From Chryseobacterium camelliae (GTDB lineage Bacteria; Bacteroidota; Bacteroidia; Flavobacteriales; Weeksellaceae), in assembly GCF_027920545.1 (NCBI RefSeq), contig NZ_CP115859.1:3007001-3071000 (forward strand): 64,000 nt of DNA, given 5' to 3'. The notes beneath the pieces were generated by a model, which saw only the letters and a list, made by a program, of their open reading frames with translations, was not told where the DNA came from and made no database searches. Positions 1 through 64,000 of the stretch are shown here, piece by piece. Positions within the stretch are counted from its first letter, which is position 1, and each line of letters opens with the position of its first letter. A program made the position numbers and the translations under genes.

Positions 1-294
1 ATCTGTCATGGGGTAGGTGGATTGCTAAATGTGAGGCTTAGCAATGGTGAGTATATGATTGAAAATAAATCAATGACCGGATTTGACTGGTTTGAGGAAA
101 CTATTGCCAGAAGAAAACGGGAAGTCCCGTTCAATCTTGAGGCTGCCATTAAAGAGCGGGGTGCCAATTTAAAAAAAGCTTTTATCCCTATGACCTCCAA
201 TGTAGTTGTTGATGGAAATTTGGTAACGGGACAAAATCCGTTCAGCTCAAAAGAAATGGCAAAAGTAGTTGTTGAGCAACTGGAAAAAATATAA
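1..294 (+). CDS. DJ-1/PfpI family protein (type 1 glutamine amidotransferase-like), C-terminal part
   Basis: The gene is cut by the left window edge. The frame is open from base 1 and reads ICHGVGGLLNVR before reaching the first possible internal start. ICHG is the nucleophile-elbow motif of the DJ-1/PfpI superfamily, so the catalytic Cys is the second codon seen and about 97 C-terminal residues are present. The rest (EREVPF-like region, then a TSNVVVDGNLVTGQNPFSS stretch) is the usual end of PfpI/Hsp31-like proteins, where a late Gly-Gln-Asn-Pro segment is conserved. Members are glyoxalase/deglycase-like or protease-like stress proteins; which applies here cannot be told. It lies 55 bases upstream of an alpha/beta hydrolase on the same strand and may share its transcript. 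Confidence 0.8.
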   Translation: MCHGVGGLLNVRLSNGEYMIENKSMTGFDWFEETIARRKREVPFNLEAAIKERGANLKKAFIPMTSNVVVDGNLVTGQNPFSSKEMAKVVVEQLEKI

Positions 295-349
295 ACTTTG
301 ATAACCCAATAAGGTTATTACTCATACATTAATCATTAAAATTTCAATT

Positions 350-1333
350 ATGGCAAACAACATTAAAGCTGAAAATGATCCACAAATACTTTCAGGGATT
401 AGAGAATTTTTGAAAGGTTTGAATAATAGTGGTGGCAAGCCATTGGAAACACTAACTCCAGAGGAAGCCAGACAGGTTTTGGTTGATGCACAAAATTCTG
501 TTGACGTAGATTATTCAGGAATTATTGAAGAAGAAAGAGAGATTACCCAGGATGGAATCACGGTCAATATTCATATCGTAAAACCTGCTAATGCCGCTAC
601 TGAAAACCTTCCGGTATTCATGTTTACACATGGTGGTGGATGGGTATTGGGTGATTATCCAACCCATAGACGATTGGTACGGGATTTAGTGGTCCATAGC
701 GGAGCAGCAGCAGTTTTTACCGATTACACACCCTCGCCGGAAGCACGGTACCCTGTAGCGATCAATCAAATTTATGCAGCTACTAAATGGGTATCAGAAA
801 ATGGAACTGAAATTGGTGTTGACGGTAAAAATATGGCGGCTGCTGGAAACAGTGTTGGCGGAAATATGACGGCGGTTCTTTGTCTGATGGCTAAAGATAA
901 AGGTGGTCCGGAAATAAAATTTCAGTTATTACTGTGGCCTGTTACTGATGCGGATTTTACGCGTGAATCCTGGCAAAAATATGCGGAAGAACGATTTCTT
1001 ACAGCTCCGTTAATGAAATGGATGTGGAATAATTATCTTCCTGATACCGAAAAACGTAAGGAATATTATGCTACCCCATTCAATGCACCCTTAGAAAAAC
1101 TTAAAGGCCTTCCGCCTGCATTGGTTCAGCTGGCCGAAAATGATATTCTCTTCGATGAAGGTTTGGCATATGCAAGAAAACTAGATGAGGCTGGCGTTCC
1201 AACGACTATCGAGACTTATAACGGATTTATACATGATTATGGACTCTTAAATCCGTTAGATCATATTGAAGCAGTAAAGTTTTCATCAGAACAAGGTGCG
1301 CTAGCGCTTAAAAAAGCTTTGTTTAAAAAATAG
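350..1333 (+). CDS. alpha/beta hydrolase, hormone-sensitive-lipase type esterase
   Basis: A 327-residue cytosolic esterase. The HSL-family oxyanion motif HGGGW is at residues 94-98 and the nucleophile elbow GNSVGG at 166-171 (Ser168). The remaining triad is probably Asp265 (ENDILFDE) and His295 (NGFIHDYG). Length and motif order fit the acetyl-hydrolase/HSL group, which cleaves short acyl esters; the natural substrate is unknown. There is no signal peptide. The ATG at 350 follows an AT-rich leader, as is normal in this phylum. A clear hairpin terminator at 1381 ends the transcript. The upstream PfpI-like gene suggests a small stress or detoxification pair, but this is inference. Confidence 0.88.
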   Translation: MANNIKAENDPQILSGIREFLKGLNNSGGKPLETLTPEEARQVLVDAQNSVDVDYSGIIEEEREITQDGITVNIHIVKPANAATENLPVFMFTHGGGWVLGDYPTHRRLVRDLVVHSGAAAVFTDYTPSPEARYPVAINQIYAATKWVSENGTEIGVDGKNMAAAGNSVGGNMTAVLCLMAKDKGGPEIKFQLLLWPVTDADFTRESWQKYAEERFLTAPLMKWMWNNYLPDTEKRKEYYATPFNAPLEKLKGLPPALVQLAENDILFDEGLAYARKLDEAGVPTTIETYNGFIHDYGLLNPLDHIEAVKFSSEQGALALKKALFKK

Positions 1334-1380
1334 TTAGGTAAGTTTTCGAAAAGAAAAAATTGACTTTATTATGTCTTAAA

Positions 1381-1413
1381 GGTGGATGTTCCAAAATCAT
1401 CCACCTTTTTTTA
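1381..1413 (+). terminator. Rho-independent terminator after the esterase gene
   Basis: Perfect 8-base stem GGTGGATG/CATCCACC around a 9-base loop, followed directly by a run of seven T. Confidence 0.85.
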
Positions 1414-1558
1414 TATTATTGAGATCTTCTCTAGATAGGATAGAAATAGATGATGTTTAAAACTTGTTAAAAGAAGCTTTTATTATCGAACTGATGTTTC
1501 CTACATAGATTCCTGTAACAAAAGCTAATAGGCTGATACTTATCTACTAAACTGACCG

Positions 1559-2245
1559 ATGGAAAATAAAAGAAAACTCTCTAGGATCGCAGGGGCGCTG
1601 TATTTAGTGGTCGTGATCACAGGAATGTTTAGCCTGGCTTATGTTCCTAAACAGTTATTTGCGTGGGATAATCCGGCAAAAACCTTTAATAATATCCTGG
1701 ATCATGAAACGATGTTTCGCTTGAGTCTTGCAAGTAGTGTACTGTGCTACCTGGCATTTATTTTCCTACCTGTTATCCTTTACTATTTATTGAGATCTGT
1801 GAATGATAAAATCGCTAAGATCATGGCTCTGTTGGCAATTATCAGCGTTCCCATTTCCCTAATGAACCTACAGAATAAGTATCATATACTTACAATAATT
1901 GATGGTTTGAAACAAAGGAATGTTCAAGCGGGTACTGATGTTCATAATAAAGTCATGTTATACCTGAACCAATATGATAATGGAATTTTGATCGCGACTA
2001 TTTTCTGGGGATTATGGCTCTTTCCTTTTGGATATCTGGCCTATAAATCCGGTTTCCTTCCCAAGGTGCTAGGAATATTATTGATGCTTGGCTGTTTTGG
2101 TTATCTGATCAATTTTTTTGGTAATACTTTATCAGGCAATTATAGAGCATTAGGAGTAAGCCAATACATGGGATTATTACCCGCAATAGGTGAAATTGGA
2201 ACCTGTCTCTGGTTATTATTCATAGGAGCAAAAAATAAAGCATAA
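1559..2245 (+). CDS. DUF4386 family membrane protein
   Basis: A 228-residue integral membrane protein with about six hydrophobic segments. The N-terminus (KRKLSRIAGALYLVVVITGMF) is the hallmark of DUF4386, a family of unknown function common in Bacteroidota and Firmicutes. Other typical features are the conserved FLPVILYYLLR segment and the WLFPFGYLAYKSGFLPKVLGILL stretch near the end. There is no signal peptide; the first helix is itself a membrane segment. It is followed 10 bases later by another small membrane protein, so the two are probably co-transcribed. No function can be assigned. Confidence 0.8.
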   Translation: MENKRKLSRIAGALYLVVVITGMFSLAYVPKQLFAWDNPAKTFNNILDHETMFRLSLASSVLCYLAFIFLPVILYYLLRSVNDKIAKIMALLAIISVPISLMNLQNKYHILTIIDGLKQRNVQAGTDVHNKVMLYLNQYDNGILIATIFWGLWLFPFGYLAYKSGFLPKVLGILLMLGCFGYLINFFGNTLSGNYRALGVSQYMGLLPAIGEIGTCLWLLFIGAKNKA

Positions 2246-2255
2246 ACTAAGTGTT

Positions 2256-2675
2256 ATGGAAAATAAATTGGAAGATTATAAAGTAAATATCAGGATAAAA
2301 CTGTCTGCTTTATGGACGACTATTATGTTTTGCTACATTTATGGGGATTACTTTGAACTTTACGTCCCTAAAAAAGTGGAAGGACTTTTGAGTGGACAAA
2401 ATATACTTGACAGTCCGATGAAATTGCTGCTCGCTACCCTTATATTGGCGATTCCTGCGCTTATGATTTTTCTATCCTTGATGTTAAGTACAAAATTCAC
2501 AAAATGGCTGAATATTGCTGTGGGAGTCTTTTTTACACTATTTACCGCACTTGTCGGCATATCTTCATTGACGCAGTGGAAAGCCTTTTATGTACTGCTT
2601 GCAGTTATAGAAAGCATTCTGACAGCAACAGTTGTTGTAATGGCGTCGAGGTGGCCGAAAGTTAAAGTAACCTAA
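2256..2675 (+). CDS. small four-helix membrane protein, DUF6326-like
   Basis: A 139-residue membrane protein with about four hydrophobic helices: near residues 18-32, 55-77, 85-104 and 110-130. The N-terminal pattern, a short charged lead followed by LSALWTTIMFCYIYGDYFELYVP, resembles DUF6326 proteins, which have a conserved LWxxxxxNYxYxD-type segment. This is family recognition from memory and is not certain. It is the second gene of a likely two-gene operon with the DUF4386 protein and faces the regulator remnant on the opposite strand. Function unknown. Confidence 0.6.
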   Translation: MENKLEDYKVNIRIKLSALWTTIMFCYIYGDYFELYVPKKVEGLLSGQNILDSPMKLLLATLILAIPALMIFLSLMLSTKFTKWLNIAVGVFFTLFTALVGISSLTQWKAFYVLLAVIESILTATVVVMASRWPKVKVT

Positions 2676-2692
2676 AGTACTGGGGTGTTTTC

Positions 2693-3135
2693 CTATTCTC
2701 CGGATTTCATATATATTCGTGCGGTTTGTCCAGTACAAAGGTTGGTAACCATAAGTTCATTTTGTGTTTTTGGGGTGACTTTAATACTGACCATATTGCG
2801 CTGATCAAAACCATTTTCATTTTTTGAAATCGCTTCAAAGACGATTAGAACAGTATTGTAGTCTGTCTCATGATTACCAAATGAACCGGCAGCATGAAAC
2901 TGTGAAATGTCACGTACCCCGCCGGTTAGCTCTTCACAAAACATCTGAGTTGGATTATAACCTCTCCATTCTCAAGATACTGTTTATACAAATCTCCATA
3001 ATGAAAAATCATCTCCATGCATCCGTCTGGAACCACGATTTGTCTATCAGTGATGTTGTCCGGGCTTTCTAAAGTCCAGTAGCATTTAACAATAGCTGAA
3101 AGTTCATTACTGGGTTCAAAAGTTTGATAATGCAT
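2693..3135 (-). pseudogene. AraC-family regulator remnant: N-terminal sensor fragment, frameshifted into an unrelated tail
   Basis: Reading leftward from 3135, the first 60 or so residues (MHYQTFEPSNELSAIVKCYW, then a VVPDGCMEMIFHYGD segment) match the start of DUF6597-type AraC regulators. The frame stops at 2926, and no AraC helix-turn-helix follows. An overlapping frame in the next phase (2693-2944, 83 codons) begins inside the fragment's end. It continues with a sequence I do not recognise that lacks AraC features. Either a deletion fused a truncated regulator to another gene's tail, or several frameshifts are present. A full AraC protein would need about 260 codons, so this one is almost certainly inactive. 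Confidence 0.6.
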
Positions 3136-3264
3136 TTTTTTGAATTTTATTGTGTAGCAGAATTTTCAAAATGCTCTTAATTTTTGTGAAAGAATAGTAG
3201 CAATTTTATTTCTGAAAATTGACAACCAAGTACGAGGTTGTGGTTCTATCCTCCACCTGTAAGA

Positions 3265-3303
3265 ATAAACCTCAATTAACCAGATTTGGATATTGAGGTT
3301 TAT
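3265..3303 (-). terminator. inverted repeat downstream of the T9SS gene, probable terminator
   Basis: Perfect 12-base arms ATAAACCTCAAT/ATTGAGGTTTAT around a 15-base loop, about 70 bases beyond the stop of the leftward T9SS gene. The following T-tract is weak, so termination is likely but not certain. Confidence 0.5.
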
Positions 3304-3372
3304 ATTTAAGATTAATGTTTAACTGAATAATTAAAATAATAGAATAAATTATTAAAAAAGAGTGAGTGTTAT

Positions 3373-5964
3373 TTAATGTTTTATAATTAATTGAATAGAT
3401 TTTCGTTCGTTATTTGAAAATACCACAACAAAATAGTTTCCGTTCAGTAATTCTATTGTTGAGAATGTTACAGTGTTGAGCCCTGATTCAAAGAGCTTAT
3501 TATTCTCGACCATTTTCACCATTTTACCGTTGATGTCGAATATTTGTATAGTTAAATTATTCGCTTTTAAAAGATCAAAATCCAATTTTGCAAAATCTGA
3601 AGAGGGATTTGGAGATATTTTAAAAGCCTCGGTCAAGTTTGAATTAGTAATATTATCAAGACTTGCTGGTTTATTTGCACTTTCATAAATAGGCTCTCCT
3701 TTCTCAATTGATTGATTAATTGTTACGTTGAAATTGCAAACACTTCCGTAGTTTTGATCTATATTGTTTATTAATGATTGAGAAACAGAATATACATAAT
3801 CTTGTACTACATCTGTTGGTTGCTTAAGCTCAAAAGAAAACTTTATTGCTCTATATTCTCCAGGGCTTAATGTAATATTATTTAATTGAGCATGATCAAA
3901 ATTTGTAATTCGAATTTCATGTTTATCATGATCGGAAATTTCTACACCTTCTCCTTCATTTCCCGCTTCTACCCATTTATTCCATAAAATATCATCCAAG
4001 TTGATTTTGATTCTTCCTATATTTTCGAAATTAGTTCCACTGCCTGAAATTTTATTAAGGTTTATATTGAAAACTTCTTCTTGTGACATATAGTTTCCGA
4101 TAAAAATTGATCCTCCAAATTGATAGTACATTCCCTCAAATATTCCTAGAGGAACCAAAGCCGTATTACGTGTTACAATATTGTTGTTATTTCTTACATT
4201 ATCTCTTAAAGTATTCATTGTGCTTGCAGGAATTTCTAAGTACATAGGATCGTTTGCGTCATCAATTCTTCCTAAAAAACAGATTACAGGATTACTAATA
4301 ATATTAGGATCTCCAAATAATGATGGTTCTACAGGTTGCCATTTTGCGTCAATAATAATTTCTTGTCCGGGTTGCAAAGGAGGAATAATAAATCCTGGAG
4401 TATTTGGATTAATGTTATCATATTCAGGAGCATTGCTATTAAAAACTGTGCTTCTCATACTAATTTCACCTCCTGCAGGGATACAATTATTAGTAATAGG
4501 TGTCATAATGCATTTTGATCCGTCCCACGAGTTAAGGGCAGTTGATGAAGGAGGTGACAGAGGAGTTACATTATTATCCCAAGATTCACCCGTTGCTCCC
4601 ATAGTCCAATATAATCGTACTCTACTTTCCTGAGATGCCTCACACCCGATATTCCTTATTCTGAATCTCATGACATTCCATTTGGCAGGATCAGAGCTAT
4701 AACCTGGGTTTTCATGGCTCAAACTTAATCCATTTGAAGATTTACGATTCCAGATGTCATTACTGCTCCAAATAGTTTCATTGCCTTGAGTGGGAACATA
4801 AGGTTCTTCCCCTGTATCAAAAAAATTGTCAAATGCTGCTAAGTCCCAACGATAATTTGCCGTAGAATAATTTTCAAAGTCAATTTGATCAGGTAATAAT
4901 CTTGTTAATGATGATTCTTCCATTGTAGGAATTACAAGATTAGAAACCTCGGTTACACTTTGGCTGGTGGGACTTATTGAAGCCAATTTATATCCTTGAA
5001 CAGTATTGGAAATAATGTTTTCTTTTGAAACATAGAAGTTGCCGTCAACTGCTTTTTCTATATACGAGTTATAATATGGTTCAGTATTAGAAATGAAATT
5101 TGAAGTGGGTAAAATACCTGCTGTATTTATAATGGCGATACCTTTATTGGCTACATTTGAATTGTTTTGTGCAATAAGAATTTTATTGTAGTTAATAAAT
5201 TCTATTCCATGTACTTTACCAACTCCTTGTATAAATGGAGTGCTATAATCTAAAAGATTTCCATTCTGATCTAATTTACAAATTTTTAATCCTGCATTGT
5301 CTCCCCAAGCTAGTTTCATATTTCCAGTGTTTGTATCTTCATACAACTCTACGTCGGAAGGATTATTTTCAGCATAGTTTATCAATGTTTGTTGGGGTAA
5401 TATCCCGTATTTATCAATTAAAAATCTTTCTACGGTATTTCCTCCTACTGCAAATAAAAATCGAGTTCTGTTTCTCCTTAGTTTGGATATAGCAAACGAT
5501 CTTTCCCCTCTATTTCCTATGAACTGAGGTTGGGAAATTGAAAATGAAGTACCGTTTACTGTTATTCTATTGTAGATAATACTATTTGTACAATTAATAC
5601 ATAGAGGATAAGAAGACATTGCAATGACATAAAATTCATTACAACTACCCGGAACATTTACTATAGCAGTTTCTTTTGACTCTGTATTTATGGGTACATA
5701 TAAATTTCCTTTGAAGACGTTGTTTTTGTCATATATGAGACCTCCCCTTACATAAAATAATAATTCTCCAGCAGAATCAAATGCAGCATTTGAAGAAGGA
5801 GAATTAGGACCACCGGGACCAATAGAATTTGTCATGATTTGTGGAGGTGCAGAGTTTGAGAAACCGAGTAAAGAATTTCCTACGATCCATTTGGGAGCTT
5901 GAGAATACAATGGGTTTGTAATGCTTACAGTCATTAGCAAAAAAAATACTTGAATTTTTTTCAT
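3373..5964 (-). CDS. large secreted protein with T9SS type A sorting domain
   Basis: An 863-residue exported protein. It starts with a classic signal peptide (MKKIQVFFLLMTVSITNPLYSQ) and ends in a type A T9SS C-terminal domain from about residue 780 (SPNPSSDFAKLDF, then FDINGKMVK, GLNTVTFS, LLNGNYFVVVFS). This domain directs cargo through the type IX secretion system to the cell surface. Residues 25-360 look like a repeat-rich beta-propeller region that begins with KWIVGNSLLGFSN and a GELLFYVRGGLIYD motif. The same layout is seen in the T9SS gene at 31619. The middle is beta-rich (CARDB/Ig-like inference). No enzymatic motif is visible. It is isolated, with a long AT-rich upstream region. Confidence 0.85.
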   Translation of the reverse strand: MKKIQVFFLLMTVSITNPLYSQAPKWIVGNSLLGFSNSAPPQIMTNSIGPGGPNSPSSNAAFDSAGELLFYVRGGLIYDKNNVFKGNLYVPINTESKETAIVNVPGSCNEFYVIAMSSYPLCINCTNSIIYNRITVNGTSFSISQPQFIGNRGERSFAISKLRRNRTRFLFAVGGNTVERFLIDKYGILPQQTLINYAENNPSDVELYEDTNTGNMKLAWGDNAGLKICKLDQNGNLLDYSTPFIQGVGKVHGIEFINYNKILIAQNNSNVANKGIAIINTAGILPTSNFISNTEPYYNSYIEKAVDGNFYVSKENIISNTVQGYKLASISPTSQSVTEVSNLVIPTMEESSLTRLLPDQIDFENYSTANYRWDLAAFDNFFDTGEEPYVPTQGNETIWSSNDIWNRKSSNGLSLSHENPGYSSDPAKWNVMRFRIRNIGCEASQESRVRLYWTMGATGESWDNNVTPLSPPSSTALNSWDGSKCIMTPITNNCIPAGGEISMRSTVFNSNAPEYDNINPNTPGFIIPPLQPGQEIIIDAKWQPVEPSLFGDPNIISNPVICFLGRIDDANDPMYLEIPASTMNTLRDNVRNNNNIVTRNTALVPLGIFEGMYYQFGGSIFIGNYMSQEEVFNINLNKISGSGTNFENIGRIKINLDDILWNKWVEAGNEGEGVEISDHDKHEIRITNFDHAQLNNITLSPGEYRAIKFSFELKQPTDVVQDYVYSVSQSLINNIDQNYGSVCNFNVTINQSIEKGEPIYESANKPASLDNITNSNLTEAFKISPNPSSDFAKLDFDLLKANNLTIQIFDINGKMVKMVENNKLFESGLNTVTFSTIELLNGNYFVVVFSNNERKSIQLIIKH

Positions 5965-6105
5965 AATAAATGAGATTTAGATTAATAGTTTTTGAAGGTG
6001 AATATTTTCATTTCAATTATACAAAAGTGATCATTCGTATGACTAAAATAGAAAAGGTTTATCTAGACATGAAGCTGAAACTAACAACTGTACTCATTTA
6101 ATTGA

Positions 6106-6144
6106 TAAGTGTGAAACAATTTCAATAAGTGTGAATAATTTCAA
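6106..6144. repeat. short tandem repeat left of the accessory island
   Basis: Two adjacent copies, period 19, of a unit close to ATAAGTGTGAAACAATTTC. A related GTGTGAAAACATTT lies near 6209. The repeat sits in the otherwise featureless 5965-6235 interval, directly beside the recombinase remnant. Confidence 0.5.
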
Positions 6145-6235
6145 CTAGTAAGGTTTAGTAATTTTCTAATATAAAAAGTAAAAGATTGAAATTTAACTTG
6201 AATTTTAGGTGTGAAAACATTTAATTGTATTAGAT

Positions 6236-6424
6236 ATGAGGATGGCTACTTCTGAAATAGAAAATAATAAAAGAAGTCGTAATGTAAGTTTGGGAATGAA
6301 AAAAGCAACACTTGGAGGAAGGTGGGTAAACAAGACCTATTTAGATACAGAAATAAAATTAATTCTGATGGACAGAAATATATATGCCCTTAAATTATTT
6401 AATTTTTGTTCATTCTTAAAGTAG
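6236..6424 (+). pseudogene. serine recombinase fragment
   Basis: A stretch of about 160 bases encodes ATSEIENNKRSRNVSLGMKKA, then LGGRWVNK. This aligns residue for residue with residues 127-157 of the intact recombinase at 11278 (ATSEVENDRRSRNVRLGMQK, then LEGRWINK). DNA similarity continues to about 6395, through the equivalent of the SDGKKYIAIYEPE segment, after the frame has slipped. Everything before the alpha-E region (catalytic Ser, resolvase core) and after residue 175 (DNA-binding domain, zinc ribbon) is missing. It is therefore the relic of a second, related recombinase and not a functional short gene. It marks the left side of the accessory island. Confidence 0.8.
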
Positions 6425-6585
6425 TCTGTTCTCTTTGGTTTTATAACTTAAATTTAGCTATCTTTATATTAGTATATTAGTTGCCCAAAGGACATCCTTA
6501 TTTTTGACTATAAAAAATCAAAGATTGATATAAGCGATTTTGCTTAATTAAGATAATATTTAATCGAATTCAAAAACGAATTGTA

Positions 6586-7143
6586 ATGAAATCCAATGAA
6601 TCTGATTCTTATTACGGCGAAAGTGAGGAAGAATATCTCGCTCGTAAAACAGAGGAGAGTAATGCCACAGGAGGACTTATGGCGGGGTTATTTGCGCTTC
6701 TATTATTCTGTGTGAAAATATTCGTTATTTATGGTGCATTTATTTATGCAGGCTTTTTATTAGCTAGGAAATTCTTAGGATCCGAATCAGACAAAGTAAA
6801 GATTTTGGGATATACAATTGCCTTTACATACCTTATTTTTTGTGTAATTTATTTTTTTAAAGGAACCATTATTGGGCTTCGTGCTAAAAATCGAAATATC
6901 TGGATTTTACCTTGGATAGTTTGTATATTGGTTTGCTGTCTTACCCCTGCATTTATTGTAAGTAGTTTTGCAGCTGCGCTATTCAGTCCGGAACATTATG
7001 ACAATATTTGGTATAAGATAATTAGTTGGGGATCCTTTATTATTTCGGCAGTATGCGTCTATAATATTTATGCGTTTAAGACACCTTCTGCCCCCAGGTT
7101 TGTATCTTGGAGCTACAGGTTAGGTGTAAAATTGACTTCATAA
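6586..7143 (+). CDS. hypothetical membrane protein in accessory island
   Basis: A 185-residue protein I do not recognise. Residues 1-28 are acidic and hydrophilic (SDSYYGESEEEYLARKTEES). Four hydrophobic segments follow at roughly 30-60, 72-92, 102-128 and 144-162, then a short basic tail. There is no signal peptide or lipobox and no catalytic motif. The ATG at 6586 follows an AT-rich leader. It lies between the recombinase fragment and the TOPRIM nuclease remnant, so it may be cargo of the island, but nothing links it functionally to either neighbour. Confidence 0.6.
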   Translation: MKSNESDSYYGESEEEYLARKTEESNATGGLMAGLFALLLFCVKIFVIYGAFIYAGFLLARKFLGSESDKVKILGYTIAFTYLIFCVIYFFKGTIIGLRAKNRNIWILPWIVCILVCCLTPAFIVSSFAAALFSPEHYDNIWYKIISWGSFIISAVCVYNIYAFKTPSAPRFVSWSYRLGVKLTS

Positions 7144-7170
7144 TCACGATATTGCTATTGGGCCTTCCTT

Positions 7171-7653
7171 AGATCTAATATTACCATTGTCCCAGCTGGG
7201 GGGATTGAGAAAGTAGCAACATTTATTTCTTTATTAGAGGCTCAAATTTAGAGATAGTTTGTCTGCTGAATTCTTATACGGATGCCAAAGGAAAGGCTAA
7301 AATGAATTCTTTGATAGCCGACAAAATTATTCATGGTAAGAAAGTGAGATTTTTCCATGATTTTTTGGATCGCATGCTACGGCCGACCTTGAAGATATGT
7401 TTACAAAAAAAGATTATTTGACTATATTCAATGCAGCTTTCCAAGAATAGCCAATATTTCAGATGCAGATCTGAATCCAGCGATAAATCAAATTATTATA
7501 CAAATTAATAACCATTTAAGTATCGCTGGATTTAATCATTATCGCCGGCTAATCGGCTAACCAAAATGGCTGTCGATGCTTTTTTTTGATCCAGTGACAT
7601 TAGAAAATTTTGAAAAAGTTTTTACAGAAATTAATAACCTCTTTGATAAATAG
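7171..7653 (+). pseudogene. OLD-family nuclease (TOPRIM domain) remnant with multiple frameshifts
   Basis: Piecing together three frames gives a continuous protein. It starts RSNITIVPAGGIEKVATFIS, then NLEIVCLLNSYTDAKGKAKM, then IIHGKKVRFFHDF, then ADLEDMFTKKDYLTIFNAAF, and ends VTLENFEKVFTEINNLFDK and a stop at 7651-7653. The PAGG, LLDS-like (here LLNS) and DLEDMF segments are typical of the TOPRIM half of OLD/AAA ATP-dependent nucleases, found in stand-alone OLD proteins and GajA-like defence nucleases. The ATPase half is absent. At least three shifts are visible, one of them an extra T in an eight-T run near 7580. It is a dead gene on the strand opposite to, and convergent with, the Argonaute gene. 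Confidence 0.75.
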
Positions 7654-7793
7654 TCGAAACAATATTATTTTTTTTTAAAAGTATATATTTAGGTTATTTG
7701 AGTTGCTAGCCGGGAATTACAGCTGGCAATATATTTATGATTTCTGCTTGGAAATGATTTAGTAACTTCTTTTTCTGTAACGATGCTGATATT

Positions 7794-10700
7794 CTAAATA
7801 AACAATCTATAATCATAACTTCGGCCCTCGTATCTGGCCAATAGTTTTCCGATTCGTGCTATCTGGTTGGAGGAATCGATTGTCGAGGGAAGTTTAGAAT
7901 ATAAGTCCAGTGAATTCCAGTTCATTTTTGTCAGACCAAGGATTTCCGTGGCGATCAGGTCAATGTTTGATTCTCCATAATGTTTTGTGATCTTGATGGG
8001 AGCAGGAATACTTCTTCCGCCGAGATAAAACTTATAATTCTGCTGTTTAACTGAAGGGACGATACCATGCGTCCATAAAAGGGCTGTCTTTTTATTTGTT
8101 ACAATACAGGTGCCCCTTGAAATGGGAAACCTGTCGACCTGAAGATTATTCTGGTAAACACTCATTGCGACAAACTTAGCGTCAATATCGTAGTTTATTT
8201 CGATCAGGTCGATTTTCTTTATTCCAGCTTGATTAAGGCTTGCTCTAATACCATTTATTTCATCTGTAGTGAATCTCGTCCTCTTATGAATTACTACTCT
8301 TTCGGGAAGTGTATCGAGGGATTGGTAAAAAAGTTCCCGTATGGATACCCCAAATTGGAAGGCATCTTTATAAGAAAGATAGGGGTTATTTTGTTTGTCC
8401 AAAACATAATTATCAATTTTTGAAAGTCTATACTTCAGCCCCTGGCCATTGGAATCATATATATGGCTGCATCCGATGACGATCTCCTGTTTGTCCTTTA
8501 TTCTGGAAACGCTATAACCAATTCCTGCATATGCAGTTTTCCTTTCTTGACTATTTAGAATCCATGGTGTTCTCAGTGATTTGACATAGAAAGATAATGA
8601 AAGCCACCAGTAGATTTGGCATTTCAGTTTATCATCTAATGTATCTTCCCTAATAAGCTGAGTGGATATGCCAATGGAAGCAGCAAAAGCTTTAATATTG
8701 TCATGGAGATCAAAGCTTTCGGTATCATTGATGTAGCTTTCAAAAAGCTGCCATTCCTCAGGAATAAATATTACAACTGAACTTGAACCTTGGATAGCTG
8801 ATATTTTCTGGATGCGGTCCTTTATCATATGCGCCAGTGCAACTGCATTTTCATGTGTCTGCTTTGAATTGTCACCAACAAAGTTGATGTCCATCCATGA
8901 TGAACTGCCCTGGGCAGTCGGAATATTTATGGGGATGTTGTAGGCTGCGAAAAATCCGGGATAATCGATGAGGTAGTCCGTATTAATTCCTTGGGTTGGA
9001 TGTTTGGAATTCAAACCCGAAAGAAAGCTAAAAAATCGCTGTGCGTATTTTGAGCCACAGATCACCGCTAAATTTATCTCGTTGGAATTTATAACGCCAT
9101 TAAGATTAACATCATAAGGACGGTTATTGATCAGGCCGCGCATAGGGTGGAAGTCCCTAAAATCATTGTTACTGGAGGTATTTTTAAAGATTAGTTGTGG
9201 CTCTAGAAACTGGACTCCACGAAATTGGGTCTGTTTTCCGTTGTAGTTCTGTGGAGTATAAGAACGGTACTTACTATCCAGTACATCAATTTCGCCATAC
9301 GCTGTATTGGCACTTATCTGGAACTCAAAACCTGTTCCGGATTTTGTGGGATATTCGAATATAAGTTTTCTATGACCAAACAGAACACCGGTCCAGAAAT
9401 GCAGTTCTTTGTCATATTTATCGTTATATAGCTTTTCAAGGATGCCCTTACTTACTTGCTGTTTCAAGGTCTTGGGAACTTCTGTCGGGGACTCCAAGTG
9501 TATTGTCGGAGCCAAGGCCAAATAGGCATATCTTTTATCAAAATAAAGCGAAAGGTACAGAGCGTTATGAACGGATACATCACCAATCCTGCTTTTGGCG
9601 TCTTTCAGCCATATTCTGTCCTTAAAGTTGGATCGCAGCTCTTTGGTCGCACAAAAGTGCTTTGCAACAGCCATTAACATCAGATTTTTAAAAGCGGTAA
9701 CATTCGCAATGTCGTGGTTGGAAATCTGTTCACGAACAATTTTGGATTGTAGATAAGGTCTAAAAACGGAGCTGATTTCACTAAGGGATCCAAGAGCGAA
9801 TACTTTGCCCTTAAACGGTACTGCCGATATAGTTGTTCTTTCAGTGAGTTCACGGAGAAAAGCCCAAGGTCTGTTGTGTCCGTAATCTACTTGAAACTGG
9901 AAGACTTCCTTAGGAAATACGATGGGATGGAGGTTGCTTTTAATGTATTTGTTAGTCTTGCCGAAATTCAGCTTAAAATCAGTGCTCACCGTTTCGTCCT
10001 TATCTGAGGCTTCTAGTACCTGCTGAATTTGATCGGATATACTCTTGTTATCCTCAAATATTGTCTTTGCAAGATGTATTAATGTCTTATCAAAGCCATC
10101 TGTCGAAATATAGTAGGCTTCTCTGCCCGAGACTCTCGCATGCCGAATCAGCTCCTCTACCTCTTTATTAATATTGTCACCGTATCCGCACCAGTAGAGG
10201 CGTCCGGTTCCCCTTTTCGAGAAAGCAGATTTAAGGGCATTCATCAACGAGACGTCACGTCCGCTATATCCGGCAACAATAAGATTTTTGTCCGTATGAT
10301 AGTTTCCTAAATGTTCTTTGAAAATTTCATCCTGAGAATCTAGTTCCTTATCTGTATTTTTTAATGTCGTATATTTATAGTCACCGTGTAAAGCAATACA
10401 AAGCAGTTCTTTTGTACTTTGATTTCTAAAGATCCGATCAGCATTATCTAGTGTTATTTCAATCGGTGTAAGATTATTTTGATGACCAGCCCTTACCATA
10501 AGGCCATCAAAATTGGTTGTCCATACTGATTTAACGATTCCCTGTCCAGCTAAAAAACAAAGTAATTTGTAGCCAATATATGGGTTTTTGTCTTCAATCA
10601 GACTTAAAAAATACTTCCTTCTATCCTCAGCTATAGGATATGCTTTTTCTGCATAATATGAATATTCTTCGTTGGTGTCCAGATCTGGAAATCCACCGTG

Positions 10701-10946
10701 GTTATCAAGCCATTTTTGGATGCTTTGGCGGACACCTTCATTCCTATGGTTCTTATAATATTCAGAAGCATTCAAATTCTTAGAGATGTAAATGTCCCTT
10801 TTCCATTCCCAAATACAATCATATGCGGATTGTATGCCAGAACTTATAGAGGCACCTGCACCAAGTAGGAATGAATGCGGAACATCAATATTACGTTTTA
10901 TTGAACGCAGAAATGCATCGTAATCTAAGTATAAATTTTCTTCCAT
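7794..10946 (-). CDS. single-chain SIR2-APAZ-Argonaute (fused short pAgo) defence protein
   Basis: A 1050-residue protein. Residues 1-300 form a SIR2 NAD-binding domain with GAGASISSG at 29-37, TTNFD at 143-147 (Asn145), LHGD at 186-189 (His187) and GYSGRD at 226-231. Residues about 330-590 are the APAZ-like region. Residues about 598-800 are MID, opening FHPMRGLINNRPYDV and closing with a Lys775/Gln777/Lys789 pattern before PW. PIWI runs from 805 to 1050 and ends YDYRLFI. The usual catalytic carboxylates are absent: AGIGYS (807-812) has Gly where the first Asp should be, and VVIHKRTRF (884-892) lacks the second. It should therefore bind guide and target without cleaving. Known relatives (short pAgo clade with SIR2-APAZ) deplete NAD when they sense invader DNA. 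The gene lies alone, beside a serine recombinase. Confidence 0.9.
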   Translation of the reverse strand: MEENLYLDYDAFLRSIKRNIDVPHSFLLGAGASISSGIQSAYDCIWEWKRDIYISKNLNASEYYKNHRNEGVRQSIQKWLDNHGGFPDLDTNEEYSYYAEKAYPIAEDRRKYFLSLIEDKNPYIGYKLLCFLAGQGIVKSVWTTNFDGLMVRAGHQNNLTPIEITLDNADRIFRNQSTKELLCIALHGDYKYTTLKNTDKELDSQDEIFKEHLGNYHTDKNLIVAGYSGRDVSLMNALKSAFSKRGTGRLYWCGYGDNINKEVEELIRHARVSGREAYYISTDGFDKTLIHLAKTIFEDNKSISDQIQQVLEASDKDETVSTDFKLNFGKTNKYIKSNLHPIVFPKEVFQFQVDYGHNRPWAFLRELTERTTISAVPFKGKVFALGSLSEISSVFRPYLQSKIVREQISNHDIANVTAFKNLMLMAVAKHFCATKELRSNFKDRIWLKDAKSRIGDVSVHNALYLSLYFDKRYAYLALAPTIHLESPTEVPKTLKQQVSKGILEKLYNDKYDKELHFWTGVLFGHRKLIFEYPTKSGTGFEFQISANTAYGEIDVLDSKYRSYTPQNYNGKQTQFRGVQFLEPQLIFKNTSSNNDFRDFHPMRGLINNRPYDVNLNGVINSNEINLAVICGSKYAQRFFSFLSGLNSKHPTQGINTDYLIDYPGFFAAYNIPINIPTAQGSSSWMDINFVGDNSKQTHENAVALAHMIKDRIQKISAIQGSSSVVIFIPEEWQLFESYINDTESFDLHDNIKAFAASIGISTQLIREDTLDDKLKCQIYWWLSLSFYVKSLRTPWILNSQERKTAYAGIGYSVSRIKDKQEIVIGCSHIYDSNGQGLKYRLSKIDNYVLDKQNNPYLSYKDAFQFGVSIRELFYQSLDTLPERVVIHKRTRFTTDEINGIRASLNQAGIKKIDLIEINYDIDAKFVAMSVYQNNLQVDRFPISRGTCIVTNKKTALLWTHGIVPSVKQQNYKFYLGGRSIPAPIKITKHYGESNIDLIATEILGLTKMNWNSLDLYSKLPSTIDSSNQIARIGKLLARYEGRSYDYRLFI

Positions 10947-11277
10947 TAATTTATTAAAGGTGTAATAATCCAGAGGTAATACAAGGCTGTTTTGCTTTGC
11001 TCACTTTAAGTTATATAAATATACCATAATTCTTCATCATCAGAGAGTGTTCAATCCCATTAATGTGTTGATAAGATTGTTGCTCCCTCTTTTTAATCGA
11101 TAAAGATATGTCTGAAAATTTTTAAAAAAAATATGGTTTTCCGCATTATGTAGTTAGTACTTTTTAAAAAGCCATTTTGTAAAAACATGTATAAAGACTC
11201 GTCAAATAAATTGTTCTGATTTTCGTTTAATATATAGGGGTTTTTAAATATAATAAAGATTATAATAATACTACGCC
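10947..11277. other. divergent intergenic region between the Argonaute and recombinase genes
   Basis: These 331 AT-rich bases hold the 5' leaders of both divergent genes. I see no coding frame, no convincing TTTG/TANNTTTG promoter pair and no long inverted repeat. Shared regulation of the two genes is possible but not shown. Confidence 0.5.
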
Positions 11278-12855
11278 ATGCAAGCCGTTTATCTGTACAT
11301 ACGAGTCAGTACTGATGAACAGGCTGTAAAAGGATATTCCCAACGCAGCCAGTTGGACCGACTTGTGCTTTATTGTAAAGATCACAATCTCATTGTTACC
11401 AAAACCATTTTCGAAGACTATTCGGCGAAAACATTCAACCGACCAGAATGGAACAAACTGTTCGCTGAACTTAAGCTCACTAAAAATCAATCTTCACTTA
11501 TTCTCTTTACTTATTGGGATCGATTCAGCCGCAATATTATGGACGCTTATAAGATGTTAGAAAGATTGCAGAGTATGAAAGTCTCCATTCAGGCAATTGA
11601 ACAGCAGTTAGACTTCTCAATCCCGGAAAGTAAAATTATGTTGGCAATGTATTGGGCTACTTCTGAAGTAGAAAACGATAGAAGAAGTCGTAACGTGCGT
11701 TTGGGAATGCAAAAAGCAAGACTAGAAGGAAGATGGATCAATAAAGCTCCTCTAGGATATAGAAATAAAATCACATCTGATGGAAAAAAATATATAGCCA
11801 TCTATGAGCCGGAAGCATATGTTATCCGTGAAGCTTTCACAGCTATAGTAAGACAAAATAAATACTGTTTAAATGACATATACAAAGAAGCGGTATCAAA
11901 TGGGCTTAATTGCAGCAGAAGTGCTTTTTACCGATTGGTAAGAAATCCTATTTATTGCGGTAAAATAAAAATTCCGGCATTTGAAAATAAACCAGAAAAA
12001 ATTGTTGAAGGTGCTCATGAGCGTGTTATACCTGTCATTTTATTTGATCAGGTTCAAAGAATAATAAAAGACACGGACTTAAACCATCCTAAGAAATTAA
12101 CTTCAAGAAAGATAGCTAATGAAAATTTAATTTTTAGAGGTATCCTACAATGTCCTAATTGTGGAAAGACGCTGACAGGAAGTGGCTCACAAGGCCACAT
12201 TAAAAAATATTACTACTACCACTGTATGGGGCATTGTTCATACCGGATAAGAGCTGACCTTTTCAATTTGAGTTTTCTTTCATTTCTTAAGCAGAATAGA
12301 GTGGTAGAACCATTTTTAGAGCTTGCAGATAGTATTTCAAAAGAAATTTACAGTGATGGACATCATGACTATATACAGAAAAAAGAGGAAATAAAGAAAG
12401 AAATGGAAAAGTTGATTGATAGGGGATTCAATGCACAAAAGCTATTTTCAAATGGAAACATTGACTATGATGATTATATACTAATAAGAAATCGTTGCCA
12501 GGAATCTTTAAAAGATAATACTGATAAATTGAGACAGCAGGCTTTAAAAATAGTGGCAGAAAAACATACAGAGAAAGGAACAGGTTATATAATTAACCAC
12601 TTAGGGGAGTTTTATGAAAATTCAGATACTACAACCAAACAGAGAATTATCAGGTTATGTTTTCCGGAGAAAGTAAAAGTAATAGAAGGGAATATTAATA
12701 AAATGCTATCAGAAACTGTTAAGGCCATATTTGGATTAACTGCTATGGAATCGAAAATCAAAGAAATCCATGGTCAGCAGATAGAGCAAAGAATAGGTGA
12801 TTTTTTTAAAGAATTATATTTTTTAGGCTATGAACAAAACTTGAAAAATATCTAA
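11278..12855 (+). CDS. large serine recombinase (site-specific integrase)
   Basis: A 525-residue integrase with the full three-part layout. Residues 1-150 form the resolvase catalytic core: YIRVSTDEQ with nucleophile Ser11, plus WDRFSRN at 80-86. Residues 155-275 form the recombinase domain. A zinc beta-ribbon follows, with Cys292, Cys295, Cys316 and Cys320. Residues about 370-430 look coiled-coil (KKEEIKKEMEKL). Such enzymes integrate or excise mobile DNA at short att sites without needing tRNA targets. It is intact and sits between the Argonaute gene and a tRNA operon, so it is the likely mover of the island. A fragment of a relative lies at 6236. Confidence 0.92.
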   Translation: MQAVYLYIRVSTDEQAVKGYSQRSQLDRLVLYCKDHNLIVTKTIFEDYSAKTFNRPEWNKLFAELKLTKNQSSLILFTYWDRFSRNIMDAYKMLERLQSMKVSIQAIEQQLDFSIPESKIMLAMYWATSEVENDRRSRNVRLGMQKARLEGRWINKAPLGYRNKITSDGKKYIAIYEPEAYVIREAFTAIVRQNKYCLNDIYKEAVSNGLNCSRSAFYRLVRNPIYCGKIKIPAFENKPEKIVEGAHERVIPVILFDQVQRIIKDTDLNHPKKLTSRKIANENLIFRGILQCPNCGKTLTGSGSQGHIKKYYYYHCMGHCSYRIRADLFNLSFLSFLKQNRVVEPFLELADSISKEIYSDGHHDYIQKKEEIKKEMEKLIDRGFNAQKLFSNGNIDYDDYILIRNRCQESLKDNTDKLRQQALKIVAEKHTEKGTGYIINHLGEFYENSDTTTKQRIIRLCFPEKVKVIEGNINKMLSETVKAIFGLTAMESKIKEIHGQQIEQRIGDFFKELYFLGYEQNLKNI

Positions 12856-12980
12856 AAATAAATATATTGAACATTAGGTTTCATAATATACATTTAAATA
12901 GAATTAATTGTCATAATTTCTTTAAAAATAAATTGGAATAATGTTGATTATTAGTATTTTATTTCGTGTTTTGTTTTTAA

Positions 12981-13026
12981 AAAAGTTCGAAACCTTTCTG
13001 AATGACTTGACAGGTTTCGAACTTTT
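12981..13026. repeat. 15-base perfect inverted repeat downstream of the recombinase
   Basis: Arms AAAAGTTCGAAACCT and AGGTTTCGAACTTTT are exact reverse complements around a 16-base spacer. A related half-site GAAAGTTCGAATCCT follows near 13086. It lies 125 bases after the recombinase stop in a 445-base gene-free stretch (12856-13300). There is no clean T-tract, so it could be a terminator, an att or protein-binding site, or a relic of tRNA T-arm-like sequence. The rest of the interval is AT-rich with nothing else recognisable. Confidence 0.6.
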
Positions 13027-13300
13027 GCCTCCAAGGAACATATGATTTGTGTTAAATGGTTGTTTTTTCACTGTTTTAATTTTGTGTAGAAAGTTCGAAT
13101 CCTGTTTGGATCATTGTGTTTTTAAAGAGTCTTAGCTTCAAAACAGACTGAAAAAGATAAAATATTTGTTTTCTTTAAGAGATATTTTGTTTTAGAAAAT
13201 AAAGAAAAACGGGGTAAAATACATTAAATAGGCTGATTGATGGGTATTTATAAATAAAATGACACCATTTGGCCTAAATTGTCCTAATGGTGTCATTAAG

Positions 13301-13374
13301 TGAGCGCGAAAGGATTCGAACCTTTGACCGTCTGCTTAGAAGGCAGATGCTCTATCCAGCTGAGCTACGCACCC
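13301..13374 (-). tRNA. tRNA-Arg (TCT)
   Basis: Cloverleaf on the minus strand. The acceptor GGGTGCG pairs with CGCGCTC, the anticodon stem TCTGC/GCAGA encloses loop CTTCTAA (anticodon TCT), and the T-arm holds GGTTCGAATCC. It is last in a Ser-Pro-Arg array, and its 3' end faces the accessory island. Confidence 0.95.
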
Positions 13375-13407
13375 ATTGAATAATTTTGAGAAAACTATTG
13401 AAAACTG

Positions 13408-13482
13408 TCGGGGCGGCAGGATTCGAACCTGCGACCTCCTGGTCCCAAACCAGGCGCGATGACCGGACTACGCTACGCCCCG
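13408..13482 (-). tRNA. tRNA-Pro (TGG)
   Basis: Minus-strand cloverleaf with a perfect acceptor stem CGGGGCG/CGCCCCG. The anticodon stem CCTGG/CCAGG has loop TTTGGGA, giving anticodon TGG. It is the middle gene of the array. Confidence 0.95.
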
Positions 13483-13500
13483 AAAAGATATATAGAAAAG

Positions 13501-13585
13501 CGGAGGGTAAGGGATTCGAACCCTTGCGACACTTTCGCGTCGACAGTTTAGCAAACTGCTCCGTTAACCACTCCGGCAACCCTCC
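13501..13585 (-). tRNA. tRNA-Ser (GCT)
   Basis: Minus-strand class II tRNA of 85 bases with the long variable arm expected of Ser. The acceptor stem is GGAGGGT/ACCCTCC and the anticodon loop TTGCTAA gives anticodon GCT. It is the first gene transcribed in the array. Confidence 0.95.
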
Positions 13586-13630
13586 TGTTTATCTTATTTT
13601 TTAATGATCGTTGTTCTGTTATTGCGAGTG

Positions 13631-13662
13631 CAAATATAGAACAGATTTCTTTATTTACCAAA
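13631..13662 (-). promoter_or_regulatory. flavobacterial promoter of the tRNA-Ser/Pro/Arg operon
   Basis: Read on the minus strand, TTTG (13659-13662) and TATATTTG (13631-13638) are 20 bases apart. This fits the Bacteroidota -33/-7 pattern TTTG / TANNTTTG and lies about 45 bases before tRNA-Ser. Confidence 0.75.
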
Positions 13663-13721
13663 TATTTTTCAAGAAAAATTTGTGTATTTTTACGCTAATA
13701 AATGATTAAAAAAATAAACCA

Positions 13722-14747
13722 ATGCGTAAGACATTATATATCATCGGCTTAAGTTTTTTTGTTTTTTCGTGCACTTCACAGAAAAGTGTTAAACAAAATA
13801 CTTCTCGTACGAATAAACAGGTAATACAGCCCAAAACAACGATTGCAAAGGCCAATAATGAAAAGCAAAAGCCTCAGATTACCCATGATGGAGGCTCAGA
13901 GTTTTTTACGACAAATATTGCAGATGCAACCAAAAATAATAATACAATAAGCTACGGTTCTATTGTGTCGGCAAAACCGGCTGGATACAAAGTGGTAAAA
14001 ACCTATTTTCCTGCTGTAGGACAGAATTTCAGACAGCGTTATTTAATTCTTCATTATACCGCTTTACCGGATGATAAATCGATCACAGTGCTTACACAGC
14101 AAGAAGTAAGTGCGCATTATCTTGTAAATAATACAGGAGATAACGAAATTTATCAACTGGTAGACGAAAATAAACGCGCTTATCATGCAGGCGTGAGCTC
14201 TTGGAGAAGTGATAAAAACCTTAATGATACTTCTATAGGCATAGAAATCGTGAACGCAGGCTTCAGAGCAGATTCAACGGGAAGTAGAGTATTTGCGGCT
14301 TTTAGTGATGATCAGATGAAAAAAGTAGCTGCATTGGCAAAAGATATTATTACAAGATATCAGATTCCACCAACGAATGTTTTGTCGCATTCGGATATTG
14401 CGCCGACCAGAAAACAAGATCCGGGGCCGCTGTTCCCATGGAAAAAGCTATATGACGAATATCAAATCGGAATGTGGTATGATGAAGCGACGAAACAGAC
14501 TTTCTTTGAACAGGCGCAGCTGGATTTTACAACAAAATATAATGAGCCGTCTTTTATTTTCCTGATCCAGACCACTTTGCAGAAATTTGGGTACGGAGTT
14601 GAGCTGAACGGAGCTTGGGATGATACTACTAAAAAGACAATTGAAGCGTTTCAGTATCATTTCAGACCTCAGAAATATGATGGAGTAATGGATGCGGAAA
14701 CCTGGGCAATTTTACAGGCTTTAAATCAAAAATATCCGATAAAATAA
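13722..14747 (+). CDS. N-acetylmuramoyl-L-alanine amidase lipoprotein with peptidoglycan-binding domain
   Basis: A 341-residue envelope enzyme that would cut the muramic acid-peptide bond of peptidoglycan. The lipoprotein signal ends FFVFSC at about Cys17. A linker follows, then an Amidase_2 domain (residues about 100-250). Zinc ligands are expected in LILHYTA, AYHAGVSSW and the SHSDIAPTRKQDPGP motif. The C-terminus (about 265-338) looks like a PG_binding_1 repeat (LQKFGYGVELNGAWDDTTKK, then FQYHF and GVMDAETWAIL). The domain order matches AmiD-like lipoproteins. It stands alone, with the tRNA operon diverging upstream and a terminator at 14760. Confidence 0.9.
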   Translation: MRKTLYIIGLSFFVFSCTSQKSVKQNTSRTNKQVIQPKTTIAKANNEKQKPQITHDGGSEFFTTNIADATKNNNTISYGSIVSAKPAGYKVVKTYFPAVGQNFRQRYLILHYTALPDDKSITVLTQQEVSAHYLVNNTGDNEIYQLVDENKRAYHAGVSSWRSDKNLNDTSIGIEIVNAGFRADSTGSRVFAAFSDDQMKKVAALAKDIITRYQIPPTNVLSHSDIAPTRKQDPGPLFPWKKLYDEYQIGMWYDEATKQTFFEQAQLDFTTKYNEPSFIFLIQTTLQKFGYGVELNGAWDDTTKKTIEAFQYHFRPQKYDGVMDAETWAILQALNQKYPIK

Positions 14748-14759
14748 GTAATTTTGAAG

Positions 14760-14784
14760 TGCATCTTTAAGGATGCATTTTTTT
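14760..14784 (+). terminator. terminator after the amidase gene
   Basis: TGCATC/GATGCA stem with a 6-base loop, followed by seven T. It covers an upstream in-frame ATG of the next gene at 14773, which argues against that start. Confidence 0.75.
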
Positions 14785-14814
14785 CAAGAAATCATTAAGT
14801 TAAAAAATATTTTA

Positions 14815-16215
14815 ATGGAAAATTATAGAAAGGAGAGCGATCTGTTAGGTGAACTAAATGTACCTGTAGACGCTTATTATGGTGTACAGACTCAAAGAGC
14901 GATAGAGAATTTTAAGATTTCGGGACAGCTGTTGTCTTCATATCCTGAATTCATAAAAGGGTTGGCTTTTGTAAAAAAAGCAGCGGCTAAAACCAATTAT
15001 GAACTGGGGCTTCTTGATGAAAATTTATATTTCAAAATTGCTGAAACTTGTGATGAACTTGTGAATGGAGAATTGCATGAGCAGTTTCCTGTAGATATGA
15101 TTCAGGGAGGAGCAGGAACTTCAGTCAATATGAATGCGAATGAAGTGATTGCCAACAGAGTATTGGAAAAGCTTGGAAAAAATAAAGGAGAATATGAATT
15201 CTGTTCTCCAAACGATCATATTAACCTTTCTCAGTCTACCAACGATGCTTATCCTACGGCAATCAAAATGGGATTGCTGCGGATGAATGATACTTTGGTA
15301 AGCAAGCTTGTGAAAATCGTTGAAGCGTTCCGTGAAAAAGGAAATGAATTTCAGGATGTCATTAAAATGGGGCGAACTCAGCTTCAGGATGCGGTTCCTA
15401 TGACTTTAGGACAGGAATTTGAGGCATTTGCTGCTACCCTGGAAGAAGATATCTCTAAACTGAATAATAACGCTAATTTATTCGTAGAAGTCAATATGGG
15501 GGCAACAGCCATCGGAACAGGAATCAATGCTCCGTTAGGCTATGCTACGCTTTGTGCTAAGAATCTTGCGGAAATTATCGGTTATCCTATCGTTTCTGCA
15601 CCGAATTTGGTAGAAGCAACTCCGGATACAGGATCGTACGTAATTTACTCTTCGGCAATGAAACGTTTAGCAGTGAAATTATCTAAAATCTGTAACGATT
15701 TAAGACTGTTATCATCAGGACCGAGAGCAGGGCTTTTTGAAATTAATTTACCTCCGATGCAGCCCGGTTCATCCATTATGCCGGGGAAAGTAAACCCTGT
15801 AATTCCGGAAGTAGTAAACCAGGTGTGTTATAAAGTAATCGGGAACGATCTTACCGTTACCTTTGCAGCAGAAGCAGGCCAGTTACAGCTGAACGTGATG
15901 GAACCTGTACTTTCTCATGCCATCATGGAAAACATCCATTTCCTTTGCAATGCTTTAGATACGCTTCGTGAAAAATGCGTAGTAGGAATTACTGCCAATA
16001 AAGAAGTGTGCTTAAACATGGTGAAACACAGTATCGGTATTGTAACGGCGTTAAACCCTTACATCGGGTACAAGCAGTCGACCCAGATTGCCAAAGAAGC
16101 GTTGGAAACAGGAAAAAGCGTGTATAACTTGGTCTTGGAAAAAGGAGTGCTTTCCCAGGAAAAACTGGATGAAATTCTTGATCCGAAAAATATGCTGAAA
16201 CCCCATAACAAATAA
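14815..16215 (+). CDS. aspA: aspartate ammonia-lyase
   Basis: A 466-residue cytosolic enzyme that converts aspartate to fumarate and ammonia reversibly. The family signature GSSIMPGKVNPVIPE of the aspartase/fumarase superfamily is intact, and the SS loop residues are present. Other conserved blocks are the N-terminal DLLGELNVPVDAYYGVQTQRA, GGAGTSVNMNANEVIANR and GRTQLQDAVPMTLGQEF. The ATG at 14815 is chosen over the upstream one because the protein then begins MENYRKESDLLG, as in the family, and because the earlier ATG lies inside a terminator. It is monocistronic, followed by a very strong hairpin. Confidence 0.95.
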   Translation: MENYRKESDLLGELNVPVDAYYGVQTQRAIENFKISGQLLSSYPEFIKGLAFVKKAAAKTNYELGLLDENLYFKIAETCDELVNGELHEQFPVDMIQGGAGTSVNMNANEVIANRVLEKLGKNKGEYEFCSPNDHINLSQSTNDAYPTAIKMGLLRMNDTLVSKLVKIVEAFREKGNEFQDVIKMGRTQLQDAVPMTLGQEFEAFAATLEEDISKLNNNANLFVEVNMGATAIGTGINAPLGYATLCAKNLAEIIGYPIVSAPNLVEATPDTGSYVIYSSAMKRLAVKLSKICNDLRLLSSGPRAGLFEINLPPMQPGSSIMPGKVNPVIPEVVNQVCYKVIGNDLTVTFAAEAGQLQLNVMEPVLSHAIMENIHFLCNALDTLREKCVVGITANKEVCLNMVKHSIGIVTALNPYIGYKQSTQIAKEALETGKSVYNLVLEKGVLSQEKLDEILDPKNMLKPHNK

Positions 16216-16220
16216 TACAA

Positions 16221-16261
16221 GCAAAAGATAAAAGCAATAATTTGTTGCTTTTATCTTTTGC
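16221..16261 (+). terminator. long terminator hairpin after aspA
   Basis: Perfect 17-base arms GCAAAAGATAAAAGCAA/TTGCTTTTATCTTTTGC around a 7-base loop, then CTTTTAC. It overlaps the first codons of the longest possible frame for the next gene, supporting a later start there. Confidence 0.85.
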
Positions 16262-16277
16262 CTTTTACTTTAAAAAA

Positions 16278-17132
16278 TTGAAATTTTTAATCATAATTCC
16301 TGCGCATAATGAAGAGGCGCATTTGTCATTTACCTTAGAATCTTTACAGCATCAGCGTTTTAAAGACTTTAAAGTAGTGGTCGTTAATGACGGTTCTATC
16401 GATGCAACCCCTGAAATCATTAAAAGATTTACAGATGCGGATGCACGTTTTGAAACCATCAATCTTCAAAAATCTGCCCATCAACCCGGCTCAAAAGTAG
16501 TTGCTGCCTTTAAAAACGGTTTAAATACCCAAAATCTTAACGAATTTGAGATTATCTGTAAATTTGATGCAGATATCATTCTTCCTGATCATTATCTTGA
16601 AACCGTAGAAACCGCCTTTCAGAATCATCCTGAATATGGCTTGGTTGGAGGATTGCTTTCTGTAAAGAAAAACGGAAGTTGGGTATATGAAGGCAATTCA
16701 AATAAAAATCACGTTCGGGGGCCGTTGAAAGCGTACAGAAAAGAATGCTTTGAGGAAATGGGAGGAATGAGAGAAACCTTAGGTTGGGATAATATTGATG
16801 CTGTTTTACTCGAAAATTTAGGCTGGAAAGAAGTTGTTTTGCCTGAATTGCGGGTGAAATTATTAAAAGTAAAAGGAAGCGACTATACCATAAAACCGGC
16901 AGATTACTACGGAAGATACTTTTATTTCTTAGGATTAAACCGTTTTCTGGCATATGTAGCATCGTTAAAAGAAGCGATGAAGAATAAATCGTTGTCCTTT
17001 TTCTTACAAATTGTTAAAGCGTATGAAAGCTGTCGCTCACAAAAATTAGAATTGAAAATATCGAAAGACGAACAGCAGGTCATCAACAATCGGCGTTGGA
17101 ATGCTTTGAAAAAGAAATGGTTGAAAATTTGA
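16278..17132 (+). CDS. family 2 glycosyltransferase
   Basis: A 284-residue GT-A fold transferase. It opens with KFLIIIPAHNEEAHL, followed by VVVVNDGSIDATPEII and the metal-binding DAD (CKFDADIILPDHYL), then GLLSVKKNG. It moves a sugar from a nucleotide donor onto a glycan or lipid acceptor. The donor cannot be read from sequence. I place the start at TTG 16278, directly before the first beta strand, because the longer frame runs through the aspA terminator. The C-terminus lacks membrane helices. It overlaps the next gene, suggesting a surface-polysaccharide unit together with the flippase and FkbM genes on the other strand. Confidence 0.85.
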   Translation: MKFLIIIPAHNEEAHLSFTLESLQHQRFKDFKVVVVNDGSIDATPEIIKRFTDADARFETINLQKSAHQPGSKVVAAFKNGLNTQNLNEFEIICKFDADIILPDHYLETVETAFQNHPEYGLVGGLLSVKKNGSWVYEGNSNKNHVRGPLKAYRKECFEEMGGMRETLGWDNIDAVLLENLGWKEVVLPELRVKLLKVKGSDYTIKPADYYGRYFYFLGLNRFLAYVASLKEAMKNKSLSFFLQIVKAYESCRSQKLELKISKDEQQVINNRRWNALKKKWLKI

Positions 17133-18196
17133 AAAAAATTGCCTACATAGAAATTGATACCCATGCTGAAATCGCACAGAACTTTTTAGGAGTGATGCGA
17201 GGTTCAGAAAATTTTTGGGTAGACTATTATTTTTCTGAAAAAATTAAAAAACAGGTTCAGGCAGATCGGGAAAACGTTTTTCTTTCAGACAGTTCGATGA
17301 TTATTGAGCAGTTGAAATCAAAACAATACGATTTGATCATTGTCGGGACGGTTCACCGTTATTTCAATACCTTTCAGGCGATTGCAGAAAAATACAACAC
17401 GGCTTTTATTGTTCATAATATCAATTTTACCACCCTTTCAAAATTCAATCTCTTCAAAAATATTTTTAAGGAAGATATTATTTACAGAATAAAATTATGG
17501 TGGAAAGAAGGGCTTTTTACTACTTCTACCGCTTATAAAAAGGCAAAATCATTATTGGTACTGGATGAAGCACTCCGTTCTGAAAAGTATAAATTTTTAC
17601 CCCTTTTTTATACTGAAAATGTTCAAAGACAATTAGAAGAAAAGCTGGTTGTAGTCATTCCGGGAGGTGTTTCCCAGAAAAGAAGAGATTATAAAAGAGT
17701 TTTTTCGAAGATAAAAGAAATTGAGAATAGTTTTGAAGAAAGAGGGGCAGCAGAACAATTAATTGAATTTGTTTTTTTAGGAAAAGCAAAAGGTGTTGAA
17801 TTAAAAGAAATTAAAGACTTAGAACATTCTCTTCAGTTTGTCACTATTCTATATTTTACGGAAAGGGTTTCTTCGGAAGATTTTGAAAAATGGATGCGGA
17901 AAGCGGACGTTTTGTGGTGCCCGATTCAGCAGGAAACAGAGTTTTTCAGCCAAAAGGAAGTGTATGGACAGACCAAAATGACTGGTAATTTGGGTGATGC
18001 TATCAAATTCGGTAAACTGGCTGTTTTTCCGCAAAATTATTCTTCAAAATTAGATTTCATTATTCCTGAAGAAGAAAATATAATGGAGCAGTTCGAAACG
18101 CTTAAAAACACTTCGTATGACTTTCAGGAAAAGTATAATAGAAAATCCGTTCAGGAAAACCTGGAAAATACTTTGATGAGCTTAGTTTCTATTTGA
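17117..18196 (+). CDS. hypothetical protein, glycosyltransferase-like
   Basis: A 359-residue cytosolic protein without a clear family. It shows alternating Rossmann-like segments (YDLIIVGTVHRYFNTFQAI, AFIVHNINFT, LVVVIPGGVSQKR, IEFVFLGKAKGVE) and a late segment with DVLWCPIQQETE and GNLGDAIKFGKLAVFP. The layout recalls GT-B glycosyltransferases, with an acceptor half and a donor half near PGGVS and the C-terminal acidic region. That is inference. The ATG at 17117 is preferred to a TTG at 17096; either way it overlaps the upstream GT2 gene. Its stop overlaps that of the convergent flippase by 8 bases. Confidence 0.7.
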   Translation: MVENLKKIAYIEIDTHAEIAQNFLGVMRGSENFWVDYYFSEKIKKQVQADRENVFLSDSSMIIEQLKSKQYDLIIVGTVHRYFNTFQAIAEKYNTAFIVHNINFTTLSKFNLFKNIFKEDIIYRIKLWWKEGLFTTSTAYKKAKSLLVLDEALRSEKYKFLPLFYTENVQRQLEEKLVVVIPGGVSQKRRDYKRVFSKIKEIENSFEERGAAEQLIEFVFLGKAKGVELKEIKDLEHSLQFVTILYFTERVSSEDFEKWMRKADVLWCPIQQETEFFSQKEVYGQTKMTGNLGDAIKFGKLAVFPQNYSSKLDFIIPEEENIMEQFETLKNTSYDFQEKYNRKSVQENLENTLMSLVSI

Positions 18197-19667
18197 ACTT
18201 AAAGATACTTTTGATAAAATTCTTATTCAAATAATCCTCAATCGGGAAAACCTTTGTGAAGTAATTTCCGATAAAAATCAAGACCAAAACAACAGCAGGC
18301 TTATACATCAGATTGATGAAGTTATTGTCAAAATTAGGCAAAACAATAGCTACCGTAATCGCTAAAGTACAGATGATGGAAACAAAAATCATTTCTATCG
18401 TCAACGGAGAAACTTTGAAAACAATATAGTTGAAAATAATTTTTACCAGATTGTATGTTGTCAAAGAAATTGCTGTGGATAAAGCGATCCCGACAAGTTT
18501 AAGCTCTGTGTTTTTAATGAAATAAAGATTCAGTCCGATGGTTAAACCTGCTAATAGAAGCATTACTAAAATATTGAAACGGTAATATTTTGAAAGAGAA
18601 ATGATATTCCCGTTGAATCCCGTTGCCAGATCAATCAGAACAGCAGAGCCCCAAATCCAGATTACAGGTTCGTATATTCTCAGCATCACTCCGTTTTTAG
18701 GCATAAACTGAGTCAGGTAAGGAAAACCGACCATAATGCATGAAAACAGAACAGCTCCTAAAAAATATAAAGTGAGTGATGTTTTTTTGTGGAATCTGTC
18801 GAGTCCTTCCATATCGCCATCGGCGAGATGCTGACTGATAATAGGAGCGGAAATATTAAATAATCCCAGTTGCGGAATTGAGATCAGGGAAATTAAGGCA
18901 TACAGAACAGAATAGATTCCGTTTTCTTCCATTCCCATAAATTCACCGATCATAAAGCTGTTGATGGCAAGATAATTTCCAAAAGTTCCTAAAAACCCAA
19001 AGAAACTGTAATTCAAAAATTCTTTCCAAAAACCGTCTTTTTTGAAATAGTCGGTACTTACATCGAAGTTTATTGCTTCCAGCTTATTGGTATAATAAAT
19101 ATATCCGAATAGCATTAAGGCAAATATTCCAAAGAAGAATGCCAATGCAATGTTTTGTGACAGAGAAAAATAAAAGAAAAGACAAAATGCACCCAGATTG
19201 GCAATTTTAGGAAAAAGATTATCAAAAACATTGGAAACTACGATTCTTTTGAAATTGGAAATGTATTTATTGAAAATTGCACAAAGTGATAAAACTAAAA
19301 TTAAGGGTAAAATAATTTTTTTGATTTTCCAGGCTTCCGAATGGACGAATTTCGGATAAAAATAGGGAAGCGCAAAAAAGATAATAGAAAATAGAAGGAA
19401 ATTAATTAAAATGCTGATCAGTGACAATGAAAGCATGTTCTGTGTTTTGCCGTCTTTCTGTAAAGCATGAAAAAACTTCACATTGGCATAAGAAATCCCG
19501 AAAACAACAAATGGAACAAGCATTTCTGCTGTTTGCATACTGTAGCGAAGCTTTCCGTAAAATTCAAAATCATTCGGGAAAATAAAAATTGCCGAAACTG
19601 TGCCCAGTAAAAAACCAATATACCCGATAATGGAATATTTGAAGCCTTGTCTTGCTACTAAACTCAT
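18189..19667 (-). CDS. polysaccharide flippase (Wzx-like, MOP superfamily)
   Basis: A 492-residue inner-membrane protein with about 14 hydrophobic helices and the MOP-superfamily start (MSLVARQGFKYSIIGYIGFL). It would flip undecaprenyl- or polyprenyl-linked glycans across the inner membrane. Supporting segments include the QLGLFNISAPIISQHLADGD loop, typical of oligosaccharide flippases, and the LSTAISLTTYNLVKIIF region. It follows the FkbM methyltransferase by 8 bases on the same strand, so they form an operon. Its 3' end overlaps the convergent possible transferase gene. Substrate unknown. Confidence 0.85.
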   Translation of the reverse strand: MSLVARQGFKYSIIGYIGFLLGTVSAIFIFPNDFEFYGKLRYSMQTAEMLVPFVVFGISYANVKFFHALQKDGKTQNMLSLSLISILINFLLFSIIFFALPYFYPKFVHSEAWKIKKIILPLILVLSLCAIFNKYISNFKRIVVSNVFDNLFPKIANLGAFCLFFYFSLSQNIALAFFFGIFALMLFGYIYYTNKLEAINFDVSTDYFKKDGFWKEFLNYSFFGFLGTFGNYLAINSFMIGEFMGMEENGIYSVLYALISLISIPQLGLFNISAPIISQHLADGDMEGLDRFHKKTSLTLYFLGAVLFSCIMVGFPYLTQFMPKNGVMLRIYEPVIWIWGSAVLIDLATGFNGNIISLSKYYRFNILVMLLLAGLTIGLNLYFIKNTELKLVGIALSTAISLTTYNLVKIIFNYIVFKVSPLTIEMIFVSIICTLAITVAIVLPNFDNNFINLMYKPAVVLVLIFIGNYFTKVFPIEDYLNKNFIKSIFKFK

Positions 19668-19675
19668 AGGTTTTT

Positions 19676-20470
19676 TTATTGGATTTTAGGGGTGAAAATA
19701 ATGTTATTGATGTATTCGGTTTTGTTTTTTTCGTCATTAATGTTTTTTAGCAGAATCTCTTCCGTTAATTTTTCCAGCTCAAAGTTTTTTCTGTTCAGGT
19801 ATTTTACGTCAAATCCCCAGGAAGCTACTTCGGAAATTTCGTTCCAAATGGGCGTATCATGATGTCTTTGTTCCATTTCTACCATCAAAGTAGGCTGAAA
19901 TTTCTGTATCGTTTCTTTAGCACCGTTCAGGGTTTTCATTTCATTGCCCTCAACATCTATTTTTATAAAGTCCAGTTTACTGATGGCTTGTTTTTTTGCC
20001 CAGTCATCGAGCTTTATTACTTCCACTTTTTCGGTATAGCTTTTTTCTTCACCTTTTTCTTTGTATGAAGTATTGAGCGTTCCTCGCGAAGCAATCATTT
20101 TTCCGTTAATAATCGGAACCTTAAATTCTGCAGTCGTATTTTCGTCAGAAAGGGCTAAAGAATGAACATTCATGTTAGGAAACAATCTTTTTAGCCTGTG
20201 AAACAGTTTTTTATTGGGTTCGAAACCATAAATATTCTGGGGTTTCAATTTGTCTTCCAGCTGATATAAAAACGTTCCTACGTTCGCTCCAATGTCAAAA
20301 ATGACTGCATTGTCCTGAAGGTATTCTTTAATCCAAACCAGCTCGGGTTCTACATTGCGTGTAGAAAAATTTTCTTTGCTAAGCTTGTATAAGCTTTTAA
20401 AGTATCTTCTTTTGTAAAAACTCGGACTTATATATTGAAGTTTTTCTGCAATCCTTTGGTATAAAGACAT
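19676..20470 (-). CDS. FkbM family methyltransferase
   Basis: A 264-residue SAM-dependent methyltransferase. Motif I AVIFDIGANVGTFLYQL is followed by IYGFEPNKKLF, then LDFIKIDVEGNEMKTLNGA and PTLMVEMEQRH, the set seen in FkbM-type O-methyltransferases. Such enzymes often methylate sugars of surface glycans, which fits the downstream flippase 8 bases away. The N-terminal 40 residues are basic and may sit at the membrane. Upstream at 20493-20500 is a minus-strand TATCTTTG box. Confidence 0.87.
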   Translation of the reverse strand: MSLYQRIAEKLQYISPSFYKRRYFKSLYKLSKENFSTRNVEPELVWIKEYLQDNAVIFDIGANVGTFLYQLEDKLKPQNIYGFEPNKKLFHRLKRLFPNMNVHSLALSDENTTAEFKVPIINGKMIASRGTLNTSYKEKGEEKSYTEKVEVIKLDDWAKKQAISKLDFIKIDVEGNEMKTLNGAKETIQKFQPTLMVEMEQRHHDTPIWNEISEVASWGFDVKYLNRKNFELEKLTEEILLKNINDEKNKTEYINNIIFTPKIQ

Positions 20471-20492
20471 TGGTGTAGTTTTAGAGGAGATG

Positions 20493-20500
20493 CAAAGATA
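20493..20500 (-). promoter_or_regulatory. -7 promoter box of the FkbM/flippase operon
   Basis: TATCTTTG on the minus strand, 23 bases before the ATG. A matching TTTG upstream is not clear. Confidence 0.5.
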
Positions 20501-20602
20501 AACAAAAATGTTAAATTGTTGTTAAAGTTGTCGAATTGTATTTATTTGATTATCAGTTGTTAATTTAGTTTTTGAGAAAAATAAAACGAGCATAAAATAA
20601 AA

Positions 20603-21268
20603 CTATAAAAAAGGCGCATTTAAGAAATCATTCAGAGGTTTCATCAGTCTGAATATTTTTGCCAGTTTTTTTACAGCATCTTTATCCAGAATTTCTTCGT
20701 CTTTCAGAGAATATACGACGATGAAATTTTTTAGTTTTAAAAATTCTGCCATCGGATCTTCCTTTTCAAAACCCTGCGGAACTTTTTTCAGTTTATCATC
20801 CTGATCCAGTTCAGGGAAATGTTTTTTAAAATCTTTGTTGTTTAAAATATTCAGAAATTCATTTCCATAGAGCGAAATTTCCTTTCGAAGCTCCTTTAAA
20901 ACAGCGGAATCAGGCATGTAAATTCCTCCGGCTATGAAAGATTTTCCGGGTTCTAAATGAAAATAGTAACCGCCTTTCTGACTTCCTTTTCCCATTCCCA
21001 AAGAAGCTCCGAAATTGGTTTTGTAAGGCGACTTGTCTTTAGAAAATCTTGTGTCTCTGTAAATTCTGAATAAAGATTTTTTAGCATCTATTTTTGAAAG
21101 TTCAGGATCAAAACCTGACATTTCCTGAAGAAGCTTTTCAATGAAAGCAATAAGATTTTGCTGAGATTCCGTGTAAAGGGCTTTATTTTCCGTAAACCAT
21201 TCCCGATTGTTGTTTTCTCCCAGTTTTTGTAGAAAATTCAGTGTTTTTGAAGAAATTGCAGCAGGCAT
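20603..21268 (-). CDS. DUF2461 domain-containing protein
   Basis: A 221-residue cytosolic protein of the DUF2461/TIGR02453 family. Recognisable blocks are FLQKLGENNNREWFTENKALY, KSLFRIYRDTRFSKDKSPYKTNFGASL, GGYYFHLEPGKSFIAGGIYMP and the C-terminal region ending RLMKPLNDFL. The biochemical role is unknown. The ATG at 21268 is chosen; a longer frame from a TTG at 21286 would run through a TATTTTTG box (21284-21291, minus strand) that looks like this gene's own promoter. It is divergent from the DEAD-box helicase gene. Confidence 0.88.
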   Translation of the reverse strand: MPAAISSKTLNFLQKLGENNNREWFTENKALYTESQQNLIAFIEKLLQEMSGFDPELSKIDAKKSLFRIYRDTRFSKDKSPYKTNFGASLGMGKGSQKGGYYFHLEPGKSFIAGGIYMPDSAVLKELRKEISLYGNEFLNILNNKDFKKHFPELDQDDKLKKVPQGFEKEDPMAEFLKLKNFIVVYSLKDEEILDKDAVKKLAKIFRLMKPLNDFLNAPFL

Positions 21269-21283
21269 ATTTTTTATTTTACT

Positions 21284-21291
21284 CAAAAATA
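21284..21291 (-). promoter_or_regulatory. -7 promoter box of the DUF2461 gene
   Basis: TATTTTTG on the minus strand, 16 bases before the chosen ATG. The position implies a very short leader. Confidence 0.4.
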
Positions 21292-21513
21292 ATGAAATCT
21301 AAGTTGTTGTCAAAATTCATAATGTTTTAATTAATTGATAATTTTTAAAGATTTTTATTATGATCTAATGCGTAAATTGGGGTTTGATGTATTGATAAAT
21401 TAAAAATAATTATTTTATGCTTTTTCTGTAGAAAATTCAAAATAATTAAGGTTTTCAAAAATAAAATTATTGATTTCGTAATATAGTATAAAATAAAATC
21501 CAAATAATAATTG

Positions 21514-21521
21514 TATCTTTG
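21514..21521 (+). promoter_or_regulatory. -7 promoter box of the DEAD-box helicase gene
   Basis: TATCTTTG, 20 bases before the ATG, followed by GCA as is common at Bacteroidota start sites. No obvious -33 TTTG. Confidence 0.5.
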
Positions 21522-21541
21522 CAAAAATTTTAAAATATTTA

Positions 21542-23248
21542 ATGAATTTATTTACGGAAACCAATTTAAGTCCTGACATTCTTAAGGCAATTGGCGAACT
21601 GGGTTACGAAAGCCCGACAGAAATCCAAAAACAGACTATCCCTTTTATTCTTTCAGATATTCGCGACTTGATCGCACTTGCGCAGACAGGGACAGGCAAA
21701 ACAGCAGCGTTTTCGCTTCCGATTTTGGATATGATTGACGAAACGAGTCGCAAAATCCAATTATTGGTGCTTTGTCCGACACGAGAATTATGTCTTCAGA
21801 TTACTAAAGACATAAAAAACTATTCTAAATACATGAGAGACATCAAAACTACAGCAGTGTATGGTGGAAGCAGTATTATGGAGCAAATCAGATCTTTGAA
21901 GGATAAACCGCAAATTATTGTGGGAACTCCGGGTAGAGTTATTGATTTAATTAATAGAAAAGCGCTTGACTTTTCGGCTATTCATTGGTTGGTTTTAGAC
22001 GAAGCTGATGAAATGCTTTCAATGGGTTTCAAAGACGAATTGGAAACAATTTTGAGCGAGACTCCTGAAACGAAACAGACTTTCTTATTCTCGGCGACGA
22101 TGAGTAAAGAAGTGGAAAGAATTTCTAAGAATTATCTGACAAAACCACACAGAATTTCTGTAGGTTCTATTAACGAGGTTAAGAAGAACATTAAGCATGA
22201 ATATTATGTGACCGGTTACCGTCAGAAAAAAGAGGCTTTGAAGAGATTGATCGATTCAAACCCGAATCAGTATTCAATCATTTTCTGCAGAACGAGAATG
22301 GAAACTCAGGAAGTTGCCGATTTCCTGATGCAGAACGGTTATGCAGCAGATGCGCTTCATGGTGATCTTTCTCAGGCTCAGAGAGATACGGTAATGAAGA
22401 AGTTCAGATTGAAAAACATTGATATCCTGGTAGCGACAGACGTTGCAGCAAGAGGACTGGATGTAAACTCTCTGACTCACGTTATCCATTATTCTTTACC
22501 TGATGATCCGGAAGTATTCGTTCACAGAAGTGGTAGAACGGGTAGAGCAGGAAAAGACGGGATTTCAATCGCTTTGATCAAGCCTGAAGAAAGCAGAAAA
22601 CTTAAACAGATAAAATCAGTTACTAAAATTGAGATTAACGAAGCTAAAATTCCGACAGGAGAAGATATCGTTAAAGCTCAGGTAGGAGGGGTTTTTGAAA
22701 GTCTTTTTGAGGTACACGAAGATTTCTTTGAATTTGATGATGCTTTAATTCCTGATTTATCAGCGTTTACAAAAGAAGAATTGGTTCACAAATTACTTCA
22801 GTTCCAATTGAAAGATATTGCTCTTTATTACAAAGACAGACATGATCTTATGGAGCAGAAACTAAGCAGCAGAGATGATGACGGTGGATCAAGAAGAGAC
22901 AGAAGAGATCGTGACAGAGGAAGAGATCGCGACAGAGGAGACAGAAACGAAAGAAGCGGAGACAGAAGAGAACGTGGCGGAAAACCTAGAAGAAAGAATG
23001 ATGATATGGTAAGATTCTTCTTTAATCTTGGTAAAAAAGATCAATTGAAGAAGCTTGACGTTCTGGATATTATCAACAAAGCTACTTCAAACGGAAAAAG
23101 CAAAAAAAGAGCTGAAATTGGAGATATTGAAATTTTAGAGAAATTCTCTTTCTTTGAAGTTGAAAAATCGTTCAAGGGAGATCTTTTGAGTAATATTTCA
23201 AACATGAAGTTCAGAGGTAAAGATATGAGAGCTGAAGAGGCTAACTAA
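21542..23248 (+). CDS. DEAD-box RNA helicase with DbpA-type C-terminal domain
   Basis: A 568-residue ATP-dependent RNA helicase. The Q motif is near residue 25, motif I AQTGTGKT at 47-54, motif Ia PTREL at 79-83, motif II DEAD at 153-156 and motif III SAT at 184-186. Motif VI is HRSGRTGRAG near 330. A low-complexity Arg/Asp/Gly-rich linker (about residues 440-480) carries RNA-binding charge. It leads to a DbpA/RBD-like domain (about 480-560, ending EVEKSFKGDLLSNISNMKFRG). This layout matches CsdA/DeaD-type helicases that act in ribosome assembly and cold adaptation. It is monocistronic, with a terminator at 23267. Confidence 0.93.
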   Translation: MNLFTETNLSPDILKAIGELGYESPTEIQKQTIPFILSDIRDLIALAQTGTGKTAAFSLPILDMIDETSRKIQLLVLCPTRELCLQITKDIKNYSKYMRDIKTTAVYGGSSIMEQIRSLKDKPQIIVGTPGRVIDLINRKALDFSAIHWLVLDEADEMLSMGFKDELETILSETPETKQTFLFSATMSKEVERISKNYLTKPHRISVGSINEVKKNIKHEYYVTGYRQKKEALKRLIDSNPNQYSIIFCRTRMETQEVADFLMQNGYAADALHGDLSQAQRDTVMKKFRLKNIDILVATDVAARGLDVNSLTHVIHYSLPDDPEVFVHRSGRTGRAGKDGISIALIKPEESRKLKQIKSVTKIEINEAKIPTGEDIVKAQVGGVFESLFEVHEDFFEFDDALIPDLSAFTKEELVHKLLQFQLKDIALYYKDRHDLMEQKLSSRDDDGGSRRDRRDRDRGRDRDRGDRNERSGDRRERGGKPRRKNDDMVRFFFNLGKKDQLKKLDVLDIINKATSNGKSKKRAEIGDIEILEKFSFFEVEKSFKGDLLSNISNMKFRGKDMRAEEAN

Positions 23249-23266
23249 TCAACTGAAAATAGATAA

Positions 23267-23294
23267 AAAACCGGCTGTAAAGTCGGTTTTTTTG
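23267..23294 (+). terminator. terminator after the DEAD-box gene
   Basis: Ten-base stem AAAACCGGCT/AGTCGGTTTT (one G-T pair), 4-base loop, continuing T-tract. Confidence 0.85.
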
Positions 23295-23399
23295 TTTGAT
23301 AATCAATAGTTAACGCAATGTTAACAAAACTTAATGCAACATGCTTTCAGGTAAGATGCTTTTTTAAGAAATTTGCACACGAATTATAAAAACTTAAAA

Positions 23400-24038
23400 A
23401 TGGGAATTGGTAATATTTTCCACGCTTTTCAACCAAAAGATAAAATCTTCTTTGTGCTTTTTGAAAAAGTAACTGAAAACCTGGTAGCAATGTCTGAGGA
23501 ATTCAACCACGGAATCAAAGACTTCGATCTTAACGATGATTCTATGTTGAAAAAGATGAGCGATTATGAACACAAAAATGATGAGCTTACTCATGAGATC
23601 TTCGTAGAATTAGGGAAAAACTTCATTACTCCGTTCGATAGAGAAGATATCCACACATTAGCAACAGGATTAGACGATATCGCAGATTATATCTACGCTT
23701 CTACAAAATATATTTTCCTATACAAGTCGCCTGAAATGAAGGCGTATTCAGATTTCTCTTTATTGATTCATAAAGCATGTCTTGAGATTCAGAATGCGAT
23801 GAAAAACCTTAAAGGGTTCAAAAATATGGAGCAGGTAAAAGAAGCTTGTATTAAAGTAAACTCTATTGAAAACATTGCAGACGATTTGTTGTCAAATTCT
23901 ATGGTAGAATTGTTCGAAACAAACGACGCGATCAATATTATCAAAGTTTCATCTGTCCTTAATTATCTTGAAGTAGTAACTGACAAAGCAGAAGATGTTG
24001 CCAACACGATTGAGAACATCATGATTAAATACGCTTAA
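23400..24038 (+). CDS. DUF47 family protein, PhoU-like partner of Pit transporter
   Basis: A 212-residue cytosolic helical protein of the DUF47 (YkaA/PhoU-like) family. Typical features are the charged YEHKNDELTHEIFVEL segment, the DREDIHTLATGLDDIADYIY motif and the repeated pattern INSIENIADDLLSNSMVELFE. In many bacteria it is encoded directly before a Pit phosphate transporter and is thought to modulate it; here the Pit gene begins 20 bases downstream. The ATG at 23400 gives the usual N-terminus; a TTG start 27 bases earlier is less likely. Confidence 0.9.
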   Translation: MGIGNIFHAFQPKDKIFFVLFEKVTENLVAMSEEFNHGIKDFDLNDDSMLKKMSDYEHKNDELTHEIFVELGKNFITPFDREDIHTLATGLDDIADYIYASTKYIFLYKSPEMKAYSDFSLLIHKACLEIQNAMKNLKGFKNMEQVKEACIKVNSIENIADDLLSNSMVELFETNDAINIIKVSSVLNYLEVVTDKAEDVANTIENIMIKYA

Positions 24039-24058
24039 TTAATAATTATAATTAACAA

Positions 24059-25201
24059 ATGGAATTTCCGATTTTACTTATAGTTATTATTGCCTTGGCT
24101 TTAATCTTCGATTACATCAATGGTTTCCATGATGCTGCCAATTCAATTGCGACTATTGTTTCTACAAAAGTTTTAACTCCGTTCCAGGCTGTACTTTGGG
24201 CAGCACTTTGGAATTTCGCCGCTTTCTTTATTGCGGCTTATATTATCGGAGAATTTAAAATTGGTAATACAATTGCCAAGACCGTAAACGAGAATTTTAT
24301 CACCCTTGAAGTTATATTTTCCGGACTTGTAGCAGCCATCGCCTGGAACCTTCTGACGTGGTGGTTTGGTATTCCTTCCTCTTCTTCACATACCTTGATC
24401 GGAGGATTTTTGGGAGCTGCTTTAATGCACGCTTTTATGATGGATTATCATGCAGTTGCCGCAGCACAACCGGATCTAGGTGTTTGGGAAACCATTAAAG
24501 AAGCTTTCAGTCAGGTTACCCATCAAAGTGTGGTTAAATTTGATAAAGTAATTCCTATTTTCCTGTTTATTTTCATGGCTCCGATTCTAGGGATGATTAT
24601 TTCAATTATTATCACTTTAATTATTGTTCATCTTTATAAAAGATCAAACCCACATAAAGCTGATAAATCTTTCAAAAGATTACAATTGGCATCTTCGGCT
24701 TTGTTTAGTTTAGGACATGGTTTGAATGATGCTCAGAAAGTAATGGGTATTATTGGAGCAGCTGTGATTTATTATCATGTGAATATGCTTCAGGATGCAC
24801 AATATTTGAATATTGCTTCAGTAGACCGTTTCGATTATTTTGCTTCTCATTATATCTGGGTTCCGTTGGTTTCGTTCATCGCAATCGCTTTAGGAACGAT
24901 GAGTGGAGGTTGGAAGATCATTAAAACAATGGGAACTAAAATTACAAAAGTAACTTCACTGGAAGGAGTAAGTGCTGAAACTGCGGGGGCAATTACATTG
25001 TTCATTACAGATCACTTTGGTATTCCTGTTTCTACAACACACACGATTACTGGTTCTATCATCGGGGTTGGATTAACAAAAAGAATTTCTGCCGTAAGAT
25101 GGGGGATTACCGTAAGCCTTCTTTGGGCCTGGGTGTTAACTATTCCGATTTCAGCAATTGTTGCAGGGATAACTTATCTTGTAGTGACATTTTTGACTTA
25201 A
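24059..25201 (+). CDS. inorganic phosphate transporter, Pit family
   Basis: A 380-residue inner-membrane symporter with about 10 helices. Both inverted PD001131-type signatures of PiT proteins are present: GFHDAANSIATIVSTKVLTP near residue 22 and GHGLNDAQKVMG near residue 222. The paired substrate motifs are GIPSSSSHTLIGG and GIPVSTTHTITGSIIG. It imports phosphate, often as a metal-phosphate complex, using the proton or sodium gradient. It forms an operon with the preceding DUF47 gene and ends at a strong terminator. Confidence 0.93.
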   Translation: MEFPILLIVIIALALIFDYINGFHDAANSIATIVSTKVLTPFQAVLWAALWNFAAFFIAAYIIGEFKIGNTIAKTVNENFITLEVIFSGLVAAIAWNLLTWWFGIPSSSSHTLIGGFLGAALMHAFMMDYHAVAAAQPDLGVWETIKEAFSQVTHQSVVKFDKVIPIFLFIFMAPILGMIISIIITLIIVHLYKRSNPHKADKSFKRLQLASSALFSLGHGLNDAQKVMGIIGAAVIYYHVNMLQDAQYLNIASVDRFDYFASHYIWVPLVSFIAIALGTMSGGWKIIKTMGTKITKVTSLEGVSAETAGAITLFITDHFGIPVSTTHTITGSIIGVGLTKRISAVRWGITVSLLWAWVLTIPISAIVAGITYLVVTFLT

Positions 25202-25222
25202 AATTTATTTTAAATAATAATG

Positions 25223-25252
25223 AAACTTTGCTCATTTGGGCAAAGTTTTTTG
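25223..25252 (+). terminator. terminator after the Pit gene
   Basis: AAACTTTGC/GCAAAGTTT stem with an 8-base loop, then T-rich sequence. Confidence 0.85.
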
Positions 25253-25283
25253 TTTTATAAAGCCCTGAAAAATCGTATTTTTG
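25249..25283 (+). promoter_or_regulatory. promoter of the prenyl diphosphate synthase gene
   Basis: TTTG (25249-25252) and TATTTTTG (25276-25283) are spaced 23 bases, within the flavobacterial range. The gene starts 19 bases later. Confidence 0.55.
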
Positions 25284-25301
25284 TTCAAATTATTAGAATT
25301 T

Positions 25302-26273
25302 ATGGAATTTTTAGACAGATACCAACAGCTTGTTGCGGATGCTATTCAAAAGTATACTTTCAAAGATAAGCCTGCAGAATTATATGATCCGATGAACTAC
25401 ATTATTTCACATGGTGGAAAGCGTCTTCGTCCGATTATGGTTTTAATGGCGTGTGATTTATTTGGAGGAGACTTGAAGCAGGCAATAAAACCGGCTTTGG
25501 CTATCGAGTTTTTCCATAATTTCACACTGATCCATGATGATATTATGGATGAAGCTCCTCTGAGAAGAAATAAACCGACTATTCATACTTTGCACGGAAT
25601 TAACGTAGGAATTCTTTCAGGAGACGGATTAATGCTGAAAGCCTATAAGTTTTTCGAAGATCTTGAACCTGAGATTTTCAAAGCTTGTATCAGAATCTTC
25701 ACTCATACAGGTTTGCTTTTATGTGAAGGACAGCAGTATGACATCAATTTTGAAACGCAGGAAAATGTTACTTTTGATGATTACATCAGAATGATTACCT
25801 ATAAAACAGGAGTTTTGAGTGCTTCTTCTTTCGAAATCGGAGCATTGATTGCCAAAGCGAATTTCAAAGATGCCAAAGCGATTTTTAATTTCGGAAAACA
25901 TATCGGAATTGCTTTCCAGATTATGGATGATTATCTGGATGTATTCGGAGATCAGGCACAATTTGGTAAAAAGCATGCCGGTGATATTTACGAAAATAAA
26001 AAGACGGTTCTTTATCTGATGGCGAGAGAATATGCGACGGAAGAAGAAAGAAAAGAACTGGATTACTGGTACTCTAAAAAGACGGATAATATCGATAAAG
26101 TATACGGAGTTGAAAAAATTTTCAGAAGAACAAAAGTAGACGAGAAAGCATTGCGCTTGATCGAAAAACATAATGAAATTGGGCAAAGCTACCTTCAGAA
26201 GATCGATATTCCGGAAGAAAAGAAAAAACCGTTTGCGGAACTTGCCAATTATTTATTGAGAAGAGAAAGCTAA
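25302..26273 (+). CDS. polyprenyl (short-chain) diphosphate synthase
   Basis: A 324-residue trans-isoprenyl diphosphate synthase. The first Asp-rich motif is DDIMD at residues 79-83 with downstream RR, and the second is QIMDDYLDVFGD. Conserved GGKRLRP is at 38-44. Phe74 sits five residues before the first Asp. In characterised enzymes an aromatic there limits the product to about C15-C20, so a farnesyl or geranylgeranyl product is more likely than a quinone side chain. This is inference. The ATG at 25302 is chosen over a TTG at 25281, which would lie in the promoter. Confidence 0.9.
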   Translation: MEFLDRYQQLVADAIQKYTFKDKPAELYDPMNYIISHGGKRLRPIMVLMACDLFGGDLKQAIKPALAIEFFHNFTLIHDDIMDEAPLRRNKPTIHTLHGINVGILSGDGLMLKAYKFFEDLEPEIFKACIRIFTHTGLLLCEGQQYDINFETQENVTFDDYIRMITYKTGVLSASSFEIGALIAKANFKDAKAIFNFGKHIGIAFQIMDDYLDVFGDQAQFGKKHAGDIYENKKTVLYLMAREYATEEERKELDYWYSKKTDNIDKVYGVEKIFRRTKVDEKALRLIEKHNEIGQSYLQKIDIPEEKKKPFAELANYLLRRES

Positions 26274-26348
26274 AAAGATAGTAAGTTTTAGGTTGCAGGT
26301 AGCAGATTTGCCTGTAATCTAAGACCTGCAAGCTATCATCTATTACAA

Positions 26349-27299
26349 ATGAAATTCAGGACGGAAGTTGACATTACAGAATCGAAGAAGAAGATTGAAG
26401 TTGAAGATAAAATATTTTCGATAGGCTCCTGCTTTGCATCTGAAATGTCGGATTTATTACAAAAAGGTCAATTACAGACCGTAAATAATCCGTTTGGGAC
26501 TATTTTTAACCCGTTTTCGATTAATAATTCAATAAAAAGGCTTCATGATGCTGAGTTTTATATTGAAGATGATTTAATTGCCTTTAATGATGAATTTATT
26601 TCGTTAGATCACCATACAAGCTTTGATACGAGATATATTCATCAGACTTTAGCTAAAATTAATGCCAGGATTGAAGAAGGAAATTCTTTTCTTCAAAATT
26701 CAAACTGGGTTATCATCACGTACGGAACTTCATTTATTTATGAATTTGTTCCGAAGCAGAAACTGGTGGCAAACTGCCATAAAATTCCGCAAAAATTCTT
26801 TGAAAAAAGGTTGCTGACTCATCAGGAACTTACAGAATCCATTTACAATACAGTTTTAAATTTAAATGATATCTGTACAAATGATGTTCAGATTTTATTT
26901 ACGGTTTCTCCGGTTCGTCATACAAAGGACGGAATGGTTGAAAATCAGTTGAGTAAATCAAAATTAATCACGGCAATTCATGAAGTAATTCCGCAATTTG
27001 AAAACTGTCATTACCTTCCGGTTTATGAAATTATAATGGATGATCTTCGGGATTATCGTTTTTATAAAGAAGATATGATACATCCTAATAATCAGTCGGT
27101 TAATTATATTTTTGAGAAATTCGGGAATGCCTATTTTTCTGAGTCGACAAAAGATTTTATTAAAGAGAATTTTAAGATTGGTAAAGCTTTGGAGCACAGA
27201 ACGGATGATGAAAAAGATCCTAAATATATTGAGTTTAAGGAGAAATTGAACCAGAGAATTGACGCTCAGAGACAGAAAGTAAAACATAAAATATTTTAG
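26349..27299 (+). CDS. GSCFA domain-containing protein
   Basis: A 316-residue protein with the diagnostic FSIGSCFASEM motif at residues 26-36 that names the GSCFA family (SGNH-hydrolase-like). The NPFGTIFNPFS and TYGTSFIYEF segments and the late HPNNQSVNYIFEKFG block fit the family's conserved Ser and Asp/His positions. It is probably an esterase or acetyl-transfer enzyme; the substrate is unknown. There is no signal peptide. It is the first of three tightly packed genes (gaps of 3 and 2 bases) with the Cys-rich protein and TatD. Confidence 0.88.
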   Translation: MKFRTEVDITESKKKIEVEDKIFSIGSCFASEMSDLLQKGQLQTVNNPFGTIFNPFSINNSIKRLHDAEFYIEDDLIAFNDEFISLDHHTSFDTRYIHQTLAKINARIEEGNSFLQNSNWVIITYGTSFIYEFVPKQKLVANCHKIPQKFFEKRLLTHQELTESIYNTVLNLNDICTNDVQILFTVSPVRHTKDGMVENQLSKSKLITAIHEVIPQFENCHYLPVYEIIMDDLRDYRFYKEDMIHPNNQSVNYIFEKFGNAYFSESTKDFIKENFKIGKALEHRTDDEKDPKYIEFKEKLNQRIDAQRQKVKHKIF

Positions 27300-27302
27300 G
27301 AG

Positions 27303-27569
27303 ATGAACAATAAATATGAATTAGAATTTTTATTAGGCTCACATAAAGGAAGTTTTAAAAATAAAAATGAAATTTTAAATTATAAAGAATGCGGATGTTT
27401 TTATTGTAAAAAAATATTTTTCTCAAGTGAGATTGTTGATTGGAATAAGGAAAATGATGCAGAGGAAACCGCAATTTGCCCGAAATGTGGAATAGATTCA
27501 GTTTTGTCAGAAAAATATCCAATCTCAGATAATTTATTTTTAATTGAAATGTATAAATACTGGTTCTAA
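27303..27569 (+). CDS. small Cys-rich (zinc-binding) protein
   Basis: An 88-residue cytosolic protein I cannot name with certainty. Four or five cysteines in CGCFYCKK (residues about 32-38) and CPKCG (about 70-74) suggest one structural zinc site split across the protein. A conserved-looking IVDWNKENDAEETA segment lies between them. Similar short CxxC...CPKCG proteins occur widely as uncharacterised cytoplasmic proteins. It is locked into an operon, 3 bases after the GSCFA gene and 2 bases before TatD, so it is real. Function unknown. Confidence 0.7.
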   Translation: MNNKYELEFLLGSHKGSFKNKNEILNYKECGCFYCKKIFFSSEIVDWNKENDAEETAICPKCGIDSVLSEKYPISDNLFLIEMYKYWF

Positions 27570-27571
27570 AA

Positions 27572-28339
27572 ATGATTGATACACATACACATTTATATGC
27601 TGAAGAGTTTGACGAGGACCGAAAAGAAACCATTCAAAGGGCTTTAGATAAAGGAATTACAGAATTTTATCTTCCGGCAATCGATTCAGAATCTCATGAA
27701 AAGATGCTGCAGCTGGAAAGGGAATACCCGGCTCATATTTTTTCCATGATGGGACTGCATCCCTGTTATGTAAAACCGGAAACCTGGGAAAAAGAATTGA
27801 AAATTGTTAAAAATTACCTTGACCGGAGAGCTTTTCCTGCCATCGGAGAGATCGGGATTGATCTGTATTGGGATAAAACGACACTGGATATTCAGGTAAA
27901 GGCTTTCGAACAGCAAATCGATTGGGCGATTGAAAAAGATTTGCCGATCGTTATTCATACCAGAGAAAGTTTTGATGAAACTTTTGAGGTATTAGAAAGA
28001 AAAAAACACCCGAAATTAAGAGGAATTTTCCATTGTTTTTCAGGAAATTTAGAACAGGCAAAACATGCAATTGATTTAAATTTCATTTTAGGAATCGGTG
28101 GAGTAGTCACATTTAAAAATGGTAAAATTGATCAGTTTTTACATGAAATTCCTTTAGATAAAATTGTTCTGGAAACGGATTCACCTTATTTAGCACCGGT
28201 TCCGCACCGAGGAAAAAGAAATGAAAGCTCCTATCTTGATCTGGTTGCCGGGAAATTGGTAGATATTTATAAAGTGGATTTTTCTGAGATTGATAAGATA
28301 ACGACAGGGAATGCAAAGAACATGTTCGTCTCGATATAA
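27572..28339 (+). CDS. TatD family deoxyribonuclease/metal-dependent hydrolase
   Basis: A 255-residue TIM-barrel hydrolase. It begins MIDTHTHLYAEEFDEDR (metal ligands in HTH). The other ligands are expected in GEIGIDLYW, IVIHTRES, GIFHCFSG and the C-terminal ETDSPYLAPVPHRGKRNESS, all characteristic of TatD. Members degrade DNA or RNA ends or act in DNA-repair and quality-control roles. The length is normal for the family. It is last in the GSCFA operon, ending at a bidirectional terminator shared with the convergent DEAD-box gene. Confidence 0.93.
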   Translation: MIDTHTHLYAEEFDEDRKETIQRALDKGITEFYLPAIDSESHEKMLQLEREYPAHIFSMMGLHPCYVKPETWEKELKIVKNYLDRRAFPAIGEIGIDLYWDKTTLDIQVKAFEQQIDWAIEKDLPIVIHTRESFDETFEVLERKKHPKLRGIFHCFSGNLEQAKHAIDLNFILGIGGVVTFKNGKIDQFLHEIPLDKIVLETDSPYLAPVPHRGKRNESSYLDLVAGKLVDIYKVDFSEIDKITTGNAKNMFVSI

Positions 28340-28344
28340 ATAAG

Positions 28345-28370
28345 AAAAACCTTCCAATCGGAAGGTTTTT
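28345..28370. terminator. bidirectional terminator between tatD and the RhlE-type helicase
   Basis: Stem AAAAACCTTCC/GGAAGGTTTTT with loop AATC. A-rich on one side and T-rich on the other, it can stop transcripts from both converging genes. Confidence 0.88.
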
Positions 28371-28373
28371 TGA

Positions 28374-29675
28374 TTATTTTTTTCTTGTAAAATTTTTATT
28401 CTTAGGTTTTTTAAAACCAATCGCTGGGGCTGCGGTTCCTGGCTTTTTCTTGTTCCTAGGAGGTCTTGATGAATTGGACGACTGAGGTCTGCCGCCTCCT
28501 GCTGCAACAGGTTTGTTATTTGAGTCTCTTTTCTGTGCAACCAAATTGTCGGTATGGAACGGATGGTCTTTTATAATCGGGATTTTCATTCCGATCAATT
28601 TCTCAGTATTCTTTAAATTCAATAAGTCCAAACCATCCACAAAAGAAATAGAAGTTCCTTCTGCTCCTGCTCTTCCTGTTCTTCCAATCCGGTGAACATA
28701 CGTTTCAGAGACATCGGAAAGTTCAAAATTTACCACATATTTCAGCTCGTCAATATCAATTCCTCTTGCCGCGATATCAGTGGCTACCAATACTCGGGTT
28801 TTTCCGGATTTGAAATTGTTTAAAGCATTCTGACGGGCATTCTGAGATTTATTTCCATGAATGGCTTCAGTGGAAATATTGTCTTTTTGCAGCTTTTTCG
28901 CAATTTTGTCGGCTCCATGTTTGGTTCTTGCAAAAACTAAAACCGAATCGGAGATATCGTTTTTTAAAATATGAGTCAAAAGATTCAGTTTATCTTCTCT
29001 TTCTACAAAATATACTGATTGTTTGATCGTTTCTGCAGTCGAAGAAACAGGTGTTACTTCCACTTTTACAGGATTGTTAAGAATAGAACCCGCCAGCTTC
29101 TGAATTTCTGCAGGCATGGTTGCAGAGAAAAACAAAGTTTGTCTTTTTTGAGGCAAAAGCTTGATGACTCTTTTCACGTCGTGTACAAAACCCATATCAA
29201 GCATCCTGTCTGCTTCATCCAAAACAAAGATTTCAAGGTTTTTCAGACTGATAATTCCCTGAGCAATAAAATCTAATAATCTACCTGGTGTAGCGACCAA
29301 AATATCAACACCTTTTCTCAGGGCAGCTTCCTGATTTCCCTGTTTTACCCCTCCGAAAATCACCAAATGCCTTAAAGGAAGATATTTTCCATAAGCATTG
29401 ATGTTTTCTTCAATCTGTATTGCCAATTCCCTTGTAGGAGTTAATATTAAAGCTTTAATATTTTTATTGGGCGTTTTATTTTTAGAAAGATTCTGTAAAA
29501 TAGGGATGGCAAATGCTGCTGTTTTTCCGGTTCCAGTTTGAGCGCAACCCAGAAAGTCTCTACCTTTTATGATTTCGGGAATTGATTTTTCCTGAATAGG
29601 AGTAGGGTTGGTATATCCTTGTTCCTGAATTGCTTTTGCAATAGGATCTATTAAGTTTAAGTCTGTAAAATTCAA
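28374..29675 (-). CDS. DEAD-box RNA helicase, RhlE type
   Basis: A 433-residue ATP-dependent RNA helicase, shorter than the one at 21542 and lacking a DbpA domain. Motifs: Q motif TPIQEKS at 25-31, CAQTGTGKT at 44-52, PTREL at 80-84, DEAD at 153-156 followed by RMLDMGF, SAT, and [10 protein letters not shown] near 325. The basic, Pro/Asn/Lys-rich tail ([10 protein letters not shown]) fits RhlE proteins, which work in ribosome maturation and RNA decay. The first codon is TTG; no ATG lies upstream in frame, and the N-terminus MNFTDLNL matches the family. Confidence 0.92.
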
Positions 29676-29692
29676 GTGAATTGTTTTTAATT

Positions 29693-29722
29693 AAATAAAA
29701 ATTCCTTCAAAATGAAGGAATT
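29693..29722 (-). terminator. terminator of the DUF6438 gene
   Basis: Minus-strand stem AATTCCTTC/GAAGGAATT with a 5-base loop, followed by TTTATTT. Confidence 0.8.
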
Positions 29723-29759
29723 ATGTTTTGCAAAGGTAGCTTAAATATTTTTAAGTGGA

Positions 29760-30248
29760 TTATTTCACTTTTGTCCATTGCTGGTTGTGTCTCAGATCTT
29801 CAAAAAATTGATATACTTCAACCAATTTTTCAGTTCCTTTTTTTCCGTAGTCTTCAATATTCTTAGATTTTCCATCAGTGAAATTAACTCTTAAATAAGA
29901 AGTGGGAAGATCAGTTATATTTCTTTCACCATATTTCTCATTAAGGTTTTGTACAGCTAATCCATCCAATAATGCAGTCAGTTTCTTATAATCATCTTCC
30001 TTGATCGTTCCTTTGAAAGTTCCTTCTCTTGGTTTTGAAAACTCAGCTTTTGAAAACTCTTTAGAAAAATTGAAATGTTCCGCTTCCAATATGGCAGTTC
30101 TGTCAGGATTGATCGTGATTTTAAAAATAGGGCAAGATCCGAAACATGCTCCTGCTTCATATTCTATAGTTGAATATCTTGAGGTATTTTTCTGAGTGGA
30201 GCATGAAAACAATAGTAATGCCGTCAATAAGCTGAAAAGATATTTCAT
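29760..30248 (-). CDS. DUF6438 lipoprotein
   Basis: A 162-residue lipoprotein with signal MKYLFSLLTALLLFSC (lipobox Cys16). The body carries YEAGACFGSCPIFKITINPD, the conserved CFGxCPxY/F motif of DUF6438, with two Cys that may form a disulfide or bind a ligand. Function unknown. It is probably anchored in the outer or inner membrane facing the periplasm. Monocistronic, with its own terminator at 29693; divergent from the surface-protein unit that begins at 30426. Confidence 0.82.
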   Translation of the reverse strand: MKYLFSLLTALLLFSCSTQKNTSRYSTIEYEAGACFGSCPIFKITINPDRTAILEAEHFNFSKEFSKAEFSKPREGTFKGTIKEDDYKKLTALLDGLAVQNLNEKYGERNITDLPTSYLRVNFTDGKSKNIEDYGKKGTEKLVEVYQFFEDLRHNQQWTKVK

Positions 30249-30425
30249 AGTTTTAAATTTTGCTGAGATCTTTCAAGAATTGTTCCAAAAACTTTTTTAG
30301 ATAAAATTTAAATGTATCCACAAACTTTATTGACATTGAAAAAATATAATAAAAAAGTATAATTCTATAAAATGATATCAATTTCTTAAAATTATATTTA
30401 ATCAGAACAAAAACAATTTTTCACC

Positions 30426-31601
30426 ATGAAAAAAACGATCATTTTACTTTCTGCTGTATTAGGATTTACGGCAAATGCTCAATGGAATCTTACAGGCAAC
30501 GCAGGAACAACTCCGGGAACAAATTTCTTAGGCACTACGGATAATCAGCCAATAATTTTTAAGACAAATAATCAAGAATGGATTAAGCTTACAACTACAG
30601 GAAGAGTAATTTTCCAGAATATTGATGGAGCACTAGGATGGAATAATAATCTTTTCTTAGGTGGGGGGAATGATACTGCAACAGGATTAGCAAATACGGC
30701 TGTTGGCCTTGGATCTCTTGTAAGTCAATCAACAGGGGTTGGAAATACTGCTTTTGGTTCTAACTCGGGGAGGAACATTTCGACAGGAAGTTCTAATACA
30801 GCTATAGGGAGTAATACAATGATGAATGGAAGTATAGGAAATGCAAATACTGCTGTAGGAGGAAACGCTCTTACTGGACCAGGTACTTTGGTGGAAAATA
30901 CAGCAATTGGTATGGCTTCTATGGCTCGATATAATTCAGTATCTACAGATTATGTGTCGGCGAATACAGCTCTTGGATTTGGATCATTGGCATACCTTTC
31001 CAATGGAACTGGTAATGTAGTAATAGGGAAAAGAGCTATGGGAGGAGTTACAAGCGGTGTTAATAATGTTGCAATTGGGCATATGACAGCGGATAATTTA
31101 ATAGGTGGTAATAATAATGTTTATATAGGAGATGTAAAGGCATTTAGTACATCTTCAAATAATGAACTTAATATCAACAAATGGATTGTTGGAAACAACG
31201 GAACTATTGGCATCGGAGAATTCACTAATCAATTGCCAGCTGATGGAATAGCTCCAGATGGAGAAAAATACAAGCTTTTTGTAAAAGATGGTATCAGAAC
31301 AGAAAAAGTAAAAGTAGATATTGCAGCAAATAATGGATGGGCAGATTATGTTTTTGCAAAAGAATATAAATTGATGCCTCTTAATGAACTTGCTCAATTT
31401 ATTAATAAAAATGGGCATTTACCTGAAGTTCCTACAACGGAAGAAGCAATTAAAAATGGTGTAGAATTAAAAGAAATGAATATCCTTTTATTAAAAAAAA
31501 TAGAGGAACTAACACTACATTTAATAGATCAGAATAAAGAACTCTCTGAACAGAAAGCTGAAATTATTGAATTGAAAAAACAAATGAATTCGTCTAAATA
31601 A
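30426..31601 (+). CDS. secreted repeat protein with YadA-head-like repeats
   Basis: A 391-residue exported protein. The signal peptide is MKKTIILLSAVLGFTANAQW. From about residue 90 to 235 it contains 13-16-residue repeats of the form GNTAxG (NTAVGLGSL, NTAFGSNSG, NTAIGSNTM, NTAVGGNAL, NTALGFGSL, NVAIGHMTA), the pattern of trimeric YadA-head left-handed beta-rolls. The C-terminal 110 residues (KVDIAANNGWADYVF, LNELAQFINKNGHLPEVPTTEE, then a coiled coil ending KKQMNSSK) are common in Bacteroidota surface and fibre proteins and probably trimerise. The next gene starts 17 bases later. A decayed copy of this gene lies at 33569. Confidence 0.85.
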   Translation: MKKTIILLSAVLGFTANAQWNLTGNAGTTPGTNFLGTTDNQPIIFKTNNQEWIKLTTTGRVIFQNIDGALGWNNNLFLGGGNDTATGLANTAVGLGSLVSQSTGVGNTAFGSNSGRNISTGSSNTAIGSNTMMNGSIGNANTAVGGNALTGPGTLVENTAIGMASMARYNSVSTDYVSANTALGFGSLAYLSNGTGNVVIGKRAMGGVTSGVNNVAIGHMTADNLIGGNNNVYIGDVKAFSTSSNNELNINKWIVGNNGTIGIGEFTNQLPADGIAPDGEKYKLFVKDGIRTEKVKVDIAANNGWADYVFAKEYKLMPLNELAQFINKNGHLPEVPTTEEAIKNGVELKEMNILLLKKIEELTLHLIDQNKELSEQKAEIIELKKQMNSSK

Positions 31602-31618
31602 TTTAAAGCGAAAATTTT

Positions 31619-33328
31619 ATGAAAACAAAAAATGTTTTTCTAATATTTCTCCTATTTTTTGGAGTGGATTTACTTTTTGCTCAGGGAGAAAATAATAATT
31701 GGTATTTTGGACAGTATGCAGCTCTCAATTTTCAGAATCCTACACCGGTAGGAATAAGCACCAGTAGCATGAATGCCTTAGAAGCATGTGGTTCTGTTAG
31801 TGATAACAATGGAAATTTGCTTTTTTACATGAGTGGTGAAAAGATTTGGAACAAGCAAAATCAAATTATGCCCAATGGAGTCTTGCTTCCGCCTAATCAA
31901 AATGATAGCGCACAACAACTTGCTATTGTAAAAAATCCGGCTAATAGTAATCAGTATTATGTTTTTACAACCGGTGAAAATAATTATACTAACTCTAATT
32001 TTAGAATTAATTACTCTATTGTTGATATGACCTTAGCAAATGGTTTAGGAGATGTCGTTCCAGCTTCTAAAAATGTTGCAGTATTGGATAATTTGGGAAA
32101 TATATTTATGTCAGAAGCCGTAACAATTGTTCCGAATTCAAGTGATGGTTCTTTCTGGGTATTAATTCCAAATGGGACAAAGCTTTATAGTTATAAGCTT
32201 AGTAATACAGGATTTAATAATGGTAATCCAGTTATAAGTAATCTGAATTTTCCTGTAAATTTAAATCAATATCAGTACTACAGTATAAAATCATCACCTA
32301 AGGTTAATAATAGTAGTTACTCTCATTATATTTGTATTTCTTTTTGGAAAAACAACATTATAAGTAACTTCCCGGATAGTGATTCAATTAATAAAATATA
32401 TTCATTCAATTCAACAACAGGACAAATTACCTCAGACTTTTCTTTACAGGTAAATGGATTGAGAGCTTATTTGCCTGAATTTAACAAAGATGCATCCGTG
32501 CTTTTTTTGGGATATACAAATATCTATGCAGTAGACCTTATTAGTTCTATAACCGGTGGGGTTCAATCTATGGAAATATATCATGAACCATCTCCTGCTA
32601 CTGCTTTTCCTATAGGCAGTATTCAAAGAAATAAACATGGGGATGTCTATGTAAATAAACCTTCGAGTCCGTATCTAGGGAGGATAACAAGTCCAGATGT
32701 ATATAGTTCGAATATGGGGGTTAATTTAACAGCTGTGGGTTTAATAAGTGGAGGTACAAGATATGGACTTCCTCAGTTGATACCAGTTTTGGAAACTAGT
32801 GGATATTACCCTTGCATTGACAATCTTACTTTAACTAGTGAAAGTAATAATATTTTTTATTATGAAATTGGAAATAAGATTACAACAAAAGATAATTATG
32901 TTATAGGCTCTCGACATAATATAACCATGCAGGCAGGGGAGAGCGTAAACCTTCTAAATGGAACACATATTCAGGCTGGTGCAATTTATTATGCTTTTAT
33001 AGCTCCCTGTGGTGAAAAAGAAGAATTCAATGCTAAATCTAAACAGAATCTACAAAAGGATATGATTTTAGAGTTAGATCAAGAAGAAAGAAAACAAAGA
33101 TTACAGATAAAAAACATAGACATCTATCCTAACCCTGTTTCTGAGCTTCTTACTGTAAAAACCGATCTGAAAATTGAAAATGTAAGTGTTAATGATATGT
33201 CAGGAAAAAATATCAATGTGACTCTTCGTGACAATAAAGTAGATGTAAGAAATCTTCCTGCAGGGTCTTATATTATTACTATTGAAACGAAAGAAGGAAA
33301 AACAACTAAGAAATTTATTAAAAAATAA
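31619..33328 (+). CDS. secreted protein with T9SS type A sorting domain
   Basis: A 569-residue exported protein with signal peptide MKTKNVFLIFLLFFGVDLLFAQ. Residues 25-380 resemble a beta-propeller (NNWYFGQYAALNF, CGSVSDNNGNLLFYMSGEKIW, QLAIVKNPANSNQYYVFTTG), the same start seen in the gene at 3373. A spacer follows (about 400-475) with NITMQAGESVNLLNGTHIQAG. The type A C-terminal sorting domain (from about 490) shows IDIYPNPVSELLTV, MSGKNI and LPAGSYIITIETKEGK. It is the second gene of an operon with the YadA-head-like protein, and the unit has a decayed copy downstream. Confidence 0.87.
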   Translation: MKTKNVFLIFLLFFGVDLLFAQGENNNWYFGQYAALNFQNPTPVGISTSSMNALEACGSVSDNNGNLLFYMSGEKIWNKQNQIMPNGVLLPPNQNDSAQQLAIVKNPANSNQYYVFTTGENNYTNSNFRINYSIVDMTLANGLGDVVPASKNVAVLDNLGNIFMSEAVTIVPNSSDGSFWVLIPNGTKLYSYKLSNTGFNNGNPVISNLNFPVNLNQYQYYSIKSSPKVNNSSYSHYICISFWKNNIISNFPDSDSINKIYSFNSTTGQITSDFSLQVNGLRAYLPEFNKDASVLFLGYTNIYAVDLISSITGGVQSMEIYHEPSPATAFPIGSIQRNKHGDVYVNKPSSPYLGRITSPDVYSSNMGVNLTAVGLISGGTRYGLPQLIPVLETSGYYPCIDNLTLTSESNNIFYYEIGNKITTKDNYVIGSRHNITMQAGESVNLLNGTHIQAGAIYYAFIAPCGEKEEFNAKSKQNLQKDMILELDQEERKQRLQIKNIDIYPNPVSELLTVKTDLKIENVSVNDMSGKNINVTLRDNKVDVRNLPAGSYIITIETKEGKTTKKFIKK

Positions 33329-33354
33329 TTGTATAGTCTATTTTCGGAAATCTG

Positions 33355-33385
33355 AAAAGCCTTCCAAATTGGAAGGCTTTTATAT
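33355..33385 (+). terminator. terminator after the surface-protein operon
   Basis: Stem AAAAGCCTTCC/GGAAGGCTTTT around AAATT, followed by T/A-rich sequence. Confidence 0.85.
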
Positions 33386-33568
33386 ATTTTTTCTTATGGA
33401 ATTTTATTTACAGGCTAAAAAATATAAATAATTTTTTATGACTAATTGAATATATAATCTTTTATAGTTTGATAATGAACTATTATTATATAAAAAATGA
33501 ATGTAATTATATAATGGTAATCATATGTTAATATTTAACTTTAAAAGAAATAATAAACTTATAACCAT

Positions 33569-34136
33569 ATGAAAAAACTTTTGTTTTATTAGCTGCTGTT
33601 CTATGCTTAAATGTAAACGCTCAATGGAGTCTTACAGGAAATTCGGGCACTAGTTCGAATGTAAATTTTTAGTAACTACTGATCTTCAATCACTTATTTA
33701 AAAAACAAACAATGTCGAAAGATTGAAAATTAATGAATATGGAAGATTAATTTATCAGAATGGGAATGATAATCTTCTAACTAGTAATACTTCCGGAATT
33801 ATAAATACAGCATTTGGGGTTAATTCATTATTGAATAATATTAATGGAACACTCAATACTGCTTTAGGATATAATTCTTTAAACGGTAAAGGAATTCAGA
33901 CAGAAAATGTTGCAGTAGGGCATGCCTCTATGGCGCGATACAATTCTACTTCTGATACAAACTCAATTTCAGGAAATGCATCAGTTTGGATATCAAGCAT
34001 TAGTTGGAATTCTAAACGGGAATTCAAATAGTAGTGTAGGGAGATTTGCATTGGTAGATTTGGAGACGGGTAGTTCGAATGTGGCTATAGGAGATGAGTC
34101 TGGCAAAAACTTATTTACAGGTAGGGCAGCATAGAA
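33569..34136 (+). pseudogene. decayed copy of the YadA-head-like repeat protein
   Basis: The start ATGAAAAAA is followed by a frameshift in the A-run. Corrected, it reads a signal peptide ending LCLNVNAQWSLTGNSGTSSN, matching the start of the gene at 30426. Further stops and shifts follow, with recognisable repeats in two frames (NTAFGVNSLL, NTALGYNSLN, ENVAVGHASMARYNS, then SSVGRFALVD, SNVAIGDESGKN). The coiled-coil end is missing; sequence runs directly into the tail of a T9SS gene at about 34094. It is clearly a second copy of the 30426 gene, inactivated by point indels and a deletion. Confidence 0.8.
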
Positions 34137-34927
34137 TTTATGCTGTAAATCTTCAAGCATCCTCATCGTCGGTAGTTTATAATATGATTTATGACGGCTA
34201 TGCCACAGGCAGGTCGTTTTGGGGAATACAGAGAAACCATCGAAATGAGATTTACATAAGTAGTCCATATTATGAGTATTTAAGTAAGATTACAAATCCT
34301 GATACATACGGAGCAAGTGGTTTAAATTTAGATGAGATCTATCTTCAAGGAAAGAAAACGTATCTGGGACTTCCTCAGCAATTGCTGATGACAAACATAG
34401 TAGAACCTGAGTGTATTCCTTATAAGATTCTTCAGAACACAGAACCTAATGTTGATTATATACATGCTGTAAGCGATTACATTATTGCTTCGGATAATTA
34501 TAGTGTTAATGCTGGTAATGGTCATATTGGAATGAAAGCAGGAAATTATATCAAGCTTTTACCTAACACTTATATCAAAGGGGGTTCAGATTTTCTTGCC
34601 ACAATTGCGCCATGTAAAGAAATTATAGAAGAATCGATTCAAAAACATCCAATAAATCATCAGGAAAAAGTGTCTCTTACTTTGGATCTTACAAATAATG
34701 TTGATACAGAAATAGTAAATGTTTATCCAAATCCGGCTTCTGATTTTATAAAAATAGATACTAAAACTAAAGTTCTGGCTTGGGAACTATATGATATTTC
34801 AGGGAAAATAGTTCTAAAAGGAAACAGTGATAAAATAGATGTGAAATCTATGACTAAAGGAGCCTATGTTTTATCTGTAACTATTGAAAAAGGAATAAAA
34901 GTTTCTAAAAAAATTATAGTAAAATAA
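34094..34927 (+). pseudogene. truncated T9SS type A protein, C-terminal part (fused to the decayed copy)
   Basis: The frame is open for 277 codons but lacks a signal peptide and the N-terminal half. From about 34135 it parallels the gene at 31619 (RIYAVNLQASSSSVVYNM, FWGIQRNHRNEIYISSP, IGMKAGNYIKLLPNTYIKGG). It ends in a good T9SS sorting domain (VNVYPNPASDFIKI, ISGKIVLKG, KGAYVLSVTIEKG). Its first codons belong to the preceding pseudogene read in another frame. A deletion has joined the 5' copy of one gene to the 3' end of the other, so the product could not be exported. Expression is doubtful. Confidence 0.75.
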
Positions 34928-34945
34928 AAAACGATAAAGAATAAA

Positions 34946-34980
34946 AAAGGAGAAACATCACTGTTTCTCCTTTGAATTTT
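34946..34980. terminator. bidirectional terminator before obgE
   Basis: Perfect 12-base stem AAAGGAGAAACA/TGTTTCTCCTTT around TCAC with A- and T-rich flanks, between converging reading directions. Confidence 0.85.
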
Positions 34981-34997
34981 ATTTAAATTTCGAATTT

Positions 34998-35981
34998 TTA
35001 TCCGTGTAGTTGCTTCCAGATCGCATCTTTTAACTCTACAAGACCTTCACCCGTTACTCCTGAGAAAAACAACGGTTGTTTGTTTTCCGGGAATTCGGCT
35101 GAAATTTCTTTCTTCAGTTCGTCATCCAAAAGATCTGCTTTTGAAACAGAAACGATGAAATCTTTATCCAGTAATTCCGGATTGTATTCTTTCAATTCGT
35201 TTTCCAAAATTTTAAACTCCTGGAAATGATCTTCAGAATCTGCTGGAATTAAAAACAATAAAATTGAATTTCTTTCAATATGTCTTAAGAATCTGTGACC
35301 AAGGCCTTTACCCTCCGCGGCCCCTTCGATAATCCCGGGAATATCTGCCATTACAAAAGATTTGTAATTTCTGTAATCCACAATTCCTAAATTGGGTGTT
35401 AAGGTGGTAAACGCATAATCCGCGATTTTCGGTTTTGCAGCAGAAACAGCAGATAAAAGAGTAGATTTTCCGGCATTCGGGAAACCGACAAGACCTACAT
35501 CCGCCAAAATTTTAAGCTCGAAAATAACATAACCTTCCTGTCCTTCCATTCCCGGTTGTGCAAATCTTGGAGTCTGGTTTGTAGAAGATTTGAAGTGTTC
35601 GTTTCCTTTTCCACCCATTCCACCTTCCATAAGGATGATTTCCTGCCCGTCTTCTAAAATTTCGCCGATGATTTCTCCATCTTCATTTTTAGCGATAGTC
35701 CCGATCGGAACTTCAATATAAACATCAGCTCCATAAGCTCCAGTTAGCTGGTTTTTTCCTCCGTTTTCACCACGTTCCGCTTTTACGTGACGGGTATAAC
35801 GAAGAGGTAGTAAAGTCCATTCATTGCCGTTTCCTTTCATAATGATGTGTCCGCCGCGACCTCCGTCACCACCATCAGGACCTCCTTTAGGAATATACTT
35901 TTCACGGCGAAGATGCGCAGAACCTGCACCTCCGTGACCGCTTTTACAATGAATCTTTACGTAATCTACAAAATTTGACAT
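34998..35981 (-). CDS. obgE: GTPase ObgE/CgtA
   Basis: A 327-residue essential GTPase of ribosome assembly and stress control. Residues 1-158 form the glycine-rich Obg fold ([31 protein letters not shown]). The G domain follows: G1 GFPNAGKST at 166-174, switch region [10 protein letters not shown]3 [17 protein letters not shown]4 VSKADLLD (an SKAD variant of NKxD) and a G5-like region SGVTGEGL. There is no long C-terminal extension, as is usual in this phylum. It lies upstream of a terminator and 64 bases downstream of adk on the same strand. Confidence 0.96.
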
Positions 35982-36045
35982 ATAGTTTAGTTGTCAGTTA
36001 ATGGTTGTCAGTTGATTGTGATTGCTGTCAACGATCAACTGTAAT

Positions 36046-36624
36046 CTATTTTACTTTTTCTACTTCAGCAAAAAGTTTTTCAGAGATTTCATTAATATCT
36101 CCAACACCGTTGATCTCCACATATTTACCTTGTTGTTTGTACAACTCGGCTACTTCTGCTGTTTTTGCGTAGTATTCTTTTATTCTGTTTTCGATGATCT
36201 CAACATTGCTGTCATCTGATCTTCCGCTGATTTCCCCTCTTTTCAATAGCCTTTCAACCAAAATTGAATCTTCCACTACCAAAGAAAGACAAACGTCGAT
36301 CTCGTCATTTAATTCCTCTTTTACGATTTTTTCCAAAGCTTCTGTCTGAACAGCAGTTCTTGGATATCCGTCGAAAATGAATCCTGCTGCATCCGTAGGC
36401 TTTCTGATCTCGTCAATCAGCATATCTGTTGTTACCTGATCCGGAACCAATTCTCCTTTATCGATGTATGATTTTGCCAGTTTCCCAAGCTCAGTGTCGT
36501 TTTTCATATTGAATCTGAAAAGATCACCTGTTGAGATTTGCTTTAAATTAAATTTCTCGATTAAGTTTTGTGCTTGAGTTCCTTTTCCACTTCCTGGAGG
36601 GCCAAACAGAACAATGTTTATCAT
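36046..36624 (-). CDS. adk: adenylate kinase
   Basis: A 192-residue enzyme that interconverts ATP + AMP and 2 ADP. The P-loop GPPGSGKGTQAQ is at residues 8-19; STGDLFR, the DGYPRTAVQ block (normally DGFPR) and GRSDD follow. There is no long zinc-LID domain, so it is of the short type common in Bacteroidota. I start at ATG 36624 (MINIVLFGPPGSGKG), because the longer frame from 36675 adds 17 basic residues that are unlike the family. It is followed by obgE and preceded by hpt on the same strand. Confidence 0.95.
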   Translation of the reverse strand: MINIVLFGPPGSGKGTQAQNLIEKFNLKQISTGDLFRFNMKNDTELGKLAKSYIDKGELVPDQVTTDMLIDEIRKPTDAAGFIFDGYPRTAVQTEALEKIVKEELNDEIDVCLSLVVEDSILVERLLKRGEISGRSDDSNVEIIENRIKEYYAKTAEVAELYKQQGKYVEINGVGDINEISEKLFAEVEKVK

Positions 36625-36778
36625 AATGTTGTTTTGCTTCCGACGATTGGCGGCTGGCTTTTGGCTTTTTACCATGAGCTTACCTGCTTTTAGCCTTTAG
36701 CGTTTTTAAGTTATTATTAAATTTATTTCTTTATTTTACTTTTTGAGCTAAAAGCTATCAGCTAATAGCCAACAGCGT

Positions 36779-37333
36779 TTAATGGTTGATTTGTCCGTCT
36801 TCTAATTGATATAAATCCGATAAATTTCTACCCAATTCATCATAATCTAATCCGTAACCTAGAACAAATTTGTTTGGAATTTCTTTTCCGATATAATCCA
36901 GTTTGAAATCTTTCTTATATACTTCAGGTTTCAACAGGAATGAAGCAATTTTTACAGATTTCGGACGCTGGGTTTCGTTAAAATATTTAAAAAGACTTTC
37001 AACGGTATTTCCAGTATCTACGATGTCTTCTACAAGGATAATATGGCGGTCTTTTACATCTTTCGTCAGTTCCATTTTCTGGTAAACGATTCCTGTAGAT
37101 TCAGTTCCTACATAAGAACTCATCTGGATGAAAGCAATCTCACATTCTCCCGGATAATGCTTTAAAAGGTCTGAGAAAAACATAATTACCCCGTTCAAAA
37201 CTCCAATAAAAACAGGAACTTCATCCTTATAATCTTCATAAATTTTTAAAGCCGTAGCTTTTACAATCTCCTGAATTTCGGCATCCTTCAAATAAGGAAC
37301 AAAAGTTTTGTCGTGAACTTTAATACTTTCCAT
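36779..37333 (-). CDS. hpt: hypoxanthine phosphoribosyltransferase
   Basis: A 184-residue purine-salvage enzyme that transfers phosphoribose from PRPP to hypoxanthine or guanine. The PRPP-binding signature HIILVEDIVDTGNTVESL is intact. The catalytic flexible loop region (YVGTESTGIVYQK), the PKSVKIASFLLKPEVYK strand and the base-binding FVLGYGLDYDELGRNL segment are also present. Length is normal. It is followed by adk on the same strand with a 154-base gap that contains short AGCTAAAAGC-type repeats. A minus-strand TAACTTTG box lies upstream. Confidence 0.94.
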   Translation of the reverse strand: MESIKVHDKTFVPYLKDAEIQEIVKATALKIYEDYKDEVPVFIGVLNGVIMFFSDLLKHYPGECEIAFIQMSSYVGTESTGIVYQKMELTKDVKDRHIILVEDIVDTGNTVESLFKYFNETQRPKSVKIASFLLKPEVYKKDFKLDYIGKEIPNKFVLGYGLDYDELGRNLSDLYQLEDGQINH

Positions 37334-37352
37334 AAAAATTTTTAGTAGGCTG

Positions 37353-37360
37353 CAAAGTTA
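37353..37360 (-). promoter_or_regulatory. -7 promoter box of hpt
   Basis: TAACTTTG on the minus strand, 19 bases before the hpt ATG. No clear -33 element. Confidence 0.45.
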
Positions 37361-37470
37361 AGGATTTTTGATGAAAATATTTTATGACTTTTAAGGGGTT
37401 GGTCATCTGTGTTTTTGTTTAAATACAAATCTCCATGAATATTTTCAAAATGACGTATGGAAGCGTTCTC

Positions 37471-37805
37471 ACTGTCATCTGAACGAGCGTAGCGGAGTGA
37501 AGAATCTATTTTAAGTATTGTTTGGAACATTTTATAAGATTGCTTCGTCACTTCGCTCCTCGCAATGACAACGTTACTGGAATTCCCCTCCCTTGGAGGG
37601 GTGGCAAAAATTTCAAGGAAATTTTTGACGGGGTGGTTTAAAACACAACCATTTCCTAGCCCGGATAGAAACGGTTACCCCGCAATAAGCGATGGAAAAA
37701 TGTTGGCATGAGGAGTATGAGTGGATAGCCGGAAAAAGCTACAAAAAAGAAAGAAAGTTTACAATATTGAGAATAGAGATTCTTCTTTCGTCAGAATGAC
37801 AATGG
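37471..37805. repeat. cluster of dispersed intergenic repeat elements
   Basis: This stretch within the gene-free 37334-37952 interval is built from several elements that look like family repeats. (a) 37471-37510, GTCATCTGAACGAGCGTAGC type. (b) 37538-37570, CTTCGCTCCTCGCAATGAC type. (c) 37580-37640, CCCCTCCCTTGGAGGGG followed by GACGGGGTGGTTTA. (d) 37656-37740, bounded by CCCGGATAGAAACGG and GTGGATAGCCGG. (e) 37776-37805, CTTTCGTCAGAATGAC. Elements of these kinds recur between genes in many Bacteroidota genomes. No coding frame is present. Confidence 0.65.
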
Positions 37806-37952
37806 ATATAAATTTTGAAATATTTTAAAATTCCTATCTTTGTCACTTACAAAACCCAAAATATCAGGATGTAGGATACAATTTCTTTCAGATTTCATAA
37901 GTGATAACAAATAAAGTTATTGCAGTTTTAACTTTAATTACAGAAAGAAATT

Positions 37953-39542
37953 ATGCTTTTTTTACACGGTATATCCTTTGGGTTTCCTGCAGGGAATCTA
38001 CTTTTTAATTCTATTCATTTAACGATACCATCACATACAAAATCGGCTTTGGTCGGAAGCAACGGCATGGGAAAATCGACCTTGCTGAAAATCATAGCCA
38101 ATGAAATTGAACCATTGGAAGGAACGATTAATATTCAGGGCGATCTATTTTATGTTCCGCAGATGTTCGGGAATTTTAATGATCTGACCGTTGCAGAATG
38201 TTTAAAAATTGACAAAAAACTCGATGCACTTCAAAAAATTACGAACGGGAAAGTGGATGAAATCTATTTTGAAACACTGAATGACGATTGGGAAATCGAA
38301 GAACGTTGTCAACAGGCTTTACAATATTGGAAACTTGAAAAATTAAATTTGAATCAAAAATTAGAAAGCCTGAGTGGTGGACAAAAAACAAAGGTTTTTC
38401 TTGCCGGAATTCAAATCAACCAGCCTGACATTATTTTACTGGACGAACCGACCAATCATCTTGATCTGGAAGGTCGGAATCTTTTGTATGATTGTATTGA
38501 AAAAACTGCTTCGACCGTTGTGATTGTAAGTCACGATCGTACTTTGCTGAATTTAGTTGATACGATTTTTGAGCTAAGCAATCAGGGAATTTCGACCTAT
38601 GGCGGAAATTATGATTTTTATGCCGAACAAAAAGAAATTGAGAATGAAGCCTTGCAAAACGATATTCATTCCAAAGAACGGGCGCTGAAAAAGGCAAAAG
38701 AAAAGGAAAGAGAAACACTTGAACGAAAGCAAAAACTCGATGCAAGAGGAAAAGGGAAGCAGGAAAAATCGGGGGTGGCGAGAATTATGATGAATACGCT
38801 GCGAAATAATGCCGAGAAAAATTCTTCAAAACTAAAATCTGTTCATGCCGAGAAAATCAATGATATTTCCGGGGATTTGCGGGATTTGCGTCTGTCTGTG
38901 AGAAATACGGATCAGATGAAAGTAAATTTTAATGATTCGAATCTGCATTCGGGGAAAATTTTGATTTCGGCAAAGGAAATTAATTTTAGATATGATGAAG
39001 AAAACCTTTGGAAAGAAAATCTCAATCTTGAAATTCGAAGTGGTGACCGGATTTCCATTAAAGGTTCGAACGGTTCAGGAAAAACGACTTTGATTAAGCT
39101 GCTGTTAGGAGATTTGCAACCTTCTGCCGGAACGATTTCGAGGTCGGATTTTAACACGATTTATATTGATCAGGAATATTCTCTGATTGATAAAAATGCG
39201 ACTGTTTATGATTTTGTCCAACAATTCAACGATAATACGTTGCAGGAATCTGAAGTGAAAACCTTATTGTCAAGATTTTTATTCAGAAAAGAAACCTGGA
39301 ACAAAAAATGTGATGTTCTGAGTGGTGGAGAAAGGCTGCGATTGCTTCTGTGCGGACTTTCCATCAGCAATAAAGCGCCTGACATGATTATTCTCGATGA
39401 ACCGACAAATAATTTAGACCTTCAAAATGTGGAAATTCTGACGAATTCTATTAAAGATTATCAAGGAACTTTAGTGGTGATTTCGCATGATGGGGTGTTT
39501 TTGGAGGAGATTGGGGTGGGTCGTGAAGTTGTTTTTGGATAA
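37953..39542 (+). CDS. ABC-F family ATPase (translation/ribosome-associated)
   Basis: A 529-residue soluble protein with two ABC domains and no membrane segment. Domain 1 has GSNGMGKST, LSGGQKTK and LDEPTNHLD. The charged interdomain linker (about residues 225-310, ERALKKAKEKERETLERKQK) fits the ABC-F P-site tRNA-interaction motif region. Domain 2 has GSNGSGKTT, LSGGERLR and LDEPTNNLD. ABC-F proteins act on the ribosome, either in housekeeping (EttA/Uup types) or in antibiotic protection; sequence alone does not decide which. It stands alone after the repeat block and ends before a double-hairpin terminator. Confidence 0.9.
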   Translation: MLFLHGISFGFPAGNLLFNSIHLTIPSHTKSALVGSNGMGKSTLLKIIANEIEPLEGTINIQGDLFYVPQMFGNFNDLTVAECLKIDKKLDALQKITNGKVDEIYFETLNDDWEIEERCQQALQYWKLEKLNLNQKLESLSGGQKTKVFLAGIQINQPDIILLDEPTNHLDLEGRNLLYDCIEKTASTVVIVSHDRTLLNLVDTIFELSNQGISTYGGNYDFYAEQKEIENEALQNDIHSKERALKKAKEKERETLERKQKLDARGKGKQEKSGVARIMMNTLRNNAEKNSSKLKSVHAEKINDISGDLRDLRLSVRNTDQMKVNFNDSNLHSGKILISAKEINFRYDEENLWKENLNLEIRSGDRISIKGSNGSGKTTLIKLLLGDLQPSAGTISRSDFNTIYIDQEYSLIDKNATVYDFVQQFNDNTLQESEVKTLLSRFLFRKETWNKKCDVLSGGERLRLLLCGLSISNKAPDMIILDEPTNNLDLQNVEILTNSIKDYQGTLVVISHDGVFLEEIGVGREVVFG

Positions 39543-39571
39543 AAATATTTCTTTTGTAAACTCTAAACCTA

Positions 39572-39631
39572 ACAGGTTTTTAAAACCTGTAATTATATAA
39601 ACGTCATAGGTTTCTAAAACCTATGACGTTT
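39572..39631 (+). terminator. two successive hairpins after the ABC-F gene
   Basis: ACAGGTTTT/AAAACCTGT (39572-39590), then a perfect 15-base AAACGTCATAGGTTT/AAACCTATGACGTTT (39599-39631) with T-rich flank. The remaining sequence to 39845 is AT-rich leader of purA. Confidence 0.7.
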
Positions 39632-39788
39632 AATTTTGTAAAATATTTTGATCAATTTTAATTTTCTTTAAAGAAATTCTCAATGTCACTCTCTATAATC
39701 TTCTGTGAAATATACATAATTATAATAATGAAATTTTAACTCCAACCTCATGATTTCCACCCCACCCAAAAATAAAATCCGCCACAAA

Positions 39789-39820
39789 TTTGCTCACCCA
39801 ATTTTTTAAAAGTAATTTTG
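39789..39820 (+). promoter_or_regulatory. purA promoter
   Basis: TTTG (39789-39792) and TAATTTTG (39813-39820) are 20 bases apart, a good flavobacterial promoter. The ATG follows 25 bases later. Confidence 0.7.
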
Positions 39821-39845
39821 CATGAATCTAAAATAAAAGAAAAAT

Positions 39846-41132
39846 ATGTCAACTTACGTAGTTGTAGGTCTTCAGTATGGAGATGAAGGTAAAGGAAAAA
39901 TCACGGATGTTTTATCGGCAAAATCGGATTACGTTGTACGTTTCCAGGGTGGAGACAACGCGGGTCACACGGTTTATGTAGGAGATGAGAAATTCGTTTT
40001 GCACCTTCTTCCATCGGGAGTTCTTCAGTGCAAAGGGAAATGTATCATTGCAAACGGAGTAGTGGTAAATCCTAAATCTTTCATTAAGGAGGTGAATCAG
40101 ATTGAAAGCAAAGGCTTGAAAACTGACCACATTTTCATCAGCAGAAGAGCGCATGTCATCATGCCTTACCACATTCTTTTGGATACTTACCGTGAAGAAG
40201 AACACGGAGGAACGCAGATCGGAACGACGAAGAAAGGAATCGGACCTTGCTACGAAGATAAAATTGCAAGAGTTGGTATCAGAATGATCGACCTCCTGAA
40301 CCCTGAAATTTTAAGAGACAAAATCGAGAAAAACTTAAAAATTAAGAACTCTCTTTTTGAAAAATATTACGGAAAACCGACATTAGACGTTGAAGAAATT
40401 TACAACGAATATTTAGAAATCGGGAAACAGCTTCAAGACAGAATTGTTGATACGGAACTGGAATTAAATGAAGCGATCAGAGACGGTAAAAACGTTTTAT
40501 TTGAAGGAGCGCAGGCTTTGATGCTGGATATCGACTTCGGAACCTATCCGTACGTAACTTCATCTTCTCCATCTACAGGAGGAGTTTGCTCAGGAGCAGG
40601 AGTTCCGCCAACTTCCCTTCAAAACCTTATTGGTGTTGCAAAAGCATACTGTACAAGAGTTGGAAACGGGCCTTTCCCGTCCGAATTAGATAACGAATTG
40701 GGTGAAAAAATCAGACAGATCGGTGGCGAATTCGGTGCTACGACAGGAAGACCAAGAAGAACAGGCTGGTTAGACCTTGTTTCTTTGAAACATGCTTGTA
40801 TGATCAATGGAATTAATAACTTAGTGATTACAAAATTAGACGTTCTTACAGGAATTGAAAACCTGAAAGTCGTTACCCATTATAAAACTGAAGACGGAAA
40901 GATCATTGATTATTTCACTTCTTCAACAGAAAAACTATACAACTACGAACCAATCTATCAGGATCTGCCGGGCTGGAACGAGGATATCACCAAAGCAAGA
41001 AGCTATGATGAGCTTCCGCAAACGGCTCAGGAATACATCGAGTTTATCGAGAAGTATTTGGGAATCAACGTTTATTTGGTTTCTGTTGGTCCTGAAAGAA
41101 GCCAGAACATTATCAGAAAAGAATTATTCTAA
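39846..41132 (+). CDS. purA: adenylosuccinate synthetase
   Basis: A 428-residue enzyme of AMP synthesis (IMP + Asp + GTP). It starts VVVGLQYGDEGKGKITDVL with the GDEGKGK P-loop. RFQGGDNAGHTVY, the GIGPCYEDK segment, LFEGAQALMLDIDFGTYPYVTSS and GEFGATTGRPRRTGWLD are full PurA signatures. Length is normal. It has its own promoter and a strong terminator, so it is monocistronic. Confidence 0.97.
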   Translation: MSTYVVVGLQYGDEGKGKITDVLSAKSDYVVRFQGGDNAGHTVYVGDEKFVLHLLPSGVLQCKGKCIIANGVVVNPKSFIKEVNQIESKGLKTDHIFISRRAHVIMPYHILLDTYREEEHGGTQIGTTKKGIGPCYEDKIARVGIRMIDLLNPEILRDKIEKNLKIKNSLFEKYYGKPTLDVEEIYNEYLEIGKQLQDRIVDTELELNEAIRDGKNVLFEGAQALMLDIDFGTYPYVTSSSPSTGGVCSGAGVPPTSLQNLIGVAKAYCTRVGNGPFPSELDNELGEKIRQIGGEFGATTGRPRRTGWLDLVSLKHACMINGINNLVITKLDVLTGIENLKVVTHYKTEDGKIIDYFTSSTEKLYNYEPIYQDLPGWNEDITKARSYDELPQTAQEYIEFIEKYLGINVYLVSVGPERSQNIIRKELF

Positions 41133-41151
41133 GATCATTTTAGATATTTTA

Positions 41152-41178
41152 AGTCCCGCTTTTTAGCGGGATTTTTTG
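41152..41178 (+). terminator. purA terminator
   Basis: AGTCCCGCT/AGCGGGATT stem, TTTT loop, then TTTTTG. Confidence 0.88.
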
Positions 41179-41360
41179 TTTTTATATATGCTTTGAAAAT
41201 GTATTTATTGCATAGTTAATTTTGAATATTTTTATATATTGTTTGGTTTTGGTGTTAGGTTGATAAATTTTTGGCAAATATTTTGATTAGGTTTTCATGA
41301 TTAGTTGTCAGTATTTGAAAAACTGATAATTTTATTTTTTAACAGTTTAAATTTTTAGTG

Positions 41361-42203
41361 ATGAAACACCCACACCAAAATCAGGAATTTCGTTTTAATG
41401 AAGTTTTATTTGAAGGCCGCAACAAAGAATACGGCGCTTATGTTTTAAGAAATGAATCAGACAGAATATTAACAAGAGCACTTTTTGTAGGTGTGAGTTT
41501 ATTGGCTGCAGTTTCTATTACTCCATTTGTGATTAATGCATTCAAGTCGGAACCTGTGATTGACAGGACTGTTTATGATGGAGGGCATATCTTTAAACAA
41601 GTAGATGTGCCTGAGAAAGATCCTCCTGCTCAGGTAAAAACACAACCTGCTCCTGAAAAAATAAAAACAATCGACAAGACTGTACCGGAGCCTAAAGCAA
41701 TAGTAACGAATGAGAAAAAGGATACTCCAAAAGATAATTTGAATGCGGTTGCAAGCACTCAGACCTCTGAAGGAAAAGAAATTACCACGCCAACCTATAT
41801 ACCAATTGCACCTCCAACAAATGGTAATGGTACTTCTAAAGAAAATGTAGTTACAAAAGTGGAGCCCAAAGAAGATCCATATAAAATTGTTGACAGTAAA
41901 GATTTAGGACAAGAAGCTGTTTTTGTAGGTGGAGTTGATTCTTTCAGAAATAAAGTAATGAATAACTTTGACGGTTCCGGATTTGGTTCTGATGATGTGA
42001 TGAGAACAACAATCACGTTTATTGTCGAAAAAGACGGAACAATCTCAGGAATTAAAGCTACCGGTTCGGATGCTGATTTTAACAATGAGGCAATAAGAAC
42101 GATTAAATATATCAAAGGCAAATGGACACCGGCAAAAAATAAACAAGGTGAATTCGTTAGAAGCTATTTCAAATTTCCTATATCGATGAAGTTTGATAAT
42201 TAA
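41361..42203 (+). CDS. energy transducer TonB-family protein
   Basis: A 280-residue inner-membrane protein. The N-terminal HPHQNQEFRFNEVLFEGRNK motif with KEYGAYVLR is typical of Bacteroidota TonB proteins. One transmembrane helix follows (about residues 36-56). A Pro/Lys-rich periplasmic spacer (about 75-165) leads to a C-terminal TonB domain (about 190-280; TITFIVEKDGTISGIKATG, then AIRTIKYIKGKWTPA and a FKFPISMKF end). It would pass proton-motive energy to outer-membrane receptors. The ATG at 41361 is used; a GTG directly before it is less likely. No ExbBD genes are adjacent. Confidence 0.87.
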   Translation: MKHPHQNQEFRFNEVLFEGRNKEYGAYVLRNESDRILTRALFVGVSLLAAVSITPFVINAFKSEPVIDRTVYDGGHIFKQVDVPEKDPPAQVKTQPAPEKIKTIDKTVPEPKAIVTNEKKDTPKDNLNAVASTQTSEGKEITTPTYIPIAPPTNGNGTSKENVVTKVEPKEDPYKIVDSKDLGQEAVFVGGVDSFRNKVMNNFDGSGFGSDDVMRTTITFIVEKDGTISGIKATGSDADFNNEAIRTIKYIKGKWTPAKNKQGEFVRSYFKFPISMKFDN

Positions 42204-42341
42204 TATCTCGATAATAAATCTTGACAGTTATCCACAAAGAATTTTTTTTGTGGATAATTTTTTTTATTGCTAAAAGTCTTATTAACAATATTTTAACTCT
42301 ATTTTTGATTTTACCAGTCACCTAGAGCAAAGAAAAAAGTG

Positions 42342-42349
42342 TATTTTTG
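42342..42349 (+). promoter_or_regulatory. -7 promoter box of parA
   Basis: TATTTTTG, 18 bases before the chosen ATG of parA. It overlaps a TTG that would otherwise extend the frame, supporting the later start. Confidence 0.5.
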
Positions 42350-42367
42350 AATCTTAAAGTTCTAAGA

Positions 42368-43141
42368 ATGGCAAAAATCATAGGTATCGCTAATCAAAAA
42401 GGAGGTGTTGGAAAAACTACAACCGCAGTGAATTTAGCAGCAGCATTAGGGGTATTGGAAAAGAAAATATTAATCATTGATGCTGATCCTCAGGCGAATG
42501 CTACCTCAGGTTTAGGAGTTGATGATGTTCAGTATTCTACATACAATTTATTGGAGCACAGTATTGATACAAGAAGCTGTATCAAGCAGACTGCTACGCC
42601 TAATTTGGATATCGTGCCCTCTCATATCGATTTGGTAGCAGCTGAAATTGAGCTGGTAGACAAAGACAACCGTGAATATATGCTGAAAAAAGCATTGGAA
42701 AGCGTAAGAAATGATTACGATTATATCATTATCGATTGTGCCCCGAGTTTAGGTTTGATCACAGTAAATGCGCTTACTGCTGCAGATTCTGTAATTATCC
42801 CGATTCAGTGTGAATATTTTGCATTGGAAGGGTTGGGTAAATTGTTGAATACCATTAAAAACGTTCAGAAAATCCATAATAAAGATTTAGATATTGAAGG
42901 ACTTCTTTTGACGATGTACGACAGCAGATTGAGATTATCCAATCAGGTTGTGGAAGAAGTCAACTCACATTTCCCTGAAATGGTATTTGAAACCATCATC
43001 AGCAGAAACGTAAGATTGAGTGAAGCTCCGAGTTTTGGAGAAAGTATTCTGAACTATGATGCGGAAAGTAAAGGAGCGGTTCAGTACATTCAGCTGGCAG
43101 AAGAAGTATTGCTGAAGAACGAAAAATTAGTAAAGAATTAA
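42368..43141 (+). CDS. parA: chromosome-partitioning ATPase ParA/Soj
   Basis: A 257-residue Walker-type ATPase. It starts MAKIIGIANQKGGVGKTTTA with the deviant Walker A KGGVGKTT. Then come ILIIDADPQANATSG, DYIIIDCAPSLGLIT and the conserved IPIQCEYFALEGL. It works with ParB to separate replicated chromosome origins. The ATG at 42368 gives the standard N-terminus; a TTG at 42347 would begin inside the promoter. It is first of a conserved parA-parB-DUF5683 group. Confidence 0.95.
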   Translation: MAKIIGIANQKGGVGKTTTAVNLAAALGVLEKKILIIDADPQANATSGLGVDDVQYSTYNLLEHSIDTRSCIKQTATPNLDIVPSHIDLVAAEIELVDKDNREYMLKKALESVRNDYDYIIIDCAPSLGLITVNALTAADSVIIPIQCEYFALEGLGKLLNTIKNVQKIHNKDLDIEGLLLTMYDSRLRLSNQVVEEVNSHFPEMVFETIISRNVRLSEAPSFGESILNYDAESKGAVQYIQLAEEVLLKNEKLVKN

Positions 43142-43170
43142 AGCAAATAGCCAAAAGCTAAAAGCAAAAT

Positions 43171-44061
43171 ATGAAGGATAAAAAAAGAGCGATGGGGCGC
43201 GGTTTAGGTGCTATTCTTAGTGCTGAATCCAAAGCGACGATTAATTCTGCTACCGATGTGGGAGCAGATAAATTTGTGGGAAATATTGTTGAAGTATCCA
43301 TAGAAGATATTTATCCGAATTCCACCCAGCCAAGAACTTATTTTGATGAAAAAGCATTGAACGAACTTGCTCAGTCTATCAAAAACCTAGGCATTATTCA
43401 GCCTGTTACTTTAAGAAAAGACGGAGAAAGATTCGAAATTATATCGGGGGAAAGACGTTTCAGGGCAAGTAAAATTGCAGGTCTTACCAGTATTCCTGCC
43501 TATATTCGTTTGGTGAATGATCAGGAGCTTTTGGAAATGGCTCTTGTTGAAAACATTCAGAGAGAAGATCTGGATGCCATTGAAATTGCACTTACTTATC
43601 ACAGGCTTTTAGAAGAAATTGGTTTAACGCAGGAAAATCTTAGCCAAAGAGTAGGGAAAGACAGAAGTACCATTACCAACTCGATCAGGCTTTTAAGATT
43701 AAGCCCGGATATTCAGAATGCCATCAGGAGCGGAGAGATTTCTGCAGGGCATGGTAGAGCAATCATTAGTCTGGAGAATGAAGAACATCAGCAGATTTTA
43801 TTTGATTTAATCATTAAAGAACAATTGAACGTTCGTCAGGCTGAACAAGCGGCTACAGCGTTGAAAAATCCGAAATCACCGGCTGCCAAAAGAGCAAAAG
43901 CAGAACTTTCCAATAATTATAAGAGAGTTCAGAAAACAATCTCTGATATTTTAGATGTAAAAGTGGAGATCAAAACCTCCGGAAATGGTAAAAAAGGTAA
44001 AATTGTTCTGGATTTCAAAAATGAAGACGAGCTGGAATATATTTTATCCCATATAAAATAA
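43171..44061 (+). CDS. parB: chromosome-partitioning protein ParB
   Basis: A 296-residue DNA-binding CTPase-type ParB. The start MKDKKRAMGRGLGAILS carries the ParA-stimulating basic N-terminus. The ParB N-domain has PRTYFDEKALNELAQSIKNL, the CTP-binding box GERRFRASKIAG, and ENIQREDLDAIEIA. A helix-turn-helix follows (LSQRVGKDRSTITNSIRLLRL), then a C-terminal dimer domain. It is 29 bases after parA. I did not find an obvious parS palindrome inside the window. Confidence 0.95.
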   Translation: MKDKKRAMGRGLGAILSAESKATINSATDVGADKFVGNIVEVSIEDIYPNSTQPRTYFDEKALNELAQSIKNLGIIQPVTLRKDGERFEIISGERRFRASKIAGLTSIPAYIRLVNDQELLEMALVENIQREDLDAIEIALTYHRLLEEIGLTQENLSQRVGKDRSTITNSIRLLRLSPDIQNAIRSGEISAGHGRAIISLENEEHQQILFDLIIKEQLNVRQAEQAATALKNPKSPAAKRAKAELSNNYKRVQKTISDILDVKVEIKTSGNGKKGKIVLDFKNEDELEYILSHIK

Positions 44062-44712
44062 ATGAAGAAAATATTTTTCACATTTTTTCTGTGTCTGTTC
44101 GCAGTCTCTTATTCACAAGTAATACCTAATGATACCATTAAGGCAGACTCTCTTGCGAGCAAGGAAATAACACCCTTGGAACAATCTAAAAAAAATCTGA
44201 AATCGGAAGCAAAAATTGTAGAAGATTTAGAAAGCGCAAACGGACCTACCAAAAAAACAATGAAGCTTAATCCTACAAGAGCAGGGCTATATTCTGCTGT
44301 TTTACCAGGATTAGGACAATATTACAATAAAAAATACTGGAAAATTCCTATCGTGTGGGGAGCTGTAGGAACGGGAGTAGGAATTGCCATATGGAATGAT
44401 AACCAGTACAAAAAATACCGAGAATATTATATCGCCAAATTAAACGGCACTCCCAATGAATTTATAGACAGCAGACCTTGGCTGGATAAAACAGCTTTAG
44501 GAAACGTACAAGACAGAGCAAAAAGACAAAGAGATTACGCGATTGCAATCACAGGACTGATTTATATTCTAAATATTGTAGATGCGGTGGTAGATTCCCA
44601 CCTTTATGAAAGCCGCCACGATCCGGATCTGTCTTTTGCACCTGCCGTTATTCAGGATCAATATGGGATTAACCCACCTAAAACGGGTTTAAGTTTAAGT
44701 TATAGATTTTAA
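44062..44712 (+). CDS. DUF5683 domain-containing exported protein
   Basis: A 216-residue protein starting on the base after the parB stop codon. The signal peptide is MKKIFFTFFLCLFAVSYSQ. The family core is PTRAGLYSAVLPGLGQYYNKKYWKIPIVWG with following hydrophobic segments and a VDAVVDSHLYE motif, and the C-terminus ends GLSLSYRF, like an outer-membrane strand. DUF5683 genes commonly follow parB in Flavobacteriia. Function unknown; an envelope location is inferred. Confidence 0.88.
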   Translation: MKKIFFTFFLCLFAVSYSQVIPNDTIKADSLASKEITPLEQSKKNLKSEAKIVEDLESANGPTKKTMKLNPTRAGLYSAVLPGLGQYYNKKYWKIPIVWGAVGTGVGIAIWNDNQYKKYREYYIAKLNGTPNEFIDSRPWLDKTALGNVQDRAKRQRDYAIAITGLIYILNIVDAVVDSHLYESRHDPDLSFAPAVIQDQYGINPPKTGLSLSYRF

Positions 44713-44765
44713 CAAATTGTACAGAATTTTCTAAAATTTTGGATCATTAAATAATAGTAAAGTAT

Positions 44766-45467
44766 ATGAGAATAGCATTAGTTGGATATGGTAAAATGGG
44801 TAAAATTATTGATGAAATTGCTCAGAAAAGAGGTCATGAAGTCGTAGCCCGCCTAAAAGAAACTCCAACTGCTGAAAATCTTAATAATCCTGATGTTGTT
44901 ATTGAGTTTTCACTTCCCGAAGTGGCATTTGAAAACGTAAAAGCATGTCTTGAAAATAAAGTTCCTGTAATCTGCGGAACAACGGGCTGGCTGGAAAGAA
45001 GATCTGAAATCGAAAAAATATCGGTTGAAAATAATACAGCCTTTTTATATGGGTCAAACTTTAGTCTAGGAGTTAATTTATTCTTTGCTTTAAACGAGAA
45101 ACTAGCGGATTTAATGAAAAATGTAGATGAGTATTCATGTCAATTAGAGGAAATTCATCATATTCACAAAAAAGATGCACCAAGCGGAACTGCGATTTCT
45201 ATTGCGGAAGGTATTTTTAAACACAATTCAAAGTTTGATGCCTGGAAATTGGATGAAACAAAAGATAACCAATTGGGTATTTTTGCGATTCGTGAAGATG
45301 AGGTTCCGGGAACACACAGTGTTTTTTACAGAAGCGAAGTCGATGAAATTGAAATTAAGCATACTGCATTCAACAGAAATGGTTTTGCACTGGGAGCTGT
45401 AGTCGCTTCAGAATGGATTAAAGATAAAAAAGGAAATTTTGAAATGAAAGACGTTTTAGGTCTTTAA
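44766..45467 (+). CDS. dapB: 4-hydroxy-tetrahydrodipicolinate reductase
   Basis: A 233-residue enzyme of lysine and meso-diaminopimelate synthesis. NAD(P)-binding GYGKMGK is at residues 7-13. CGTTGW, the SNFSLGVNLFF segment and the catalytic EIHHIHKKDAPSGTA block (His and Lys of the DapB active site) are all present. It ends FNRNGFALGAVVASEWI, the usual C-terminal block. Slightly shorter than the E. coli form, as in other Bacteroidota. It lies between DUF5683 and lepB. Confidence 0.95.
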   Translation: MRIALVGYGKMGKIIDEIAQKRGHEVVARLKETPTAENLNNPDVVIEFSLPEVAFENVKACLENKVPVICGTTGWLERRSEIEKISVENNTAFLYGSNFSLGVNLFFALNEKLADLMKNVDEYSCQLEEIHHIHKKDAPSGTAISIAEGIFKHNSKFDAWKLDETKDNQLGIFAIREDEVPGTHSVFYRSEVDEIEIKHTAFNRNGFALGAVVASEWIKDKKGNFEMKDVLGL

Positions 45468-45580
45468 TTTTGTAACAAAATCCTTACATTGTAAACTAAT
45501 TAGTAGTACATGATCAATTGAATAAATTACCTCTTGCTCATTACAGATTACTTATATTATAGATTAGGCACAAGAATTTT

Positions 45581-47242
45581 ATGAATTACTTTTTAACGTA
45601 CACAGTTTATGTTCTCATCTTATCTGTATTGATGGGAATTTCTACTTGGAAGCTGTTTAAGAAAATGGGATATAATCCGCTGTTTGCTTTTATCCCTTTC
45701 TATAATTATTTCATTATTTTAAAAGAAACAAAGCATCCGAAATGGTGGGCGGTTTTATCCTATTTACCGATTGTAGGGCCTATTATGATGTCTGTTTTTC
45801 ATATTTACTTAATGAAGAAATTTGGGAAAAATCTTTTCCAGCATCAGCTTCTTACCGTAATTCTTCCGTTCATTTACATGGCAAGTGTAAATTACTCTAA
45901 AGATGCCGAAATAGAAGACGAAAGTGATAATGAGCTATTCTTAACGGATGAAGAAAAAAACACGAAGAAAAAAGATACTTTCATAGGTTCTATTACTTTT
46001 GCTGTTGTTTTCGCTACGATTATCCACGTTTTCGTTACACAGCCATTCGGGATTCCTACAGGATCAATGGAAAGAACATTGTTGGTAGGTGATTTCCTTT
46101 TCGTAAACAAATGGAGCTATGGATACAGACTTCCTATGCGTCCGGTTGCGATTCCTTTCTTACAGGGAACCATTATGGACACCGGAGAAAAAGGAAACCC
46201 TAAAGATGATCCTAAATCTTATGCAGAAGGCGTTAAATTGCCATATTCAAGAATTTTACAGTTTAATAAGCCACAAAGAAATGATGTGGTGGTATTCAAC
46301 TATCCTCAGGATTCCGTACACGTAGCAATTGACAGAAAAGATCCTTATGTAAAAAGATGTGTTGCTGTTGCAGGAGATACTTTTGAAATGAGAGGAGGAC
46401 GACTTTTTGTAAACGGGAAACCGGAAACCGTTTTGGGAGATCAGGAAGTTCAGCATGCTTATACGGTAAATACAGGATCTCAGCTAGATATTCCTTCCTT
46501 ATATAATACTTACGGATTTTTGCCTGTAAGAGAAATGCAGACTGAAAAAGGATTTTTATATGCATTCCAGGGATTAACAGATAAAACGGCTGCAGAAATA
46601 AAAGCGTTACCCAATGTGGTGAGTATGGAGGAGAGTATTTTCCCTAAAGATTCTGCTACGATTTCATATAAATTAAATGCGGATAAATCTGCTTATACAA
46701 AAAGCGTAGATACTACTCAATCTATTTTCCCGGTTAATAAACCTTGGAATCAGGATTGGTATGGTCCGGTAAGAATTCCTAAAAAAGGAGATGTTGTTGC
46801 TATCAATAAAGAATCTCTTCCAATGTATCAATGGATCATTTCTGAATACGAGCACAACAGTTTAGAAAACAAGAACGGAAAAATTTTTATTAACGGAAAA
46901 GAAACAAGCCAATATACCATCAAACAAGATTATTATATGATGGTTGGAGATAATAGGGATGCTTCTTTGGATGCCAGATTCTTTGGTTTCGTTCCTGAAG
47001 AAAATATTGTCGGAAAGCCGATGTTTACTTGGATGAGTCTTCAGGGAGCTTTCTCTGATGCAAGTTCAACTTATCAGGCTCCTAAAAAAATCCGTTGGGA
47101 AAGAATGTTTAAAGCAACCAACACAGGAGAAGCCAACAAAACTTCGTACTGGTGGGTGGCAGCGATGATTCTTATCTTGTTCTTCGGTTGGGAATATTTT
47201 GTAAAGTTATTCGGAAAGAAGAAAAAAGAAGAAGATTTATAA
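45581..47242 (+). CDS. lepB: signal peptidase I (extended Bacteroidota form)
   Basis: A 553-residue inner-membrane protease that removes signal peptides. Residues 1-105 hold about three hydrophobic helices, and another at 135-155 anchors the catalytic part. Box B is GIPTGSMERTLLVGD with nucleophile Ser162. Box C/D is DPYVKRCVAVAGD with base Lys258. Box E GDNRDASLDARFFGFV is near residue 450. About 150 residues separate the Lys from box E, longer than in E. coli but usual in this phylum. A C-terminal helix (WWVAAMILILFFGWEYF) follows. It has its own terminator at 47261. Confidence 0.94.
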   Translation: MNYFLTYTVYVLILSVLMGISTWKLFKKMGYNPLFAFIPFYNYFIILKETKHPKWWAVLSYLPIVGPIMMSVFHIYLMKKFGKNLFQHQLLTVILPFIYMASVNYSKDAEIEDESDNELFLTDEEKNTKKKDTFIGSITFAVVFATIIHVFVTQPFGIPTGSMERTLLVGDFLFVNKWSYGYRLPMRPVAIPFLQGTIMDTGEKGNPKDDPKSYAEGVKLPYSRILQFNKPQRNDVVVFNYPQDSVHVAIDRKDPYVKRCVAVAGDTFEMRGGRLFVNGKPETVLGDQEVQHAYTVNTGSQLDIPSLYNTYGFLPVREMQTEKGFLYAFQGLTDKTAAEIKALPNVVSMEESIFPKDSATISYKLNADKSAYTKSVDTTQSIFPVNKPWNQDWYGPVRIPKKGDVVAINKESLPMYQWIISEYEHNSLENKNGKIFINGKETSQYTIKQDYYMMVGDNRDASLDARFFGFVPEENIVGKPMFTWMSLQGAFSDASSTYQAPKKIRWERMFKATNTGEANKTSYWWVAAMILILFFGWEYFVKLFGKKKKEEDL

Positions 47243-47260
47243 TTAAATAAAATAAAAATA

Positions 47261-47293
47261 AAATGAAGTATTTGAAAAAATACTTCATTTTTG
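47261..47293 (+). terminator. lepB terminator
   Basis: Perfect 13-base stem AAATGAAGTATTT/AAATACTTCATTT with GAAA loop, then TTG. Confidence 0.85.
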
Positions 47294-47297
47294 CATT

Positions 47298-47921
47298 ATG
47301 AATATGACGAATGTATTATTACCGGTATTTTATTTACCACCTATTTCCTGGTTTTCAGTGTTCTTAAATCCTGAAAATCAAATTGTATTTGAGCAGTTTG
47401 AGAATTTTCCCAAACAGACGTATAGAAACAGAGCCAATATTTATGGAGCTAACGGGAAATTGTCGTTAATTATTCCAATCAATCATAACGGAAAGAGAGA
47501 ACTGAAAGATATTGAAATCTCTTACAGGGAGGATTGGAGGACCCTTCATTGGAAATCAATAAAAACAGCTTATCAGAGCTCTCCTTATTTCGAGTTTTAT
47601 GAAGATAAACTGAAGAAAATATTTGATCTGAAAGAAAAGAATCTTTTAGATTTCAACTTAAAAGCATTGGCTATTTTACAACAGATCCTGAAAACCGAAA
47701 AGGCACAGTCTTTGAATACAGAGTATATCAAAAATCCTGAAGAGGCTGATTTCAGAGAGAAATTCTCAGCGAAACTGCCATCAGAATTTGAAATGGATGA
47801 ATATTATCAGACATTCACAGATAAACTTGGTTTTATAAAGGATTTATCAATTTTAGACCTTATTTGTAACAAAGGACCTGAATCTTTGACTTATATAAGA
47901 AATATTAAACAATCATACTAA
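47298..47921 (+). CDS. WbqC family protein
   Basis: A 207-residue protein of the WbqC-like family. The start VLLPVFYLPPISWFSVFLNP is followed by the conserved PKQTYRNRANIYGANGKLSLIIPI and ISYREDWRTLHWKSIKTAYQSSPYF, which are the family's best-conserved blocks. Members occur in O-antigen clusters and also, as here, next to lepB in Bacteroidota. The biochemical role is unknown. The ATG at 47298 is used; one at 47304 is an alternative. The next gene begins 2 bases after its stop, so they are co-transcribed. Confidence 0.86.
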   Translation: MNMTNVLLPVFYLPPISWFSVFLNPENQIVFEQFENFPKQTYRNRANIYGANGKLSLIIPINHNGKRELKDIEISYREDWRTLHWKSIKTAYQSSPYFEFYEDKLKKIFDLKEKNLLDFNLKALAILQQILKTEKAQSLNTEYIKNPEEADFREKFSAKLPSEFEMDEYYQTFTDKLGFIKDLSILDLICNKGPESLTYIRNIKQSY

Positions 47922-47922
47922 A

Positions 47923-49599
47923 ATGAAAAAAATATTATTAGCTGCTGTTTTTTTAGCAGGTTTTAGTTTTACCTATGCTCAGGAAGCTAAAGGTAATGTA
48001 GATCCAAAAGAAGATAAAGATTTGATGACTTGGTATCATAAAGACTTTTCTTCTGCCAAAGTATATGGGGTAAATACAGAAAACGCATACAAATATTTAG
48101 AATCTAAAGGTCTGAAGCCTAAAACAGTATTGGTAGGTGTTTTAGACAGCGGTGTACAGGTAGATCACCCCGGATTGGTAAAAAATATCTGGTCAAACCC
48201 TAATGAAGTTCCGAATAACGGAAAAGATGACGACGGAAACGGATATGTAGATGATATTCACGGATGGAATTTCATTGGTGGTAAAAACGGCGATATCGAT
48301 ATCGACAACATGGAGGTAACAAGAGTGGTGGCGAAATACAAACCTGTTTTTGAAGGCGACGATTCTGCAAAAAACAAAGCAAACCAAGCTAAAATGCCGG
48401 AAGACTTTGCAATGTATATGAAAGCTAAAGATCTTTTCTCTAAGAAAAGTGTTGAAGCAAAGCAAGGTTTTCAGACATATTCTATGATTAACGAAGCAAT
48501 CCCTACCATGGTAAAATTACTCGGTGGAAAAAACGTTACTCCGGAAAATGTTGCAGCTATTAAAACAGCTGATCAAAAAGAGGCAATGGTTCTTCAGGTA
48601 CTGAAACAAGTAGCTGGAAGTCCGGAGTTTCAAGGAAAAACTCCTGTGGAATTTGAGAAAATAATGAAAGACCAGATGAAAGAAGCTCTTGATTATTTCG
48701 GTCCTCAGGCAAAACAATATGATCTGTCTTATGATCCGAGAAAAGAGATTGTAGGAGATAATTATGATGATTATTCTGAAAAAAATTACGGGAACAATCA
48801 CTATGAAGGTCCGGATGCAACGCACGGAACTCACGTTGCAGGTATTATCGCAGGGCTTCCGCAAGGAAAAGAAATTCAGTACGGAGTAGCTTCAAAAGTA
48901 GCTAAGATCATGTCGGTAAGAACTGTTCCAAACGGGGACGAAAGAGATAAAGACGTTGCAAATGCGATCAGATATGCAGTAGATAACGGAGCTAAAATTT
49001 TGAATATGAGCTTTGGTAAACCGGTTTCTCCGGGTAAAAGCGTAGTTTGGGATGCATTTAAATATGCTGAGGATAAAGGCGTTCTTTTAGTAAAAGCAGC
49101 TGGTAACGAAAACGAAGATGTTGCGGAACACTTAGCATACCCTACCAATTTTAAAAATGTTACAGATGAAAAACCATTTGTAAATAATGTTGTGGTAGTA
49201 GGGGCAAGTACCAATAAAAATGATGCTTTAAGAGCCGGTTTCTCTAACTATAACAAAAAAATGGTAAATGTTTTTGCTCCGGGTGACGAGATTTATTCTA
49301 CAATTCCTCATAATGAGTATAAATACTTGCAGGGGACTTCGATGGCTTCCCCGGTTGTTGCAGGTGCAGCAGCAGTGTTATTAGCATATATGCCAAACCT
49401 TACTCCGGTTCAGATTATTGAATCTTTAGTGAAATCAAGCAATTCAAATACTACGAATGAATTCGGGAATTTCTCTCAGGCAGGGGGTGTAATTGACGTG
49501 AAAAAAGCAGCAGAATATGCTTATGCCAATTTTTATAACGGAAAATCGATCACTGTAAAAAAGGCTACGAAATCTGTAAAAAAGACTGTTAAAAAATAA
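47923..49599 (+). CDS. secreted S8 family serine protease (subtilase)
   Basis: A 558-residue exported protease with signal peptide MKKILLAAVFLAGFSFTYAQ. The subtilisin triad is Asp75 (GVLDSGVQVDHPG), His301 (ATHGTHVAGIIAG) and Ser473 (GTSMASPVVAGAAA), with oxyanion Asn395 (AAGNE). About 225 residues separate Asp and His, with a long insert (about 125-290) typical of Bacteroidota members. There is no T9SS sorting domain; the tail is Lys/Val-rich (VKKATKSVKKTVKK). It is probably periplasmic. It shares a transcript with the WbqC gene 2 bases upstream. Confidence 0.92.
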   Translation: MKKILLAAVFLAGFSFTYAQEAKGNVDPKEDKDLMTWYHKDFSSAKVYGVNTENAYKYLESKGLKPKTVLVGVLDSGVQVDHPGLVKNIWSNPNEVPNNGKDDDGNGYVDDIHGWNFIGGKNGDIDIDNMEVTRVVAKYKPVFEGDDSAKNKANQAKMPEDFAMYMKAKDLFSKKSVEAKQGFQTYSMINEAIPTMVKLLGGKNVTPENVAAIKTADQKEAMVLQVLKQVAGSPEFQGKTPVEFEKIMKDQMKEALDYFGPQAKQYDLSYDPRKEIVGDNYDDYSEKNYGNNHYEGPDATHGTHVAGIIAGLPQGKEIQYGVASKVAKIMSVRTVPNGDERDKDVANAIRYAVDNGAKILNMSFGKPVSPGKSVVWDAFKYAEDKGVLLVKAAGNENEDVAEHLAYPTNFKNVTDEKPFVNNVVVVGASTNKNDALRAGFSNYNKKMVNVFAPGDEIYSTIPHNEYKYLQGTSMASPVVAGAAAVLLAYMPNLTPVQIIESLVKSSNSNTTNEFGNFSQAGGVIDVKKAAEYAYANFYNGKSITVKKATKSVKKTVKK

Positions 49600-49631
49600 T
49601 TTTTCTTAGTATTTTTAACATTTGTAGATAT

Positions 49632-49659
49632 AAAGTCCGAAATTTTCGGACTTTTTTTA
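49632..49659 (+). terminator. terminator after the subtilase gene
   Basis: AAAGTCCGAAA/TTTCGGACTTT hairpin followed by a run of T. Confidence 0.85.
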
Positions 49660-49723
49660 TTTTTATTTATCATTTTGGCACGGTTTTTTGTAACTTTATT
49701 GTAATAAAATAATAAACAACAAA

Positions 49724-50215
49724 ATGAAAAAGTTACTACTTGCAGGGATGTTAGGAACATCACTTTTTGCAGTGTCTTGTTCCTCGGTAAACAACGCAAA
49801 AACATCACAAAACCAAAGATCAGAATTCCTTAAAATGAAAGGTGACTGGCAAATCGTAAGCATCGACTACGATAAGCAGTTTAAGATTAAACCTTTCGAT
49901 GAAGGAGCGGATGCACAATGCTTTGTCGGAAGCCACTGGAGATTAATTCCAAACAATTGGACGGGAGCTTATACTTTAAATGGCGGAGGATCTTGCCCGG
50001 CAATTACACAACCCATTAAAATTGATGTGAAAAGCGGCAATACTTTTGAGTTTAAGAAAATAGCTGAAGGAACAAAAGCAAAGCAAAATACAGCAGGTTA
50101 TGTTTTAACGCTGATGAACCAGACTACAGATCAATTCTCATTGGAGCAAAACATTCCTTTTGACGGAGAAAATGTAAGGGTTGTTTACAACTTTCAGAGA
50201 ACAGGAATGAAATAA
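49724..50215 (+). CDS. lipocalin-like lipoprotein
   Basis: A 163-residue lipoprotein with signal MKKLLLAGMLGTSLFAVSC (lipobox Cys19). The mature part has the lipocalin-like opening LKMKGDWQIVSIDYDK and a beta-rich body with SHWRLIPNNWTGAYTLNGGG. It ends RVVYNFQRTG, resembling small Bacteroidota lipocalin-family lipoproteins. It may bind a small hydrophobic ligand or be structural; not known. It is 23 bases before the OmpA-family gene, so the two are probably co-transcribed in the envelope regulon. Confidence 0.75.
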   Translation: MKKLLLAGMLGTSLFAVSCSSVNNAKTSQNQRSEFLKMKGDWQIVSIDYDKQFKIKPFDEGADAQCFVGSHWRLIPNNWTGAYTLNGGGSCPAITQPIKIDVKSGNTFEFKKIAEGTKAKQNTAGYVLTLMNQTTDQFSLEQNIPFDGENVRVVYNFQRTGMK

Positions 50216-50238
50216 GAGTTTAACTTAAATATAAAAAA

Positions 50239-50928
50239 ATGAAATTTACAAAAACATATATCGGAGCCCTTTTCTTGTCATCAGCCTTATTGCTTACAAG
50301 TTGTGAAGCTGTGCAAAATTCTAACCACCAGCAAAGAGGTACAGCAGTAGGTGCCGCATCCGGAGCAATTATTGGAGGTATTTTAGGAAATAATGTCGGA
50401 AAAGGTAAAAATGCAGCATTAGGAGCTGTCTTAGGAGGGGTAATTGGAGGTGTTGCCGGTAACGTTATCGGTAGTAAAATGGATAAACAGGCTAGAGAAA
50501 TTAAAGAAACTTTACCTGGAGCCCAAGTAGAAAGAGTAGGAGACGGTATCAAAATTACATTGAACGAAAGTATTGTAAACTTTGATTTCGATTCTTCAAA
50601 CTTAAAAGCAGCATCCATTACGAATTTGGATAAACTAGCTCAGGTTTTGATTAACAATCCTGATACAAATATTAATATTTATGGTCACACAGACAGTAAA
50701 GGTGCTGATGACTATAATATGAAGCTTTCTGAAAGAAGAGCTAACGCTGTAAAATCATATTTATCTGGTAAAGGTATAGCTTCCAGCAGACTATTTGCTT
50801 TAGGTGAAGGTGAAAGCATGCCGGTTGCATCTAACGATACCGAAGAGGGTAGAGCTAAAAACCGTAGAGTGGAATTTGCAATCACTGCAAATGAAAAAAT
50901 GATTAACGATGCTCAACAAGGGCAATAG
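50239..50928 (+). CDS. OmpA-family lipoprotein with glycine zipper
   Basis: A 229-residue envelope protein. Lipobox LLTSC is near residue 22. A Gly-zipper region (about residues 35-82, AVGAASGAIIGGILGNNVGK and ALGAVLGGVIGGVAG) is likely to associate with the membrane. The C-terminal OmpA domain (about 110-220) has INIYGHTDSKGADDYNMKLS, then ERRANAVKSYL and GRAKNRRVEF, the peptidoglycan-binding signature with conserved Asp and Arg. It would tether the outer membrane to the cell wall. It ends at a clean terminator and follows the lipocalin-like gene closely. Confidence 0.92.
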   Translation: MKFTKTYIGALFLSSALLLTSCEAVQNSNHQQRGTAVGAASGAIIGGILGNNVGKGKNAALGAVLGGVIGGVAGNVIGSKMDKQAREIKETLPGAQVERVGDGIKITLNESIVNFDFDSSNLKAASITNLDKLAQVLINNPDTNINIYGHTDSKGADDYNMKLSERRANAVKSYLSGKGIASSRLFALGEGESMPVASNDTEEGRAKNRRVEFAITANEKMINDAQQGQ

Positions 50929-50961
50929 TTAAAAAATTAAGACATAAATATTGTTTTAAAG

Positions 50962-50984
50962 AAACCGCTTCTGCGGTTTTTTTG
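50962..50984 (+). terminator. terminator after the OmpA-family gene
   Basis: AAACCGC/GCGGTTT stem, TTCT loop, followed by TTTTG. Confidence 0.88.
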
Positions 50985-51014
50985 TATTTTTATACCAATC
51001 AATTCTGAAATTTT

Positions 51015-51022
51015 TATTTTTG
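51015..51022 (+). promoter_or_regulatory. -7 promoter box of the UbiA-type gene
   Basis: TATTTTTG, 17 bases before the ATG. A TTTG lies about 30 bases further upstream, a longer spacing than usual. Confidence 0.4.
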
Positions 51023-51039
51023 TAACTGAAACAGCATAA

Positions 51040-51927
51040 ATGAAGAAATATTTTAAGCTACTTCGAGTAGAGCAATGGGTAAAAAACCTGTTTGTATTTG
51101 TTCCCCTCTTTTTTTCGGGCAATATCACAAATATAGATTTACTTACTAAAAGTATTTTTGCGTTTATCATTTTTTCTTTGGCTGCCAGTTCAGTTTATAT
51201 TCTGAACGACTATAATGATATTGAAGCTGATAAAAAACATCCTGAAAAGAGAAGACGTCCGTTAGCAAGCGGTGCAATTTCTAAAGCAAAAGCAGTAGGG
51301 ATTTTGACAGGATTACTTATTACGGATATAGCGCTGGTTTTTGCTGCACAATTTTATTTTCATCAGTTTCTATGGAAGTTTGCCATAATTGTTGCTGGTT
51401 ATTTTGTGATGAATCTGGCCTATACTTTTAAGCTGAAACATGTTCCTATTGTAGATATCTTTATTATTGCCATTGGTTTTGTCTTGAGGGTTTTAGCAGG
51501 AGGATATATTACAGGAATCAGTATTTCTCAGTGGGCGATATTGCTGACATTTGTTTTAGCATTGGTCTTGGCAATCGGTAAAAGAAGAGGAGAACTTATT
51601 AATGCGCAGGTTTCCGGGAAAACCAGAAGATCTTTGGATGGCTATAATGTTCAGTTTGCAGATATTGCGCTATCCATTTCCGTGGCATTGGCTATTGTTT
51701 GTTATCTTATGTTTACATTATCCCCGGAAATTCAGGCAAGACTGCATTCTGCGGTGTTTTATACCGTAATATTCGTTGTATTTGCTTTCTTAAGATATCT
51801 GCAGCAGACTTTGGTATACAACAGAACAGAATCGCCTACAAAAATTGTATACAGAGACAGATACATACAGATAACTCTGATATTGTGGGTAGCAGCATTT
51901 TTAATTTTAATTTATTTTAAAAAATGA
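51040..51927 (+). CDS. UbiA-family decaprenyl-phosphate phosphoribosyltransferase-like protein
   Basis: A 295-residue integral membrane prenyltransferase with about eight helices. It opens LRVEQWVKNLFVFVPLFFSG and has the first Asp-rich motif NDYNDIEADKKHPEKRRRP (NDxxDxxxD) near residue 59. These features are shared with the mycobacterial enzyme that joins PRPP to decaprenyl phosphate, and differ from menaquinone or haem UbiA proteins. The conserved GKRRGE block (about 182-187) is also seen. It leads a cluster with DprE1-like, DprE2-like and phosphatase genes, which strongly supports a polyprenyl-phosphoribose role. The acceptor lipid length is unknown. Confidence 0.85.
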   Translation: MKKYFKLLRVEQWVKNLFVFVPLFFSGNITNIDLLTKSIFAFIIFSLAASSVYILNDYNDIEADKKHPEKRRRPLASGAISKAKAVGILTGLLITDIALVFAAQFYFHQFLWKFAIIVAGYFVMNLAYTFKLKHVPIVDIFIIAIGFVLRVLAGGYITGISISQWAILLTFVLALVLAIGKRRGELINAQVSGKTRRSLDGYNVQFADIALSISVALAIVCYLMFTLSPEIQARLHSAVFYTVIFVVFAFLRYLQQTLVYNRTESPTKIVYRDRYIQITLILWVAAFLILIYFKK

Positions 51928-52003
51928 GAACGCTATCATTACAATCACAAATCGTAATGAAAATAGTGATTGCATCTGACCTTAAAAAAATAAATCATTA
52001 CAG

Positions 52004-53317
52004 ATGAAACCGAATTTCGTACAAAAGGTTACCAACTGGGGAAATTTTCCCGTAGTGGAAAAAGAGATGAAATCTGAAGATAGCTTTAAGAAAATCAAAG
52101 ACTTTGTCCTTACCCATAATGAAGTAATCGCGAGAGGAAACGGAAGATGTTATGGAGATGCGTCATTAGGTGAAAACATTTTCTCGACCAAAAAGCTCAA
52201 TAAATTTATCAGTTTTGATCGCCTAAACGGAATCATTGAATGTGAATCCGGAGTCTTACTTTCAGAAGTGTTGGAAATTTCGGTTCCGCAGGGATATTTT
52301 CTGTATGTGACTCCCGGAACGAAGTTCGTTTCTGTAGGTGGTGCAATTGCCTCTGATGTTCATGGGAAAAACCATCATGCAGAAGGCTGTTTTTCAGAAT
52401 ATGTGATTGAGTTTAAATTAATGATCGAAAATGGAGAAATCATTAATTGCTCCAGAGAAGAAAATGCTGAAAAATTTTGGGCGACCATAGGAGGAATGGG
52501 ACTTACAGGAATCATTCTTTCTGCAAAATTTAAACTTAAAAATATCGAATCGGCTTATATTCGTCAGGAAAGCATTAAAGCGGAAAATCTGGACGAAATC
52601 TTCAAATTATTTGAAGAAAGTGAAAGCTGGACGTATAATGTAGCTTGGATAGATTGTCTTCAGACAGGAAAACATATAGGAAAAAGTATTTTAATGAGAG
52701 GGGAGCATGCATTTCAGCATGAGCTTCCTCAACATTTAAAGGAGAAACCTTTGAGATTAAAGAAAAAATTCGAACCGGCTGTTCCTTTTTACTTCCCTGG
52801 GTTTATTTTAAACAAGCTGACCGTAAAGATTTTTAATCTGCTGTATTTTAAAAAACAGACGAAAAAAGAAGTTAAAAGTATTGTTGATTATGAAACATTC
52901 TTTTATCCTCTGGATGTGGTGAACGATTGGAACAAAATTTATGGTAAATCCGGTTTTATCCAGTATCAGATGGTGATTCCTAAAGAAAAAGGAAAAGAAG
53001 GAATGAAAAAAATCCTGGAAACCATTGCAGGAAGCGGAAACGGTTCTTTTCTGGCTGTTTTGAAGCTTTTCGGAAAAAATAATCCGGAAGCTTATAATTC
53101 TTTTCCGATGGAAGGATATACGTTGGCGCTGGATTTCAGAGTGAATTCAAAATTGAAAACGTTGATTGGGCAATTGGATAATATTGTTCAGGAATATGGA
53201 GGCAGAATTTATCTTACCAAAGACAGTATGAGCAAATCATCGCTTACCAACTATCTTAAAAATATTCAGAACTCAAAATTTGTGTCTTTGCAGCATAAGA
53301 GGATTATTAAAGGTTAA
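52004..53317 (+). CDS. FAD-binding oxidase, DprE1-like
   Basis: A 437-residue flavoprotein of the VAO/ALO fold. The FAD-binding ARGNGRCYGDASLGENI and VSVGGAIASDVHGKNHHAEG match decaprenylphosphoryl-ribose 2'-oxidase. The C-terminal block GSFLAVLKLFGKNNP, then SFPMEGYTLALDFRV aligns with the mycobacterial active site. The Cys that reacts with benzothiazinones is replaced here by Ala (TLALDF in place of NVCVDF). It is 76 bases after the UbiA-type gene. The partner SDR gene would follow directly but is separated by the GxxExxY unit, which begins at the stop codon of this gene. Confidence 0.87.
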   Translation: MKPNFVQKVTNWGNFPVVEKEMKSEDSFKKIKDFVLTHNEVIARGNGRCYGDASLGENIFSTKKLNKFISFDRLNGIIECESGVLLSEVLEISVPQGYFLYVTPGTKFVSVGGAIASDVHGKNHHAEGCFSEYVIEFKLMIENGEIINCSREENAEKFWATIGGMGLTGIILSAKFKLKNIESAYIRQESIKAENLDEIFKLFEESESWTYNVAWIDCLQTGKHIGKSILMRGEHAFQHELPQHLKEKPLRLKKKFEPAVPFYFPGFILNKLTVKIFNLLYFKKQTKKEVKSIVDYETFFYPLDVVNDWNKIYGKSGFIQYQMVIPKEKGKEGMKKILETIAGSGNGSFLAVLKLFGKNNPEAYNSFPMEGYTLALDFRVNSKLKTLIGQLDNIVQEYGGRIYLTKDSMSKSSLTNYLKNIQNSKFVSLQHKRIIKG

Positions 53318-53865
53318 ACGCAAGGAATGCAAAGGTTTTTATTAATAAAAATAATATTTCAGTTTCGCTAAGACGTTTCACTCATCAAAGGAAAAATAAA
53401 TAAAATGACAGAAAACGAAATTTCTAAAATTATTTTTGAAGCGGGTTTGAAAATACATAGAAAATTAGGGACTGGACTTTATGAAAGGGTTTATGAAGAG
53501 TGTTTGGCTTATGAACTTAAAAATACAGGATTAAATTTTGAAAGACAAAAAAGTTTGCCAATACGATATGAAAACCTGTTTGTTAATGACGCATTTAGGG
53601 TTGATTTATTAATTGAAGAGAAAGTAATTGTAGAATTAAAGGCCTCTACTGAAAAAGAAAGCCCCTTTCACGAAGCACAATTGCTCAATTATTTAAGATT
53701 AGGGAATTATAAATTAGGAATGCTGCTTAATTTTAACTTACCACTTTTTAAAAATGGAGTAAAAAGAATTGTAAATGGATTATAACAATCACTTTGATGA
53801 GTGAAGCGCCTTTGCGTTACTTTATTTGGAAGTGAATAAGAAAATATTGCGAACTTTGCGTTAAT
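53315..53865. mobile_element. GxxExxY unit: small gene bounded by imperfect inverted repeats
   Basis: The 126-codon GxxExxY gene is enclosed by inner inverted repeats at 53362-53390 and 53792-53820 (24 of 29 positions pair; core TTCACTCATCAAAG/CTTTGATGAGTGAA is exact). Outer, weaker repeats begin AAACGCAAGGAATGCAAAGG on the left and end GCGAACTTTGCGTTAA on the right. The unit splits an otherwise tight biosynthetic operon, starting at the dprE1-like stop codon. No transposase is present. This suggests a non-autonomous mobile element or a unit moved in trans. Confidence 0.55.
53405..53785 (+). CDS. GxxExxY protein
   Basis: A 126-residue protein of the GxxExxY family (TIGR04256 type). It carries the naming motif GTGLYERVYEECLAYEL near residues 23-39. 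Then come FERQKSLPIRYEN, the RVDLLIEEKVIVELKA block and AQLLNYLRLGNYKLGMLLNFN. The acidic and basic pattern (Glu in YERVYE, Asp-Leu, Glu-Leu-Lys) resembles a PD-(D/E)xK nuclease core, which is inference. Members are often repeated within a genome and inserted near other genes. Here it sits inside inverted repeats between two genes of one pathway. Confidence 0.88.
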   Translation: MTENEISKIIFEAGLKIHRKLGTGLYERVYEECLAYELKNTGLNFERQKSLPIRYENLFVNDAFRVDLLIEEKVIVELKASTEKESPFHEAQLLNYLRLGNYKLGMLLNFNLPLFKNGVKRIVNGL

Positions 53866-53882
53866 AGGATTAAAAATAAATA

Positions 53883-54608
53883 ATGATAATACTAGGATCT
53901 AATTCTGAAGTGGCACAGGCATTTGTGGAAAAAGCATTGCAGGAAGGTGAAAAGTTTGAAAAAATCTATCTTTTTACTTCAAGCAGGGAGACAACGGAGC
54001 GGTTTGCAAGGCATATTGATGTTAAATTTCTGCAACAGTCTGAAATCATAGAATTGGATCTGACCAAAGAAATAGATTATAATACATTTGAGAACATCAA
54101 CTCAACTTTGTTATTTTGCGCGGTGGGATATTTAGGAGAAGGAACGGAAGAAGGATTGTATGATAATAAAAATACACAGCAGATTATCGAGATCAATTAC
54201 TCAAAACTGATACCGGTAATTAATTATTTTGCTCACAAATTTGAAAACAGAAGATCAGGAACGATTATCGGGCTTTCTTCAGTAGCCGGAGATCGAGGAA
54301 GACAGAGCAATTTTATTTACGGAAGTGCAAAAGCAGCCTTTACAGCCTATCTGAGCGGATTAAGAAATTATCTGTTTGATAAAAAAGTGCATGTAATGAC
54401 CATAAAGCCAGGTTTTATGGCTACTAAAATGACAGAAGGACTGCCTTTGAATCCGAAATTGACGGCCAGTCCGAAGCAGGCAGCTGAATGTATTTATAAA
54501 GCATTCAAAAAACAAAAAAATGTGACATACGTTTTACCGGTTTGGGGCGTTATTATGATGGTCATCAAGAATATTCCTGAATTTATATTTAAAAAATTAA
54601 AGCTTTAG
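53883..54608 (+). CDS. SDR family oxidoreductase, DprE2-like
   Basis: A 241-residue short-chain dehydrogenase. Cofactor motif ILGSNSEVAQAF is at residues 2-13 (GSxSxxA in place of TGxxxGxG, as in DprE2). Catalytic SSVAGDRGRQSNFIYGSAK gives Ser and the YxxxK pair, and then VHVMTIKPGFMATKM. With the DprE1-like oxidase it would reduce the 2-keto intermediate to the arabino epimer using NADH or NADPH. It begins just after the GxxExxY unit and is followed 6 bases later by the phosphatase gene. Confidence 0.87.
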   Translation: MIILGSNSEVAQAFVEKALQEGEKFEKIYLFTSSRETTERFARHIDVKFLQQSEIIELDLTKEIDYNTFENINSTLLFCAVGYLGEGTEEGLYDNKNTQQIIEINYSKLIPVINYFAHKFENRRSGTIIGLSSVAGDRGRQSNFIYGSAKAAFTAYLSGLRNYLFDKKVHVMTIKPGFMATKMTEGLPLNPKLTASPKQAAECIYKAFKKQKNVTYVLPVWGVIMMVIKNIPEFIFKKLKL

Positions 54609-54614
54609 TTGAAT

Positions 54615-55202
54615 ATGAAAAAATTGTACTGTTTTGATTTTGACGGAACACTTACCTATAAAGATACCATGTTTATGTATCTTAAATTTTACAATCCAGC
54701 AAAATACCACATACAGTTTTTAAGACATGTTCCTCTTTTTATTCTGTTGAAATTAAAGCTTGCTCAAACCGAAAAAGTGAAGAAAAGTTTTATAGGATCA
54801 ATATTAAAAGGGCAGCCACAGGAAAAAATCGAAAAGAAATCTCAACAGTTTTTTGAGCATCATTATCCTAAGATTGTAAGAGAAAATGCATTGGATTTTA
54901 TTAATAATATTGATAGAAACAATACGCAAAGTTTATTGGTAACCGCTTCATTGGATATTTGGGCTAAACCTTTTGCGAATGCATTCCAAATGCAGCTGGT
55001 TTCTACTCGTGCAGAGTTTAAAAACGGAGTTTTTACCGGAAACTTTATTGGCAAAAACTGCAACGGAAAAGAGAAACTGGAAAGGATAAAAGAAGAAATA
55101 AATAACAAAAAATACGATAAAATAATAGCTTTCGGAGATACCTCAGGAGATAAGCCAATGCTGAAATGGGCAAATGAAGGACATTACCAATTTTTTCACT
55201 AA
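54615..55202 (+). CDS. HAD-IB family phosphatase
   Basis: A 195-residue HAD phosphatase, subclass IB (phosphoserine-phosphatase-like). Motif I FDFDGTLTYKDT is at residues 6-17, motif II VTASLDIW in the middle, and motif IV FGDTSGDKPML near the end. In this cluster it could remove the 5-phosphate from polyprenyl-phosphoribose, the step done by an unrelated phosphatase in mycobacteria; this is inference from position. The ATG at 54615 is used; a TTG at 54609 gives two more residues. It overlaps no gene and is 23 bases before the PrcB-like gene. Confidence 0.85.
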   Translation: MKKLYCFDFDGTLTYKDTMFMYLKFYNPAKYHIQFLRHVPLFILLKLKLAQTEKVKKSFIGSILKGQPQEKIEKKSQQFFEHHYPKIVRENALDFINNIDRNNTQSLLVTASLDIWAKPFANAFQMQLVSTRAEFKNGVFTGNFIGKNCNGKEKLERIKEEINNKKYDKIIAFGDTSGDKPMLKWANEGHYQFFH

Positions 55203-55225
55203 TTTTGGGAGGTAAAAAGGTAAAA

Positions 55226-55693
55226 ATGAAAAGACTGCTTATTTTGGGTTGGGTTACAATCATCGGTTGTACCAGCACATCATCCCAGAAGTCATCAAAC
55301 ATGCAAACAAAAACAGAAATCCTTGCTTCCGAATCTCAAGGCGGAACAGGGACTTTGGATTTTAGCATTATTAAAAATGAACAGGAATTTCAAAAAGCTT
55401 TAAAGGGAAATTCTACAGTTTTAGTAGAAGCTGGTCAGGGTTCTACAGTGCAAACTCCGAAGTTTCCAACAGATAAAAAAGTAGTTCTTTATAATCTGGG
55501 AACTTTCAGATCCGGAGACCACAGAATTACTGAAATTAAAAATATCACGGTAAAAGAAAATGTTTTACAGATAGAAGTTCCCTATGTTGAACATGGCGGT
55601 ATGGAAATACAGGTGATCTCTAATCCTTACGTGATTTTTACAGTCCCTTCCCATTATAAATTTAACTCTATAGAAATAAAATCTTCTAAATAA
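55226..55693 (+). CDS. PrcB-like lipoprotein
   Basis: A 155-residue lipoprotein with signal MKRLLILGWVTIIGC (Cys15). The C-terminal half (KVVLYNLGTFRSGDHRI, VLQIEVPY, VISNPYVIFTVPSHY) matches the PrcB C-terminal domain, first described in a Treponema protease complex and common in Bacteroidota lipoproteins. A protease role here is not shown. The ATG at 55226 is chosen; the frame open from 55205 adds only basic residues. It is followed 2 bases later by the cysteine desulfurase gene. Confidence 0.72.
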   Translation: MKRLLILGWVTIIGCTSTSSQKSSNMQTKTEILASESQGGTGTLDFSIIKNEQEFQKALKGNSTVLVEAGQGSTVQTPKFPTDKKVVLYNLGTFRSGDHRITEIKNITVKENVLQIEVPYVEHGGMEIQVISNPYVIFTVPSHYKFNSIEIKSSK

Positions 55694-55695
55694 AA

Positions 55696-56871
55696 ATGAA
55701 CAAAGTATATCTTGATAATGCTGCAACTACGCCTCTTTCAGAAGAAGTAATTGATGCAATGGTAGCTACCATGAAAATGAATTTTGGAAACCCTTCTTCT
55801 ACACACAGTTTTGGACAGGAAGCGAAAATTCTTATCGAAAATGTCAGAAGACAGGTTGCCGATTATCTTCATGTAACTCCCGCTGAAATTATCTTTACTT
55901 CTTGCGGAACAGAGTCTAACAACATGATTATTAAATCAAGTGTTGAGCATCTTGGTGTAGAAAGAATCATCAGTTCTCCTCTGGAGCACAAATGTGTTTC
56001 TGAGAGTGTTCTGGATATGAAAAGCAGAAAAGGAGTTGAAGTAAACTATATCCGTCCGAACGAAAAAGGAGATATTGATCTTAATAAATTAGAAGAGCTT
56101 TTAAAAGCTTCAGATAAAAAGACATTGGTGACCTTGATGCATGCCAATAACGAGATTGGAAACCTGATGGATATTAAAAAAGTAGCAGAAATGTGCAAAG
56201 CTCATAATGCCCTTTTCCATTCAGATACGGTACAGACAATGGCTCATATGAATCTTGACTTCTCTGATATCCAGGTTGATTTTGCATCTTGCAGTGCCCA
56301 TAAATTCCATGGTCCGAAAGGAGTTGGTTTTGCTTTCGTAAGAAAATCAAGCGGTTTAAAAGGAATCATTACAGGAGGTCCTCAGGAAAGAAGCCTGAGA
56401 GCCGGAACAGAAAATGTAGCAGGTATTGTAGGTTTAGGAAAAGCATTAGAACTTTCCCTTGAAAATATGGAGGCTTACACCAACCATATGCAGGATGTTA
56501 AAAGCTATGCTGAAGAAAGATTGACAGCTGAAATTCCGGGAATTAAATTCAACGGAAGAAGTGCAGAGAAGGAAAACAGTCTTTATACGGTTTTAAGTGC
56601 TTTATTGCCTTATAAAAACCCTTTAATAGGACTTCAGCTGGATATGAAAGGTATTGCCGTTTCTCAGGGAAGCGCATGCTCTTCGGGAGCTTCAAAACCT
56701 TCGATGGTGATGATGATGGTATTGTCTGAAGATGAAATGGATCATTGTACACCGCTTCGTATCTCTTTCAGCCATTTAACGACTAAAGAAGATATTGATG
56801 CTCTGGTAACGGCTTTGAAAGAAATTTCAAAAGATTTCGTTATAGAAAATACAAATGTTGAGCATAGATAG
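55696..56871 (+). CDS. cysteine desulfurase, NifS/IscS family
   Basis: A 391-residue PLP enzyme that takes sulfur from cysteine for Fe-S clusters or thiolation. It opens VYLDNAATTPLSEEV. The PLP Lys is in CSAHKFHGPKGVGF, and the persulfide Cys is in the loop GSACSSGASKPS. TSCGTESNN, the HANNEIG segment and GGPQERSLRAGTENV complete the class. The GSACSSG loop length suits IscS/NifS rather than SufS. No isc scaffold gene is adjacent; thioredoxin follows 84 bases later. It is probably the end of the preceding operon. Confidence 0.92.
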   Translation: MNKVYLDNAATTPLSEEVIDAMVATMKMNFGNPSSTHSFGQEAKILIENVRRQVADYLHVTPAEIIFTSCGTESNNMIIKSSVEHLGVERIISSPLEHKCVSESVLDMKSRKGVEVNYIRPNEKGDIDLNKLEELLKASDKKTLVTLMHANNEIGNLMDIKKVAEMCKAHNALFHSDTVQTMAHMNLDFSDIQVDFASCSAHKFHGPKGVGFAFVRKSSGLKGIITGGPQERSLRAGTENVAGIVGLGKALELSLENMEAYTNHMQDVKSYAEERLTAEIPGIKFNGRSAEKENSLYTVLSALLPYKNPLIGLQLDMKGIAVSQGSACSSGASKPSMVMMMVLSEDEMDHCTPLRISFSHLTTKEDIDALVTALKEISKDFVIENTNVEHR

Positions 56872-56955
56872 GTCTATTACTCAAAAAGCGTAATTTTGAC
56901 TATTCAATTGAAGAATTAAAAAAGAATAATATTAATTAAAATAAAAGAAACAAAA

Positions 56956-57273
56956 ATGGCTTTAGAAATTACAGATAGCTCATTTCAGGACACGGTTTTA
57001 AACTCAGACAAGCCGGTATTAGTAGACTTTTGGGCAGTATGGTGCGGACCATGCAGAACATTAGGACCAATCATCGAAGAAGTTGCAACAGATTTCGAAG
57101 GAAAAGCAGTAGTTGGAAAAGTAGACGTAGACAACAACCAGGAAATTTCTATGCAATACGGGATCAGAAATATCCCTACTGTTTTGATTTTTAAAAACGG
57201 TGAAGTAGTGGACAAATTGGTAGGAGTAGCTCCAAAAGAAGTTATCGCTGAAAAATTAAGTGCACACTTATAA
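56956..57273 (+). CDS. trxA: thioredoxin
   Basis: A 105-residue cytosolic thioredoxin. The active site is WAVWCGPCR (residues about 27-35), with a central Pro in RNIPTVLIFK and the usual GVAPKEVIAEKL end. It has no signal peptide. Val replaces the more usual Glu/Pro before WCGPC. It provides reducing power for enzymes such as ribonucleotide reductase. A terminator follows at 57296. Confidence 0.94.
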   Translation: MALEITDSSFQDTVLNSDKPVLVDFWAVWCGPCRTLGPIIEEVATDFEGKAVVGKVDVDNNQEISMQYGIRNIPTVLIFKNGEVVDKLVGVAPKEVIAEKLSAHL

Positions 57274-57295
57274 AAAAATAACTTTGATAATGAAT

Positions 57296-57323
57296 GCCTT
57301 CCATTTTTGGGAGGCTTTTTTTG
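57296..57323 (+). terminator. trxA terminator
   Basis: GCCTTCC/GGGAGGC stem (one T-G pair) with a 6-base loop, then seven T. Confidence 0.8.
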
Positions 57324-57331
57324 AAAAATAA

Positions 57332-57362
57332 TTTGCAGGTAAGGAAAAAAGTTGTAGTTTTG
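57332..57362 (+). promoter_or_regulatory. promoter of the tRNA-Asp array
   Basis: TTTG (57332-57335) and TAGTTTTG (57355-57362) are spaced 19 bases, an excellent flavobacterial promoter. It lies 37 bases before the first tRNA-Asp. Confidence 0.8.
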
Positions 57363-57399
57363 CAATCACAAAAAAGAAACGAAGTTCTTTAGGGAAAAT

Positions 57400-57473
57400 G
57401 ATCCGGTAGTTCAGCTGGTTAGAATGCCGCCCTGTCACGGCGGAGGTCGCGGGTTCGAGTCCCGTCCGGATCG
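57400..57473 (+). tRNA. tRNA-Asp (GTC), copy 1
   Basis: Acceptor GATCCGG/CCGGATC, anticodon stem CCGCC/GGCGG with loop CTGTCAC (anticodon GTC), T-arm GGGTTCGAGTCCC. It is the first of four identical 74-base copies. Confidence 0.96.
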
Positions 57474-57505
57474 CAAAAGTTTTTTTTCAATTTCTTTAAA
57501 AAATT

Positions 57506-57579
57506 GATCCGGTAGTTCAGCTGGTTAGAATGCCGCCCTGTCACGGCGGAGGTCGCGGGTTCGAGTCCCGTCCGGATCG
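57506..57579 (+). tRNA. tRNA-Asp (GTC), copy 2
   Basis: Identical to copy 1. The spacer before it (32 bases) is T-rich and carries CAATTTCTTTAAAAAATT, which recurs in all the spacers. Confidence 0.96.
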
Positions 57580-57609
57580 CAGAAGTTTTCTCAATTTCTT
57601 TAAAAAATT

Positions 57610-57683
57610 GATCCGGTAGTTCAGCTGGTTAGAATGCCGCCCTGTCACGGCGGAGGTCGCGGGTTCGAGTCCCGTCCGGATCG
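57610..57683 (+). tRNA. tRNA-Asp (GTC), copy 3
   Basis: Identical to copy 1. The spacer before it is 30 bases and differs from the others by a short T/C indel. Confidence 0.96.
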
Positions 57684-57715
57684 CAGAAGTTTTCTTTCAA
57701 TTTCTTTAAAAAATT

Positions 57716-57789
57716 GATCCGGTAGTTCAGCTGGTTAGAATGCCGCCCTGTCACGGCGGAGGTCGCGGGTTCGAGTCCCGTCCGGATCG
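57716..57789 (+). tRNA. tRNA-Asp (GTC), copy 4
   Basis: Identical to copy 1. It is the last of the array and is followed by a terminator. Confidence 0.96.
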
Positions 57790-57798
57790 CAAAAATTT

Positions 57799-57838
57799 AA
57801 AGCTATAAACATTGTTTATAGCTTTTGTTTTTTTTTTA
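57799..57838 (+). terminator. terminator of the tRNA-Asp array
   Basis: Perfect 12-base stem AAAGCTATAAAC/GTTTATAGCTTT with a 3-base loop, followed by a long T-run. Confidence 0.9.
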
Positions 57839-58002
57839 CTCAATTTTTTTCTCAGGGAAGTTCGCCCATTTTAAATTTTACTGATCATTTTTATTGAGGT
57901 TTGTAATTTGGCTTTCAATTCAATAAGTATTTTTCTTATTTTTATAATTCATTAGGTCTGATATTTGTATTGAGTAGCCCAACTAAATGACGAATTTTAT
58001 TT

Positions 58003-59043
58003 ATGAAAAAAAACACAACCTTGAAAAAATCATTTTTATACACCTTATTCTTTGCATTGCTTCTGGTTTCATGTAAAAAAGAAATTGAAAAAGTAAGTGA
58101 TGTGATTCAGGGGACTGCCGATTCTATAACGGAAGAAGCTCCGGTTGCGGAACAGGATTCCGTGGAAAAAGAGCCTGTAGTTCAAAAAGAATCTATGCCT
58201 CCGGTTATGCAGGAAGATGGTTTCTATAATGCTTTTATTTTCCCGAAAGATAAAAAACTGAAAGATTCTTTGTTTTCTGTTTTTAATAAAAAATATACTG
58301 AAAAAGAGCGTTATGCCATTTTCGCTTTAAACAGGCTGGATTCAAAAAATAAATGGAATGCGGATACCCTAGTTGTTCCTGCCAAAATAGACACTACATT
58401 GATGGAATATTCGCCGTTTCCTATGCAATTGGATGTATTGAGTCCGGTGAAAAAGTTTGTGGTTTTCTCATATCCTATTCAGGCTTACGGAGTGTATTCA
58501 AACGGAAGTCTGGTAAAATGGGGTCCGACAAGTATGGGGAAAAAAGCGGCGCAGACCAAGAGAGGGCTTACGTTTGCCAATTGGAAAAAGAAACTTGCCA
58601 TTTCCACGGTTGACAGTGAATGGAAGTTGCCCTATAATTTTAATATTTTTAATACAGACGGAATAGGGTGGCATCAATATGATCTTCCCGGTTATCCAGC
58701 GTCACATTCATGCCTGAGATTATTGTTAAAAGATGCACAGTGGCTTTATTCTTACGCAGATACTTGGGTTTTAAATCCCGGTGGTGCCACGACGAAAGCA
58801 AGAGGCACGGCGGTATTGGTATACGGAGATTATAAGTGGGGTGGAAGAAAACCATGGAGAAAACTACTGAACGATCCTAATGCCAATAATATTTCAGTAG
58901 AGGAGATGACAAAGATGATCGAACCGAATATCGAGAAAATAATAAAAGAACAGGATAATAGACAAGTCGTAGTAGATTCCATTAAAGCTGCAAAAGCCGT
59001 ATTGGAGCAGATGCCGGAAAATCCCAAAACGGAAGTTCCCTAA
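58003..59043 (+). CDS. L,D-transpeptidase (YkuD)-like lipoprotein
   Basis: A 346-residue envelope lipoprotein with a signal ending LLLVSC (about Cys24). A charged spacer (30-75) is followed by a YkuD-like catalytic region (about 150-270): VFSYPIQAYGVYSNGSLVKW, then IGWHQYDLPGYPASHSCLRLL. His224 and Cys237 are the expected active-site residues. The usual S/T-H-G-C-hydrophobic-R motif reads SHSCLR, with Ser236 in place of Gly. It should form 3-3 cross-links or attach lipoprotein to peptidoglycan, if active. It stops one base before the convergent gene on the other strand. Confidence 0.87.
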   Translation: MKKNTTLKKSFLYTLFFALLLVSCKKEIEKVSDVIQGTADSITEEAPVAEQDSVEKEPVVQKESMPPVMQEDGFYNAFIFPKDKKLKDSLFSVFNKKYTEKERYAIFALNRLDSKNKWNADTLVVPAKIDTTLMEYSPFPMQLDVLSPVKKFVVFSYPIQAYGVYSNGSLVKWGPTSMGKKAAQTKRGLTFANWKKKLAISTVDSEWKLPYNFNIFNTDGIGWHQYDLPGYPASHSCLRLLLKDAQWLYSYADTWVLNPGGATTKARGTAVLVYGDYKWGGRKPWRKLLNDPNANNISVEEMTKMIEPNIEKIIKEQDNRQVVVDSIKAAKAVLEQMPENPKTEVP

Positions 59044-59568
59044 TTAATCTGTTTTTTCAAACTGCAGAGTAGATTCTTCTGCAAATCTTCTGAGTTTTTG
59101 TATTTCTTCTTTGCCTTTATATTGACCAAATCTTGCTGCGGCATAAGTAAGTGCAAGACAAAACAGCATCACAAAAGAAGCATTAAGAGCCCATGGAAAT
59201 TCATGGCTGTTGATCTGGTTTTCTACATAATGCATGGTGAAAAAAGTCATCCAAAGAATTGAAAAGGAAAAATATAAAAACATAAAGAAGGTCCAGACTG
59301 CAGAACTCGGTCCGAAAATGCCTCGTATTGCAGTTTTTTCGTCTTCAATTTCTATTCTTAAAGACAGTCTCGGTTTCCAGTAATTGTCATATTTTGTTTC
59401 TACCCAAATGGTAGCGACTTCATGATTAACGTTTCCTGAAAACTCATCTTTGTGCTCTGTAAGGTACTTTTTCAGATTCTGAGCATATTCTTCTTTGCTG
59501 AGATGAGCAAACATTTTAAATCTTGGCCTGCTTCTTATTTTGTCTAAAGTGGTTTCTTCGGTATTCAT
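59044..59568 (-). CDS. hypothetical two-helix membrane protein
   Basis: A 174-residue protein I do not recognise. Residues 1-85 are soluble, with a conserved-looking FKMFAHLSKEEYAQNLKKYL and a beta region ending RIEIEDEKTAIRGIFGPSSAVW. Two hydrophobic helices follow (about 87-110 and 124-148), then a charged tail. There is no signal peptide, so it is probably in the inner membrane with the soluble part in the cytosol. It starts 2 bases after the stop of the aspartyl protease gene, so it belongs to that operon. Function unknown. Confidence 0.7.
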   Translation of the reverse strand: MNTEETTLDKIRSRPRFKMFAHLSKEEYAQNLKKYLTEHKDEFSGNVNHEVATIWVETKYDNYWKPRLSLRIEIEDEKTAIRGIFGPSSAVWTFFMFLYFSFSILWMTFFTMHYVENQINSHEFPWALNASFVMLFCLALTYAAARFGQYKGKEEIQKLRRFAEESTLQFEKTD

Positions 59569-59569
59569 A

Positions 59570-60895
59570 TTATTCTTGATAGGGGATTGGGTCTTCTAAG
59601 CTGAAACTTAAGGTCATTTCCTGGTTTTTTCTTTCAATCTGCATATTAATTGTCTTTCCTTCTTCAGACTTCATCATTTCCATTATTTTTTCCATCGTCA
59701 TATCTACTGTTTTTCTTCCATTGATGCTGATCAGTTTATCATCTTTTTTCAGTCCTGCTTTGTAGGCCGGAGAATCTTTTCTTACACCAGCTATTGCGAA
59801 AATAGGCTTCAAGACGAAGTTGTATTGTAGTGTGTTGTTGATGACCTGAATGCCTCCGGAAGGATTTTCCTTATTGGTTGTGGGAAGATTTACGATATCT
59901 TTCGACCATTCCATACCATCTTGCCGGAAATCAAGGCCGCTCATATTAAAATGAAAAGGATCATTAAAATTTCGGTTTTTTCTGAGATATATTTTTTTAT
60001 TGGCATAATCGAATGCAACGGTAAATCGTCTTAAAATATCGCCGCCAATAGAACCTTTCCTGTTTTCAACCAGGCTGACATATTGAATTGAATATTCGTC
60101 AGGCATTGCCGTAAGAGGTTTTTCAAATTTAAAATTACCTAAATATAAATTGTGAATTCTGCTTCTTTTGCCATAGATGTCTCCATTAAATCCTCTTCCC
60201 AAAAAATCATCAATATTAGGCCGGTTATAAACGAAATTTTTAATTAAAGTGGGAAATAGCCAAATAGCATCACTGTTCCCAAGATCGATTAATAATTTAG
60301 ATTTTTTCTTTTCATTGGTCATTTCTACATCTGCAACAATGTAAGGTTTGTTTTTTTCAACAGTAATATCAAGTGCATCGAATTTTTTTATTTTTTTCTT
60401 AAATACATCTTCATCATTATAAATGGTAATTTTCTTTGATGAATAATCGATCAAAACAGGATGATTCTTAAAAAAATGATACCCGATAATCCCATTTACA
60501 GGAATCCCGATGTGAGAGGAAATATTAAAATCCTGATCTGTAATGATGAAAAGAGTGGAAGTATAGTTTACAAAGTCTTTCCCGATTCTGGCAATATTAT
60601 TGTCTGACCGGAAACCATCGATACTTGCACTGCCCCCCAATCCTGAAAATCTTATTTTTTCGAGGTTGCCAAGTTTTAATTCTTTGTTTTCAAGACTGAA
60701 AATAGAAGTTTCCGCAACTCCAGTATCCAAAAGAAAGGTTAAATCGGCACCATTTATATTGACCGGAATAAAAATCAGATTATTGATTAATTTAAAAGAA
60801 ATTATCGTTTTTTTGGTATCCTGTATTTCAAATGCATTTTGGGCATTTAGAAAAATGCTGAGCGTGATCAGTAATATCGAATACCAAAATTTCAT
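59570..60895 (-). CDS. aspartyl protease family protein with PDZ domain
   Basis: A 441-residue exported protein with signal peptide MKFWYSILLITLSIFLNAQ. Two retropepsin-like half-domains follow. The first has PVNINGADLTFLLDTGVAETSIFS with the catalytic DTG near residue 58. The second (about 190-300) has a DLGNSDAIWLF segment, DLG in place of DTG. A PDZ domain closes the protein (about 360-430, GVRKDSPAYKAGLKKDDKLISINGRK). This layout is typical of Bacteroidota periplasmic or surface proteins that may act as proteases. The second motif could be degenerate. It is followed by the two-helix membrane protein. Confidence 0.86.
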   Translation of the reverse strand: MKFWYSILLITLSIFLNAQNAFEIQDTKKTIISFKLINNLIFIPVNINGADLTFLLDTGVAETSIFSLENKELKLGNLEKIRFSGLGGSASIDGFRSDNNIARIGKDFVNYTSTLFIITDQDFNISSHIGIPVNGIIGYHFFKNHPVLIDYSSKKITIYNDEDVFKKKIKKFDALDITVEKNKPYIVADVEMTNEKKKSKLLIDLGNSDAIWLFPTLIKNFVYNRPNIDDFLGRGFNGDIYGKRSRIHNLYLGNFKFEKPLTAMPDEYSIQYVSLVENRKGSIGGDILRRFTVAFDYANKKIYLRKNRNFNDPFHFNMSGLDFRQDGMEWSKDIVNLPTTNKENPSGGIQVINNTLQYNFVLKPIFAIAGVRKDSPAYKAGLKKDDKLISINGRKTVDMTMEKIMEMMKSEEGKTINMQIERKNQEMTLSFSLEDPIPYQE

Positions 60896-60930
60896 ATTAT
60901 GAATTTAGTGAATTTTTCATTATCATAAAT

Positions 60931-60957
60931 AAAAAACATTCTCAAATATTGAGAATG
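60931..60957 (-). terminator. terminator of the carboxylesterase gene
   Basis: Minus-strand stem CATTCTCAA/TTGAGAATG with a 3-base loop, followed by T-rich sequence. Confidence 0.75.
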
Positions 60958-61005
60958 CTTGTGAATTGTTCATGATGAATAAAATATTTTTTGGATTTAC
61001 CTAAT

Positions 61006-61644
61006 TTACTTTGAGAAAAACTCCATTAAATCCATATAATTTTTCTGATTGACTCCATGTCCGCTCATATATTCCCTGAACGTGAAGTAGCAGCTCAGGT
61101 CATAAAGAAGATCGGCGGCTTTTCTTCCCCATTCTAAAGGAATCACAGAATCATCAGTTCCGTGAGAAACAAAAAAGCGTAATTTTTCCAGTTTCTTTTT
61201 ATCTTTTACGATGTCTCCCAATATTTTTTCTTCCGGATAGCTGCTTAAACAGGCCACATAATTGAACATTTCAGGATACCTTAGAGCTAAAGAGTAACAT
61301 AAAATTCCTCCCTGGCTGAAACCGCAAAGATGAATTTTGCCGTCAACAAGTCCGTAATGATTTACAATTTTTAAAATATTTTCTAAAACCGATTGTAAAG
61401 ACTCTTCAGCCTGGGGAATGTCGATGAAATTTTCAGGGTTGTTAAAGTCTATATCATACCAGGAAAAGCCTTCAAACTGAGTCGTTTTAGGAGCTCTGAA
61501 ACTCACGATGATCCATTCTTTCGGAAGTGTTTCTCTGAAGCTGAAAAGATCTTGTTCATTACTTCCGTATCCGTGCAGCATAAAAAGGATTGGTGTACTG
61601 GAAGTTATATTTTCGGGTTCTCTTACGATGTAATCTAAATTCAT
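61006..61644 (-). CDS. alpha/beta hydrolase, phospholipase/carboxylesterase type
   Basis: A 212-residue cytosolic hydrolase. ILFMLHGYGSNEQDL begins the fold and provides the oxyanion hole. The nucleophile elbow is HLCGFSQGGILCYSLAL (Ser near residue 115). Asp is in VSHGTDDSVIPLEWGR and His in YMSGHGVNQKNYMDL. The order and length match the acyl-protein thioesterase/carboxylesterase group (YtpA/EstB-like). The substrate is unknown. Its terminator is at 60931; a long upstream AT-rich region divides it from the lipoprotein gene on the other strand. Confidence 0.87.
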   Translation of the reverse strand: MNLDYIVREPENITSSTPILFMLHGYGSNEQDLFSFRETLPKEWIIVSFRAPKTTQFEGFSWYDIDFNNPENFIDIPQAEESLQSVLENILKIVNHYGLVDGKIHLCGFSQGGILCYSLALRYPEMFNYVACLSSYPEEKILGDIVKDKKKLEKLRFFVSHGTDDSVIPLEWGRKAADLLYDLSCYFTFREYMSGHGVNQKNYMDLMEFFSK

Positions 61645-61872
61645 AAGGACAAAGATAAATAATTAATCAAATGGATTGAATTGGAAATCATGATTATATA
61701 AGTAAATTAATTTTTTGAAGAGGGTATTCATCTTAGGACTATCATATTCTCTTAATATATGGCTTTTAATGATTTGATATTTTTTAGAAATCTTTGTTGG
61801 AAAATTTTCATAAAAGTTATTTTTATATTGATAAAAAGCCTATATTTGAAACATAAAAATTTATTTGGAGAA

Positions 61873-62319
61873 ATGAAGCAATTTTACAGATCAAAAAATT
61901 TACTTAGACTTTCTTATTTATTTGCTGTACTATTTTCAGTAATTGTAGTGGTTAATTCTTGTAAAAAAGACGACGATGACGAATATGTAGATCATGTTGT
62001 TCAGTTTGAAGCAAAAATAGTACCCGGCGGGACTACTGCCCCAACTCCTCCTATTAATATTTTTAAAACAATTGTTACTCAGGTGGGAACCAATCAACAG
62101 ACTCAATTTGATACTGAAGGGTTGATTTGGACAAGCGGAGAGTTTTTCGTAAACTCCAGTCAATCACAATTAAACTTGGCGGCTAATGCGGATCTTCCTA
62201 ATGCTGATTCTAAGCTGACTGTAACGATCTGGATCGACGGAGAAGTTGCAGAAACAGCCACAGTAACAGGAAACGGAATTAAGAGTGTTTCTGTTGCGCA
62301 TAGTTTCCTTGAATTATAA
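61873..62319 (+). CDS. small lipoprotein of unknown function
   Basis: A 148-residue lipoprotein with the signal RLSYLFAVLFSVIVVVNSC, followed by a run of charged residues (KKDDDDE) as is usual for surface lipoproteins in this phylum. The mature part is beta-rich (VVQFEAKIVPGGT, LTVTIWIDGEVAETATVTG) and resembles one Ig-like or PKD-type fold; the family is not recognised. I start at ATG 61873, which follows GGAG. An earlier ATG at 61759 would put a lysine-rich extension before the signal, which is unlikely. Confidence 0.72.
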   Translation: MKQFYRSKNLLRLSYLFAVLFSVIVVVNSCKKDDDDEYVDHVVQFEAKIVPGGTTAPTPPINIFKTIVTQVGTNQQTQFDTEGLIWTSGEFFVNSSQSQLNLAANADLPNADSKLTVTIWIDGEVAETATVTGNGIKSVSVAHSFLEL

Positions 62320-62344
62320 AAACAAGAACGTTTATATCTAATAA

Positions 62345-62372
62345 AAACCACCAATTTTGGTGGTTTTTTTTG
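62345..62372 (+). terminator. terminator of the small lipoprotein gene
   Basis: AAACCACCA/TGGTGGTTT stem with a 4-base loop and eight T. Confidence 0.88.
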
Positions 62373-62402
62373 ATTTTAATAACGGATTCAGATCATATAA
62401 AA

Positions 62403-62436
62403 AGCGGCGAGATGAAATCTCGCCGCTATCTTTTTT
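62403..62436. terminator. tyrS terminator, probably bidirectional
   Basis: Perfect 11-base stem AGCGGCGAGAT/ATCTCGCCGCT, loop GAA. On the minus strand the T-run follows directly; the plus side also has T. Confidence 0.88.
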
Positions 62437-62453
62437 TTATTTGATTTTATAGA

Positions 62454-63749
62454 TTAAACTGTCTTTACAATAAAGTAGCTTTTTTTACCTTTTTGAAGTA
62501 ATAAGAATTTTCCGTCAATTAAATCACTTTCATTGGCAGTGTACACTTCATTTACCTTTTGTTTATTTACAGAAATTGAATTCCCTTTCAATTCTCTTGT
62601 GGCCTCACTTTTAGATTTCAGGAAACCTGATTTTTCAGAAAGAAGATCTACAATATTCACACCCAAAACATCGGATTTTGCTACTTCTTTTTGAGGAACC
62701 CCGTCAAAAACCTCTAAGAAAATTTCTTGATCAAGACTTATCAGGTCTTCAGCAGTAGAGCGACCAAAAAGAATTTCAGAAGCTTTCAAAGCCTTTTCAT
62801 ATTCTTCTCTTCCATGAACCCAAACGGTTACTTCCTCAGCAAGTTTCTTCTGAAGCTTTCTTTCGTGTGGAGCGGTTTTATGATCTTCAATTAAAGCTTC
62901 AATTTCTTCTTTTCCTAGGAAAGTATAGAATTTAATAAATCTTTCAGCGTCAGCGTCCGTTGCATTCAGCCAAAATTGATAGAACTTGTATGGTGAAGTT
63001 TTCTTTTTATCCAGCCAGTAGTTTTCTCCGCTTTCGGACTTCCCGAATTTAGAACCATCCGCTTTAGTAATCAAAGGAACCGTTAATGCAAATGCTTCAC
63101 CCTGGGCTTTTCTACGGATCAGTTCAGTTCCGGTTGTAATATTTCCCCACTGGTCAGAACCTCCCATCTGAAGCTTTACATTATTGTTTTGGTACAAATG
63201 CAAAAAGTCATATCCTTGAATCAATTGATACGTAAATTCCGTAAAGCTCATTCCTTCTGCTCCTGATTCTCCTGAAAATCTCTTTTTCACGGAATCTTTT
63301 GCCATCATATAATTTACGGTAATATTTTTCCCTACGTTTTTCGCAAAATCCAGGAAAGAAATATTTTTCATCCAGTCGTAATTGTTTACCAATTCCGCTT
63401 TATTAGGCTCATTTCCGGAAAAATCCAAAAATCTTGAAAGCTGGTTTTTCAAACAGTCCACATAGTGAAGAAGAGTGGCTTCATCCAAAAGATTTCTTTC
63501 TGCAGACTTTCCCGAAGGGTCACCAATCATTCCTGTTGCACCGCCTACCAACGCAATCGGCTTATGGCCATGCTGCTGAAAGTGAGCCAGAATTTTTATC
63601 TGAATAAGACTTCCGATATGCAAAGAATCAGCTGTTGGATCAAATCCAATATACGCAGTAGTTACCTCTTTATTCAGTTGCTCATCGGTTCCGGGCATCA
63701 TATCGGCAAAAAGACCACGCCATTTTAGTTCTTCTATAAAGGAATTCAT
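62454..63749 (-). CDS. tyrS: tyrosyl-tRNA synthetase
   Basis: A 431-residue class I aminoacyl-tRNA synthetase that charges tRNA-Tyr. The HIGH-equivalent HIGS is at residues 44-47, Tyr-binding [14 protein letters not shown] is complete, and the KMSKS-equivalent is KFGKSE near residue 230. [13 protein letters not shown] is the family's tyrosine-site block. The C-terminal S4 domain (about 355-425) has [21 protein letters not shown]. Length and layout match TyrS of the bacterial type. The promoter is at 63778 and the terminator at 62403, so it is monocistronic. Confidence 0.97.
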
Positions 63750-63777
63750 TGATTTGTTTCTTTAAAATTTTACCCTG

Positions 63778-63785
63778 CAAAGATA
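63778..63785 (-). promoter_or_regulatory. -7 promoter box of tyrS
   Basis: TATCTTTG on the minus strand followed by CAG, 28 bases before the tyrS ATG. No clear -33 TTTG at the right spacing. Confidence 0.55.
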
Positions 63786-63950
63786 ATAAATTCAAGGGAA
63801 TAAGCCGAAGATGCGAAGGAACTGTGAGTGATATTCAGGTTTTTCTTATTCTCAATTTTATAAAACTTTGGTCTTATGGTTTCCATATTCCGTTCTTTTT
63901 ACTTTAGGGCTTATTGCAATTTTGTCCAAAATCAGTTATATTTGTTAATA

Positions 63951-64000
63951 ATGAACGACGAACAATTATTTCTGCTGATTGGCAAGGCAAAGGAAAAAGA
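63951..64000 (+). CDS. start of a gene cut by the window edge (possible sigma-70-like factor)
   Basis: ATG at 63951 opens MNDEQLFLLIGKAKEK and runs off the window; 16 codons are seen. The opening resembles ECF-type sigma factors of this phylum (acidic MNDEQLF, then a helix with KAK), but this is too short to be certain. It is divergent from tyrS. Confidence 0.35.
   Translation, partial: MNDEQLFLLIGKAKEK

Follow-up and report, generated by a model that had tools for sequence, protein, structure and literature searches.

The window, which is the whole stretch of DNA that was analysed (64,000 nucleotides), carries on its minus strand at 7794..10946 a coding sequence assigned to a fused SIR2-APAZ-MID-PIWI short prokaryotic Argonaute (pAgo) of clade S1A, 1050 amino acids in length. 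The SIR2 NADase-type domain (approximately residues 1-300; 10047..10946), which was assigned from Pfam SIR2_2, the alignment with GsSir2, and invariance of the catalytic dyad, contains the codons of Asn145 (10512-10514) and His187 (10386-10388). It is followed by the APAZ domain (approximately residues 323-552; 9291..9980), the APAZ/pAgo joint (approximately residues 553-570; 9237..9290), the MID domain with H748, K752, Q763, and K789 (approximately residues 571-790; 8577..9236), and the PIWI domain with G810, R889, and the C-terminal Ile1050 (approximately residues 791-1050; 7797..8576), all on the minus strand. A spacer of 331 bp (10947..11277) separates this gene from a divergent gene on the plus strand (11278..12855), which encodes the large serine recombinase of the carrying cassette (525 residues; Pfam Resolvase, Recombinase, and Zn_ribbon). 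The right end of the cassette is a 45-bp element (13259..13303) composed of a hairpin and the letters GTGA, the latter being the 3' end of the tRNA-Arg (tct) gene at 13300..13374 on the minus strand, the insertion site. Rfam at gathering scores detected three tRNAs only between 5900 and 13700.

The preliminary description had read all four domains in one uninterrupted frame, as a single-chain protein, and this reading was borne out by sequence, profile, predicted fold, and tree. The minus-strand frame at 7794-10946 is single and intact over 1050 codons. The PADLOC "pAgo" model PDLC02384, which describes the fused form, matches it end to end (residues 4-1050; 1528 bits), and the Aga_SIR2 models of PADLOC score up to 682 bits. 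A sequence search of the PDB matched both subunits of the SPARSA complex of Geobacter sulfurreducens (GsSPARSA). In the predicted fold, residues 4-552 match GsSir2-APAZ and residues 571-1050 match GsAgo; in other words, the comparison with solved short-pAgo complexes that had been proposed finds a counterpart for each half, with a SIR2 fold at the N-terminus and a PIWI fold at the C-terminus. All domains are carried by one polypeptide, as is characteristic of fused SIR2-APAZ short pAgos; the operon of two genes that characterizes split SPARSA is replaced here by a single frame. The genome of 3,437,155 bases contains this one match to the pAgo protein, and no second match was found in it at E ≤ 0.001. 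As judged from sequence and predicted model, 7794..10946 encodes a one-chain member of the known fused SIR2-APAZ short Argonautes (clade S1A).

Conservation was followed in an alignment of 69 rows, picked for spread, which comprised the window protein, 63 of 240 listed proteins, and five of 31 loci; seven of the rows are short at the N-terminus. The borders of the joint are given by the structural match (residues 552 and 571), and in split systems the joint holds a stop codon and a new start. The segment of residues 552-574 is 23 residues long in 61 of the 69 rows. In three split pairs from plasmids, the SIR2-APAZ protein has 547-585 residues and the pAgo 469-483, so that their sum is 1016-1068, compared with 1050 in the fused chain. 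At the level of sequence, the fusion is a direct one, made through a short joint that hardly varies in length.

The N-terminal domain is matched by Pfam SIR2_2 (2.6e-9), and the alignment with GsSir2 covers residues 26-304. In this alignment of PDB sequences, Asn145 is paired with N142 and His187 with H186. In GsSPARSA, replacement of either residue by alanine put an end to the loss of NAD, according to the accessible text of PMC10781750. No row that extends this far departs from either residue (62 of 62), and the HGD and SGRD motifs are unchanged in all of the 62-63 rows that include them. The description of the SIR2 motifs as intact, given at the outset, holds, and Asn145 and His187 fall on the proven NADase dyad of GsSPARSA. 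The match of the SIR2-APAZ part to the PDB chain stops at residue 304 by sequence. The APAZ domain between SIR2 and MID is recognized from the fold and from the PADLOC models, which support the APAZ-like middle noted earlier.

The residues H748, K752, Q763, and K789 are invariant in all 69 rows, and the spacing of this H-K-Q-K set fits the motif that would hold the 5'-phosphate of a guide. Short pAgos are described as having the HK/RK type of MID motif (PMC6299218, in the part available). The region formerly called MID-like has these pocket residues throughout. In the PIWI domain, two of the four catalytic positions were assigned: we take the first and third acids to correspond to G810 and R889 (69/69 rows each). 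They were placed with the help of known motifs and of long pAgos from Bacteroidota, which are a poor positive control in that they too lack the first Asp. This supports a PIWI domain without the canonical DEDX tetrad, in which two or more catalytic positions are replaced, and agrees at the two placed positions with the earlier statement that the cleavage carboxylates are absent. The C-terminal residue is Ile in 64 rows and Met in five, always in the same last column and without extension. In SPARTA, the C-terminal residue helps to hold the metal ion at the 5'-phosphate of the guide (PMC10474274, accessible part).

Taken together with the mechanism of split GsSPARSA, these features lead us to assign a probability of roughly 0.87 to a one-gene defence system, in which the protein would load a guide and recognize invading DNA, and the SIR2 domain would then likely destroy NAD. 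By analogy with GsSPARSA, the APAZ and MID-PIWI domains together would form the channel for guide and target. The guide would be a 5'-phosphorylated small RNA, and the target would be invading DNA, bound without being cut. Formation of the guide-target duplex would be relayed to the SIR2 pocket, where NAD would be hydrolysed, and as a result the infected cell would stop growing.

Some contacts seen in GsSPARSA are not kept in the fused protein. Arg190 of GsAgo, which contacts base 2 of the guide (PMC10474274, accessible part), corresponds to Asp772. In GsSir2, His163 has been proposed as the partner of H186 (PMC10781750, accessible part); it lies next to a gap in the alignment and is paired with Thr165. 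The two positions were counted on the alignments of PDB sequences. The confidence of the predicted model is below 50 at residues 188-197, which adjoin His187. With the two contacts lost, the relay may differ, and their loss is also what might be expected if the chain were a guide-loaded sensor whose SIR2 domain uses a different substrate or signal, or answers to another trigger, without depletion of NAD. Triggers other than a guide are known among SIR2 proteins: in the sources as far as available, DSR2 responds to a phage tail tube protein and ThsA to a cyclic ADP-ribose signal (PMC10781750). The invariant catalytic residues and motifs described above, and a fold and domain order that are those of SPARSA, speak for NAD hydrolysis, and we consider the alternative unlikely.

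Another fused protein of this kind is PgSir2-Ago of Paraburkholderia graminis. The architecture is already known and has been in print since at least 2018: in the available text of PMC6299218, the majority of the SIR2-APAZ proteins of group Ia have MID-PIWI on the same chain. It is also described in PMC10810196, and the name clade S1A is given to fused SIR2-APAZ short pAgos in PMC11156904, both in the parts accessible. Biochemistry of a fused SIR2-pAgo was not found in the literature searched, which covered few subscription papers.

The fused pAgo has 1143 matching proteins at E ≤ 1e-3; the best 120 of these are all full-length, with 1048-1090 residues, coverage of 99-100%, and identity of 66-96%. 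A tree of the pAgo half (64 rows; quick method), in which the program flags long branches, puts 37 fused rows together with nine solo rows from metagenomes in a single group (97), and eight split rows in a separate group (96) beside it. The rows nearest to the window protein are all fused. The preliminary description had stated that fused and split forms both exist and had asked on which side this protein falls; each form occurs among the relatives, and the window protein groups with the fused rows in this pAgo-half tree. Four of the eight split rows, the only ones inspected, are plasmid pairs and have a SIR2-APAZ gene alongside. Because the nine solo rows fall inside the fused group, the label "fused" needs five changes on the tree, and the long-branch warning means that the placing of locus L035 and of the deepest rows is unsure. 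The solo pAgos, found in metagenomes, are 465-500 residues long in these nine rows; they could be members that were split again, or gene calls cut short. In a separate homologue search, many of the 120 matches listed begin at internal Met residues and have a fragment-like look.

Fused pAgos are scattered in the genus: six of them, and one distant pAgo, occur in 98 genomes, that of the window included. In the phylum, the pAgo half was matched in 19 of 395 genomes, three of which have a frame of more than 1000 codons. Matches were found in four of 50,697 phage records and 121 of 72,556 plasmid records, none of them with over 80% of the protein covered at a single place. A search of IMG/VR, by a method limited to close relatives, turned up two pattern matches but no relative.

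The neighbours of the fused gene were surveyed within 5 kb at 31 loci with a frame of more than 900 amino acids (30 of full length; L019 has 925), and the 307 neighbouring ORFs were clustered. A flank of 5 kb was available on both sides at 25 loci, and was shorter on at least one side at L003, L004, L006, L013, L015, and L023. Loci with broken or cut genes (L029-L031), loci of about 4.4 kb (L034 and L035), and repeated places (L055, L088, L090, and L092) were left out. Near-copies remain among the 31 (L003/L089 and L018/L028), which means that they are not 31 independent events. No conserved partner gene was found in this survey: no neighbour cluster occurs at more than five of the 31 loci, and the commonest families, at five loci each, are the recombinase and one other family. 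The lack of a separate partner, as first noted for this locus, fits the family. L005, L007, L009, and L021 have a series of neighbours in common, among them a gene for approximately 835 residues; this series may be a conjugative element.

At five of the 31 loci, a related recombinase is present at a distance of up to 5 kb: the window, Chryseobacterium pennae (C. pennae), L017, L025, and L089. It is the divergent next gene in C. pennae, is downstream in L017, is 2.4 kb away in L025, and is broken in L089. The pAgo of C. pennae is 96% identical to that of the window, and its DNA is identical at 91% over 7793-11164 and at 92% over 11167-13316. Divergent neighbours whose two modules are found together at such identity might form one functional unit, for example with the pAgo guarding or regulating a mobile cassette. 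However, this layout is confined to these two of the 31 loci, and other genes stand beside ten of the 13 close recombinase copies. Furthermore, the spacer is 331 bp in the window and 567 bp in C. pennae, and two recombinase copies in genome G012, which have no pAgo, keep the upstream stretch from about 11175, the point from which the spacer belongs to the recombinase module. A functional unit of this kind is therefore very improbable. Judged by these alignments, the leader is the pAgo's own upstream region abutting that of the recombinase: two modules rather than a conserved unit. Of the earlier claim of a leader shared with an integrase, the adjacency stands, and it does not look like a functional unit. 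Promoters of the Bacteroidota type have the motif TAnnTTTG, which was not found on either strand of the 331-bp spacer; the repeats there are short and A/T-rich only.

The left flank contains a relic of a second recombinase copy (6223..6384, plus strand), which consists of two stretches with 77% and 85% DNA identity and has internal stops. The segment 6416-7159 has a 91.7% match in genome G397, where it lies at this same tRNA site. Taken with the relic, this match suggests, at the sequence level, a history of its own for the left part. Coding debris occupies 7144-7793; its six-frame comparison with the fetched loci gave, among the matches listed, only copies of itself. The start motif of neighbouring cassettes, AAGGATTATCTTCGAA, does not occur in the window even when two mismatches are allowed, and no left border was found. 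A border was likewise not found at 3300-6200, which holds a T9SS-type gene and has no long match in 14 other genomes, four of which give short weak matches. With a relic and debris so close, the pAgo gene might itself be regarded as a decaying passenger without function. Its frame is nevertheless intact over all 1050 codons with the catalytic and binding residues kept, and the copy in C. pennae is intact as well, so that such decay is hardly credible.

The recombinase was found at an identity of at least 83% in 12 of 173 genomes of the genus, the window's included, as 13 copies, one of them broken. The 45-base end (up to three mismatches) was found in 21 of the 173 genomes at 23 places; the same letters read backwards, as a control, were found in none. 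Eighteen of the 23 places were read: tRNA-Arg directly follows the end at 12, ACYTGRMAGGATTATC follows it at five, and L133 has a tRNA-like stretch without an ARAGORN call. In 11 of the 13 copies, no more than 450 bp separate the recombinase from the end; the exceptions are G512 and G530. On the strand of the tRNA, the hairpin has a folding energy of -18.1 kcal/mol and a z score of -3.98 for the whole stretch of 76 bases, and a U-rich run comes after it; this hairpin may terminate the tRNA transcript. At 12 related loci without the 45-base end (L076-L087), ten have other sequences at the tRNA edge, most of which look like hairpins on visual inspection, and two have no match to the pattern of the tRNA edge. 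The serine recombinase probably moved the pAgo gene to the tRNA-Arg site, and is probably no part of the immune mechanism.

Some of the genes near these recombinase copies were scanned. A SIR2-pAgo is found beside the recombinase in the window and in G444, where the genes after it encode HsdM, HsdS, and an AAA ATPase that scores as PtuA-like. Hachiman HamA and HamB are found in G456 and G426, the latter also with HerA and DUF4297. A set of genes including MksE, which has no PADLOC call and from which we infer a Wadjet-like system, is found at the first copy of G012 and in G520, and G510 has a PDC-S39 candidate gene with a helicase. RND efflux genes lie beside the second copy of G012, and G095 and G512 have frames equal to these in length, lengths being all that was compared. 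G531 (four genes scanned) and G412 (three genes scanned) have ordinary enzymes without a defence hit. In total, PADLOC-recognized systems stand beside four of the 13 copies, candidates beside three, and other genes beside five; G530 is the remaining one. This distribution means that the cassette is not for defence alone, and it counts against the wording "defence cassette".

These observations lead to a proposal that we hold at even odds. The pAgo would be interchangeable cargo of a so far undescribed group of Chryseobacterium cassettes, which use a serine recombinase, insert exactly at the 3' end of tRNA-Arg (tct), swap the terminator of the tRNA for their own hairpin, stack in tandem, and shuttle immune systems (SIR2-pAgo, Hachiman, and condensin-type) and other genes between genomes. 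A description of such a tRNA-Arg serine-recombinase cassette family was not found in a literature search. Such a vehicle would be well served by a single-chain Argonaute, since the entire response is then encoded in one gene. If the proposal is true, the 3' end of tRNA-Arg, the 45-base end, and the recombinase would serve as handles for finding further defence cargo in Chryseobacterium. The pAgo protein is one clean and ordinary member of a known family, and the novelty, if any, may lie in the vehicle that carries it.

The single chain might also be of use for a question about SIR2-type short pAgos. On the side of single units, no change of oligomeric state is reported in the accessible part of PMC10474274, and a water-channel mechanism has been proposed (PMC10781750, accessible part); on the side of tetramers, the title of PDB entry 8y80 names a tetrameric SPARSA complex. 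A chain that has no partner, and whose joint is of nearly fixed length, makes the stoichiometry trivial, and could help to decide whether these proteins work as single units or as tetramers.

Among the solved systems, GsSPARSA (8in8, 8jkz, 8jl0, 8k87, and 8y80) has the same domains, the same folds in both halves, and the same Asn-His dyad. It differs in being encoded by two genes instead of one, in its sequence (22-26% identity in the structural alignments), and in the contacts of Arg190 and His163. In a PDB sequence search at E ≤ 1, no matched chain was longer than 706 amino acids; thus, no solved fused form was found. The split SIR2-APAZ/pAgo pairs of alphaproteobacterial plasmids (CP031596, NZ_CP021915, NZ_CP126014, and NZ_CP084700) have the same domain order, but a stop codon and a new start at the position of the joint, and are 26-33% identical to the fused protein. 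SPARTA (TIR-APAZ/pAgo) and SPARDA (nuclease-APAZ/pAgo) each have an effector domain other than SIR2. The closest counterparts are the fused SIR2-APAZ short pAgos of APAZ group Ia, clade S1A, which share the one-chain architecture, the HK-type MID domain, and the degenerate PIWI domain. Nothing essential distinguishes the Chryseobacterium protein from these other members; what differs is that its gene adjoins a serine-recombinase cassette end at tRNA-Arg.

The serine-recombinase cassette that probably carries the fused pAgo gene ends on its right side in a 45-base hairpin (window 13259-13303), and this hairpin end is present in 21 of the 173 genus genomes. It was read at 18 places, namely that in the window and those in the comparison loci L074, L075, L088, L132-L137, and L139-L146. 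At 12 of them tRNA-Arg(tct) directly adjoins the hairpin, which might be the terminator of this tRNA gene. As for other tRNA genes in the window, four tRNA-Asp (gtc) genes are arranged in tandem at 57400-57790.

At five places (L074:8010, L088:6183, L132:474, L139:12657, and L144:490), ACYTGRMAGGATTATC... comes next after the right end and is apparently the left end of a next cassette. This order suggests that cassettes were inserted in tandem; one such tandem cassette, in the genus genome G012, would span about 30 kb.

To the left of the pAgo gene, a relic of a second recombinase copy, interrupted by stop codons, is located at 6223-6384, 5.4 kb left of the corresponding part of the intact recombinase. 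The region at 6416-7159, containing an ORF of 185 aa (6586-7143), shows 91.7% DNA identity to L082:4377-5122 from genome G397, a stretch that is located at the same tRNA site and adjoins a helicase gene there. Fragmented coding remnants (7144-7793) lie between this ORF and the pAgo stop codon.

The fused pAgos of L005, L007, L009, and L021 are probably carried by another kind of element, because all four loci have an upstream gene run in common (331, about 210-230, 835, about 131, and 101 aa). Five metagenome pAgo proteins of 465-496 aa (P0226, P0239, P0198, P0219, and P0227), placed with the single-chain clade, are possibly re-split or truncated forms. In the 7.3 kb record MT837260.1, labelled Bacteriophage sp., positions 5443-7287 encode a relative of residues 1-611 of the fused protein (47% identity) that runs to near the end of the record; this record may be a bacterial fragment.
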